From: an uncultured Clostridia bacterium
GTDB lineage: Bacteria > Bacillota > Clostridia > Christensenellales > Borkfalkiaceae
Assembly (NCBI GenBank): GCA_944341895.1
Contig: CALVMB010000009.1
Location: 1-37,971, forward strand
Direction of reading: 5' to 3'
DNA length: 37,971 nucleotides
Numbering within the stretch: position 1 is the first letter of the stretch; every line of letters starts with the position of its first letter. Below, one piece after another: positions 1 through 37,971 of this stretch. The notes below the pieces were generated by a model. The model did not search any database. It saw only the letters and a list, made by a program, of their open reading frames with translations, and was not told the DNA's origin. Position numbers and translations under genes: made by a program.

Positions 1-205
1 GCCGGGCGGGACGTTTTGCCGGGCGGCGCAAGCCCTCCCCCGCCCCCCCCCCCCCCCCGCCCCGCACGACTGCCCTTTGGATTTGGCTTGGAACTGTTCG
101 ATGTGGTTTTTTGTTGGTCGGGGTTGCGAAGCCGCGAAACGGCGAGGCGCAGCCTCGGCTGTTCGTGTTCGGAACGCAAACCCAAAATCGGCGCCCGCAA
201 AATGC
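1..205. other. Leading non-coding stretch
   Basis: No gene is supported here. The reading frames crossing it are proline/arginine-rich translations of GC-rich DNA. It holds a nine-base direct repeat GCCGGGCGG at 1-9 and 18-26, a long C tract, and a small hairpin at 143-157 (CGAGGC, loop GCA, GCCTCG). It lies upstream of the pnuC promoter. A leader or terminator belonging to a gene left of the window is possible but nothing decides it. Confidence 0.5.
43..58. repeat. Homopolymer of 16 C
   Basis: An uninterrupted run of sixteen C residues, flanked by further C-rich sequence on both sides (33-41 and 60-63). Long C/G tracts are slippage-prone in replication and also error-prone in sequencing and assembly, so the exact count should be treated as uncertain. 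It sits about 150 bases upstream of the pnuC promoter and inside no recognised gene. Confidence 0.85.
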
Positions 206-234
206 TTGCACATATGCGCACGGTATGCTATACT
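206..234 (+). promoter_or_regulatory. Sigma-A promoter of pnuC
   Basis: TTGCAC (206-211), 17-base spacer, TATACT (229-234), with TGC directly before the -10 (extended -10). Transcription would start near 241, giving a GC-rich leader of about 50 bases before the pnuC ATG. I saw no NAD riboswitch consensus in that short leader. Confidence 0.75.
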
Positions 235-290
235 CCCAACGTGCGCCGCAAGGCCGCGGCCGCGCGCGCCGCATTTGGGAAATATCTGCC

Positions 291-995
291 ATGAAACGCT
301 TCTTTTACTATTTTACCGTCGCCGAGTGGCTGCTGTGGACTTGTTCCGTCGCGCTGATCGTCACGTCATATTGCATTTTCGATGACAAGGATCCGCTCAC
401 CCTCGCCGCGTCGCTGGTGGGCGTGACGTCGCTCATCTTTATCGCCAAAGGCAACCCGATCGGACAGGCGCTCATGCTCGCGTTCGGCGTACTGTACGCG
501 ATCATCTCCTACACGTTTGCCTATTACGGCGAAATGATCACCTATGCGGGCATGACCGCGCCGCTTGCGGCATTTGCGCTCATCACGTGGCTGCGCCACC
601 CCTACCGCGGCAACCGCGGCCAGGTACAGGTCGCACGCCTCCGCGCGCGGGAATACCTGCTCTGGGCGCTGGTGACCGCGGCCGTGACTTTTGCATTTTA
701 CTGGATCCTGCGCGCCTTTCACACGGCGAACCTGCTCCCCAGCACGATCTCGGTGGCGACCAGTTTTTTTGCCTGCTGCCTCACCTTTCGGCGCAGTCCC
801 TATTTTGCACTCGCCTACGCAGCGAACGATCTCGTGCTGATCGTTCTGTGGATCCTCGCCGCACGCGAGGAGATCGGCTATCTCTCCGTGGTTCTGTGCT
901 TTGCCGCTTTCCTCGTCAACGATCTGTACGGATTTTTCAACTGGATGCGCATGCGCCGCGCACAGAGCACGCCGCCCGCACTGCCGCAATCTTAA
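291..995 (+). CDS. pnuC: PnuC-type nicotinamide riboside transporter
   Basis: Predicted inner-membrane permease of 234 residues. It is rich in hydrophobic segments, consistent with about seven membrane passes, and ends in the family-typical stretch with NDLYGFFNW near the C terminus. PnuC proteins move nicotinamide riboside (in some cases other vitamin precursors such as thiamine or riboflavin) by facilitated diffusion, with trapping by a cytosolic kinase. The exact substrate cannot be read from the sequence. The ATG at 291 is chosen because it follows the promoter at 206-234 and begins MKRFFYYFTVAEW, a normal PnuC start; upstream in-frame sequence is GC-rich noise. The Shine-Dalgarno site is weak (GGGA about 10 bases upstream). 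It is monocistronic and convergent with the rubredoxin operon. No kinase gene (nadR/nrk) is nearby. Confidence 0.85.
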   Translation: MKRFFYYFTVAEWLLWTCSVALIVTSYCIFDDKDPLTLAASLVGVTSLIFIAKGNPIGQALMLAFGVLYAIISYTFAYYGEMITYAGMTAPLAAFALITWLRHPYRGNRGQVQVARLRAREYLLWALVTAAVTFAFYWILRAFHTANLLPSTISVATSFFACCLTFRRSPYFALAYAANDLVLIVLWILAAREEIGYLSVVLCFAAFLVNDLYGFFNWMRMRRAQSTPPALPQS

Positions 996-1007
996 TAAAA
1001 ACGGCAC

Positions 1008-1037
1008 CGCCCCGCGCGCCATACGGCGCGCGGGGCG
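1008..1037 (-). terminator. GC hairpin between pnuC and rubredoxin
   Basis: A 13-bp perfect stem with loop ATAC. On the minus strand it is followed by a T-rich tract (GTTTTTATT, opposite 992-1002), so it can act as a second terminator for the rubredoxin operon. On the plus strand no T run follows, so pnuC is not obviously terminated by it except as a stalled hairpin. Confidence 0.5.
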
Positions 1038-1058
1038 AAAATCTGCATATCAAAAAAC

Positions 1059-1084
1059 AAAGCGCCCGCCGAAGCGGGCGCTTT
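1059..1084 (-). terminator. Terminator of the nrdD-nrdG-dut-rubredoxin operon
   Basis: An 11-bp stem AAAGCGCCCGC / GCGGGCGCTTT with loop CGAA, immediately after the rubredoxin stop. On the minus strand a run of T follows (opposite the A run at 1052-1057), which is classic intrinsic termination. Confidence 0.85.
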
Positions 1085-1091
1085 GCCGTCC

Positions 1092-1250
1092 TTATGCCTG
1101 TTCGAACTGGTCTTTGCCGACGCCGCAGAGCGGGCAGGTGAAATCGTCGGAGACGTCCTCCCACTTGGTGCCGGGCGCGATGCCGTTGTCGGGATCGCCC
1201 GTCGCCTCGTCGTACTCGTAGCCGCACACCGTGCATACATACTTTGCCAT
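1092..1250 (-). CDS. Rubredoxin
   Basis: Small (52-residue) one-iron electron carrier of the cytosol. Both CxxC knuckles that bind the Fe(Cys)4 centre are present: CTVC at residues 6-9 and CPLC at 39-42, with the usual DPDNGI and aromatic positions between. Length is the family norm. The start is the ATG at 1250, preceded by AAGGAG at good spacing; the upstream in-frame extension is not needed. It is the last gene of the dut-nrdG-nrdD operon, 84 bases after dut, and is followed by a strong terminator. In anaerobes rubredoxin often feeds electrons to oxygen or peroxide-detoxifying enzymes, which would suit an operon with an oxygen-sensitive radical reductase, but the partner here is not known. 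Confidence 0.95.
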
Positions 1251-1334
1251 GACTGTTTTCTCCTTTTTTATTTTTTGCGCATATCGCGCCGTTTTCTGAA
1301 ATTTCGCGGAAACGCACACCCCGCGTCCGCCGCT

Positions 1335-1781
1335 TTACTGTTTGCCCGTGGAACCGAACCCGCCCGCGCCGCGCACGGTATCGGACAGTTCGTCCGCCTC
1401 CTCGAACTGCGCGCAGAGATAGGGCGCAATCACCAGTTGCGCCACCCGCTCGAACGGCTCGATGCTCTGTTCATACGGGGAATGATTGTGCAGGGCGACG
1501 CGGATCTCGCCGCGGTAATCGGAATCGATGACGCCCACTTTGTTGGCGGGCGCGAGCCCCTTTTTGGTCGCCAGCCCGCTGCGCGCATAGATGAGCCCGA
1601 CGTACCCTTCCGGGATCTCCGCCGCAAGCCCCGTGTGCACCACCGCCGTCTCGCCCGAAGCGATGCGCACAGGCGCTTCGCTGAGCGCGTACAGATCGGC
1701 GCCCGCCGCAAATTCGCTGCCGTACGTCGGCAACTTGGCGCGCGCGTCCAGTTTTTTGATACGAAGCCGTATTGTCTGCAT
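1335..1781 (-). CDS. dut: dUTP diphosphatase (trimeric dUTPase)
   Basis: Cytosolic enzyme hydrolysing dUTP to dUMP and pyrophosphate, keeping uracil out of DNA and supplying dUMP for thymidylate. All five motifs of the trimeric family are visible in its 148 residues: AAGADLYA (1), ARSGLA (2), GVIDSDYRGEI (3), RVAQLVIAP (4) and the glycine-rich RGAGGFGSTG near the C terminus (5). Its Shine-Dalgarno AGGAGG overlaps the stop codon of nrdG, 12 bases upstream, so translation is probably coupled. Being co-transcribed with the anaerobic ribonucleotide reductase groups deoxynucleotide production and clean-up in one unit. Confidence 0.96.
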   Translation of the reverse strand: MQTIRLRIKKLDARAKLPTYGSEFAAGADLYALSEAPVRIASGETAVVHTGLAAEIPEGYVGLIYARSGLATKKGLAPANKVGVIDSDYRGEIRVALHNHSPYEQSIEPFERVAQLVIAPYLCAQFEEADELSDTVRGAGGFGSTGKQ

Positions 1782-1793
1782 GATCTTCCCCTC

Positions 1794-2321
1794 CTATTTT
1801 GTCGGCTGCCAGAGCCGCACTTCGCCCGCGTTCTTCGACGCCGCGACGTCGATGATGCGCTGGTTGGACGAACCGCGGAAGCGCAGTTTCAGGTCTTTCA
1901 ATTCCTCGACGAACTCGCCGTCCACGAGCACGTCGATGCAGGCGAGCATGGGATCGGTCGCCTCGCAATATGCCCTGCCGCCCGCCGCGAGGTCGGTATC
2001 GAAGGTGTACCCCGAATAGCACCACACCGTTTTGGCGGGAAAGCGGCGGCGCACCTCCTGCAAAAACGGGAGCAGCGCGCGCTGGTTGCACGGCTCGCAG
2101 GGTTCGCCGCCCAAAAGGGACAGCCCTGCGATGTATGCGTGATCGAGCGCGGCAAAAATTTCCGCCTGCGTCTGCTCCGTAAAGGGCGCGCCGTAGCCGA
2201 AATCCCACGCCTCGGCATTGAAACAGCCCTTGCAGCGGTGCGTACAACCGCTGACGAACAGCGAAACGCGCACCCCCGGCCCGTTGGCGACGTCGTGTTT
2301 TTTGATGGTGGCAAAATTCAT
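1794..2321 (-). CDS. nrdG: Anaerobic ribonucleotide reductase activating protein
   Basis: Radical-SAM enzyme of 175 residues that installs the glycyl radical on NrdD. The cluster motif C-x3-C-x2-C is at Cys26, Cys30 and Cys33 (CTHRCKGC), followed by the SAM-site GGEP. I chose the ATG at 2321 (MNFATIKKHD) because family members begin within a few residues of this point. A further ATG at 2369 would add 16 residues and cannot be excluded, since neither start has a strong Shine-Dalgarno site. It lies downstream of nrdD on the same strand but is separated by 477 bases holding the tandem structured element at 2435-2796, so nrdG expression may be affected by that structure. Confidence 0.93.
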   Translation of the reverse strand: MNFATIKKHDVANGPGVRVSLFVSGCTHRCKGCFNAEAWDFGYGAPFTEQTQAEIFAALDHAYIAGLSLLGGEPCEPCNQRALLPFLQEVRRRFPAKTVWCYSGYTFDTDLAAGGRAYCEATDPMLACIDVLVDGEFVEELKDLKLRFRGSSNQRIIDVAASKNAGEVRLWQPTK

Positions 2322-2434
2322 GATCGTAAAACCCGTGCCCGCACCCTCTCGGCGGCAGACGGCATGCAAATTCCAAAATTTTAGAAATTGCGGCGCACTG
2401 CATGGCGGTGTACCTTTTTATAACTATGGCGCGT

Positions 2435-2602
2435 TTGAAAACCGCGCTTTTCAATAAGCGCACTCAATTTGTCGCACACTTGCGACCTCAGCGGGTGAAT
2501 GTCCGCGATTTTATAAACGCGTGCCCTTCCCTTCGCGGACAGAGGGCAGAGCCCTCCCCTCACGGAAATTCGCAGGCGGCGCCAGCCGAGAATTTCGTGA
2601 AC
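2435..2602. ncRNA. Structured tandem element, copy A (unknown family)
   Basis: Read on the plus strand it contains, in order: helix H0 TTGAAAA (2435-2441) / TTTTCAA (2448-2454); the linker CACTCAATTTG (2461-2471); H1 TCGCA / TGCGA (2472-2485); GGGTGAA; H2, 9 bp (2500-2508 / 2533-2541), enclosing a 24-base loop with GTGCCCT; H3 GAGGGC / GCCCTC (2542-2556); then CTCACGGAAATT paired with AATTTCGTG up to 2599 and the final GTGAAC. Copy B repeats the same plan with different stem sequences. There is no plausible ORF. Strand is undecided: the nrdD-to-nrdG transcript would carry the minus-strand form, while a possible GGGU:GCCC contact into the H2 loop slightly favours the plus strand. I do not recognise the family. 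Confidence 0.65.
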
Positions 2603-2612
2603 TTCTTCGCGC

Positions 2613-2796
2613 CCGCAAAAATCACACTTTTTGCGGAGCGCACTCAATTTGCGCGTCAGCGCTCACGGATGGGGTGAAGTTGCGGCATTTTAATAATATG
2701 TGTGCCCTCTTGATGCCGCAACGAGGGGAAAACCGTTCGGGTTTCCCCTCAACTCACGGAAATTTGTTTCGTCAGCACGAAACAAATTTCGTGAAC
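2613..2796. ncRNA. Structured tandem element, copy B (unknown family)
   Basis: Same architecture as copy A. H0 is CCGCAAAAA (2613-2621) / TTTTTGCGG (2628-2636). The linker CACTCAATTTG is at 2641-2651. H1 is GCGC / GCGC (2651-2662), followed by GGGTGAA. H2 is GTTGCGGCAT / ATGCCGCAAC (2679-2688 / 2713-2722), again with a 24-base loop containing GTGCCCT. H3 is GAGGGGAAA / TTTCCCCTC (2723-2750). H4 is a 13-bp perfect stem (2760-2772 / 2777-2789) inside CACG / CGTG, ending GTGAAC. Stems differ from copy A but pairing is kept; linkers are nearly identical. It begins three bases after the nrdD stop codon on the minus strand. Confidence 0.65.
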
Positions 2797-2798
2797 GC

Positions 2799-4922
2799 TT
2801 ACAAATGCAACACCCTTGCCTTGATCTCCTTCGTCTTGCCCAGGTTCCAGAAATTTTCGCCCAGGTAGCCGCAGGTGCGGCGGGTGACGTTCATCTTTTT
2901 ATGGTCCTTGTTGTGGCAGTTGGGGCATTCCCACTCGTTGTTTTCGTTGATGATGATCTCCCCGTCCCAGCCGCAGACATGGCAGTAGTCGCTCTTGGTA
3001 TTGAATTCGGCGTACTGGATGTTGTCGTAGATGAAGCGCACCACCTCTTCCATCGCCTCGAGGTTGTTCTGCATGTTCGGGATCTCGACGTAGGAAATGC
3101 ACCCGCCCGAAGAGATCTTCTGGAACTGCGCCTCGAAGGCGAATTTGGAAAACGCGTCGATGTTCTCGCGCACGTCCACATGGTAGGAATTGGTGTAGTA
3201 GCCCTTGTCGGTGACGTCCTCGATGGTGCCGAACTTTTCCTTGTCGATGCGGGCGAACCGATAGCACAGCGATTCGGCGGGCGTGCCGTACAGGGCAAAG
3301 CCCAGCCCGCTCTCGCGCTTCCACTCGTCCGTCTTGTCGCGCATGTGCTGCATGACGCGCAGGGCAAATTCGCTGCCCTTTCCCTCCGTCTGCGACACGC
3401 CCGTCATGAGTTTTGTAACTTCGTACAGCCCGATGTAGCCGAGCGAAAGCGTCGAATAGCCGTCAAACAGCAATTTGTCGATGACCTCGCCCTTGCCGAG
3501 GCGCGCGATGGCGCCGTACTGCCAGTGAATGGGCGACACGTCCGATTTGGTGCCCAGCAGGGCGCGGTGGCGGCACATGAGCGCCTCGCGGCACAGTTCC
3601 AGGCGCTCGTCGAACAGTTTCCAGAATTTGTCCTCGTCGCCACCCGCGAGAATGCCGATCTGCGGCAGATTAATGGAAACGACGCCCTGGTTGAACCGCC
3701 CTTCGAACTTGTAATTGCCGTTTTCATCCTTCCACGGCGAGAGGAAGGAGCGGCAGCCCATGGGGCTGAACACATTCCCCGCGTACACCTCGCGCATTTT
3801 TTTGGCGGAAATGTAATCGGGATACAGCCGTTTGGCGGAACACTTGACCGCCAGTTCGGTCAGATAATCGTACTTGCCGCCCTTGAGGCAGTTGTGTTCG
3901 TCCAGCACGTACACCAGTTTGGGGAAGGCGGGCGTGATGTATACGCCCTTTTCGTTCTTGATCCCCTCGTAGCGCTGGCGCAGGATCTCCTCGATGATGC
4001 TCGCGTTCTCCTCGATGTACTCGTCGTCTTTGTCGAGGTACAGGAACAACGTCACGAACGGCGACTGGCCGTTGGTGGTCATGAGCGTGTTGATCTGGTA
4101 CTGGATGGTCTGCACGCCGCTTTTGAGTTCGTCGCGGATGCGCTCGTCCACCAGCGCCTTGCGCTGTTCGGCGGTCAGGTCGGAACAGGTCTCGTCCAGG
4201 ATGCGTTCGAACTTTTTGCGGGTCAGGCGCAGATATTTGCCGAGGTGGCGGATATCCACCGACTGCCCGCCGTACTGCGAACAGGCGACCGCCGCGATGA
4301 TCTGCGTGACCACCGTGCAGGCGACCTGGAAACTTTTGGGGCTTTCGATGAGTTTGCCGTTCATGACGGTGCCGTTGTCCAGCATGTCGCCGATGTTGAT
4401 GAGGCAGCAGTTGAAGATGGGCTGGATAAAATAATCCGCATCGTGGAAATGCAGGACGCCATCCTCGTGCGCCTTGGAGATCTTTTCGGGCAGCAGGATG
4501 CGGCGGGTGAGGTCCTTGGACACTTCGCCCGCGATGAGGTCGCGCTGGGTCGCCGCCGCGAGCGCGTTCTTGTTGGAGTTCTCCTCCATCACGTCCTTGT
4601 TGGAATTGGAAATGAGGCTCAGGATCGCTTCATCCGTCGTGTTCGCCTTGCGCACCAGCGCGCGGTTGTAGCGATAGATGATATACGTCTTGGCGAGTTC
4701 GTAGTGACCCTGCTCCATCAACTTTTCTTCGATGATGTCCTGAATGTCCTCGACGAGCATGCGCTTGCGCTTTTTGCCCTCGATGTAGGCGAGGATCGCC
4801 TCTACTTCCTCCGCGGAAACGCGCTGCGCTTCCTCCATTTCGGCATTCGCCTTGCCGATCGCCGTCCTGATCTTTGCGCGGTCATATTCGACGACAGTGC
4901 CGTCCCTCTTGATCACCTGCAC
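2799..4922 (-). CDS. nrdD: Anaerobic (class III) ribonucleoside-triphosphate reductase
   Basis: Makes deoxynucleotides from NTPs without oxygen, using a glycyl radical generated by NrdG. The 707 residues show an N-terminal ATP-cone (about 1-90; KRDGTVVEYDRAKI, DIQDIIEEKLM), the reductase barrel, a zinc site CxxC...CxxC near the C terminus (CHVCGW and CPNC), and the glycyl-radical loop RRTCGYLGENF. Length and motif order are normal. The start is a GTG at 4922 with AGGA seven bases upstream. It has a TGC-TATAAT extended -10 at 4955-4963 and palindromes upstream that resemble an NrdR site. It is the first gene of nrdD-nrdG-dut-rubredoxin; no aerobic reductase is in the window. Confidence 0.97.
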   Translation of the reverse strand: MQVIKRDGTVVEYDRAKIRTAIGKANAEMEEAQRVSAEEVEAILAYIEGKKRKRMLVEDIQDIIEEKLMEQGHYELAKTYIIYRYNRALVRKANTTDEAILSLISNSNKDVMEENSNKNALAAATQRDLIAGEVSKDLTRRILLPEKISKAHEDGVLHFHDADYFIQPIFNCCLINIGDMLDNGTVMNGKLIESPKSFQVACTVVTQIIAAVACSQYGGQSVDIRHLGKYLRLTRKKFERILDETCSDLTAEQRKALVDERIRDELKSGVQTIQYQINTLMTTNGQSPFVTLFLYLDKDDEYIEENASIIEEILRQRYEGIKNEKGVYITPAFPKLVYVLDEHNCLKGGKYDYLTELAVKCSAKRLYPDYISAKKMREVYAGNVFSPMGCRSFLSPWKDENGNYKFEGRFNQGVVSINLPQIGILAGGDEDKFWKLFDERLELCREALMCRHRALLGTKSDVSPIHWQYGAIARLGKGEVIDKLLFDGYSTLSLGYIGLYEVTKLMTGVSQTEGKGSEFALRVMQHMRDKTDEWKRESGLGFALYGTPAESLCYRFARIDKEKFGTIEDVTDKGYYTNSYHVDVRENIDAFSKFAFEAQFQKISSGGCISYVEIPNMQNNLEAMEEVVRFIYDNIQYAEFNTKSDYCHVCGWDGEIIINENNEWECPNCHNKDHKKMNVTRRTCGYLGENFWNLGKTKEIKARVLHL

Positions 4923-4954
4923 GCTCGTTTCCTCACTTTTGCGAATTCTTTATT

Positions 4955-5023
4955 ATTATAGCACGATGGCGAAAAAAAACTGTCGCTTTTGCAACAGTCG
5001 ATCAAAAATACAAGATGTTGTAT
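4955..5023 (-). promoter_or_regulatory. nrdD promoter with NrdR-like palindrome
   Basis: On the minus strand TATAAT (opposite 4955-4960) is preceded by TGC, an extended -10; the -35 region is poor. Upstream are two inverted repeats: ACTGT...ACAGT at 4979-4998, overlapping the -35 region, and the 16-base palindrome ATACAAGATGTTGTAT at 5008-5023. The latter matches the invariant positions of the NrdR box as I remember it (acaCwAtATaTwGtgt). NrdR boxes usually come in pairs about three helical turns apart; here the second palindrome is 27 bases away centre to centre and does not fit the consensus. NrdR itself is not in the window. Confidence 0.5.
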
Positions 5024-5120
5024 ATTTTACCTGAATATTTTTCCATATCCTGTGGTCGGCGGAGGGCAAGGCGCGCGGACGGACGGGAAAAAGCGCGAGA
5101 CGGCAGACAGGGCGCGCGGG

Positions 5121-5354
5121 TCAGCCGCGCAGCACGCCGAAGGGGCGGGCGCGCACCGCCTCGGCGCGGACGGTGATGACGAGGGTGCCGCCGCGCTCGA
5201 TCTTTACCTCCGCCTCGGCGACCAGTTCGAAATAGGCTTCCAGCGTCTGCGTGAGGTCGCGGCGCAGGACCTGCATGCATTCCTCGTTCAGCGGCGCCCC
5301 CGCCTGTTCCAGGATGCGTTTGGCGCGGCGGGCGGAATCGGTGAGTCTGCGCAT
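5121..5354 (-). CDS. minE: Cell-division topological specificity factor MinE
   Basis: MinE (77 residues) binds membrane-bound MinD, stimulates its ATPase and drives the pole-to-pole pattern that keeps the FtsZ ring at mid-cell. The family core is readable as the MinD-contact helix followed by the dimer strand (CMQVLRRDLTQTLEAYFEL, then EVKIERGGTLVITVRA). Length is close to the usual 80-90. The ATG at 5354 has a strong AGGGGAGGG site. It follows minD by 12 bases in the same transcript. The N-terminal membrane-binding segment is short and arginine-rich. Confidence 0.85.
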   Translation of the reverse strand: MRRLTDSARRAKRILEQAGAPLNEECMQVLRRDLTQTLEAYFELVAEAEVKIERGGTLVITVRAEAVRARPFGVLRG

Positions 5355-5366
5355 GTTCCCTCCCCT

Positions 5367-6140
5367 TTACAGGCTCTTTTTCAGGCTGCGGCGGATGCTG
5401 CCGAAAAAGCCGTTGTATTTGTGCGTGACGTTGCACAGTTTGCGGGTATGGCGCAGGATGTTGCCCGCCAGCACGCGGAACGCCTTGGAAGGCGCCTTGC
5501 CCTCCTTGCCCAGGAAGATGCCGTCCTCCTGCGGTATGATACCGATGAGCGGCAATTTGAGCACTTCGGAAATTTCGCGCGGGGATAAGATTTCGCCGTC
5601 CACGACGAGATCGCCCCGCACCATGTTGATGACGAGGTCGATGCTTTTGAGGCGGTAACTTTGCAGGACGCCGATCACCTTGTCTGCGTCGCGCAGCGAG
5701 GAGATGTGCGGCGTGGTGACGACGAGCGCCTCGTCCGCCGCCGCGGCGGCGCGGTGGAAGCCGCCCTCGATGCCCGCTGGCGAATCGATGAGGATGTAGT
5801 CGACGCGGGGCGCCAACTGGTCGAGGATGAGCCGCACCGCCTGCGGCGATATGTATTTCTGCGGGTCGGTGTGGTTGGAAGCGAGCACGAACAGATTGGG
5901 ATATTGCGGGTGCCGTGCCAGCGCCTGGCGCGGGCGGCACCGCCCCTCGATCGCGTCCACAATGTCGTACGGGCAGAGATTTTCCACACCGCATACGACG
6001 TCGATGTTATTCAGCCCGAAATCGGCGTCCGCAAGGATGACCCTCTCCCCCATGGCGGAAAGGCACATCCCCAGATTCGCCGCGACGGTCGTTTTGCCCA
6101 CGCCGCCCTTGCCCGACGTGATGACGATCTTGCGCGCCAA
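5367..6140 (-). CDS. minD: Septum-site-determining ATPase MinD
   Basis: ParA/MinD-type ATPase that binds the membrane in its ATP form and partners MinE (and MinC). Visible features are the deviant Walker A KGGVGKT at residues 11-17, the ADADFGLNNID and DYILIDSPAGI motifs, and a C-terminal amphipathic tail (FFGSIRRSLKKSL), the membrane-targeting helix. I place the start at a TTG (6140, MARKIVITSGKGG) because it gives the normal MinD N terminus and sits seven bases after GGGAG; the longer in-frame extension is unlike MinD. It has a -10-like TATACT opposite 6175-6180. No minC is in the window; in many Firmicutes minC is directly upstream, so here it is elsewhere or absent. Confidence 0.92.
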   Translation of the reverse strand: MARKIVITSGKGGVGKTTVAANLGMCLSAMGERVILADADFGLNNIDVVCGVENLCPYDIVDAIEGRCRPRQALARHPQYPNLFVLASNHTDPQKYISPQAVRLILDQLAPRVDYILIDSPAGIEGGFHRAAAAADEALVVTTPHISSLRDADKVIGVLQSYRLKSIDLVINMVRGDLVVDGEILSPREISEVLKLPLIGIIPQEDGIFLGKEGKAPSKAFRVLAGNILRHTRKLCNVTHKYNGFFGSIRRSLKKSL

Positions 6141-6297
6141 AGAAGTTCTCCCGTGACAGAATCTTGATACATTCAGTATACCGCCGCGCTGCCCAAAAAA
6201 TGGCGCCGTGTTTGCCGAAAAAGCAAAACATTTGCCGAAACCGACGCCGCCCGACGGACGGGCGGCGCAAGGGCGCAAAAAAGGCGGACATAAAAAA

Positions 6298-6319
6298 CCG
6301 CCCCGCAAAAGCGGGGCGG
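6298..6319 (-). terminator. Terminator of the purine permease gene
   Basis: CCGCCCCGC, loop AAAA, GCGGGGCGG, followed on the minus strand by TTTTTTA. It lies 13 bases after the permease stop and isolates it from minD. Confidence 0.9.
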
Positions 6320-6332
6320 CAAAAATTGCTTT

Positions 6333-7841
6333 TTAGTGCGTGAACAGGAAGGTGAACAGGAAGATGAGCGTGAGCACCGCCGTGACGGGGCTGATCTCTT
6401 TGACCTTGCCGGTGCACAGTTTGATGATCGTGTAGGACAGGAAGCCCGCCGCGATACCGTAGGAGATGGAGTAGGTGAAACTCATCACCGCGATGGTCAG
6501 GAAGGCAGGAACAGCCGCCGCAGGATCTTTCCAGTCGATGTCCGTGACGTTGCGCATCATGAGCACGCCGACATACATGAGCGCGCCCGCCGTAGCGCAG
6601 GAAGGAATGAGCGCCGCGATGGGGCTGAGGAACATGGCGATCGCGAACAGCACCGCGACGACCAGGGAGGTCAGGCCCGTCCTGCCGCCTTCGGCAACGC
6701 CCGCAGAGGACTCGACGAAGGTCGTGACCGTGGAGGTGCCGAGGATGGCGCCCGTGCAGGTCGCGATGGAGTCGCACAGCAGAGCCTTCTGGATGTTCTT
6801 GACTTCGCCCGTCTCGTCGATCAGGCCGCTCTCTTTGCCCGCCGCCTGGCAGGTGCCCATGAGGGTGCCGATGGTATCGAACATGTCGACCATGGCGAAC
6901 GCGATGAGCGCCGCGATGAAGTCGAAGATCTGCGAACCTTCGATGTTCTTGAAGCCTTCGACAAACACCTGGCCGACCGCCTGGGTGCCGAAATCTTTGA
7001 ACGCCTGGATGGGGTTGTTGAAGGTGATGGCGTCAAACACCGCCTCGCAGGACGCGGAACCCGCCGCATAGCCAATGGCGCAGAAGATGTAGTACAGGAT
7101 CGCACTGCCGATGATGCCGAGCACCATCGCCGCCTTGATCTTCAGTTTGGAGAAGATGGCGATCATGAGCAGGGAGATGACGGAGACCGCAGCCGCGATC
7201 ATCGCCGCACCGCTCGACGTGAAGGCGAGCACGTTGAACGAAACCATGCCGACCAGCGTGGAACTGTCCACGACCAGGCCCGCATTCTGCATGCCGACGA
7301 AGGCGATGAACAGACCGATGCCCGCGGGGATCGCGATGCGGATGGCGGCAGGCACCGAACGGACGATCGCTTTGCGCGCGCCGACGATGGTCAGGAGCAG
7401 GAACAGGATGCCCGAGCAAAGGACGATGAGCAGCGCGTTCGCATACGAATACCCCATCGTAATGCAGATGGTGTACACAAAGAACGCGTTCAAGCCCATG
7501 CCGGGAGCCTGCGCAAACGGCAACTTGGCAAGGAACGCCATCAGCAGGGTGCCGACGATCGCCGCGATCGCGGTGACGATGTACATCGCGCCGTAGGTGA
7601 CGGTGCCCAACTCCGCGAACATACCCGCGTTGACCATGAGGATGTACACCATCGTCATGAAGGTGGTCAGACCCGCGAGCATCTCCGTCTTGAAGTTCGA
7701 CTTCATCTTCGTGATGCCGAAGAAGTTGTCGACCTTGCCCAGAAAACCCTTGTAGGGAGTGGCGACCGCCGCTTCCGCCGCAGGCGCTTCGGTCTGCACG
7801 GGCTCGGACTGCGGCATTTCGTCGTTCCGGTTTTCTTCCAT
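6333..7841 (-). CDS. AzgA-type purine permease (NCS2 family)
   Basis: Membrane transporter of 502 residues for purine bases (adenine, guanine or hypoxanthine; the exact one cannot be told). Family motifs are TTFMTMVYILMVNAGMF in the first membrane segment, AQAPGMGLNAFF (substrate-site loop), DMFDTIGTLMGT, and the stretch from STVTTFVESSAG to the last segments, with 12-14 hydrophobic segments overall. An N-terminal tail of about 30 residues rich in Glu, Ala and Pro is unusual for the family and probably disordered. The ATG at 7841 has GGAGG seven bases upstream; the longer frame would run into the leader hairpin. It is monocistronic with a terminator. The leader carries no purine-riboswitch core but has overlapping palindromes at 7889-7932. 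Confidence 0.9.
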   Translation of the reverse strand: MEENRNDEMPQSEPVQTEAPAAEAAVATPYKGFLGKVDNFFGITKMKSNFKTEMLAGLTTFMTMVYILMVNAGMFAELGTVTYGAMYIVTAIAAIVGTLLMAFLAKLPFAQAPGMGLNAFFVYTICITMGYSYANALLIVLCSGILFLLLTIVGARKAIVRSVPAAIRIAIPAGIGLFIAFVGMQNAGLVVDSSTLVGMVSFNVLAFTSSGAAMIAAAVSVISLLMIAIFSKLKIKAAMVLGIIGSAILYYIFCAIGYAAGSASCEAVFDAITFNNPIQAFKDFGTQAVGQVFVEGFKNIEGSQIFDFIAALIAFAMVDMFDTIGTLMGTCQAAGKESGLIDETGEVKNIQKALLCDSIATCTGAILGTSTVTTFVESSAGVAEGGRTGLTSLVVAVLFAIAMFLSPIAALIPSCATAGALMYVGVLMMRNVTDIDWKDPAAAVPAFLTIAVMSFTYSISYGIAAGFLSYTIIKLCTGKVKEISPVTAVLTLIFLFTFLFTH

Positions 7842-7888
7842 TGGTAAACCTCCAAACAGTAATATTCTGCGCGGTTCCGATAGCGCCT

Positions 7889-7932
7889 GTTCGCTGTTTC
7901 CGATAGGAAACAGCGAACAAGGGCCCTTGTTC
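7889..7932 (-). promoter_or_regulatory. Overlapping hairpins in the purine permease leader
   Basis: A perfect 13-bp hairpin (7889-7901 / 7906-7918) with a four-base loop lies about 50 bases before the permease ATG. An 18-base perfect palindrome GAACAAGGGCCCTTGTTC (7915-7932) shares GAAC with it, so the two structures exclude each other. No T run follows, so neither is a simple terminator. Further upstream is AT-rich sequence with a possible -10 (TAAAAT or TATAGA opposite about 7944-7955). Confidence 0.55.
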
Positions 7933-8045
7933 TCGCGCGATTTTCTATATTTTATCACAAGTTTTTAACAAACGCAAACACATGCACGACGCGCGCCCTG
8001 TCTTTCACAAATAATTTTGCGCAAAACCGCCCGCGCTCGGCCCGT

Positions 8046-9236
8046 TCAGCCCGCATTGACGATCGCGAGCACCTCAACGATCTTCTGTACCGCCTCTTCG
8101 AGCAGTTCCTCGGTGTGCGTGGCGGTGTAACTGGTGCGCAGCAGGCACTGCCCCGCGGGCGCGGCGGGCGCGATGACAGGATTGACGTAGACGCCGCGTT
8201 CGAGAAGAAGGCGGCAGGCGGCAAACGTCTTGTCGTTTTCGTATGTATAGATGGGGATGATGGGCGTGAGGCTCTCGATGATGGGCACGCCGTTCTCGCG
8301 CAGGCGGCGGCGCATGAACTCGCTCAGTCCGAGCAGCCTGTGCACCCGCTCGGGCTCCCGCCGCAGGATGGCGAGCGCCGCGCGCGCACAGCAGACCGCC
8401 GCAGGCGTCATGCTCGCACTGAAGATAAAGGGCCTGGAATTGAGACGGACAAACTCCGCCACGTCGGCGCGCGCCGCCATATACCCGCCGATGCTCGCCA
8501 GCGATTTGGAGAATGTGCCCATGAGCACGTCCACCTCCTCTTCCAGCCCGAAGTATTCGGCGGTGCCGCGCCCCGTCTTGCCCAAAACGCCCAGGCCGTG
8601 CGCGTCGTCTACCATGACGCGCGCGCCGTATTTTTTGGCGAGCGCCACGATCTCGGGCAGTTTGCAGATATCGCCGCTCATGGAAAACACGCCGTCGGTG
8701 ACGATCAGTTTGCCGCATTCCTCGGGCAGAGAAGCGAGGCGGCTTTCGAGGTCGGCCATGTCGCTGTGATTGTAGCGCACCATCCTTCCCAAACTCAGGC
8801 GGCACCCGTCGTAGATGCTGGCGTGGTTCTCCTTGTCGCACAGCACAACGTCGTTCATGCCGACCAGCGCGCCGATGATGCCGAGGTTGGACTGAAAGCC
8901 CGTGCCGAACGTCACCGCGCCGTCCTTGTGCAGAAAGTCCGCGATCTCGCGCTCGAGCGCGACGTGGATATCCAGCGTGCCATTGAGAAAACGAGACCCC
9001 GAACAGCCGCTGCCGTACCGTTCGATCGCCTCCCTCCCCGCCCGTATGACCTCGGGGTGGTTGGTCAGCCCGAGGTAATTGTTCGAACCGAGCATGACGG
9101 TGCGCCGCCCCTCCATGTCCACCACCGTATCCTGCCCGGAATACAGGGTGTGAAAATAGGGAAACGCCCCTTGCGCCTTCGCCTCCTGCGCCATCCGATA
9201 ATTGAGATTTTTCGGGATCTTATCGAAAATATCCAT
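8046..9236 (-). CDS. Alpha-oxoamine synthase (SPT / BioF / Kbl family)
   Basis: PLP enzyme of 396 residues that condenses an amino acid with an acyl-CoA with loss of CO2 or forms the reverse-type product. The family includes 8-amino-7-oxononanoate synthase, 2-amino-3-ketobutyrate ligase and bacterial serine palmitoyltransferase. Visible motifs are GSNNYLGLT, GSGCSGSRFLNGT, the VDDAHGLGVLG aspartate/histidine motif, and the PLP lysine in GTFSKSLAS. The start MDIFDKIPKN and the PYFHTLYSGQDT segment look to me most like the Bacteroides-type serine palmitoyltransferase branch, but this is an impression, not an alignment. It is a lone gene: no biotin genes, threonine dehydrogenase or sphingolipid genes are adjacent. 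Strong AGGAGG and a promoter at 9290-9319. Confidence 0.85.
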   Translation of the reverse strand: MDIFDKIPKNLNYRMAQEAKAQGAFPYFHTLYSGQDTVVDMEGRRTVMLGSNNYLGLTNHPEVIRAGREAIERYGSGCSGSRFLNGTLDIHVALEREIADFLHKDGAVTFGTGFQSNLGIIGALVGMNDVVLCDKENHASIYDGCRLSLGRMVRYNHSDMADLESRLASLPEECGKLIVTDGVFSMSGDICKLPEIVALAKKYGARVMVDDAHGLGVLGKTGRGTAEYFGLEEEVDVLMGTFSKSLASIGGYMAARADVAEFVRLNSRPFIFSASMTPAAVCCARAALAILRREPERVHRLLGLSEFMRRRLRENGVPIIESLTPIIPIYTYENDKTFAACRLLLERGVYVNPVIAPAAPAGQCLLRTSYTATHTEELLEEAVQKIVEVLAIVNAG

Positions 9237-9289
9237 CTTTTTCCTCCTGTTCTTTGCGGCACACTTATCATAAAATACGCGCCTTCGTC

Positions 9290-9319
9290 AGTATAACATA
9301 TGACAAATGCATTTGACAA
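9290..9319 (-). promoter_or_regulatory. Promoter of the alpha-oxoamine synthase gene
   Basis: On the minus strand TTGTCA (9319-9314), 18-base spacer, TATACT (9295-9290), with TG one base before the -10. Predicted start is near 9283, leaving a leader of about 46 bases. Confidence 0.7.
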
Positions 9320-9364
9320 GCGTTTTTGTCGAATTCCCTTGCGGGACCGAACCGCACAAAAAAC

Positions 9365-9387
9365 CCCGCCGCGCAGAGCGCGGCGGG
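9365..9387 (-). terminator. Terminator of the metal-resistance operon
   Basis: CCCGCCGCGC, loop AGA, GCGCGGCGGG, followed on the minus strand by six T. It is about 140 bases after the ATPase stop; the sequence between is non-coding. Confidence 0.85.
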
Positions 9388-9525
9388 CGGGATAGACGCG
9401 GCGGCACGAATGCAAGGGTGCCGATCGGACCTGCTCCGAAAAGGATATTTTGCGCATTTTCATGCCGCGCGCATGGCGGGCAGCCGTGCGGCGGGCAGGC
9501 GTGCGGCGTCGGCCGTTTTGCGGCG

Positions 9526-11592
9526 TCAGACCTTTCGCAGCGGCAGGCGGGTACGGAAAGAATTGAGCACGGCGAGCATCATCACCCCCACGTCGGCGAA
9601 CACCGCCAGCCCGAGCGGAATGAGTCCGCACAGCCCCAGCGCCATGACGGCGACCTTGACCGCCACCGAAAAGACGATGTTCTGCAACACGACGGCGCGC
9701 GTGCGCCGCGCGATGCGGCGCGCAAGCGGCAAGAGCGAGAGATCGCCCGTCATGAGCACGACGTCGGACGCCTCGATCGCCGCGTCGCTGCCCACGCCGC
9801 CCATCGATACCCCGACGTCCGCCTCCATCAAAAGAGGCGCGTCGTTGATGCCGTCCCCCGCGTACATAAGCATGCCCTGTTCGCGCAGGCGCTTTGCGAC
9901 GTCGAGTTTGTCGGCGGGGAGCAAGTCGGCATACACGCCGTCCAGTCCCGCCTCTTGGGCGATGGCTTCCGCGCGCGGGCGGTTGTCGCCCGTGAGCATG
10001 TAACAGCCCTGCACCCCCTGCGCCCGCAGCGCGGCGATCGCCTGCGCCGCGTTTTCCTTGCACTTGTCCTCAATGACGACGCAGCCGAGATACTTTCCGC
10101 CCAGCGCGACATACACGAGCGTGCCGCCCGCGCATTCGCGCACCGCCACGCCGTGTTCGGCGAGCAGGCGGGCGTTGCCGACCAGCGCCTCCTCTCCCCC
10201 GACGGTGCACACAATGCCCCGCCCCGCGATCTCGCGCGCATTTTCGGCGGCGCAGGCGGGAAGATCCGCAAACGCCTCGGCGAGCGGATGCGAGGAATTG
10301 CGTTCGGCGGCGGCGGCAACGGAGAGAACCCGTTCACGGTCGCCGTACACGGCGGCTACGGTGAACTTTCCGTACGTGAGGGTGCCCGTCTTGTCAAAGG
10401 CCGCCACCCGCACGGCGGCGAGCGCGTCCAGCCCCGTGGAGCCCTTGACGAGGATGCCCTGTTTCGCCGCGAATCCGATGCCGCTGAAATAGGAGAGCGG
10501 CACCGAAATGACCAGCGCGCAGGGACAGGAAATGACTAAAAAGACGAGCGCGCGCTGCACCCACGCGCCGAGGTTGGCGGCGTAATCCGCCGTAAACAGC
10601 GGACCGAGAAACGCCACGCACACGGCGAGCGCGACCACGACGGGGGTATAGATACGGGCGAACTTTGTGATGAACTTTTCGCTCTTTGCCTTGTTCGCCG
10701 CCGAATTTTCGACGAGATCGAGGATCTTGGCGACGGTGCTGTCCGCATAGTCCTTTTCGGCGCGCACCTCGACGACGGCGCCCGCATTGATGCTCCCGCC
10801 CAGCACGGCATCCCCTTCGCCGACCTCGCGCAGCAACGCCTCGCCCGTCAGCGACTTGGTATCCAGCGACGTACTGCCGCGCACGACCACGCCGTCCGCG
10901 GCGATCTTTTCGCCCGCACGGACGAGCAGGACATCGCCCGCGCGCACTTCTTCGGGCGGCACCGTCTTCTGCCCCTGTGCGGTGAGGACGGTCGCCGTCT
11001 CGCTCTTGAGGTCCATCAGCCCCGCGATGGAACGGCGGGACGCGCCGACGGCGAGCGACTGGAGCAGTTCGCCCAGGCTGTATAGGACCATGACTTCCGC
11101 CGCTTCCGCATATTGACCGAGCGCGATCGCGCCGATCGAGGCGAGCGTCATGAGAAAATTTTCGTCCAGGAACCTGCCGTGCAGGATGTTTTTCGCCGTC
11201 TGCCACAGGATCTCCCAGCCGACGACGAGATACGCCGCGCCGTAGAGCACATACATCGCGACCGCGGCGCCGCGCGCGCTTGCAAAGGCATACTCGAGCA
11301 CCAGCCCCGCAAGCAGGCATGCCGCGGCAAAGGCGATGCTGCACGCCTCGAAACGGACGTGCTTTTTCTCCTCCCCCCGCTCCGTTTCCTCGACGATCTG
11401 CACGTTTTCAAAGCCGCGCACCGCCTGCAGGGCGGCGGAGAACGTCTCTTCCGACTCGCAGTCCAAAAAGAGGCTCTGCCGCGCAAAATCCACCCGCGCG
11501 CGGCGCACGCCCTGCACTTTGCCCAGGCGCCGCTCTAGTTCGGCGGCGCAGTTGGCGCAGTCCAGGTTTTTCAGGCGCAGGCGCTTGGTCAT
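9526..11592 (-). CDS. cadA: Zn/Cd/Pb-exporting P1B-type ATPase
   Basis: Heavy-metal efflux pump of the cytoplasmic membrane, 688 residues. In order: an N-terminal heavy-metal-associated domain with DCANC at 11-15; membrane helices; the actuator domain with LTGEAL; the transport-site helix with CPCALVISVP; the phosphorylation motif DKTGTLT; the SSHPLA nucleotide-domain motif; GDGINDAP; and a last helix with ADVGVMM. CPC followed by SxP, together with Asp in the last helix, fits the P1B-2 group (Zn, Cd, Pb) rather than copper. The ATG overlaps the repressor stop (ATGA), so the two are translationally coupled. The metal specificity is inferred from motifs. Confidence 0.93.
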   Translation of the reverse strand: MTKRLRLKNLDCANCAAELERRLGKVQGVRRARVDFARQSLFLDCESEETFSAALQAVRGFENVQIVEETERGEEKKHVRFEACSIAFAAACLLAGLVLEYAFASARGAAVAMYVLYGAAYLVVGWEILWQTAKNILHGRFLDENFLMTLASIGAIALGQYAEAAEVMVLYSLGELLQSLAVGASRRSIAGLMDLKSETATVLTAQGQKTVPPEEVRAGDVLLVRAGEKIAADGVVVRGSTSLDTKSLTGEALLREVGEGDAVLGGSINAGAVVEVRAEKDYADSTVAKILDLVENSAANKAKSEKFITKFARIYTPVVVALAVCVAFLGPLFTADYAANLGAWVQRALVFLVISCPCALVISVPLSYFSGIGFAAKQGILVKGSTGLDALAAVRVAAFDKTGTLTYGKFTVAAVYGDRERVLSVAAAAERNSSHPLAEAFADLPACAAENAREIAGRGIVCTVGGEEALVGNARLLAEHGVAVRECAGGTLVYVALGGKYLGCVVIEDKCKENAAQAIAALRAQGVQGCYMLTGDNRPRAEAIAQEAGLDGVYADLLPADKLDVAKRLREQGMLMYAGDGINDAPLLMEADVGVSMGGVGSDAAIEASDVVLMTGDLSLLPLARRIARRTRAVVLQNIVFSVAVKVAVMALGLCGLIPLGLAVFADVGVMMLAVLNSFRTRLPLRKV

Positions 11593-11990
11593 GCCTCTTC
11601 CTCCCCGTCGCAATGCAGGTGCGCGCGGCTCATGAGCACGATGCCCGCAATGTGTTCGTCGGCGAGGGAATACAGGACGTTTTTCCCCTCCCGCCGCGCG
11701 CGCACGATGCGGCAATCCCTGAGGATGCGCAACTGGTGCGAGACGTTGCTCTGGTTGCCGCCCACCGCGGCGGCGATGTGGTACACGCACATCTCCCCTT
11801 CCAGCAGGGCGAGTATGATCTTCATGCGCGACGGCTCGCCGATCGCCTTGAACGCGCCGCACATCTGTGCGATCGCGTCCGCATCGGGCATATTTTTCTG
11901 CGCGCGCCCCGCGAGCAGGGCATGTTCGCTTTCATCGGCGATGCTGTCCGCACAGACGCGCCCCGCCGCGCCCCGTTTGACCTCTTCCAT
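11589..11990 (-). CDS. ArsR/SmtB-family metal-sensing repressor
   Basis: Winged-helix dimeric repressor of 133 residues, expected to leave its operator when Zn, Cd or Pb binds. The helix-turn-helix region is MCVYHIAAAVGGNQSNVSHQ and the wing is REGKNVLYSL. The alpha-5 metal site of SmtB/CzrA is visible as DEH followed by H eleven residues later and a second H two on (DEHIAGIVLMSRAHLH). The position of the SmtB Glu120 ligand is Cys here, so the ligand set may differ. There is no N-terminal CxC as in CadC. It is the first gene of the operon with the efflux ATPase, whose start it overlaps by four bases. The promoter with operator is at 12073-12108. Confidence 0.92.
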   Translation of the reverse strand: MEEVKRGAAGRVCADSIADESEHALLAGRAQKNMPDADAIAQMCGAFKAIGEPSRMKIILALLEGEMCVYHIAAAVGGNQSNVSHQLRILRDCRIVRARREGKNVLYSLADEHIAGIVLMSRAHLHCDGEEEA

Positions 11991-12072
11991 GTTCTCCTCT
12001 CCTTTCCGATGCCGCGGCGCGCCCTTGCGGCCCTTTGCCGCCGAACGCCGCCCGCGGTTCTCTTCGGTTTAC

Positions 12073-12108
12073 ATATGAAATTATATTCATATATTAATAT
12101 ATTGTCAA
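12073..12108 (-). promoter_or_regulatory. Consensus promoter with ArsR/SmtB operator on the -10
   Basis: On the minus strand TTGACA (12108-12103), exactly 17 bases, TATAAT (12085-12080). This is a full sigma-A consensus. The inverted repeat ATATGAA (12073-12079) / TTCATAT (12086-12092) has the -10 hexamer as its spacer, so a bound dimer would block polymerase. The repeat matches the ATATGAA-n6-TTCATAT type used by SmtB/ArsR repressors. Confidence 0.88.
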
Positions 12109-12123
12109 GCGGGGAAAACCAAA

Positions 12124-12149
12124 AAAACCGACCCGAATGCGGGTCGGTT
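12124..12149 (-). terminator. Terminator of feoA-feoB-pseudouridine synthase
   Basis: AAACCGACCCG, loop AATG, CGGGTCGGTTT, followed on the minus strand by a T run. It lies about 135 bases after the stop of the pseudouridine synthase and just upstream of the metal-operon promoter, insulating the two. Confidence 0.88.
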
Positions 12150-12283
12150 TCGAAAAACAGGAATATGCCGCCGAGCGCGGGCGCGCAAAGTTTGCAAAAA
12201 ACGCCGCAAAGGGCGGAGGCGGGCAATGCGTTCCGCGGGCGGGCACAGAACACGGACGAGCGGTACAGCCGTGCGCACCGAAT

Positions 12284-13108
12284 TCAGCGCGCGGGCAGTT
12301 CGGCGCGGAAAGCGGAGACAAACGTCCTTTTGTGCAGACCCGCAAGGGCGGGGCAGTCGAAGGAGAGTTCCTTGGCGACGAGGATGTGCCGCCGCACGCC
12401 GAGGGAAGCGTTTTTTGCCTCATCGCCGTACTTTTCGTCGCCGACGACGGGGTTGCCTACAAACGCCATGTGCGCGCGGATCTGGTGCGTTTTGCCCGTG
12501 CCGAGGCGGATGCGCACGCGCGCGTACGCGCCGCAGTCCTCCGTCACCTCGTACGAGGTCTCGATGCGGACGGCGCCCTTGGCGGGGGCGGTCGAAACGC
12601 GCACGCGGGCATGTTCCGCATCCTTTTGCAGATAGGCCGCGAGGTCGGCTTTCGGCTTTGCGAAGGGACCGAAGCACAGCGCCTCGTACACCTTTTTGAC
12701 GCGCCGTTCGCGGAACGCGGAAAGCAGGGCGCGTTCGGCAGCATCCGTCTTTGCAAAGACGAGCAGACCGCAGGTATTGCGGTCCAGGCGGTGCACGGCG
12801 CGCGCGCCGCATTCCGCCGTCAGATGAAAGGCGAGCGCCTCGGTGTTCACGCCCGCGAATTTATCGGCGACGAGCGCGTCCGCGTCCTCATAGACGACGG
12901 TATAAAAGAGGCGCGCCTCCTCCTTGGGGGTGGTGAAATAGCACACCTCCTCCCCCGCATGCACGGTCACGTTTGCCCCGACGCGCGCGCCGCCGACGCG
13001 GATATCGCGGTCGCGCACAAGCCGCGCGAAGGCGAACGAGCCCTGCGCATAGTGTTCGTCGGTGAAATCCCGAAGCGTCTGCGTCTTTTCGGCGATGAAC
13101 TTTCGCAT
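12284..13108 (-). CDS. RluA/RluD-family pseudouridine synthase
   Basis: Isomerises uridine to pseudouridine in RNA, most likely 23S rRNA. The 274 residues carry an N-terminal S4-like part (MRKFIAEKTQTLRDFTDEHY...DIRVGGARVG) and the catalytic motif HRLDRNTCGLLVFAK with the essential Asp, then the late motif GKTHQIRAHMAFVGNPVVGD. The target site cannot be assigned. The ATG at 13108 has GGAGG close upstream, and that start lies 221 bases inside the 3' end of the feoB reading frame, in another frame. The gene is therefore probably translated from the feoAB mRNA. Confidence 0.9.
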   Translation of the reverse strand: MRKFIAEKTQTLRDFTDEHYAQGSFAFARLVRDRDIRVGGARVGANVTVHAGEEVCYFTTPKEEARLFYTVVYEDADALVADKFAGVNTEALAFHLTAECGARAVHRLDRNTCGLLVFAKTDAAERALLSAFRERRVKKVYEALCFGPFAKPKADLAAYLQKDAEHARVRVSTAPAKGAVRIETSYEVTEDCGAYARVRIRLGTGKTHQIRAHMAFVGNPVVGDEKYGDEAKNASLGVRRHILVAKELSFDCPALAGLHKRTFVSAFRAELPAR

Positions 13109-14891
13109 GTTTCCTCCGTGAAAACAAAAGGGTGAGCGCCGCACAGGGCGCCAGCGCGGCGAGCGCGGCGGCGCAGGCGGCGCCGTGCGCGAGGAGCGCA
13201 TAGAGAAGGTACGCCAGCAAAAAAGCGGCGAGCAGTTGTTCGGCAGTCTGCAGGAGGGCATAACGGACAGAGGTCTCCCGCGCGACGGCGGCGATCGCCG
13301 AAACGCAGGGCGGACAGGCGACCAAAAAGAGCAAAAATGCCGCCGCCGAGGGCGCGCTCATCGCCGCGGTCAGGTCGGTCCCGAAAAAAATGCCCAGCAT
13401 GCCCGCCACCGATTCCTTGGCGACGATGCCCGTGAGCGCCGCGAGCGCCACTTCCCAGCGGGTGATGCCCATGGGGTAAAAGAGATAGCGCAGCCCGCGG
13501 CAGAGCACGGCGAGCATGCCCTGTCCGCTTTCCGCGCCCACGTACCGAAGGCGGAAGGAAAAGGAAAGCAGGAACCAGAGCGCGACGAGCACCGCCAGCA
13601 CTACGGTGACGATCTTGATTATAAACTGTCGGAGCGAAAAAAGCAAGGATCTGGCGACCAGGCGCGGCGCCGGAAATTGCAGGCGCGCCGCTTCGAGCAC
13701 GAATTGTTCGCCGCCCCCCTTTCCGCCCGCGAACGCGACGGCGAGCGCGAGCAGGACGCCCGCGAGATATACCCCCGCGACCGCGAGAAAACTGCCGCCG
13801 AAAAAGGCGGAGACGAGCATCAGGTACACGGGCAGTTTTGCACTGCACGAGAGATACGGGAGCATGCGGAGCACCCGCTTCTGCACGCGCTCGTTTTCCA
13901 GCCCGCGCGTGGTCAGCGCCGCCGCGGCGGTGCAGCCGAAGCCCAGAAGCAGAGAAAACACCGCCCGCCCCGTCAGCCCGACCCTGCCGAACAGCCCGTC
14001 CGTGAGAAAGGCGAGCACGGACATGAATCCGCTCTCTTCGAGCAGGTACAGCGACGCGTACAGGATCGCCAGTTGCGGCAGAAAGGAAAAGAGCATGCCC
14101 GCCCCCGCGAACAGGGCGCGCAGGAATGCGCCGCCGACGGCGCTGCCCGCCCCTTCCGCGGCGCGGCCCAGCGCGCCGCCCGCCCCGTCGAACAGCGTCT
14201 GCATCCCCTCTTTGAGCAGTGTTCCCGGCATATACCTGCCGAAAGCGAGCAGAAAGGTGAGCAGAAACAGGGCGACGAACAGCGGAAAGGCGAACCACGG
14301 GCAGTACAACAGGCGCTCGGCGCGCGTGAAGACCTGTTCGCCCGCCGACCAGATGCCGCCGAGCAGTTGTTCGGGCGCACACTGCGGCGCGGGTGCGCGC
14401 GGCGGCGCCGCGCACGCCGAAGCGAGAAAGCGCCTGAGCCGCCCGATGTCGGCGCGGCGGCGGGCGGCGATACACAGCACGGGGATGCCCAGGCGGCGGG
14501 AAAGTTCCGCCGCGTCGCACCGCCCGCCCCGCTTGCGGAGCACGTCCGCCATGGTCACGACCAGCACGGCGGGAAGCCCGCGGCGCAGCACCTCGTACAC
14601 GAGCGGCATGGCGCGCGGCAGAGTGAGCGCATCGGCGACGCACACGGCGAGCCCGATCTCCCCCGCCGTGACGGCGCGGCTGGCCGCCTCTTCCTCGGGA
14701 CTGGTGGCGCGCAGGGCGTACAACCCGGGCAGGTCGTACACTTCGGCGCGCACGCCGCCGAGATCGGCGGGGCGGGACAGGGCGCGGACGGTGACGCCGT
14801 GCCAGTTGCCCGTGCGCGCGTGCCCGCCCGTGAGCGCGTTGAACAGCGTGGATTTACCGCAGTTGGGATTGCCGACGAGCGCGACGTTCAT
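12888..14891 (-). CDS. feoB: Ferrous iron transport protein B
   Basis: Fe(II) importer of the cytoplasmic membrane with an N-terminal G domain: P-loop GNPNCGKS at residues 7-14 and DLPGLYAL (G3). The usual NxxD (G4) reads TMAD, so its Asn is replaced. Membrane gates GFGCTAAAA and LSCSAKLPVYLML are present. The reading frame is 667 residues, but the last ~73 (after LLFSRRKHAKVH) are arginine-rich and are the shifted-frame translation of the pseudouridine synthase gene that begins at 13108. Either this is a real 221-base overlap or a stop codon was lost. The ATG at 14891 overlaps the feoA stop (ATGA) and has GGAGGAGGG upstream. Confidence 0.92.
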   Translation of the reverse strand: MNVALVGNPNCGKSTLFNALTGGHARTGNWHGVTVRALSRPADLGGVRAEVYDLPGLYALRATSPEEEAASRAVTAGEIGLAVCVADALTLPRAMPLVYEVLRRGLPAVLVVTMADVLRKRGGRCDAAELSRRLGIPVLCIAARRRADIGRLRRFLASACAAPPRAPAPQCAPEQLLGGIWSAGEQVFTRAERLLYCPWFAFPLFVALFLLTFLLAFGRYMPGTLLKEGMQTLFDGAGGALGRAAEGAGSAVGGAFLRALFAGAGMLFSFLPQLAILYASLYLLEESGFMSVLAFLTDGLFGRVGLTGRAVFSLLLGFGCTAAAALTTRGLENERVQKRVLRMLPYLSCSAKLPVYLMLVSAFFGGSFLAVAGVYLAGVLLALAVAFAGGKGGGEQFVLEAARLQFPAPRLVARSLLFSLRQFIIKIVTVVLAVLVALWFLLSFSFRLRYVGAESGQGMLAVLCRGLRYLFYPMGITRWEVALAALTGIVAKESVAGMLGIFFGTDLTAAMSAPSAAAFLLFLVACPPCVSAIAAVARETSVRYALLQTAEQLLAAFLLAYLLYALLAHGAACAAALAALAPCAALTLLFSRRKHAKVHRRKDADASGFHRRTLCAGLVRLRAACARPRYPRRRRARRGKRDRACGGGGVLFHHPQGGGAPLLYRRL

Positions 14892-15208
14892 ATTCCCTCC
14901 TCCGTGCGGCGCTCGGCAGACGGGGAGAACTTGCACTGCTCGTCAGCAGACGAGGAGAGCGCGCGGCGCTCGGCGGCGGTAGGGTGTATGCGGCGCACGG
15001 CGACGGACGAGGCGAGCGAGCGGCGCAACGCGAGGCGCACCCCTTCCGCTTCGAGCAGCATGCCGCCGCCGAAGGGCGCGATGCGCAGCACGCGTATCTC
15101 TTTGCCCGCCGCCACGTTGAGCGAGGCAAGCCGCGCACGCATGGCGCCGTCCGCCGCGACAGCGCAGATCACGGCGGTCTCGCCCGCCGTCAGTTCGGAT
15201 AACTTCAT
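14888..15208 (-). CDS. feoA: FeoA-domain protein
   Basis: Small cytosolic SH3-like partner of FeoB, 106 residues. The FeoA fold is seen in MKLSELTAGETAVI, then ASLNVAAGKEIRVLRIAPFGGGMLLEAEGVRLALRRSLA. A Ser/Arg/Glu-rich tail of about 25 residues after the domain is longer than usual and not conserved to my knowledge. It precedes feoB with a four-base ATGA overlap. The start ATG at 15208 is supported by the domain start; the Shine-Dalgarno AGGGG is very close to it. I could not identify a Fur site or clear promoter in the 55 bases upstream. Confidence 0.88.
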   Translation of the reverse strand: MKLSELTAGETAVICAVAADGAMRARLASLNVAAGKEIRVLRIAPFGGGMLLEAEGVRLALRRSLASSVAVRRIHPTAAERRALSSSADEQCKFSPSAERRTEEGI

Positions 15209-15263
15209 ACCCCTACCATATGCGCCCGCGCACCGCGAATATGCCGCCTTGTCCGCAAACAAA

Positions 15264-15296
15264 AAGGCTCCCTGCCGCGGTGCGGCGGGGAGCCTT
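15264..15296 (-). terminator. Terminator of the surface-protein gene
   Basis: Long GC stem (AAGGCTCCC...GCCGC, small loop, GCGGC...GGGAGCCTT) followed on the minus strand by TTTTTG. It lies 12 bases after the stop at 15309 and separates that gene from feoA. Confidence 0.88.
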
Positions 15297-15308
15297 GCTG
15301 TATCGGGA

Positions 15309-17555
15309 TCATTTGCGGCTCTTGCGCTTGTCTTTGATGCTCTCTTTGGCTTCGCCTTCGGCGGCCGCGGGAGCCTTGCTCTTGGGTTTGACGAGCAGGA
15401 TGACCACGATCGCGATCAGGCAGGCGCCGCCCACGCACAGGAACAGGACGGACATCCAGTTGTTGCTCAGCCACTGCGTGATGCCGGGGACGATATCCGC
15501 ATCCGCTGAGATGTTGACGATCTGCGACGCGGAGGCGACGGGATAATTGCCGTCGGCGACCTGCATCACCACTTTATAAAAGCCGATGGACTGCGGAACG
15601 AAGGTGAGCGAAGAGGTCGGATTCCAGTTGTACGCGTTGTCGCCCTCTTCCGCCTCCAATTCGCTGTCATATGCCTCGATCTTGGTCCAGTAGCCGACCA
15701 TGCCGTCCGCAGTCGCGCCCTCGGCATCCGCCGCGATCTTGCCGTCCGTTTCCGCCTTGCGCACCTCGGCGAGCGTCATTTCCACGCCGCTGTTGAGGTT
15801 GAGCACGTACAGCGTGTACTGTTCGCGCGAGTTGGACGTCGCCATCGTTTCAAAGGAATCGAAGGTGTAGGTCACGTCCACATAGCCGATGTCCGGCTCA
15901 CCCGTGGGCGCCTCGACGGAAGGTCCGTAATAGGTCACTTCAAACGAGAACGTCGCCACGTTCAGCGCTTCCCAGACATTTTCCGAGGTGATCTCCGCCT
16001 CGCGGTAGCCGTTGCCGTCCTCAAACACGCCGAGCATCGCTTTGCCGGAGGAGTTTTTCGGAACGACGCAGAACTGATAGGTCCCCTCTTTGGAAACTTC
16101 GATCTTCAGCCCGTCGTAGTCGTAGGTGCTCGACGACGTCGAACTGCTGCCCGTGCGGTAATAGACGACAAATTCCATGTCCGTATAGCCGCAGGTAGCA
16201 TCGGAAATATACGCTTTCAGCGAAGGGATGTAGTAATAGGCGCCCGACCCGACACGAATCTGTTCGCCCTCCTCGTCCTTCGTGGCGGCTGTGACGGCTG
16301 CCTGGTAGGCATCTTTGGAAAGTCCGTCGCCGACGGGATTTTTGCCGTCTACGACGTTATAGATCTCGCCGCTGTCCGGATCGCGCAAAACATCGTAAAA
16401 CGAAGTGGTAGGACGATCGGAGGTGTTCTCGGGACGGACGACGGGGATGCCGTACGCCGTGGTATACGCGCCGTACCATTCGACGAGCGCGACGGCGGAA
16501 TTGGAATTGCCGTCCGCGAGATTGACGGCGACGCTGACGGTGAGTTCGTCGGGAACGTTCCCGTCCGTGTCCTCGAAGTCGGTTTTGTCAAAGAAATATT
16601 TGCTGCTGCTCGACCAGAGGGTATACGCCTCGGTATCTACCTTTCCGTCCTTGAGGACGATATCGGCAGCCTGCGCGTTGGCGCGGTAGTGCTTGGTGGA
16701 AGTAACGGAGGAAGAGCACACGTCGATGCTGACCGTCTCAAAGGAGAAGGTCGAACCCAGCACGAAGCGCTTGATCTCGCTGTCGATGACCAGAACGGGA
16801 GGCGTGTTGTCGGTGATCTTGCCGTCCTCGTTCAGCGCAAAACTCTGCCCGTTCAGCTGCGCGATCTCAAACACGACCGCATTTTCCGACTGGACGGTGA
16901 AGGTGAGCGGCGTGAGCGGGGTGGTGCTGGTCGCCGAAGAATACATCGCGTAGTTTTTGCCGATGTTGGCGAACTTGCCCGCTTCGGCGCCGTTGACGGA
17001 CACGGCAAAGGTGCCGCTGCCCTCTTCGCCCGCCTTTTCGCCCAGCGAAATGACGACTTCGCCCAGGTCGGCGGCGGCAACGGAGACGGCGCTCTCGGTG
17101 TCGTTGACGGAAACTTTCAGCCCGCCCGCACCGTCGGGCGCAAAGGTGAGTTCGTTGGTGGTCTTGCCCGCCTTGTCCATGCTCAGTTGCGAGGACTCGA
17201 GCGCGACCTTGAATTCGGTGAAGTTGACTTCGGTAAAGCCGAGCGTGAGCGAGAGATACTGCACCTTGCCCGCGACGGCGCCCTCGGCACTGTCTTCATC
17301 GACGGAGTACCATTTGAGCGCGAGGTTGCGGCGATAGGTGACGGCGTCGCCCCCCTCGCTGTCGCCCATCGAATAGGTCAGCACGTCCTTGTCGGAGAGA
17401 GAACTCGCGCCGCCCGTGGTGGTGAACACGCTGGTCGCCGAGACCGTGCTCTCCGCGCCTGCCGTGAAGAACGTGAGGCTTATCGCCGCAATGGCGAGAA
17501 CGAACGCGACGGCGAGCGCGAGGACTGTAATTGTACGAATGTTTTTCCTTTCCAT
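15309..17555 (-). CDS. Large membrane-anchored surface protein, function unknown
   Basis: I do not recognise this 748-residue protein. It has an N-terminal hydrophobic segment after MERKNIRTIT (signal peptide or anchor, ending ...FFTAGAES). A long, acidic, Ser/Thr/Gly-rich, beta-strand-like extracellular part follows, with few cysteines. A single C-terminal membrane helix (WMSVLFLCVGGACLIAIVVI) precedes a Lys-rich cytoplasmic tail ending KRKSRK. There is no LPxTG sorting signal, no S-layer homology repeats and no obvious catalytic motif. Several segments alternate in an immunoglobulin-like fashion (for example around EGTYQFCVVPKNSSGK and IGFYKVVMQVADGNYP). Start: ATG at 17555 with GGGAG eight bases upstream; a TTG five codons earlier is possible. 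It is monocistronic with its own promoter and terminator. Confidence 0.85.
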   Translation of the reverse strand: MERKNIRTITVLALAVAFVLAIAAISLTFFTAGAESTVSATSVFTTTGGASSLSDKDVLTYSMGDSEGGDAVTYRRNLALKWYSVDEDSAEGAVAGKVQYLSLTLGFTEVNFTEFKVALESSQLSMDKAGKTTNELTFAPDGAGGLKVSVNDTESAVSVAAADLGEVVISLGEKAGEEGSGTFAVSVNGAEAGKFANIGKNYAMYSSATSTTPLTPLTFTVQSENAVVFEIAQLNGQSFALNEDGKITDNTPPVLVIDSEIKRFVLGSTFSFETVSIDVCSSSVTSTKHYRANAQAADIVLKDGKVDTEAYTLWSSSSKYFFDKTDFEDTDGNVPDELTVSVAVNLADGNSNSAVALVEWYGAYTTAYGIPVVRPENTSDRPTTSFYDVLRDPDSGEIYNVVDGKNPVGDGLSKDAYQAAVTAATKDEEGEQIRVGSGAYYYIPSLKAYISDATCGYTDMEFVVYYRTGSSSTSSSTYDYDGLKIEVSKEGTYQFCVVPKNSSGKAMLGVFEDGNGYREAEITSENVWEALNVATFSFEVTYYGPSVEAPTGEPDIGYVDVTYTFDSFETMATSNSREQYTLYVLNLNSGVEMTLAEVRKAETDGKIAADAEGATADGMVGYWTKIEAYDSELEAEEGDNAYNWNPTSSLTFVPQSIGFYKVVMQVADGNYPVASASQIVNISADADIVPGITQWLSNNWMSVLFLCVGGACLIAIVVILLVKPKSKAPAAAEGEAKESIKDKRKSRK

Positions 17556-17626
17556 TCCGGATGCTCCCAATAAATTGCCGCTTGACGCGCCGAACGGCGG
17601 CGCACAACCGATACTTGTACTAATCT

Positions 17627-17655
17627 ATTTTATACAATGCGCGCGCGTTTGTCAA
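17627..17655 (-). promoter_or_regulatory. Promoter of the surface-protein gene
   Basis: On the minus strand TTGACA (17655-17650), 17-base spacer, TAAAAT (17632-17627). The leader of about 65 bases contains a small hairpin (GCGCCG / CGGCGC near 17587-17603). Confidence 0.75.
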
Positions 17656-17756
17656 ACGCATTTTTTCGCAATTTGTGCTTTTTTTGCATTTTCGCGCCCT
17701 TTTCAGCGCACGTTCACAGAGCGCGGCAGAAAGAGCGCGCCGCATGCCTGCCCTTT

Positions 17757-18455
17757 TCAGAGCGTGAACAGGGGCGAAAGGTCGAACGCACGCCAGGGGA
17801 TGCCGTCCTCGGGCGGTTCCGCCATGAAGCGCAGGCGCTCCTTGGTGACGGGGTGCGTGAAGGAGAGCGAATACGCCCACAGCGCCAGCCGCCCTTTTTT
17901 GGCGTTTTCGCCGCCGTAGCGCATGTCGCCGTACACGGGAGTGCCCAGGCTCGCCATCTGCACGCGGATCTGGTGCGTCCTGCCCGTGTGCAGGCGCACC
18001 CACGCGAGGGACAGCCCGGCCTTTTCCTCGACGATGCGGTATTCCAGCGAGGCGCGCTTGGCGCCCTCCGTCGTCGGCGGGCAGACGTACACCATGTTGT
18101 TGATGGGGTTCTTTTTGAGGTACTGTTCGAGCGTGCCCTGCTTTTCGGCGGGACAGCCGACCAGCGCGGCGAGGTACTGCTTTTCGAAATCGCCGCCGCG
18201 CATCTGCTCTGCCAGCCGCGATGCCGCCTTGCTCGTCTTGGCGAACACCATCACCCCGCCCGTCGGGCGGTCGAGGCGGTGGATGAGCCCCAGATAGACG
18301 TTGCCGGGCTTTTCGTAGGTAACGGCAATGTAGCGCTTCACCGCGTCGAACAGGCTCTCGTCCCTCGTCTCGTCGGGGCAGGACGGAATGTTCTGCGGTT
18401 TGAGCACCACGATGATGTGGTTGTCCTCGTGTAAAATAGTCAGTTCATCGGTCAT
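17757..18455 (-). CDS. RluA-family pseudouridine synthase (second)
   Basis: RNA pseudouridine synthase of 232 residues, catalytic domain only without an S4 domain. The active-site motif LIHRLDRPTGGVMVFAKT carries the catalytic Asp, and the later motif is GRTHQIRVQMASLGTPVYGD. Its target (23S rRNA or tRNA) is not determinable. The ATG at 18455 is preceded by GGGAGGG at a somewhat long distance and overlaps the 3' end of the methyltransferase gene by 11 bases. Much longer in-frame extension upstream is antisense-like noise within the methyltransferase gene. It is last in the ileS - methyltransferase - pseudouridine synthase unit, so all three products act on translation. Confidence 0.9.
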   Translation of the reverse strand: MTDELTILHEDNHIIVVLKPQNIPSCPDETRDESLFDAVKRYIAVTYEKPGNVYLGLIHRLDRPTGGVMVFAKTSKAASRLAEQMRGGDFEKQYLAALVGCPAEKQGTLEQYLKKNPINNMVYVCPPTTEGAKRASLEYRIVEEKAGLSLAWVRLHTGRTHQIRVQMASLGTPVYGDMRYGGENAKKGRLALWAYSLSFTHPVTKERLRFMAEPPEDGIPWRAFDLSPLFTL

Positions 18456-19305
18456 AGATCGCGATCCCTCCCGCGCCGCACGGAAGCGGAATGCCCTCTT
18501 CGGTAGAAAGCCCCACTTCGTATGCGTCCACCTGCGCACGGCCGCCGCCGAGGCACAGTTTGAGAATGTTGTGCAGGACCATGGGCTGCAAGCCCGTGGT
18601 ATAACTGTTGATGAGAAAGAACAGCGGGTCGTCCGAAAGCACCTGCGAACACAACTGCACGAAGGGGTACAGGCTGTCCTCGATCTTCCAAAGTTCCCCG
18701 CCCGGGCCCCTGCCGTAAGAGGGCGGGTCCATGATGACCGCGTCGTAACGGTTGCCGCGGCGGATCTCGCGCTGCACGAACTTTTTGCAGTCGTCCACGA
18801 TGTAGCGGATGCCGCCCGCGATGCCAGAAAGCCGCGCGTTTTCGCCCGCGCGCTCGACCATGCCCTTTGCCGCGTCCACGTGCACCACTTCGGCGCCGGA
18901 CTTGGCGCAGGCGACGCTCGCCCCGCCCGTGTACGCAAAGAGGTTGAGCACCCTGATCTTCCTGCCCGCGCCCGCGATGAGCGCGCGCATACGGTCCCAG
19001 TTGACCGCCTGTTCGGGGAACAGCCCCGTGTGCTTGAAGCCCATCGGCTTGACCTTGAAGGTCAGATCTTTGTAGCCGACCGTCCATTCCTCGGGGATGC
19101 TGCGGCGGTATTCCCACGCGCCGCCGCCCTTGTCGCTGCGGCGGTACACCGCGTCGATGCGCGGGTCGGCGAACAGGTCGCGCCGCGCCGCCCAGATCAC
19201 CTGCGGATCGGGGCGCAGCAGCACGACGTCCTTCCAGCGTTCCAGTTTATAGCCGTCGCCCGTGGCGAGCACGGCGTAGTCTTTCCAGTCCTCGGCGATG
19301 CGCAT
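18445..19305 (-). CDS. Class I SAM-dependent (RlmI-like) rRNA methyltransferase
   Basis: 286 residues. Rossmann SAM-binding motif VLNLFAYTGGASVACAKSGA, acidic end of strand 2 (VVHVDAAKGMV), and the DPPSYGRG motif that in this group marks the catalytic site for RNA methylation. An N-terminal PUA-less segment (DWKDYAVLATGDGYKLERW) precedes it. It resembles the large-subunit rRNA cytosine methyltransferases, but the substrate is not proven. It starts 11 bases after ileS and overlaps the next gene by 11 bases, so it is co-transcribed under the ileS T-box. Confidence 0.85.
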   Translation of the reverse strand: MRIAEDWKDYAVLATGDGYKLERWKDVVLLRPDPQVIWAARRDLFADPRIDAVYRRSDKGGGAWEYRRSIPEEWTVGYKDLTFKVKPMGFKHTGLFPEQAVNWDRMRALIAGAGRKIRVLNLFAYTGGASVACAKSGAEVVHVDAAKGMVERAGENARLSGIAGGIRYIVDDCKKFVQREIRRGNRYDAVIMDPPSYGRGPGGELWKIEDSLYPFVQLCSQVLSDDPLFFLINSYTTGLQPMVLHNILKLCLGGGRAQVDAYEVGLSTEEGIPLPCGAGGIAIYDR

Positions 19306-19316
19306 ACTCTGCCCCG

Positions 19317-22300
19317 TCACGCCTTGACGACGGTGAGCGTGCACGTCTCGTCGCCGATCTCCCAGTCCTTGGCGTAGCCGTCCGCCGTGCCCGCGGCGAT
19401 GGAATCGGCGAGCACCACGCCCGCGATGTTCTTGCCGCGGCGCAAAAGCACGTTTGCCGCCGCGTCGCCCGCGACGAAATACACGCGGATGCGGTCGGTG
19501 ACTTCAAAGCCCGCTTCCTTGCGCATGGTCTGGATCTTGGAGATGAGTTCGCGCTCGATGCCTTCCTCGATGAGTTCGGGGGTCAGTTTTGTGTTGAGCG
19601 CCACCGTGATGCCCTTATCCCGCGCCGAAACGTACCCTTCGGCACTTTCGGTGGAGACGAGCAGGTCTTCCTCCGTCAGTTCGACGTCGGCGCCCGCGAT
19701 CTGCGTGCGGAACACGCCGCCGTTTTTGACCGCCGCGACCACCGCCGCGCCGTCGCAGGTCTCGAGATACCCGCGGATGGCGCCGAGCAGTTTGCCGTAT
19801 TTGGGGCCGAGCGTCTTCATCTGCGGCTTGAGTTTATAGCGGATGAGCGCGGAAGAATCCGACGACATCTTCATTTCCTTGATGTTGAGTTCGTCCAAGA
19901 TGATGCCGCGCAGTTCCTCGCTCAAATCGAGGTCGCGCTCGCTCGCCACGATCATTTCGGAGAGCGGCTGGCGGTTTTTGAGCGAACCCGCGTTGCGCGC
20001 CGCGCGGCCCAGCACCACGACGTCCAGCACCGAATCCATCCCCTTTTCGAGGTCTGGATCGACGGCGCTCCCGTCGCAGACGGGGAAGGAGCACATGTGC
20101 ACGGATTTGGGCGCATCCTTATAGAATGCGGGCACGAGGTTTTGATACATCTGCTCGGCGAGGAAGGGCGTGAAGGGCGCGGTGAGTTTGGCGAGGGTGA
20201 CGAGGACGTGGTACAGCGTCGCATACGCCGCCGCCTTGTCCTCCGTCATCGTCTTGCCCCAGTAGCGTTCCCTGCCGCGGCGCACATACCAGTTGGAGAG
20301 CACGTCCACGAAATCCTGCAGGGCGCGGGCGCTGTCCGTGATGTCGTATTCGCGCAGACCTTCGTCCACCGTCTTGATGAGGGTGTTGAGTTTGGATAAA
20401 ATGAATTTGTCCATCAACGAAAGTTTGCAGGCTTTGAGGTCGTATTTGCTCGGATCGTAGCCGTCGATATCGGCGTACAGCACGAAAAACGCGTAGCAAT
20501 TCCAAAGCGGGCCCATGTAGCGGCGCTGCGCCTCGGATACCGCTTCGGGATAGAAGCGGGACGGGATCCACGGCGCGCTCGCCGTGTAGAAGTACCAGCG
20601 CACCGCGTCCGCGCCCTGCTTGTCCAACACGCTCCACGGGTCGACGACGTTGCCCTTGTGTTTGGACATCTTGACGCCGTTTTTGTCGTTGACGTGCCCC
20701 AGAACGATGCAGTTTTTGAAGGGCGAACGGCCGAACAGGATGGTAGAGATGACGAGCAGGGTGTAGAACCAGCCGCGCGTCTGGTCCACCGCCTCGGAAA
20801 TGAAGTCGGCGGGGAAGGTCTCGTCGAACAGGTCCTTGTTCTCGAACGGATAATGGTACTGCGCGAAGGGCATGGAACCCGAATCGAACCAGCAGTCGAT
20901 GACTTCGGGGGTGCGCTTCATGGTGCCGCCGCACTCGCATTCAAAAGTACAGCCGTCGATGTACGGGCGGTGCAGTTCGATGTCGCCCTCGATGCCGCAC
21001 TTCTCTTTGAGTTCGGCTTTGGACCCGATGACGTGCACTTTGCCGCACTTTTCGCACACCCACACAGGCAGCGGCGTGCCCCAGTAGCGGTCGCGCGACA
21101 GCCCCCAGTCGATGACGTTTTCGAGGAAGTTGCCCATGCGCCCGCTCTTGATGGTCTCGGGCATCCAGTTGACGGAATTGTTCGCCCGGATAAGTTCGTC
21201 CTTGACCGCGGTCACTTTGATGAACCAACTCTCGCGCGCATAGTACAGCAGCGGCGTATCGCACCGCCAGCAGTGCGGATAACTGTGTTCGTAGACCAAT
21301 TCCTTGAACAGCAATCCGTCCGCGCGCAGTTTTTCGATGATGCCCTTATCCGCCTTTTTGACGAACATGCCCGCAAAATCGGTGACGGCGGGTTTGAAGC
21401 AGCCGCGCTCGTCCACGAGGTTGACCACGGGCAGGTTGTACGCCTTGCCCACGCGGTAGTCGTCCTCGCCGAAGGCGGGCGCGATGTGGACGATGCCCGA
21501 GCCGTCGGTGAGCGTGACATACCCGTCGCACACGACGTAGTATGCCTTTTCGCGGAACGAGCCCTGCGCGTAGGAAAACAGCGGCTCGTATTCGGCGTGT
21601 TCGTACTCGCTCCCCTTCTTCACGGACAGCGTCCTGTACGTTCCCTCCGCGAACAGCGAGGGAACGAGCGCCTGCGCCAGCACGTAGCGTGCGCCGTCCT
21701 CCGCCTCCACTTCGGCATAGTCCTCCGCCGCATTCATGCACAGCGCGACGTTGGAGGGAAGCGTCCAGGGCGTGGTCGTCCAGGCGAGAAAATAGGCGTT
21801 TTCCATGCCCTTGCGGCGGAAGCGCACGAACACGGAGGTCTCCTTGACGTCCTTATACCCCTGCGCGACCTCGTGCGAGGAGAGCGCCGTTCCGCAGCGC
21901 GGGCAGTACGGCACGATCTTGTGCCCCTTGTACAGAAGACCCTTTTTCCAGATCTCTTTGAGCGCCCACCAGACGGATTCGATGTACTTGTCGTCGTAGG
22001 TGACGTACGGGTTTTCCATGTCCGCCCAGTAGCCGACGCGCTCGGACATCTTTTCCCATTCGCCCTTATACTTCCACACGCTCTGCTTGCACTGCTTGAT
22101 AAAGGGCTCGATGCCGTACTTTTCGATGTCCTGCTTGCCGTCCATCCCCAGCAGTTTTTCCACTTCCAGTTCGACGGGCAGCCCGTGCGTGTCCCAACCC
22201 GCCTTGCGCAGGACGTGCCTGCCCTTCATGGTCTGATAGCGCGGGATGATGTCCTTCATGACGCGGGTGAGGATATGGCCGATGTGCGGCTTGCCGTTCG

Positions 22301-22448
22301 CCGTGGGCGGGCCGTCGTAGAAAGAAAATTCCTCCCCGCCCTCGTTCTGCTTCACGCTGTCTTCAAAGACATGCTCCTTTTCCCAGAACGCGATCACTTC
22401 TTTTTCGCGTTCGACGAAATTCATGGACGTGTCTACTTTCTTATACAT
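19317..22448 (-). CDS. ileS: Isoleucyl-tRNA synthetase
   Basis: Charges tRNA-Ile in the cytosol. 1043 residues, with HIGH as PHIGH at 54-58, the KMSKH loop, the connective editing domain (LAWTTTPWTLPSNVAL), and C-terminal anticodon-binding and tail domains. The opening DGPPTANGKPHIGHILTR and overall length place it, in my judgement, with the eukaryote-like (IleS2) branch rather than the classical bacterial type; that branch is generally less sensitive to mupirocin. The start is the ATG at 22448 with AAGGAG eight bases upstream. Transcription is controlled by a T-box leader at 22471-22690 with an ATC specifier. It is the first gene of a three-gene translation operon. Confidence 0.96.
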   Translation of the reverse strand: MYKKVDTSMNFVEREKEVIAFWEKEHVFEDSVKQNEGGEEFSFYDGPPTANGKPHIGHILTRVMKDIIPRYQTMKGRHVLRKAGWDTHGLPVELEVEKLLGMDGKQDIEKYGIEPFIKQCKQSVWKYKGEWEKMSERVGYWADMENPYVTYDDKYIESVWWALKEIWKKGLLYKGHKIVPYCPRCGTALSSHEVAQGYKDVKETSVFVRFRRKGMENAYFLAWTTTPWTLPSNVALCMNAAEDYAEVEAEDGARYVLAQALVPSLFAEGTYRTLSVKKGSEYEHAEYEPLFSYAQGSFREKAYYVVCDGYVTLTDGSGIVHIAPAFGEDDYRVGKAYNLPVVNLVDERGCFKPAVTDFAGMFVKKADKGIIEKLRADGLLFKELVYEHSYPHCWRCDTPLLYYARESWFIKVTAVKDELIRANNSVNWMPETIKSGRMGNFLENVIDWGLSRDRYWGTPLPVWVCEKCGKVHVIGSKAELKEKCGIEGDIELHRPYIDGCTFECECGGTMKRTPEVIDCWFDSGSMPFAQYHYPFENKDLFDETFPADFISEAVDQTRGWFYTLLVISTILFGRSPFKNCIVLGHVNDKNGVKMSKHKGNVVDPWSVLDKQGADAVRWYFYTASAPWIPSRFYPEAVSEAQRRYMGPLWNCYAFFVLYADIDGYDPSKYDLKACKLSLMDKFILSKLNTLIKTVDEGLREYDITDSARALQDFVDVLSNWYVRRGRERYWGKTMTEDKAAAYATLYHVLVTLAKLTAPFTPFLAEQMYQNLVPAFYKDAPKSVHMCSFPVCDGSAVDPDLEKGMDSVLDVVVLGRAARNAGSLKNRQPLSEMIVASERDLDLSEELRGIILDELNIKEMKMSSDSSALIRYKLKPQMKTLGPKYGKLLGAIRGYLETCDGAAVVAAVKNGGVFRTQIAGADVELTEEDLLVSTESAEGYVSARDKGITVALNTKLTPELIEEGIERELISKIQTMRKEAGFEVTDRIRVYFVAGDAAANVLLRRGKNIAGVVLADSIAAGTADGYAKDWEIGDETCTLTVVKA

Positions 22449-22470
22449 GGCTTTTGCTCCTTTTTGCCTG

Positions 22471-22690
22471 AAAAAAAGTCTCCCTGTTTTCGGACAAAAC
22501 AAAGAGACCACCAAAACATACTGACATACGCCGTCTTTGGTAACGCGGAAACAGTGACCGCGCGCAAAACTACTTTCCCTGCGGATTTCGCCCTGCGGGC
22601 TGGGAGGTGATATCCTGCGGGCAGCCCCGCCGCGTCGCACCAGACCGCGGCTCTCTGGGGAGGCCTTGCCCCGCAAAACGCGTCCTCCGT
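22471..22690 (-). ncRNA. T-box riboswitch, isoleucine specifier
   Basis: Leader between the ileS promoter and its ATG. On the minus strand: stem I base GCGGGGC (22674-22668) / GCCCGC (22600-22595); AGAGAG followed by an apical hairpin CCGCG...CGCGG with GGTCTGGTGCGA in its loop (conserved stem I distal motif); the specifier ATC, then A (ATC opposite 22609-22611), an isoleucine codon; a stem III-like CGCGG...CCGCG; the tRNA-tail contact TGGT (opposite 22507-22510), fitting the A discriminator of tRNA-Ile; and an intrinsic terminator (22508-22478) with seven T. The T-box core after TGGT reads CTC instead of the usual ACC, a deviation. Confidence 0.75.
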
Positions 22691-22716
22691 GAACGCCTTT
22701 GCATTCGATTGCCTGT

Positions 22717-22745
22717 ATTGTACCAGTCTTTTTTGGGTTTGTAAA
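22717..22745 (-). promoter_or_regulatory. ileS promoter
   Basis: On the minus strand TTTACA (22745-22740), 17-base spacer, TACAAT (22722-22717) with TGG before it. It gives a leader of about 260 bases, the right size for a T-box. Confidence 0.8.
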
Positions 22746-22747
22746 GC

Positions 22748-22771
22748 AAAAACGCGCCGAAGCGCGTTTTT
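22748..22771 (-). terminator. Terminator between the CBS gene and ileS
   Basis: AAACGCGC, loop CGAA, GCGCGTTT with A runs on the left and T runs on the right, so it can terminate in both directions. Its use is for the minus-strand gene 22930-23655, about 160 bases upstream. The bases 22773-22929 between them hold no feature I can name. Confidence 0.75.
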
Positions 22772-22929
22772 TTTGCCGTATCCGCCCTCTGCCTCCGCGG
22801 CAGACGGGGCGCATCCCCTTCTCGCGGGCATGGGCGCACCCTTTCCGCAGCTCATGGGCGCGGCACCCGGCAGATCATGGGGCGCCTCTGCGGACATGAG
22901 CGCATCTCCTCCCCGCGGGCATCGGCGCG

Positions 22930-23655
22930 TCAGCGGTAATCTTCGAGGATGCGGCCGATCGCGGCGAGGTCGGACGGAGTGATGAAGTTGACGATGCGCT
23001 CGCCCGCCTTGCCGTGCTCGCTCACCGCCACTGCGAGCAGTTTTTTGTTCTCCTCAAAGGCGGACACCACCGCCTGCAAAGGGCTGTCCTTGCTCAAGTA
23101 TTTGTAGTATACGAACAGGTCGCTTTCGGACAGGACGTCCTCGACGGGCGTGCGCGAAAGAAATTCGTCCACGCTCTGCCCGCGGTGCAGAACGCCGCCC
23201 AGCTCGGCGATGATGCGGCGGTTGTTGACGATGCCGATCATACGCTTGCCGCGGTAGACGGGCAGGTTGGAATAGCCGGTGCGTGCGATGAGCTGCACCG
23301 CCTGCCGCAGGCTGATCCCCCCGTCGATGCTGGTCACCTTCTTTTCGGAAAGGGTCTCCCCGATGGTGGGCGGCGTGCAGAGCAGCCGTTCGATGTGTTC
23401 GATCTTTTCCACCACCTCATCGCAGGGAACGGCGATGATCACGTCGTCCATGCTCTGGTGCACGATGGCGTTGCGCAGGCGGGCGTAATCGGCAAGTTCG
23501 TCCTCATAGCGGCGCACCGTGGCGTTTTTTGCCGCGCTCTGGCGCACGACGTCGGTGAACGACTGCCCGCCGCGGAAGTTGTACAGGCCGCGCAGCTGCG
23601 CGTCGATCTTGTTGTAACTGTTGATGAAACGCGTCGCGTTTTCGAGTTCGGGCAT
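22930..23655 (-). CDS. HEPN-like / CBS-pair protein
   Basis: 241 residues with two parts. Residues about 1-75 are helical and contain RNAIVH (Arg61 to His66), the R-N-x3-H signature of HEPN domains, many of which are RNA-cutting. Residues about 90-241 form a pair of CBS motifs (ISLRQAVQLIARTGYSNLPVYRG...IGIVNNRR, and PLQAVVSAFEENKKLLAVAVSEHG). CBS pairs bind adenine nucleotides such as AMP, ATP, c-di-AMP or SAM. A nucleotide-gated RNase or tRNA-handling protein is therefore conceivable, but this is inference; the protein may be non-catalytic. It is monocistronic, with the ATG at 23655 after AAGGGGAG and its own promoter. Confidence 0.75.
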   Translation of the reverse strand: MPELENATRFINSYNKIDAQLRGLYNFRGGQSFTDVVRQSAAKNATVRRYEDELADYARLRNAIVHQSMDDVIIAVPCDEVVEKIEHIERLLCTPPTIGETLSEKKVTSIDGGISLRQAVQLIARTGYSNLPVYRGKRMIGIVNNRRIIAELGGVLHRGQSVDEFLSRTPVEDVLSESDLFVYYKYLSKDSPLQAVVSAFEENKKLLAVAVSEHGKAGERIVNFITPSDLAAIGRILEDYR

Positions 23656-23681
23656 GAAAGGCTCCCCTTGGTTTTTTATTC

Positions 23682-23710
23682 AGTATACCATGCCCCGTGC
23701 CGTTTGAAAA
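23682..23710 (-). promoter_or_regulatory. Promoter of the HEPN/CBS gene
   Basis: On the minus strand TTTTCA (23710-23705), 17-base spacer, TATACT (23687-23682) with TGG before it. The -35 is weak, so the extended -10 is the main signal. The leader is about 20 bases. Confidence 0.65.
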
Positions 23711-23744
23711 GGGGGTTTTCCAAAATAATCGGCGCGGTTTTTTA

Positions 23745-24419
23745 TCAGAAATCGTTGCGGCGGTTGCGCGCGAACCCGCGGGTGCGCACGGATGCGATGC
23801 GGTATTCGCGGCAGATCTCGAAGGCGCAGTCGCACTCCCTCCGCGCCGCGCGCATACGCACCCCGCCGTCCGGCGAGGCGACCTGCGCGATCCCCGCCGC
23901 GCACATGCACACGTCCAGCCCCGCCGAAAAGGCGCAGGCGCGCATCATCAGCTGGGGCGCGAAATCTTCCGCCTCGCCGAAGGGGCAGAGCACGACATCC
24001 GCGTCGGCGCGCGCGAGCGCCGCGGCGACGTCGGGGAAAAACAGGTCCTCTCCCACGCACACGCCCAACTTACCCGCGGCGGTCTCATACACTTTGAGAT
24101 GCGCGCCGCAGGCGAACTCCTCCCCCGCAAAGGCGTGCAGGCGGTCGGAGACGCCTAAGATCCTGCCCTGTTGGGCGACGGCGGCGCTCTGGTACCGCAT
24201 GCCGCAGGAATCGGTGACACAGCCCGAAAGGACGACGCATCCGCTCTCGCGGCTGAGGATAGCGAGGTCCTCGAGTTTGGAAGTTTCCCCCGCCAGTTCG
24301 CGGCGGTAATCCACCTCGCCCAGCCCGTTGAACCCGAAAAACAGCACGTCGCAGGGCTGTTTTTTGGCGCGTTCCCAATATTCGTTGACGCTCCCTTCCG
24401 TGACAAAATGAATTTTCAT
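23745..24419 (-). CDS. Nitrilase-fold protein lacking catalytic residues
   Basis: 224 residues with the carbon-nitrogen hydrolase fold: strand order, GRILGVSDRLHAFAGEE, KLGVCVGEDLFFPDVAAALARADADVVLCP, and the later SAGLDVCMCAAG segment. The Glu-Lys-Cys triad that defines the family is not intact. The Glu after strand 1 is absent (DVLFFGFNG), the Lys position is Arg93, and the nucleophile position in the ICxD-type motif is Gly123 (VGED). It should therefore not cleave amides by the usual mechanism and is probably a binding or regulatory protein. ATG 24419 with GGAGG. It is divergent from ktrB and has no partner gene; terminator sequence downstream is weak. Confidence 0.75.
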   Translation of the reverse strand: MKIHFVTEGSVNEYWERAKKQPCDVLFFGFNGLGEVDYRRELAGETSKLEDLAILSRESGCVVLSGCVTDSCGMRYQSAAVAQQGRILGVSDRLHAFAGEEFACGAHLKVYETAAGKLGVCVGEDLFFPDVAAALARADADVVLCPFGEAEDFAPQLMMRACAFSAGLDVCMCAAGIAQVASPDGGVRMRAARRECDCAFEICREYRIASVRTRGFARNRRNDF

Positions 24420-24611
24420 GCGCACCTCCGCTCCTACCATAGTATTGCGGCGGGCAAAAAAAGGTGCCACGCGGCGGACGGCGCGCAAAAAAGCGCTTTG
24501 CGGCGCACCGCGCGCAAAAAAGCAGGAAAACGGCGCCGCTGTTGCCCGAAAACCGACAAAAAAGCGCAGAATGCGGCGCGCAAAAATTTTCGCGGGGCAC
24601 GCGCGTATCGG

Positions 24612-24640
24612 TTTACATTTGCGCGCGTTTGTGCTATACT
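24612..24640 (+). promoter_or_regulatory. ktrB-ktrA promoter
   Basis: TTTACA (24612-24617), 17 bases, TATACT (24635-24640) preceded by TGC. Upstream, 24454-24590 carries six or seven A tracts of 4-7 bases, several spaced near one or two helical turns, suggesting curved DNA or UP-element contacts. Confidence 0.8.
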
Positions 24641-24672
24641 ACCCAATACAATCCGCCTGATTCGGAGGGAAT

Positions 24673-26004
24673 ATGCAACGCAAAGTACGGCTGACTCCCG
24701 TGCGGCTGCTGGTGCTGGGCTATCTCGCGGTGATCGTGTTGGGCACGATCCTGCTGGTCTTGCCCTTTTCCACGCGCTCGCGGGAAAGCGCGGGATTCCT
24801 GGACGCCCTGTTCACGACGGTGTCCGCTTCCTGCGTGACGGGGCTGGTAGTGCACGACACATATCAATACTGGTCGCTGTTCGGACAGATCGTCATCCTG
24901 TGCCTGATCCAGATCGGCGGCATCGGGTTTATGACCTTCGTCTTTCTCGTGCTCAAACTGGGCGGGCGCAAGATCGGGCTGAAAGAGCGCGCGTTCATGC
25001 AGGAAGCGATCAACGCGCCCACCGTCGGCGGCATGATCCGCATGTCCTTGACCATCCTGCTCGGCACGTTGATCTTCGAACTGCTCGGCGCGTTCGTGCT
25101 GTGCTTCCGCTTCGTGCCCGATTTCGGCTGGGCGAAAGGCATCTATTTTTCGATCTTTACCGCCGTTTCGGCGCTGTGCAACGCGGGCTTTGACCTGATG
25201 GGCGCGGCGGGAATCCCGTATGCGTCCATGACCGCGTACATCGGCGACCCGATCGTGTGCATCACCGTTCCCCTGCTCATCCTGATCGGCGGGCTCGGGT
25301 TCTTCGTTTGGAAAGACCTGCGCGAAAACAAATTCCGCTTCCGCAAATATTCGCTGCATACCAAACTCGTGCTGACGACCACGCTCGTCATGGTCATCGT
25401 GCCGTTTGTGCTCATCCTCATCGCCGAACGCGATCTGCCCTGGAAAGAGCGCATCTTCGGCTCCTTTTTCTCGGCGATCACGCCGCGCACGGCGGGGTTC
25501 AACGTACTGGATATGGCGACGCTGCGGCCGCTGACCATGTTCGTGACCATCGTCTGCATGTTCGTCGGCGGCTCGTCCGGTTCGACGGCGGGCGGCATCA
25601 AGACCAACACCTTTGCGGTGCTCGTGCTCTCCCTTTCCTCCTCCATCCGCGGCAAACGTTCGGCGGAATGCTTCGGCAGGCGGCTGGACGAAGACGACGT
25701 TAAAAAAGCGACGCGGTTCGTGACGCTGTATTTCCTGTTTGCCCTGCTCGGCGTCATCCTTCTGTGCGCGTTCGAAGGGGGCAAGGGGTACACGCTGAGC
25801 CAACTGGTGTTCGAAACGGTTTCGGCGATCGGCACCGTCGGGCTGACGACGGGCATCACGCCCGACCTTTCCGTCGGCTCGCAACTGACGCTCGCCGCGC
25901 TCATGTTTCTGGGCAGGGCGGGCTGCATGACCGTCATGCTGACCCTGCGCACGCCGCCGCCCGTCACCGCCGAACTCCCCGTCGAAAAAGTCCGCATCGC
26001 CTGA
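24673..26004 (+). CDS. ktrB: KtrB/TrkH-type potassium channel subunit
   Basis: Potassium (sodium-coupled in known Ktr systems) uptake channel of the membrane, 443 residues. Four pore repeats are visible, each with its selectivity-filter segment: TVSASCVTGL, AVSALCNAGF, AITPRTAGF and TVSAIGTVGLTTG. The gating loop with GGSSGSTAGGIKT is also present. The size is nearer to KtrB than to the longer TrkH. ATG at 24673 with GGAGGGAAT. The regulatory subunit ktrA follows after 26 bases, the common two-gene arrangement. Confidence 0.95.
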   Translation: MQRKVRLTPVRLLVLGYLAVIVLGTILLVLPFSTRSRESAGFLDALFTTVSASCVTGLVVHDTYQYWSLFGQIVILCLIQIGGIGFMTFVFLVLKLGGRKIGLKERAFMQEAINAPTVGGMIRMSLTILLGTLIFELLGAFVLCFRFVPDFGWAKGIYFSIFTAVSALCNAGFDLMGAAGIPYASMTAYIGDPIVCITVPLLILIGGLGFFVWKDLRENKFRFRKYSLHTKLVLTTTLVMVIVPFVLILIAERDLPWKERIFGSFFSAITPRTAGFNVLDMATLRPLTMFVTIVCMFVGGSSGSTAGGIKTNTFAVLVLSLSSSIRGKRSAECFGRRLDEDDVKKATRFVTLYFLFALLGVILLCAFEGGKGYTLSQLVFETVSAIGTVGLTTGITPDLSVGSQLTLAALMFLGRAGCMTVMLTLRTPPPVTAELPVEKVRIA

Positions 26005-26030
26005 TGCGTCAATATTACTGAGAGGAATCC

Positions 26031-26675
26031 ATGAAATCCATTCTGATCATCGGTCTCGGCAGATTCGGGACCTACATGGCAAAAAAGTTCACCGAACTGG
26101 GCAACCACGTGATGGTGCTGGATACCGACGAAGAAAAAGTCAACGACATCCTGCCCTACGTGACGTCCGCGCAGATCGGCGACGGCACCAAGGTTTCGGT
26201 GCTCGAATCCATCGGCGTGGATAACTTCGACATCTGCGTCGTATCGGTGGGCGAAAACTTCCAGTCTTCGCTGGAAGCGACCTCCCTGCTCAAAGAGGCG
26301 GGCGCAAAGTACGTACTCTCGCGCGCGTCCACCGAGATCCAGGCGAAATTTCTGCTGCGCAACGGCGCGGACGAAGTGGTGTTCGCCGAAAAGCAGATGG
26401 CGGAACGCCTCGCCGTGCGCTACAGCGCCAACAATATTTTCGATTACATCCAACTTACGCCCGAATACGCGATCTACGAGATCCCGACCCCCAAATCGTG
26501 GGAAGGGCGCACCATCCGCGACAAAAACGTGCGTGTCAAGTACAACCTCAACATTCTGGGCGTCAAGCGCGGCGGGAATCTGACCCCCCTGCCCGACGCG
26601 GACTATGTGTTCGACACCCGCGATCGCCTCATCGTGATGTGCAAAAAGGAAAACATCGACAAACTGACGCACTGA
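26031..26675 (+). CDS. ktrA: KtrA/TrkA-type regulatory subunit
   Basis: Cytosolic RCK-domain ring protein gating KtrB, 214 residues. The N-terminal RCK domain has the Rossmann motif GLGRFGTYMA and the strand-2 acid LDTDEEKV. The C-terminal RCK_C domain (about 135-214) is the part that binds c-di-AMP or cations in homologues. GAGAGGAATCC precedes the ATG. It ends before a strong terminator, so the operon is ktrB-ktrA only. Confidence 0.95.
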   Translation: MKSILIIGLGRFGTYMAKKFTELGNHVMVLDTDEEKVNDILPYVTSAQIGDGTKVSVLESIGVDNFDICVVSVGENFQSSLEATSLLKEAGAKYVLSRASTEIQAKFLLRNGADEVVFAEKQMAERLAVRYSANNIFDYIQLTPEYAIYEIPTPKSWEGRTIRDKNVRVKYNLNILGVKRGGNLTPLPDADYVFDTRDRLIVMCKKENIDKLTH

Positions 26676-26717
26676 CCCCTGCGCCGCCGCAATGCGCGGA
26701 CGGCGAAAGGGCGCAAA

Positions 26718-26761
26718 GACGGGCGCAGCCGCTTGCAAGCGGCTGCGCCCGTCCGTTTTTT
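26718..26761 (+). terminator. Terminator of ktrB-ktrA
   Basis: A 36-base perfect palindrome (arms 26718-26735 and 26736-26753, so a 15-bp stem with a six-base loop) followed by CG and six T (26756-26761). Confidence 0.92.
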
Positions 26762-26821
26762 CAGATATGACCGCGCTGCGGAACATTCCCTCCGCGCGCT
26801 TTGCACCGTGATTTTGTGCCG

Positions 26822-27247
26822 TTATAACGGCATTGCCATGGAATACGCGGCATATGCGCCCGAACTTGCCGCAACGGCAAAGATGACGATCCACGCGATC
26901 AGCGCCAACACGCCGGCCGCGGCGCTGACGATGACGCTGACCAGCGCGCCCTTGCCGCAGGACAGCGCGCGCATGGGATAGGTATCTTTCCACACGAGAT
27001 ACAAGATCAGCCCGACGATGGGATACAGAAAGCACAGCAGCGCATACCCGAAACTGGGGCCGTCCGCCTCGTAGACGATGCGCGCCTGCGGCGCGGCGGT
27101 ATACGGTGCGCCCTGCGCAGACTGCGCGTTCTGCGTATACTGCGCGTTCTGCGCGCCGCCCGCCCCTTCCTCTTTGAGGTTCGCGCCGCAGTTGGCACAG
27201 AAAGACGCGCCCTCCGCATATTCTTTTCCGCAATTTCTACAGAACAT
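26822..27247 (-). CDS. Zinc-ribbon, two-helix membrane protein (paralogue 1)
   Basis: 141 residues. An N-terminal zinc ribbon CRNCGKEYAEGASFCANCG (two CxxC pairs) is followed by an Ala/Gln/Asn-rich linker (QNAQYTQNAQSAQG), then two membrane segments separated by KDTYPMRALSCGKG. The fold is common in Firmicutes, where the function is mostly unknown. It is a paralogue of the gene at 27390-27848, sharing the ribbon, the FGYA-LCFL segment and LILYLVWKDTYP. ATG 27247 with AGGGAAGGA. Its own promoter (27278-27306) and the terminator upstream show the two copies are separately transcribed. Confidence 0.8.
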   Translation of the reverse strand: MFCRNCGKEYAEGASFCANCGANLKEEGAGGAQNAQYTQNAQSAQGAPYTAAPQARIVYEADGPSFGYALLCFLYPIVGLILYLVWKDTYPMRALSCGKGALVSVIVSAAAGVLALIAWIVIFAVAASSGAYAAYSMAMPL

Positions 27248-27277
27248 TTTTCCTTCCCTCACGGCTGTTTCGCCATG

Positions 27278-27306
27278 ATTATAGCAGAGCGGGGCAATGC
27301 CGTCAA
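27278..27306 (-). promoter_or_regulatory. Promoter of zinc-ribbon paralogue 1
   Basis: On the minus strand TTGACG (27306-27301), 17 bases, TATAAT (27283-27278) preceded by TGC. One of the strongest in the window. Confidence 0.82.
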
Positions 27307-27310
27307 GCCC

Positions 27311-27340
27311 CTGCACACAAAAAAACTGCACACAAAAAAA
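27311..27340. repeat. Two tandem copies of a 15-base unit
   Basis: CTGCACACAAAAAAA at 27311-27325 is repeated exactly at 27326-27340, between the promoter of paralogue 1 and the terminator of paralogue 2. Probably a slippage duplication. Confidence 0.9.
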
Positions 27341-27367
27341 CTTCCGCGCATGCCGCGCGGAAGTTTT
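27338..27367 (-). terminator. Terminator of zinc-ribbon paralogue 2
   Basis: Stem AAACTTCCGCGC / GCGCGGAAGTTT-like (27338-27349 / 27355-27366) with A and T runs on both sides, so it could also act on the plus strand. It is 23 bases after the stop at 27390. Confidence 0.85.
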
Positions 27368-27389
27368 TGTTTGCAATTTGCCGATGCCG

Positions 27390-27848
27390 TCACAGGCACG
27401 CCGCCAGCGCCAACGCCCCGTAATAGGAGGGGCCGGCACTTGCCGCACCCGCCAGCGCAAAGAGAATGATCACATAAAAGATCGTGCTGACCACGCTGAC
27501 AATGACGCCGACGATCGCACCCTTGCCGCAGGACGACGCGCGCAGAGGATAGGTATCCTTCCACACGAGATACAGGATCAGCCCGATGATGGGGAACAAA
27601 AAGCAAAGGAACGCATAGCCGAAACTCTTTCCGTCGTCCAGCGCCTGCCCGGGCCTGTAAGCGGAAACGGGCGCGGCGTTCACCGCAGGCCGTTCCTGCG
27701 CGGCGGGCTGCGCCTGCGGGGCGGCAGGTTGTTCCTGCGGGGCAGCGGGCTGCGCCTGCGCGAGCGCCTGCTCTTTCAGGCTCGCGCCGCAGTTTGCGCA
27801 GAACGACGTCCCCTCGGGGCACTCGCTTCCGCAATGTTTACAAATCAT
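27390..27848 (-). CDS. Zinc-ribbon, two-helix membrane protein (paralogue 2)
   Basis: 152 residues built like its neighbour: zinc ribbon CKHCGSECPEGTSFCANCG, a linker of about 40 residues made of Gln/Pro/Ala repeats (QPAAPQEQPAAPQAQ), then two membrane segments around KDTYPLRASSCGKG. The linker differs strongly from paralogue 1 while both ends are conserved, pointing to duplication with free drift of a flexible tether. The function is unknown; a membrane-tethered sensor or small-protein scaffold is a guess. ATG 27848 with GGGAGGATG; own promoter. Confidence 0.8.
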   Translation of the reverse strand: MICKHCGSECPEGTSFCANCGASLKEQALAQAQPAAPQEQPAAPQAQPAAQERPAVNAAPVSAYRPGQALDDGKSFGYAFLCFLFPIIGLILYLVWKDTYPLRASSCGKGAIVGVIVSVVSTIFYVIILFALAGAASAGPSYYGALALAACL

Positions 27849-27885
27849 TTTTCATCCTCCCTCATTGTGACGATATGGTGATAAA

Positions 27886-27915
27886 AGTATACAATATCCG
27901 CCCCCCGTTCGTCAA
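27886..27915 (-). promoter_or_regulatory. Promoter of zinc-ribbon paralogue 2
   Basis: On the minus strand TTGACG (27915-27910), 18-base spacer, TATACT (27891-27886). Confidence 0.72.
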
Positions 27916-27953
27916 GCATATTTTCCATTTCCCCTCCCCGATTTTACATAAAA

Positions 27954-27976
27954 ACAGGCGCCGAAAGGGCGCCTGT
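27954..27976 (-). terminator. Terminator of the acyltransferase - acyl-CoA synthetase operon
   Basis: ACAGGCGCC, loop GAAAG, GGCGCCTGT, followed on the minus strand by TTTTATG. It lies 31 bases after the synthetase stop. Confidence 0.82.
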
Positions 27977-28007
27977 CTGTCCTTATTCCGTTGTCTGCGT
28001 CGGCCGT

Positions 28008-29600
28008 TCACTGCCGCGCTTCGAGCGCCTTGCGGTCGATCTTGCCGATCAGATTGACGGGCAGGCGGTCCTCGAACACGATCTCTTTGGGCACGGCGTA
28101 GGCGATGAGTTTGCGTCGGCACAGATCGAGCAATTCGCGCTCGCAGGCGGCGCGGTCACACCCCTGCGCGCACTCGACGAACAGCCGCACGACCTGGCCT
28201 TTCACCGCGTCGTCGATGCCGACGGCGCACGCCTTTTTCACGCCCGACGCCTGCAGGGCGACGCTCTCGATCTCCGAAGGGTATACGGGGACGCCGCTGA
28301 CCTTGATCATGTTCTTGATGCGCTGTTTAAAATACAGGAACCCGTCCCCGTCCAGCCAGCCGTAGTCGCCCGTTTTCAGCCAGCGCACCCCGTCCTTTTC
28401 CTCGAAGGGCGCATAGTCCTCGTGCAGGTACCCCAGCATGAACTGGTCGGAATCGAGGTAGATCTCCCCCACCTGCCCCGCGGGCAGGAACTGCCCGTCC
28501 TTGCAGATGCGCACCTGCGTGCCCGAGAGCGGATAGCCGATGGAATCTTCGCGGTGATGGGCGAGCGTGTTGACGAGGCAGACGGTGACCGTTTCGGTCA
28601 ACCCGTAGCCGATGTACATGCGCGCGCGGCTCCCGCCCCGTTCGAGCGCGGCGTTGAAGTCCTCGACCAGCGAACGGGGCACGCTGTCGCCGCCGACGTA
28701 GACGTCCTTAATGTGCGAGAGGTCGGCTTCGGTGAACGCCTTTTCGCCCAGCAATTTCAGAAACATGGTGGGAACGCCGGTGAGGATGTTCGCCCGCTCG
28801 CGCACGATCTGTTTTGCGCACGACTTCGCATTGAACTTGATGCACATGATGTTGGTGCGGCGCATGAGCATGCACATATGCATGTTGATGCACAGCCCGA
28901 AGCCGTGGAAGATGGGCAGCACGTTGTACAGTGCGGAATAGTTTTGGATGGGCTCGCTGAGGAACTGTTCCGCCTTGGCGCAGAGGCGGTTGAACACGAG
29001 GTTGTTGTGCGCGATGATCTTGGGCTCGCCCGTCGTGCCGCCGCTGGCGAGGAACACCGCCGGCTCGTCCTGCCCGAACGAGGCGGCGGGGACGTGCGCG
29101 TTGCCGCGCGGACGGATGTAGCGTTCGAAGGGGATATACCCGCGCGAGGCGGGCTTCTGCGTGCAGCGGTAATACAGCCGCGCGGGCGCGCTCATATACT
29201 TTGCGCTGTCGCTGACCAGCGCGGGGATGCCGAAATCGGTCCCGCCGCTCTTGTACAGGTCGTATACGAGGATGAGTTTGCTGCCCGTGCGTTCGGCGCT
29301 CTCGCGCAGTTTTTCGGGCGGGATGAAGGGGTGCACGAGGTTGACCGCCGCGCCCAGTTTGTTCGCCGCATAAAACGCCAGGAGCGCCGCGGGCGAATTG
29401 GGCATGCACAACGTGACCGTGTCACCCTTGCCGATCGAAAACTCTGCCGCAAGGTTGTCCGCCAGCACGTCGATGCGGCGCATCACCTGCGCAAAGGAGT
29501 ATTTTTTCCCGTAAAAGGAGATCGCGGTGCGGACGGCACTGTTCGAGATGTTTTGCCCGATCGCTTCATACATCGAGCAGGAAGGTGAAAGTTCTTTCAT
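28008..29600 (-). CDS. AMP-forming acyl-CoA synthetase (ANL superfamily)
   Basis: Activates a carboxylic acid with ATP to the adenylate and then a thioester, 530 residues. Visible are the P-loop LASGGTTGEPKI, the adenylate motif YIGYGLTETV, the hinge GDYGWLDGDGFLYFKQR, and the C-terminal catalytic lysine in LPVNLIGKIDRKAL. The chain length and type of acid are not readable; no carrier-protein gene is adjacent. ATG at 29600; the Shine-Dalgarno is only GGGG. It follows the DUF1624 acyltransferase by 30 bases, so the pair may make and then use an acyl group, possibly on a glycan or lipid (inference). Confidence 0.9.
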   Translation of the reverse strand: MKELSPSCSMYEAIGQNISNSAVRTAISFYGKKYSFAQVMRRIDVLADNLAAEFSIGKGDTVTLCMPNSPAALLAFYAANKLGAAVNLVHPFIPPEKLRESAERTGSKLILVYDLYKSGGTDFGIPALVSDSAKYMSAPARLYYRCTQKPASRGYIPFERYIRPRGNAHVPAASFGQDEPAVFLASGGTTGEPKIIAHNNLVFNRLCAKAEQFLSEPIQNYSALYNVLPIFHGFGLCINMHMCMLMRRTNIMCIKFNAKSCAKQIVRERANILTGVPTMFLKLLGEKAFTEADLSHIKDVYVGGDSVPRSLVEDFNAALERGGSRARMYIGYGLTETVTVCLVNTLAHHREDSIGYPLSGTQVRICKDGQFLPAGQVGEIYLDSDQFMLGYLHEDYAPFEEKDGVRWLKTGDYGWLDGDGFLYFKQRIKNMIKVSGVPVYPSEIESVALQASGVKKACAVGIDDAVKGQVVRLFVECAQGCDRAACERELLDLCRRKLIAYAVPKEIVFEDRLPVNLIGKIDRKALEARQ

Positions 29601-29630
29601 GAATTTTTCCCCGAGGCGGGCGGTCCCGCG

Positions 29631-30551
29631 TTACAGTAAAGACGAAAGCCACGCAAACAGCGCCAAAACGGCAGGAATGACGACCATGTGCGCGATGTAC
29701 AGGAACGCGGCATGTCTGCCCAGAAAGCAGAATCCGCGATTCCACGCGCCGTCCAGCCGCGAAAAGATGAACCTGGCAGGCGTGTGGTAGACGAGTACGC
29801 CGATGATGCCGCCGAGCAGAATAAAAGCCGCATACGGCAGCAGCGGGAAGTAGTCGCCGCCGTACAGCGCGGTCAGCCCCCTGCCCTGGAACTGCAAAAA
29901 CACGGACAAGAACACGAATTCCTGCTCGGTGAGCCCTTCCGGCGCGGGGAATTGCGACATGAAATTCCAGCGCCCGTTGCCGATGAACAGTTTGCCCCAC
30001 ATGCAGAAATAGCAGATCAGCAGCGCGGCGCCGAACAGGCCCGGGAGCAGGCGCAATGCGAGCCGCACGCGCGGCTTGCCTCTGCACAGCGCGTCGCCGA
30101 CGGCGACGGCCGCGTTGTCGATGAGCGCGTACAGAAGGATGCCGCCCGCGATCATGTGGATGACGCCGAACACGATGACGACGTCGCCCTCCCCGCCCAT
30201 GAACGTATCGAGCACGGACGTGACCGCCGACAGGCCCGCCGCGACCAGCGCAAGCGGGATGAACCTGCGGAAATTGCCGCGCGTGAGCGTGCAACTGACG
30301 CCGCACAGCAGTAAAAAACACAGGATGACGACCTCGCGCACGTTGTTGCGCAGCGTCCAGTTCCAGTACTCGATCGCCACCTTGCGCATGTCCGCCAGAA
30401 ACGCCGTGCCCAGCACCTCGTTGATGAAGGGGACGATGTCCCACAGGCAGTACATGAAGTGATCGAACATCATGAGCAGGACGCACAGCCCGCGCAGAAA
30501 GTCCAGTTCCCAGTACCGTTCCTTGCGCCTGCCGCTGTACCTGCCGATCAT
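29631..30551 (-). CDS. DUF1624 / heparan-glucosaminide-acetyltransferase-like membrane acyltransferase
   Basis: Multi-pass membrane protein of about 306 residues. The start of the fold, ERYWELDFLRGLCVLLMMFDH, carries the family's conserved Arg-Gly and His. About eight hydrophobic segments follow. Relatives transfer acyl groups across the membrane to sugars. The start is uncertain: the ATG at 30551 has only a weak GGAT, while an earlier in-frame ATG at 30605 (18 residues longer) coincides almost exactly with the predicted transcription start of the promoter at 30613-30641, so it would be leaderless. It is the first gene of the operon with the acyl-CoA synthetase. Confidence 0.8.
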   Translation of the reverse strand: MIGRYSGRRKERYWELDFLRGLCVLLMMFDHFMYCLWDIVPFINEVLGTAFLADMRKVAIEYWNWTLRNNVREVVILCFLLLCGVSCTLTRGNFRRFIPLALVAAGLSAVTSVLDTFMGGEGDVVIVFGVIHMIAGGILLYALIDNAAVAVGDALCRGKPRVRLALRLLPGLFGAALLICYFCMWGKLFIGNGRWNFMSQFPAPEGLTEQEFVFLSVFLQFQGRGLTALYGGDYFPLLPYAAFILLGGIIGVLVYHTPARFIFSRLDGAWNRGFCFLGRHAAFLYIAHMVVIPAVLALFAWLSSLL

Positions 30552-30612
30552 TGTTTGATATCCGGCGCGACCCGGATGTTGTACGTCGATGCCCCCGATC
30601 TCCATCCGTTTC

Positions 30613-30641
30613 AGTGTACCATGTTTCGGCACCCGTGTCAA
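30613..30641 (-). promoter_or_regulatory. Promoter of the DUF1624 - acyl-CoA synthetase operon
   Basis: On the minus strand TTGACA (30641-30636), 17 bases, TACACT (30618-30613) preceded by TGG. Transcription should start around 30606-30605, directly at an in-frame ATG. Confidence 0.8.
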
Positions 30642-30717
30642 CCGCGGCGCACCCCGCAAAGCGATTTCCCCCGCAAAGCCGCGCGTGAACGCCCCGCCGC
30701 GGGGCACATGCGCCCGC

Positions 30718-31680
30718 TCAGCCCTCGGCGGGAAAGATCTCGCCGAGCAACGCGCGCAGATCGGCGACGGAAGGGCAGGAAAACAGCCGCTCCCGCCATT
30801 TGGCGGCGCCGCGCGTGCCGCGCAGGTAAAACGCCGTCATCTTGCGCATCTGCACCAGCGTGTACCCTTCCCCGTATACGGGGAGCATGTCCGCGATCTG
30901 TTCTTCGATGACGGCGCGCCTGTCCCAATCCTGCCGCGCGCCCAGCACCTCGGCAAAGACGTGCGGATCGTACATGGCGGCGCGGGCGAGCATGACGCCG
31001 TCCGCACCCGTCCTGTCCAGCATGTTCAGCGCGTCCGCGCGCGAAAAGATGCCGCCGTTGGCGATGACGGGGATATGTACCGCGTTTTTCGCCGCGGCGA
31101 CGGCGGCGTAGTCGGGTTCGCCCGCATACATCCGATCCCGCGTCCTGCCGTGCACGGTGATCATGTCCGCGCCCGCGTCCTCGCACATGGCGGCAAACTC
31201 CGCCGCCACGATGTGCTTTTCGTCCAGACCGATGCGGAATTTGACGGAGACCGCCTTTCCGCTCTTTTTGCACGCCTCGATGATCGCCGCGGCGCGCGAG
31301 AAATCGGAAAGCAGGGCGCTCCCCTCCCCGTTTTTATACACTTTGGGAACGGGACAGCCCATGTTGATGTCGACGGCGCGGTACTGCGCCAGCGCCTCGT
31401 GCGCGCAGGCGCCGCCCATCACGAGCGGGTCGCCGCCGAACAGTTGCGCCGCCGTCTGCGGTTCGTCCGCGCCGCGGTACAGGAGCAGGCGGGTGGCTTC
31501 GCTGCCGTACAAAAGCCCCTTGGCGCTGACCATTTCGGTGAAGCACAGCCCCGCGCCGAACTTGTAACACTGGCGGCGGAAGGCAAAATCGGTGTACCCC
31601 GCCAGCGGCGCGCACAGCACGTTGTTGGGCAGTTCCGTGCCGCCGTAACGGAGCGGCTGTCCCAGTTTATCCGCGCTCAT
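30718..31680 (-). CDS. dusB: tRNA-dihydrouridine synthase (DusB-like)
   Basis: FMN enzyme reducing uridine to dihydrouridine in tRNA, 320 residues. Motifs: APLAGYTDFAFR at the start of the barrel, DINMGCPVPKV with the catalytic Cys109, the KNGEGSALL phosphate loop, MITVHGRTR, and IANGGIFS. The length is normal. The ATG at 31680 lies 14 bases inside the 3' end of yabN, so it is translationally coupled at the end of the spoVT - spoVB - yabN - dus unit. In B. subtilis yabN is followed by yabO, not a dus gene, so this end of the locus differs. No terminator with a T run is apparent after it. Confidence 0.93.
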   Translation of the reverse strand: MSADKLGQPLRYGGTELPNNVLCAPLAGYTDFAFRRQCYKFGAGLCFTEMVSAKGLLYGSEATRLLLYRGADEPQTAAQLFGGDPLVMGGACAHEALAQYRAVDINMGCPVPKVYKNGEGSALLSDFSRAAAIIEACKKSGKAVSVKFRIGLDEKHIVAAEFAAMCEDAGADMITVHGRTRDRMYAGEPDYAAVAAAKNAVHIPVIANGGIFSRADALNMLDRTGADGVMLARAAMYDPHVFAEVLGARQDWDRRAVIEEQIADMLPVYGEGYTLVQMRKMTAFYLRGTRGAAKWRERLFSCPSVADLRALLGEIFPAEG

Positions 31681-33085
31681 CCGCTTTGACCTTGTCGTAA
31701 TACTTCCACATCTCCGCGGGCGAAAGCGAGCAAAGTTCCCGCCCGTCCGCGCGCGCCGCCGCCTCGACGGCGCAGAAGCGGCGCACGAATTTGTCGGTGG
31801 AAGCGCGCAGCGCCTCCTCGCAGTCCGCACCCGCCAGCCTGCCGACGTTCACCGCGGAAAAGAGCAGATCACCCGCCTCCTCGGCGATGTGCGCCTTGTC
31901 GCCCGCGGCGACGGCGGAAAGCAGTTCCTCCGTCTCCTCGGAAACGCGCTTTGCCGCTTCCTGCACGTTCGCAAAATCGTAGCCGACCTTGGCGGCGCGC
32001 TTGCCCACCTTCTGCGCGCGCAGAACGGCGGGAAAGGCTTTGGGCACGTCCCGCACCGAATCGGACGCCGTGCGGTGCCCCTTTTCGATGTCCTTGTTTT
32101 TGTCCCAGACGGACAGCGCGCCCTCCGCGTTCTCCGCCCTGTCCTTGCCGAAGATGTGCGAATGGCGGAAGATGAGTTTGCGGCAGACGTCCGAAAGCAC
32201 GTCCCCCGCGCCGAACGCACCCCGCTCCTCCGCGATGAGGGCGTGGAACGCGCCCTGCATGAGCACGTCGCCCGCTTCCTCGCAGATCTTGGAATCCTCG
32301 CCGCTGTCCACGGCGTCCACCAGTTCGTACGCTTCCTCGATCATGTTGCCGCGAATGCTCTCGTGCGTCTGGGCGCGGTCCCACGGACAGCCGTCCGGCG
32401 CGCGCAGGCGGCGCAGGACGTCCATGAGGTCGTCGAAGGAAAACCGCCGCTTTTCGAGCAGGGGGATCTCCCCCACCACGACGGCGCACGTCGAATCGTA
32501 GGCGGGCATGCGGTCGATCTCGAACACTTTGATCTTTTTCGCCTTGCCGCCGCACACAAAAAAGCCGTCCGCCTCGTCGCCGACGAGGTCGCACAGCCAT
32601 AACTTGACGTCGGACGCGACCAGTTCGCAGTCCACGTCGTACACCGCGAGCGGGAAGGCGGGACGCCCGCCCTCGGCGAGCGCATACGCCGAACGGGCAC
32701 AGCCGCCGCGGGCGAACACGCGCGCCGCGGCAAACGCCGCCGCGGATTTGGGAACGCCGTCCAGAATGCGCGCCGACTTGTCCCGACGGCACACGATCTG
32801 CGCCGAAACGTCCTCGGTGACGCTCCCGTCCACGCAGTAGACGACGTCGCCCTGTTTTGCCGCCGCTAAAACGGCGGCGGCAAGTTTTTTATTGAGGGTA
32901 TCGAAGTTGCGGCAGGACGCATACACGCCGTCCAGCGACTCGCAGGGCACGCCCAGCGCGAGCACGGCGGCGGCGGGCGGCGTCTGTTCGGTGCGCAGGA
33001 TCACCCTTGCGCCCGCGCACAGCGCGGCGCGCGCCTCTTCGGACAGCGAGCCTGCCCCGCATCCCAGACCGATGACTGTGATCAT
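31667..33085 (-). CDS. yabN: YabN-type tetrapyrrole-methylase-like / MazG nucleotide pyrophosphohydrolase
   Basis: Two-domain protein of 472 residues. The N-terminal ~225 residues are of the SAM-dependent tetrapyrrole-methylase fold (MITVIGLGCGAG...). The C-terminal MazG part contains LRAPDGCPWDRAQTHESIRGNMIEEAYELVDA and repeated EExxD metal-binding motifs (EEAGDVLMQ, EEAGDLLFSA). MazG hydrolyses (d)NTPs to monophosphates. This fusion and its place after spoVT and the spoVB-like gene match B. subtilis yabN. The ATG at 33085 has GGGAGGAG and lies 197 bases inside the 3' end of the upstream reading frame; the stop overlaps dusB by 14 bases. Confidence 0.92.
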   Translation of the reverse strand: MITVIGLGCGAGSLSEEARAALCAGARVILRTEQTPPAAAVLALGVPCESLDGVYASCRNFDTLNKKLAAAVLAAAKQGDVVYCVDGSVTEDVSAQIVCRRDKSARILDGVPKSAAAFAAARVFARGGCARSAYALAEGGRPAFPLAVYDVDCELVASDVKLWLCDLVGDEADGFFVCGGKAKKIKVFEIDRMPAYDSTCAVVVGEIPLLEKRRFSFDDLMDVLRRLRAPDGCPWDRAQTHESIRGNMIEEAYELVDAVDSGEDSKICEEAGDVLMQGAFHALIAEERGAFGAGDVLSDVCRKLIFRHSHIFGKDRAENAEGALSVWDKNKDIEKGHRTASDSVRDVPKAFPAVLRAQKVGKRAAKVGYDFANVQEAAKRVSEETEELLSAVAAGDKAHIAEEAGDLLFSAVNVGRLAGADCEEALRASTDKFVRRFCAVEAAARADGRELCSLSPAEMWKYYDKVKADERG

Positions 33086-34643
33086 GTTGTCTCCTCCCGA
33101 ACGGGCGCAACTCGCGGGTGCGGAAAGCGCCGAACAGGACGGCGTGCGCCAAATAGACCGCGGCGGCGACCGCGAGGATCGCAAGCACATGTTCGCCGCG
33201 CAGCGGGTATGCCGCCGCAACGCACGCCGCCGCCGCCAGCGAGAACTGTAAAAAGATCTGCGCCGCGCGCATGCGGTTGCTCCGTTCCCGAATACTATAC
33301 CCCAAATCCAGAAAAAGTGCAACCAAATAACAGGCGGTGGTGGCATATGCCGCGCCCAGCACCGAGACCTGCGGCAGGCGCAAAAGCAGCGATTCGAGGA
33401 TGAGTTTGACGCAGACGGCAAAGGTCATTGCCGCCGCGGCGCGCCGCGCCTTGCCCATGCCCGTCAGGCACGCCGCGAGCGTCTGCACCGAGGACAGAAG
33501 GACGGACGTGAGCGCCATTGCCCGCACGAGGCGGACGAGCACCGAAAATTCCGCGCCCGTGACCGAGCGGAACAAAAACCCTGCCACCTGCGCGGGATAC
33601 AGGAACAGGAACGCCGCCGCGGGCAGGGAAACGAACAGCGTGCATTTGAGGGCGAACAGCGTCTTTTTTTCCGCTTCCTCCCGCCGCCCCGCCGTGTGCA
33701 GCGCCGAGACGGCGGGAACGCTCGCCGCGGCGAGGCCGTAACAGACGGAGACGGGCAGGTTCACGAGAGTCGCCGCGCCGCCCGCATACAGGCCGTACAG
33801 CGCCGTGGCGCCCGCCGCATAGCCGCCGACCAGACGGACGATGAGGATGCTGTCCAGAATGCCCGAAAGGGGCAGGATCCCCGCCGCGATCGTGACGGGA
33901 ACGGTGATGCGCAGCAGCGCCGCCGCCTGCGGGCGGGCGGACGCGTCTCTATACAGCGGGACGCCCCCGCGCCATGCGCCCGACCGCCGTAAAGAACTTT
34001 GCCGCATCTGCCCCCAATGGACGTGTCCCGCCGCGCAGAAAAAGAGGAACACGGCGGCAGCCGCCTCGCTGAGCGTGACGGCGAGCAATGTGTAGGCGAC
34101 GGCGCGCGGCACGTTCCCCGCAAACATCCGCGCGAACAGCAGCCCGAGGCCGATTTTGACCGCCTGTTCGAGGATCTCGGACAGCGCGGTGGGCAGAAAG
34201 TTGCTCCGCCCCTGGAACCAGCCGCGGAAACAGGAGACGAGGGAAACGAGCAGCACGCCGGGCGCCAGCGCACGGTACGCCGCCGCGGCGGCGGGCTCGC
34301 CCTGCGCCGCGCTCATCAGCGGCGCGAGCAGGAACATCGCCGCACTGCCCAGCAGGCCGATGCCCGCAAACAACAGCAGAGCGCTGCGCAGAAAGCCTTC
34401 CGAACGCGCGCGGTTGCCCGCCGCTTCGGCGCGCGAGACGGCGCGCGCCAGTCCCGAGGGGATACCCGTCGCCGAGACCGTCAAAAGCAGGCAGTACAGC
34501 GGATAGGTCATCTGATAGACGCCCAGCCCCCTGCCGCCCAGCAGGTTCGCCAGCGGGATGCGGTAAAACGCGCCCATGATCTTGGCGGCGATGCCGCCCA
34601 GCGAGACGATCAGCGCCCCTTTGAGAAAAGTTTGCCGTTTCAT
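32889..34643 (-). CDS. SpoVB/YabM-family polysaccharide (lipid II-type) flippase
   Basis: MOP-superfamily membrane protein; the frame is 584 residues with about 14 hydrophobic segments. It begins KGALIVSLGGIAAKIMGAFYRIPLANLLGG, typical of the SpoVB/MurJ-like group that moves lipid-linked sugars across the membrane for cortex or wall synthesis. The last ~65 residues (after FRTRELRPFGRRQ) are Arg-rich and are shifted-frame translation of yabN, which starts 197 bases before this stop. Position between spoVT and yabN matches B. subtilis yabM. The Shine-Dalgarno is weak; no promoter is visible in the 176 bases upstream, so it was probably transcribed from spoVT, which is now split by the mobile element. 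Confidence 0.88.
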   Translation of the reverse strand: MKRQTFLKGALIVSLGGIAAKIMGAFYRIPLANLLGGRGLGVYQMTYPLYCLLLTVSATGIPSGLARAVSRAEAAGNRARSEGFLRSALLLFAGIGLLGSAAMFLLAPLMSAAQGEPAAAAAYRALAPGVLLVSLVSCFRGWFQGRSNFLPTALSEILEQAVKIGLGLLFARMFAGNVPRAVAYTLLAVTLSEAAAAVFLFFCAAGHVHWGQMRQSSLRRSGAWRGGVPLYRDASARPQAAALLRITVPVTIAAGILPLSGILDSILIVRLVGGYAAGATALYGLYAGGAATLVNLPVSVCYGLAAASVPAVSALHTAGRREEAEKKTLFALKCTLFVSLPAAAFLFLYPAQVAGFLFRSVTGAEFSVLVRLVRAMALTSVLLSSVQTLAACLTGMGKARRAAAAMTFAVCVKLILESLLLRLPQVSVLGAAYATTACYLVALFLDLGYSIRERSNRMRAAQIFLQFSLAAAACVAAAYPLRGEHVLAILAVAAAVYLAHAVLFGAFRTRELRPFGRRQHDHSHRSGMRGRLAVRRGARRAVRGRKGDPAHRTDAARRRRARAGRALRVAGRRVCVLPQLRYPQ

Positions 34644-34768
34644 ATGTAGCCGCCCTGCCGCGCCTTTGCGAACGCCGCCCCGCCGCGTGCCCGCCGCTTT
34701 GCATGGCGCCCTGCCGCTTCGGACGGACGGCGTGCCGCGCCCCCTCGCACGGCGCCTGCCGCGTGCAA

Positions 34769-34800
34769 TGCGCCGCCGCGCAGAACTGCACGGCGGCGCA
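34769..34800. other. Strong hairpin between spoVT fragment and spoVB
   Basis: TGCGCCGCCG (34769-34778) / CGGCGGCGCA (34791-34800) with a 12-base loop, 20 bases beyond the spoVT stop. No T run follows on either strand. It could slow or stabilise the spoVT-spoVB transcript but is not a standard terminator. Confidence 0.5.
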
Positions 34801-34819
34801 TATGCACAGGCGGCACGGC

Positions 34820-35275
34820 TCAGTCGAACTGTCCCGCCAGGATCTCCGCCGTGAGGCGGCAGAGTTTGACCGCGCCGTTTTCCATGCGCGCGCCCTCTTC
34901 CGCCGAGAGCAGGGAGACTGCGCCCAGGCAGTCGCCGCCGCTGACGATGGGCACGATGATCTGCGCCGTGATGGTGCCCGCGCCGTCCTCGGTGAGCGGC
35001 ACGATGTCGCCCCCTTCGGCGAGGTTGGCGATGTAACTGCGCCGTTCCTGCATGATCTTTTCCAACTGCCGCGAGACCTGCTTTTTGGCATAGTCCTTGC
35101 GGCCGTCCCCCGTCGCGTACAGGATCTCGTCCGTATCGCAGATGACCGCGAGATACCCGCTCAGGTCGTTGAGCGATTTCGCCGTGCCTTCCGAAAACTT
35201 TTCCAGCGTGGCGATGGGCGAATATTTTTTGAGCATGAGTTCGTCGCGGTCGGTAAAGATCTCGAGCGGGTCGCC
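34820..35275 (-). pseudogene. spoVT: 3' part of spoVT, split by the inserted element
   Basis: The 151 residues from GDPLEIFTDRDELMLKKYSPI to the stop correspond to SpoVT from about residue 31 to its end: the last strand of the AbrB-like DNA-binding domain plus the whole C-terminal GAF domain (LAVICDTDEILYATG, QIIVPIVSGGDCLGAVSLLS). SpoVT is the forespore transcription regulator of about 178 residues. The missing N-terminal ~30 residues (start, swapped-hairpin DNA-binding part) are replaced in frame by a serine recombinase. The neighbours spoVB/yabM and yabN confirm the locus. In this state the fragment has no start of its own; it could be restored only by excision. Base composition changes at its 5' edge. 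Confidence 0.88.
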
Positions 35276-36973
35276 GTCACTGATAACACGGACACTGTAA
35301 ACCTTATCTCTCTGATTTTTCGTCTTCAAGGTAAGGGTGACTTGCTTTACAGTGCCCCCTTTAAAATTTACGACGCCCTCTTTCGTATTCAGGTTCAAAA
35401 GCGCATCGATATCCGCTTTGAGGTGTACGTCGATGTGATCCTCATACACATAGATCTTGTCGATGAGAAGGCTCAGATCTTCCCTGTCAAGGCTCTCTTT
35501 TTTCAAAATGCGGTCAAACACTTCAATAGCCGTCGCCGCCGTGCGGTTCGCCTCAATGACCGCGTTGCGCTTGTTGGCAACCAACTCAAGCTGATTCTGC
35601 AAACCCAATATATAGTTCGATGTTTCTTCGATCAGTTGGTCGTAGGCGTCCGCGACGATCTTCGCCTGATCGGGATTTTTGATCGTATCGCGCGCCTTCT
35701 GCCGCACATACTCGCGCACCTCTTCGTTCGCTCTTTCGATTTGTATTCGGAGCATTTCCGCCGTATCGGTGTTGCCCTGAATGTCCGACGCTTCCCCTTT
35801 CAAAATCACGTCCAGCCTGTCGAACATATCGCTTGCATTTTCGCGCACGCGCAGCAAATACCTCTTCAATAAAGAGTCCAGAAAATCGACGCGCACATGG
35901 TGCGACGTACAACCCTTTTTGCCTCGTACGTGGTATTCGCCGCATACATAAGCGGGCGCGAGATCAGGGCGGCTCATCGAGAACATCGGGGAACCGCAGT
36001 CGCCGCAGACAAGAAAACCCGAATACACGTTGGGGTATTTTTTTACGCCGCGGTAATTCTCCTTTGAGCGGAGCTTAATCTGCTCCTGCACCGTGGCGAA
36101 GGTACGGTAATCGACGATGGGCGGGTGATTGTTCTCGAACACGATATGCTCGCTTTTATCCAGTACCACGTCCGAGCCATTGATCTTCCGCCGCTTATAC
36201 TTGTGCTGGCGCAGCGTGCCGATGTAAAAATCGTTGGTCAGTATGCCGCTGACCGACTGAATACTCCACTTGTTTTTCGTATTGTAGCGGCACTCCTCGC
36301 CCGCCTCCTCTTTGCGACTTTTGAAAACGGTGCGCGGCGTGGGGATATGCTTTTCGGTGAGATACCCCGCTATCTTTTTATATCCCCATCCCTGCTTGTA
36401 CAGTTCAAAGATTTCCCGCACAACCTCCGCCGATGGCTCGTCGATCTCGAAGGTCATCTTCTTCGAATTTGTAATGACGTACCCGTAGGGCACGGCACAG
36501 ATCCAGCGGCCGCTGTTCTGTCTGTTCGAAATCACGCTCTTGACCTTTTTGGAGGCGTCCGTGACGGGCATCTCGTTGATGAGGAAGCGGAACTGTATGC
36601 TCATCCAGTCGTCATACGTCGGGTAGTCGATCGTGTCGCCGATGCTGATGATGCGCACGCCCGCGTCGCGCAAGTCCTCCAGCTCCACGAGCCCCTTGCT
36701 GTTGCGGCGCGCGAAACGGCTGAAATCCTTCACGATGAGAATGTCGTATTCGCCGCTCATCAGCCCTTTGCGCATTTTCTGGTATCCCTCGCGCTGCTCA
36801 AAAGTGTAGCCACTGCGGTCCCTGTCCTCGAAAAAGGTCAGCTTTGCGCCCGGGAAATTTTTGGCGACGTATTCGGTAATGATAAGCTTTTGGTTTTCAA
36901 TCGACGTATTGTCGCGGTCGAGTTCTTCATCGACAGAAATACGGGTATACCCCGCAAGCGATATAGCCGGCAT
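34820..36973 (-). CDS. Large serine recombinase, fused in frame to the SpoVT C-terminal part
   Basis: 717 residues. Residues 1 to ~150 are the resolvase catalytic domain with YTRIS (nucleophile Ser13), EDRDRSGYTFEQREGYQKM and ILIVKDFSRFARR. Then come the recombinase domain (IAGYLTEKHIPTPR; WSIQSVSGILTNDFYIG), a zinc ribbon beginning CGDCGS, a coiled coil (~390-500), and a C-terminal beta part to about residue 565. Residues 567-717 are SpoVT sequence. Such enzymes integrate and excise mobile elements at short att sites. Start: ATG 36973, seven bases after GGAG; a TTG two codons earlier has no usable site. The gene body is AT-richer than the host. The chimera exists only in the integrated state; on a circular form the gene would end elsewhere. 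Confidence 0.92.
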   Translation of the reverse strand: MPAISLAGYTRISVDEELDRDNTSIENQKLIITEYVAKNFPGAKLTFFEDRDRSGYTFEQREGYQKMRKGLMSGEYDILIVKDFSRFARRNSKGLVELEDLRDAGVRIISIGDTIDYPTYDDWMSIQFRFLINEMPVTDASKKVKSVISNRQNSGRWICAVPYGYVITNSKKMTFEIDEPSAEVVREIFELYKQGWGYKKIAGYLTEKHIPTPRTVFKSRKEEAGEECRYNTKNKWSIQSVSGILTNDFYIGTLRQHKYKRRKINGSDVVLDKSEHIVFENNHPPIVDYRTFATVQEQIKLRSKENYRGVKKYPNVYSGFLVCGDCGSPMFSMSRPDLAPAYVCGEYHVRGKKGCTSHHVRVDFLDSLLKRYLLRVRENASDMFDRLDVILKGEASDIQGNTDTAEMLRIQIERANEEVREYVRQKARDTIKNPDQAKIVADAYDQLIEETSNYILGLQNQLELVANKRNAVIEANRTAATAIEVFDRILKKESLDREDLSLLIDKIYVYEDHIDVHLKADIDALLNLNTKEGVVNFKGGTVKQVTLTLKTKNQRDKVYSVRVISDGDPLEIFTDRDELMLKKYSPIATLEKFSEGTAKSLNDLSGYLAVICDTDEILYATGDGRKDYAKKQVSRQLEKIMQERRSYIANLAEGGDIVPLTEDGAGTITAQIIVPIVSGGDCLGAVSLLSAEEGARMENGAVKLCRLTAEILAGQFD
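35270..35300. other. Junction (att site) of the element with spoVT
   Basis: Within these bases the minus-strand reading passes from recombinase (KVYSVRV) to SpoVT (GDPLEIF); the ISD between could belong to either. Composition changes at the same place, from GC-rich codons (host) to AT-rich ones. The exact two-base crossover of a serine recombinase cannot be read from one end alone. Confidence 0.7.
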
Positions 36974-37020
36974 AATCAATCTCCAATATTATCTAATAGT
37001 TATATTTATTTTCAATTTAT

Positions 37021-37049
37021 ATTGTAACATAGGTTTTATAAAATTGCAA
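37021..37049 (-). promoter_or_regulatory. Recombinase promoter
   Basis: On the minus strand TTGCAA (37049-37044), 17 bases, TACAAT (37026-37021) preceded by TGT. The leader is about 40 AT-rich bases. It looks like an ordinary vegetative promoter; I see no clear sigma-E or sigma-K element. Confidence 0.75.
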
Positions 37050-37079
37050 GGGTTTTCAGAAAAGCAGCTTTTGTTCAAA

Positions 37080-37106
37080 GGCGGCTGTCAAAATCTGACA
37101 GCCGCC
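37080..37106 (-). terminator. Terminator upstream of the recombinase gene
   Basis: GGCGGCTGTCA / TGACAGCCGCC with a five-base loop, followed on the minus strand by TTTG. It lies 23 bases after the stop of the small gene at 37130 and insulates the recombinase promoter. Confidence 0.75.
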
Positions 37107-37129
37107 CGCTTTACTATTTCTTCTGAAAA

Positions 37130-37354
37130 TTATAATTTCCCCGCTAGGCTCTTGCGATAATTTTTACTGACGAGCGCCGCCGTTAATTCTTCCAAATTCC
37201 CCATTCCCGAACGGAACACGACGGGTCTGTATCTCTTTTCTTTGAATTCTCTGCACAAATTTTTTAATTGCAAATTTATTCGCTCGTCATGCGACTCGGC
37301 TTTCGTCAGCCAAATTTCCGCAAGTTTGCTGTTTTCTTTTACAATAATTTCCAT
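37130..37354 (-). CDS. Small hypothetical protein of the mobile element
   Basis: 74 residues, not recognised. It is charged and helical in the first half (KENSKLAEIWLTKAESHDERINLQLKNL), followed by CREFKEKRYRPVVFRSGMGNLEELTAALVSKN. No membrane segment or cysteine motif is seen. The ATG at 37354 has AGGGGG five bases upstream. It sits 62 bases after the relaxase-like gene, on the same strand and probably in the same transcript, ahead of a terminator. Small genes in this position in mobilisable elements are often accessory to transfer or excision, but this is context only. Confidence 0.7.
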   Translation of the reverse strand: MEIIVKENSKLAEIWLTKAESHDERINLQLKNLCREFKEKRYRPVVFRSGMGNLEELTAALVSKNYRKSLAGKL

Positions 37355-37416
37355 CCAAGCCCCCTTTTTGCTACATATCTATATCTTTCCAAATTTAAAT
37401 ACATTATACCCCCTAC

Positions 37417-37971
37417 TTATCCTTTTTCAAAGTTCCAGCGGCTATTCATTCTCTCTTGGCCTTCATTTTGTTCGCGTTCGGCTTTCATCTCGTCCTCGAT
37501 CTCTCTCAAACGATTGGTATAGTCCCTGCTCAAATACTCGCTTTCCTCTCCGAAAGAAGAAAGAAAGCCGCCTATGAGTTTTCCCACCTTATAATTCGAG
37601 ATGGCGAGTTTTCGTTTCAGGCGATTGTCGTTGACCTTGTATGTTCGTTTCCGCTCATAGATTTCGGGCTTGATATTCTTTACCGCACGCAACACGATGT
37701 TGCCTTGCCGCCGTTTGTAGTCTTCTTCCAGTTCCTGTATGAGCGTTATATTCTGCGGATCGATAGCGTAATGGTTGCCGCTCTTTGTCGGTTCGCAAAG
37801 TTCGTCTATCTTACGCCGCAAACCCGAAAGCCGCTCATAAAATTTTCTATCCGCTTTCCTTGCCCGTATATCATAGAGCAACAGTTTGTTTACCGTTTTA
37901 TCGATCTGCTCCCGATACGGCAACATATCCTTTTTACTATAGAAAAAACTTGCGTCCTTCGGTATCGCTTT
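37417..37971 (-). CDS. Probable relaxase (MobP3-like), C-terminal part, cut by window edge
   Basis: The frame is open to the window edge; 184 residues are visible. An internal ATG at 37926 has AAAGGAT upstream, but in-frame coding-looking sequence continues before it, so the protein is most likely longer. Segments such as KLLLYDIRARKADRKFYERLSGLRR-type, KIDELCEPTKSGNHYAIDP, LEEDYKRRQGNIVLRAV and YLSRDYTNRLREIEDE resemble, from memory, the C-terminal region of MobP3-family relaxases of Firmicute mobilisable elements. The catalytic Tyr/His part would lie outside. If so, the element can be mobilised by conjugation. Confidence 0.55.
   Translation of the reverse strand, partial: KAIPKDASFFYSKKDMLPYREQIDKTVNKLLLYDIRARKADRKFYERLSGLRRKIDELCEPTKSGNHYAIDPQNITLIQELEEDYKRRQGNIVLRAVKNIKPEIYERKRTYKVNDNRLKRKLAISNYKVGKLIGGFLSSFGEESEYLSRDYTNRLREIEDEMKAEREQNEGQERMNSRWNFEKG

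Follow-up and report, generated by a model that had tools for sequence, protein, structure and literature searches.

Anatomy of the split spoVT gene

In this work we have analysed a window of 37,971 nucleotides, which is the entire contig C9 of a Borkfalkia-group draft genome (G000; 63 contigs, 82% complete). At its right end lies a single open frame of 719 aa (34820-36979, minus strand), in which a large serine recombinase is fused to SpoVT residues 31-181 (Table 1). Pfam places in this frame the Resolvase, Recombinase and Zn_ribbon_recom domains, all three of which mark a large serine recombinase, and SpoVT_C at residues 592-717. The SpoVT part is GDP plus the 148 residues downstream, which bears out the proposal of an earlier sequence-only reading that the last 151 spoVT codons are fused to a recombinase. 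The host neighbours that it had named, spoVB/yabM and yabN, are represented by Polysacc_synt/MatE and MazG proteins (Pfam), and the element side is poorer in G+C, with 48.1% vs 62.3% in the remainder of the contig. In a second carrier genome, G001, the two element ORFs upstream of the recombinase have counterparts, that of the ORF running off the contig being 391 aa long; the G001 copy of the recombinase promoter has 9 of the 12 consensus bases and, taken alone, is no better than shuffled sequence.

Table 1. Features of the interrupted spoVT locus in the window
Feature	Position	Strand	Basis
Host flank: spoVB-like gene (Polysacc_synt/MatE)	32889..34643	-	Pfam
spoVT 3' part, codons 34-181 and stop, in-frame C-terminus of the recombinase	34820..35266	-	ORF, Pfam SpoVT_C
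attR core GACGGCGACCCG, same as attL core C17:9100-9111	35267..35278	-	sequence comparison
GTTATCAGT, left arm of the predicted attP palindrome, within the recombinase frame	35279..35287	-	sequence comparison
Large serine recombinase, 567 codons before the core, stop-free into spoVT	35279..36979	-	ORF, Pfam
Sigma-A-like recombinase promoter, TTGCAA-N17-TACAAT	37021..37049	-	sequence, scan of relatives
Element ORF, 74 aa, no Pfam match	37130..37354	-	ORF, Pfam
End of element ORF, at least 184 aa, runs off the contig, no Pfam match	37417..37971	-	ORF, Pfam

The missing 5' end of spoVT (codons 1-33, with a sigma-G-like promoter), the existence of which had been predicted, was found on contig C17 of the same assembly, where it runs from 9198 to 9100 on the minus strand and then gives way to other DNA. 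The direct repeat that had been expected near 35270-35300 also exists: both halves carry the exact 12-bp core at the D-G-D-P codons, and joining them in silico at the core puts SpoVT back in frame. The mfd gene that had been expected before the 5' half was not found, the ORF upstream of it on C17 giving a single Pfam match, below cut-off. In agreement with the same reading, no intact spoVT was found in a search of the 82%-complete assembly, and neither a joined gene nor a circle was seen for this genome.

We consider it confirmed that a recombinase-bearing element interrupts spoVT in this genome, and the split is not due to chance, because the halves have an exact 12-bp core in common and the same junction is present in independent genomes. 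That the recombinase was wrongly joined to spoVT during assembly is hardly credible. The genome is a draft and the element touches the ends of C9 and C17, but the junction is found at the identical codon in independent assemblies, which include the complete chromosome II of R. bicirculans 80/3 and G334 (4.2 Mb in three contigs).

Recurrence and lateral movement of the insertion

Splits of spoVT at this codon are found across Clostridia. Among the 80 best GTDB relatives of the recombinase, 73 continue into SpoVT, in an open fusion frame that is cut by a contig end in four of them. Thirty-five fused genomes were re-searched; an intact spoVT was present in none and a separate 5' half in 33, among which are R. 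bicirculans 80/3 and A. massiliensis AT3 (Anaerotruncus). The same re-search gave three genomes with an intact spoVT, all three with an unfused recombinase. Eight further genomes of the order share the junction (intact spoVT 0/8, 5' half 6/8). The sequence-only reading had proposed to look for an intact gene in related genomes, and a full-length spoVT is present in 36 of 40 genomes of the source's genus; presence is mosaic in one genus, where 30 of 60 genomes have only the intact gene and 18 have the 3' part without an intact gene. Relatives of the recombinase occur at six IMG/VR loci, and of the four examined three read into SpoVT_C and one stops at a contig edge. A weak match of 22 residues to the start of SpoVT in G447 (E 0.08) was not counted, and additional 5' pieces in G026 and G008 were left out of account, the first being an incomplete copy that lacks an att site and the second an overlap of contig ends.

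The sequence-only reading had held that wide conservation of the recombinase-SpoVT fusion would speak against a split gene. Taken literally such a fusion exists, yet its cause is repeated insertion at one and the same codon, and most of the genomes still have the 5' half. The open frame in the relatives would suit a stable new protein, the 5' fragment being debris, but we regard this as very unlikely, given the complementary 5' half retained in nearly all fused genomes, the unfused recombinase of all three genomes with an intact gene and the coding character of the tail past attL described below.

Comparison of G000 with G001 gives identities of 91.6% for the recombinase, 89.8% for the AlbA gene, 80.7% for the spoVT 3' part, 76.5% for the spoVT 5' part with its promoter and 66% for the spoVB region. 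Identity thus steps at both att sites, which indicates that the element moves. Several insertions appear recent, with recombinases 97-99% identical and SpoVT_C only 68-78%; over 77 sequences, the identities of recombinase and SpoVT_C are correlated (Mantel r 0.67, reached by 0/2000 permutations). Since many pairs reflect recent transfer, conserved halves cannot be used as proof of function.

Attachment sites, exchange of C-termini and element content

The attP site sits within the recombinase gene, so integration turns Rec-tail into Rec-SpoVT_C, and SpoVT_N acquires the tail. Att sites were located in 16 of 17 loci, and precise excision there restores the reading frame in silico; in all 16 the attP predicted from them is palindromic around a central GA, with GTTATCAGT as its left arm in the window. 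The sequence common to attL and attR is GG.GA[CT]CC. In several loci the exact run that they share counts only 0-3 bases, owing to a different wobble base in the proline codon; in the window the run is GACGGCGACCCG. The tail past attL is also coding: in 16 hand-chosen pairs compared position by position, pN/pS was 0.04-0.39 in ten, 0.54 for L156/L162, 0.66 for L154/L155, 0.92 for L172/L176, 0.65 and 0.73 for the two pairs that include L036, which is one codon shorter, and undefined for L054/L061.

In the integrated state the left end keeps the host spoVT promoter. A scan of 39 attL loci for sigma-G-like promoters gave 19 that score at least 10/12, many of the Ruminococcus ones being no better than shuffles. 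Sigma-A-like promoters of at least 10/12 precede 33 of 77 recombinases, vs 6.2 expected. The 39 loci have no first gene after attL in common that might encode a directionality factor, in stretches of up to 2.6 kb and in many cases near 1.4 kb. The first gene after attL matches an AlbA-type ATPase on the same strand in G000, G001, G021 and L161 and on the opposite strand in L163, with no such match at the left end of the other 34 loci. Cargo is variable and frequently serves defence against phages; the systems seen in some of the inspected elements are SspABC/Pbe, restriction of types I and III, and type I-C CRISPR. No phage structural genes were found among the few element proteins scanned, and the attP pattern of the window element gave 0 matches to viral contigs.

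Other arrangements of the site were also found. The G712 assembly contains the empty and the integrated allele with identical flanks (possibly a strain mixture), and the G694 assembly contains an attP-type junction, of circle or tandem type, that agrees in 50 of 51 bases (possibly a strain mixture or a tandem copy). An attP-type join is present in G684 too, where the recombinase is retained beside an intact spoVT. Three genomes, G021, G099 and G248, retain the left end and have their spoVT completed by a second 5' end; no recombinase was found in the stretches read, as if an intact spoVT were selected once the element can no longer leave.

Possible excision during sporulation

We propose, with a probability of roughly 60%, that this is a site-specific integrative element which rejoins spoVT upon sporulation by attL x attR excision and later re-integrates. 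For this clade of large serine recombinases attB is spoVT around codons 30-34, and integration splits the gene after GDP. The 5' half retains its forespore-type promoter and continues, without a change of frame, into a short tail encoded by the element. The 3' half becomes the C-terminus of the recombinase, and precise attL x attR recombination would give back the exact spoVT. Because SpoVT works in the forespore, excision upon sporulation may take place there or before septation. The excised circle might be carried in the spore or lost; if carried, its recombinase would regain its own tail across attP and could re-integrate the element after germination. The timing and cell type of excision, the re-integration and the control of direction are the conjectural parts of this model.

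As the sequence-only reading had assumed, SpoVT acts as a regulator in the forespore, in C. difficile as well as in B. subtilis, and C. difficile lacking it makes no heat-resistant spores (PMC3789822, available portion). A sigma-G-like gene of at least 347 bits is present in 29 of 30 genomes tested, the exception being G001 (best 187 bits), but no more than 3/30 of the matches reach the curated cut-off, and 7/14 control genomes give a match to the family as well. SASP was found in 26 of the 30 and not in G000, G001, G255 and G664, the three Borkfalkia-family carriers being among these negatives. We counted in favour of the model the two halves with their exact core and in-frame join, the recurrence of the junction, the identity steps at the att sites, the attP palindrome, G712 and G694, the second 5' ends, the sigma-G-like genes, the SASP of most genomes and the need for SpoVT in C. 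difficile. Against it we counted the SASP negatives, the weak sigma-G match of G001, the few sigma-G matches above the cut-off and those in control genomes, the recent insertions, the possible strain mixtures or tandem copy in G712 and G694, the failure to find a shared directionality factor at the left ends, and G684.

Recent lateral transfer, the three carriers without a SASP match and the mosaic presence within one genus could also mean that the element is a passenger, an alternative that the sequence-only reading had named too: SpoVT would be inactivated in hosts that no longer make or need mature spores, and the site would be an accident of conserved sequence met during lateral spread. 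We think this rather unlikely, since most carriers have sigma-G-like and SASP genes, both halves are open in most, and spoVT is made complete again by second 5' ends in genomes in which no recombinase was found. Little weight can be given to a reversible but non-developmental cycle, with occasional excision in growing cells, only element-free cells completing spores, and split and intact lineages coexisting. It would fit both alleles in G712, the attP-type junction in G694, the high share of intact genes in the source's genus and the sigma-A-like promoter of the recombinase, but the host spoVT promoter is still on the left end when the element is integrated, and in published relatives excision answers to a sporulation cue via a separate factor (PMC4191935 and PMC5025042, available portions). 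Excision on sporulation with later re-integration is the reading that we prefer. It is unlikely that it takes the form of a forespore-timed heritable switch with an enzyme that changes itself. In such a switch the recombinase of the circle, which has a tail of its own (about 24-72 residues), would be the integrating form, and Rec joined to the SpoVT sensor domain the excising form. The chimera of SpoVT(1-33) and the tail, made at attL, would set off excision when SpoVT is needed and disappear on rejoining, and the circle would ride in the spore and re-integrate on germination.

We met no earlier report of an element splitting spoVT in the open-access literature, judged mostly by titles and abstract openings. 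Skin in sigK (B. subtilis, and skinCd of C. difficile) has, like the spoVT element, a large serine recombinase, and its precise excision rejoins a sporulation gene; the spoVT element shares with skin a sporulation gene split at a short direct repeat and a site-specific recombinase of its own. Unlike in skin, the recombinase here forms a fusion with the product of the host gene, and its own frame contains attP. Other elements also intervene in sporulation genes, gin in gerE (B. cereus), vfbin in spoVFB and yin in yabG (C. botulinum), none of them in spoVT as far as the available portions of the sources go. Both spoVFB and yabG are mother-cell genes.

The skinCd recombinase is constitutive, its timing being set by a small factor (PMC5025042). 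SP-beta in spsM of B. subtilis is excised in sporulation by SprA and the 58-aa factor SprB, which rejoin the gene, and is lost from the mother-cell genome only and retained in the spore genome (PMC4191935); no SprB-like gene was identified in the spoVT element. Non-phage content is present in gin, whose att site bears an inverted repeat (PMC5595907, PMC10747680), and gerE is a mother-cell gene (PMC5595907); spoVR, which the sequence-only reading had listed among interrupted genes, is a word absent from the available portion of PMC5595907. In sigK, spsM and gerE the split gene belongs to the mother cell, whereas spoVT is a forespore gene, with a sigma-G-like promoter in G000. A close parallel to the exchange of C-termini is mycobacteriophage BPs, where attP lies inside a coding sequence and integration alters the C-terminus of the protein (PMC4557955, available portion); in BPs it is the phage repressor that changes, whereas here it is the recombinase itself, whose new C-terminus is a host sporulation domain.

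The published split genes studied in detail belong to a cell that dies, so their excision costs the lineage nothing; excision in the forespore would alter the DNA inherited by the spore, and the element would then have to disappear from the lineage, persist in circular form or be re-inserted. Carriers are present among cultured and completely sequenced gut Clostridia, R. bicirculans 80/3 and Agathobaculum butyriciproducens DSM 100391 being cultured ones, which makes this directly testable by PCR. Anti-phage cargo would link defence islands with spore development. Large serine recombinases serve as genome-engineering tools, and the way in which enzyme and host protein swap their C-termini may represent a built-in direction switch for them.

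A recombinase-bearing element inside spoVT

Our results show that spoVT is split in G000, the draft genome to which the window (contig C9, 37,971 bp) belongs (1.47 Mb, 63 contigs, 81.7% complete). On C9, a frame of 719 residues codes for a large serine recombinase that runs on, without an intervening stop, into the C-terminal part of SpoVT, with spoVB-like and yabN-like genes downstream; the G+C content is 48.1% on the element side versus 62.3% in the rest of the contig. A tblastn search with SpoVT (E up to 10) found two places in G000, the fusion frame and a second contig, C17, with the 5' half. The C17 frame reads MKATGIVRRIDELGRVVIPKEIRRTLRIKDGDP and departs from SpoVT thereafter. The sequence GACGGCGACCCG is common to both halves, and joining them there in silico gives RRTLRIKDGDPLEIFTDRDEL, the SpoVT reading of the relatives of G000, which bears out the sequence-only reading of a recombinase-bearing element inside the gene. 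It follows that the element is at least 11,792 bp long (9,099 bp on C17 plus 2,693 bp on C9), its middle part lying outside both contigs. On its C17 side are a gene for an ATPase of the AlbA/Schlafen type that has a helix-turn-helix, and the beginning of a gene whose product exceeds 2,278 residues and contains subtilase and LRR_5 repeats.

Features of the spoVT elements (G, genomes; C, contigs; L, loci read)
Feature	Location	Strand	Basis or content
Recombinase–SpoVT fusion	C9:34820-36979	-	719 residues
spoVT 3' part	C9		query residues 27-166, tblastn with SpoVT
spoVT 5' part	C17:9091-9198	-	query residues 1-36, tblastn with SpoVT
GACGGCGACCCG, 5' half	C17:9100-9111
GACGGCGACCCG, 3' half	C9:35267-35278
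Cargo, G255			SspA, SspB, SspC, PbeA, PbeC, PDC-S06/PrrC-like protein (PADLOC)
Cargo, G663			type I restriction, Orf5/HEC-06-type protein (PADLOC)
Cargo, G667			Cas1, Cas3, Cas4, Cas5 of type I-C kind (PADLOC)
Cargo, G099			type III restriction (PADLOC)
Cargo, G636			Mob_Pre relaxase (Pfam)
RhuM-family gene directly before recombinase, G663	L189:14534-15574		Pfam
RhuM-family gene directly before recombinase, G703	L192:13181-14290		Pfam
Inverted element, G667	L185, G667:C11:52001-72000		recombinase into antisense of spoVT 5' half; type I-C CRISPR-Cas set
Fragment, G001:C15	L037:1-972		323 aa, motif NGCDYDSDTML

Distribution and cargo

Within the genus (40 genomes), spoVT is full-length in 36, cut by a contig end in one, absent from one and split in G000 and G001. 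In the family, 253 of 301 genomes gave a match, and among the matches listed only G000 and G001 were split; checking eight suspect genomes added G255, whose halves lie on one contig and strand 30.5 kb apart, so that splits amount to at least 3 in 301. Between G000 and G001 the element is 91.6% (recombinase) and 89.8% (AlbA gene) identical, and the host DNA 80.7% (spoVT 3'), 66% (spoVB region) and 76.5% (spoVT 5' with promoter). Because identity changes stepwise at both att sites, comparison indicates that the element has moved independently of host DNA. Separately, one assembly (G005; L041 and L042) carries two full-length spoVT on different contigs, which may be paralogues or mixed strains, and in G026 (contig C84; L039) a spoVT 5' piece, 48 codons long, passes into other DNA with no att core, and an intact spoVT lies elsewhere.

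With the whole fusion as query, eight further genomes out of 396 in the order give end-to-end matches (53–56% identity, frames of 722–748 codons); the next-best recombinases are about 31% identical and end before SpoVT. None of the eight has an intact spoVT, and six keep a separate 5' half that breaks off at the same codon (not found in G447 or G452), which in four lies on the contig and strand of the fusion (G527, G612, G636, G334). The class (391 genomes) yielded five more end-to-end fusions (G786, G818, G861, G937, G1108) and a relative that terminates at a stop codon before reaching SpoVT (G1120). Among GTDB genomes 359 recombinase relatives were confirmed, and of the best 80, which were analysed, 73 read into SpoVT, including 4 cut by a contig end (the others being L073, L074, L097, L108, L125, L141 and L142). 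The SpoVT N-terminus was searched in 42 of the 80 genomes. No intact spoVT was found in the 35 of these that carry the fusion, and in 33 a separate 5' half is present (missing: G677, G689), with the junction itself read in 25 and the other eight judged from the match end; intact spoVT occurs in G666, G684 and G687, in each of which the recombinase is unfused. In 17/35 the halves share a contig and a strand and are in order, separated by 6.9 to 78 kb; they are on opposite strands of one contig in G673 (C2) and in reverse order in G698 (C23). Carriers include R. bicirculans 80/3 (chromosome II, complete sequence), R. flavefaciens ATCC 19208 and 007c, Anaerotruncus massiliensis AT3, Agathobaculum butyriciproducens DSM 100391 and Pseudoflavonifractor sp. 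MSJ-30. In the genus of ATCC 19208 (60 genomes), 30 have only the intact gene, 18 a 3' part without it (12 in frames of at least 725), one both and 11 no match; two with intact spoVT (G728, G756) hold extra 5' pieces besides.

Cargo, as known from 20 proteins of four elements scanned with PADLOC and a few Pfam-scanned proteins, differs between elements. The G001 fragment matches only PHROG 8308 (unknown function) and no Pfam family; we take its motif to resemble polymerase-like catalytic motifs.

Attachment sites and states of the element

Both ends of the element were available in the 17 genomes tried. In 16 of them, the circle junction (attP) predicted from these ends is a GA-centred imperfect palindrome, and the joined site (attB) so predicted reads as SpoVT; 12–17 of 19 arm positions are paired, and random sequence reaches 12 in 0.45% (n = 2000). 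The attP lies within the recombinase frame. Continuing the frame past attL, the junction of the 5' half with the element, adds 24–35 residues in 31 of 39 loci, many tails belonging to a recurrent type marked by [FY]C.AM..LA.R; otherwise they measure 44–72 residues in the Borkfalkia family, 50 in G322 and only 7 in the inverted case. Judging by pN/pS in 16 chosen pairs (0.04–0.39 in 10, 0.54–0.92 in five, undefined in one), the tail looks coding, and on the simplest reading it would be the recombinase's own C-terminus in the circular form. Recombinase and tail are joined in two natural sequences, G684 (stop in the tail) and G694. The latter has attL, and at a contig end its recombinase crosses the core into the attL-side tail (50/51 bases the same), probably as a circle or tandem copy. 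In G712, an isolate or a metagenome bin, spoVT is intact on a 294-kb contig; a second contig begins in the 5' half and enters an element (95 bp identical), and a third leads out of an element to the 3' half (158 bp identical).

Three genomes (G021, G099, G248) retain the left end of the element together with an intact spoVT that has a second 5' end (promoter and codons 1–33), and the recombinase was not found in the stretches read. This end is a 212-bp copy at 98.1% in G021, a 204-bp copy at 99.0% in G248 and a divergent copy in G099; in G684 a copy (207 bp, 96.6%) likewise completes spoVT beside a left end, with a recombinase still present. Second 5' ends beside retained left ends suggest that intact spoVT is selected once the element can no longer leave. 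The copies are near-constant in size (212, 204 and 207 bp; L036, L047/L048, L177-L179) in at least two bacterial families.

Excision and sporulation

From these comparisons we regard the split, the site specificity and the mobility of the element as established. Excision likely rejoins spoVT, and we infer that it would be timed to sporulation, in the forespore lineage. The element would work like a skin element, but with another target cell, a differently placed attP and a swap of its own recombinase's C-terminus. No element in spoVT is reported in the titles and abstract openings of the open-access literature searched.

A sigma-G-like gene scores at least 347 bits in 29 of 30 genomes tested (only 187 in G001), in a family whose curated cut-off of 457 bits is passed by 3/30 and which at the E-value used also matches 7/14 controls. 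SASP were found in 26 of the 30 (not in G000, G001, G255 or G664) and, among the 14 controls, only in B. subtilis. The G000 5' half carries a sigma-G-like promoter, GAATA-N17-CATACTC, which beats all 50 shuffles. In C. difficile, spoVT is dependent on both sigma-F and sigma-G, and its mutant yielded no heat-resistant spores (PMC3789822). Recombinases carry a sigma-A-like promoter at 33/77 loci (at least 10/12; 6.2 expected), which fits SprA (PMC4191935) and CD1231 (PMC5025042), published recombinases that do not themselves set the timing.
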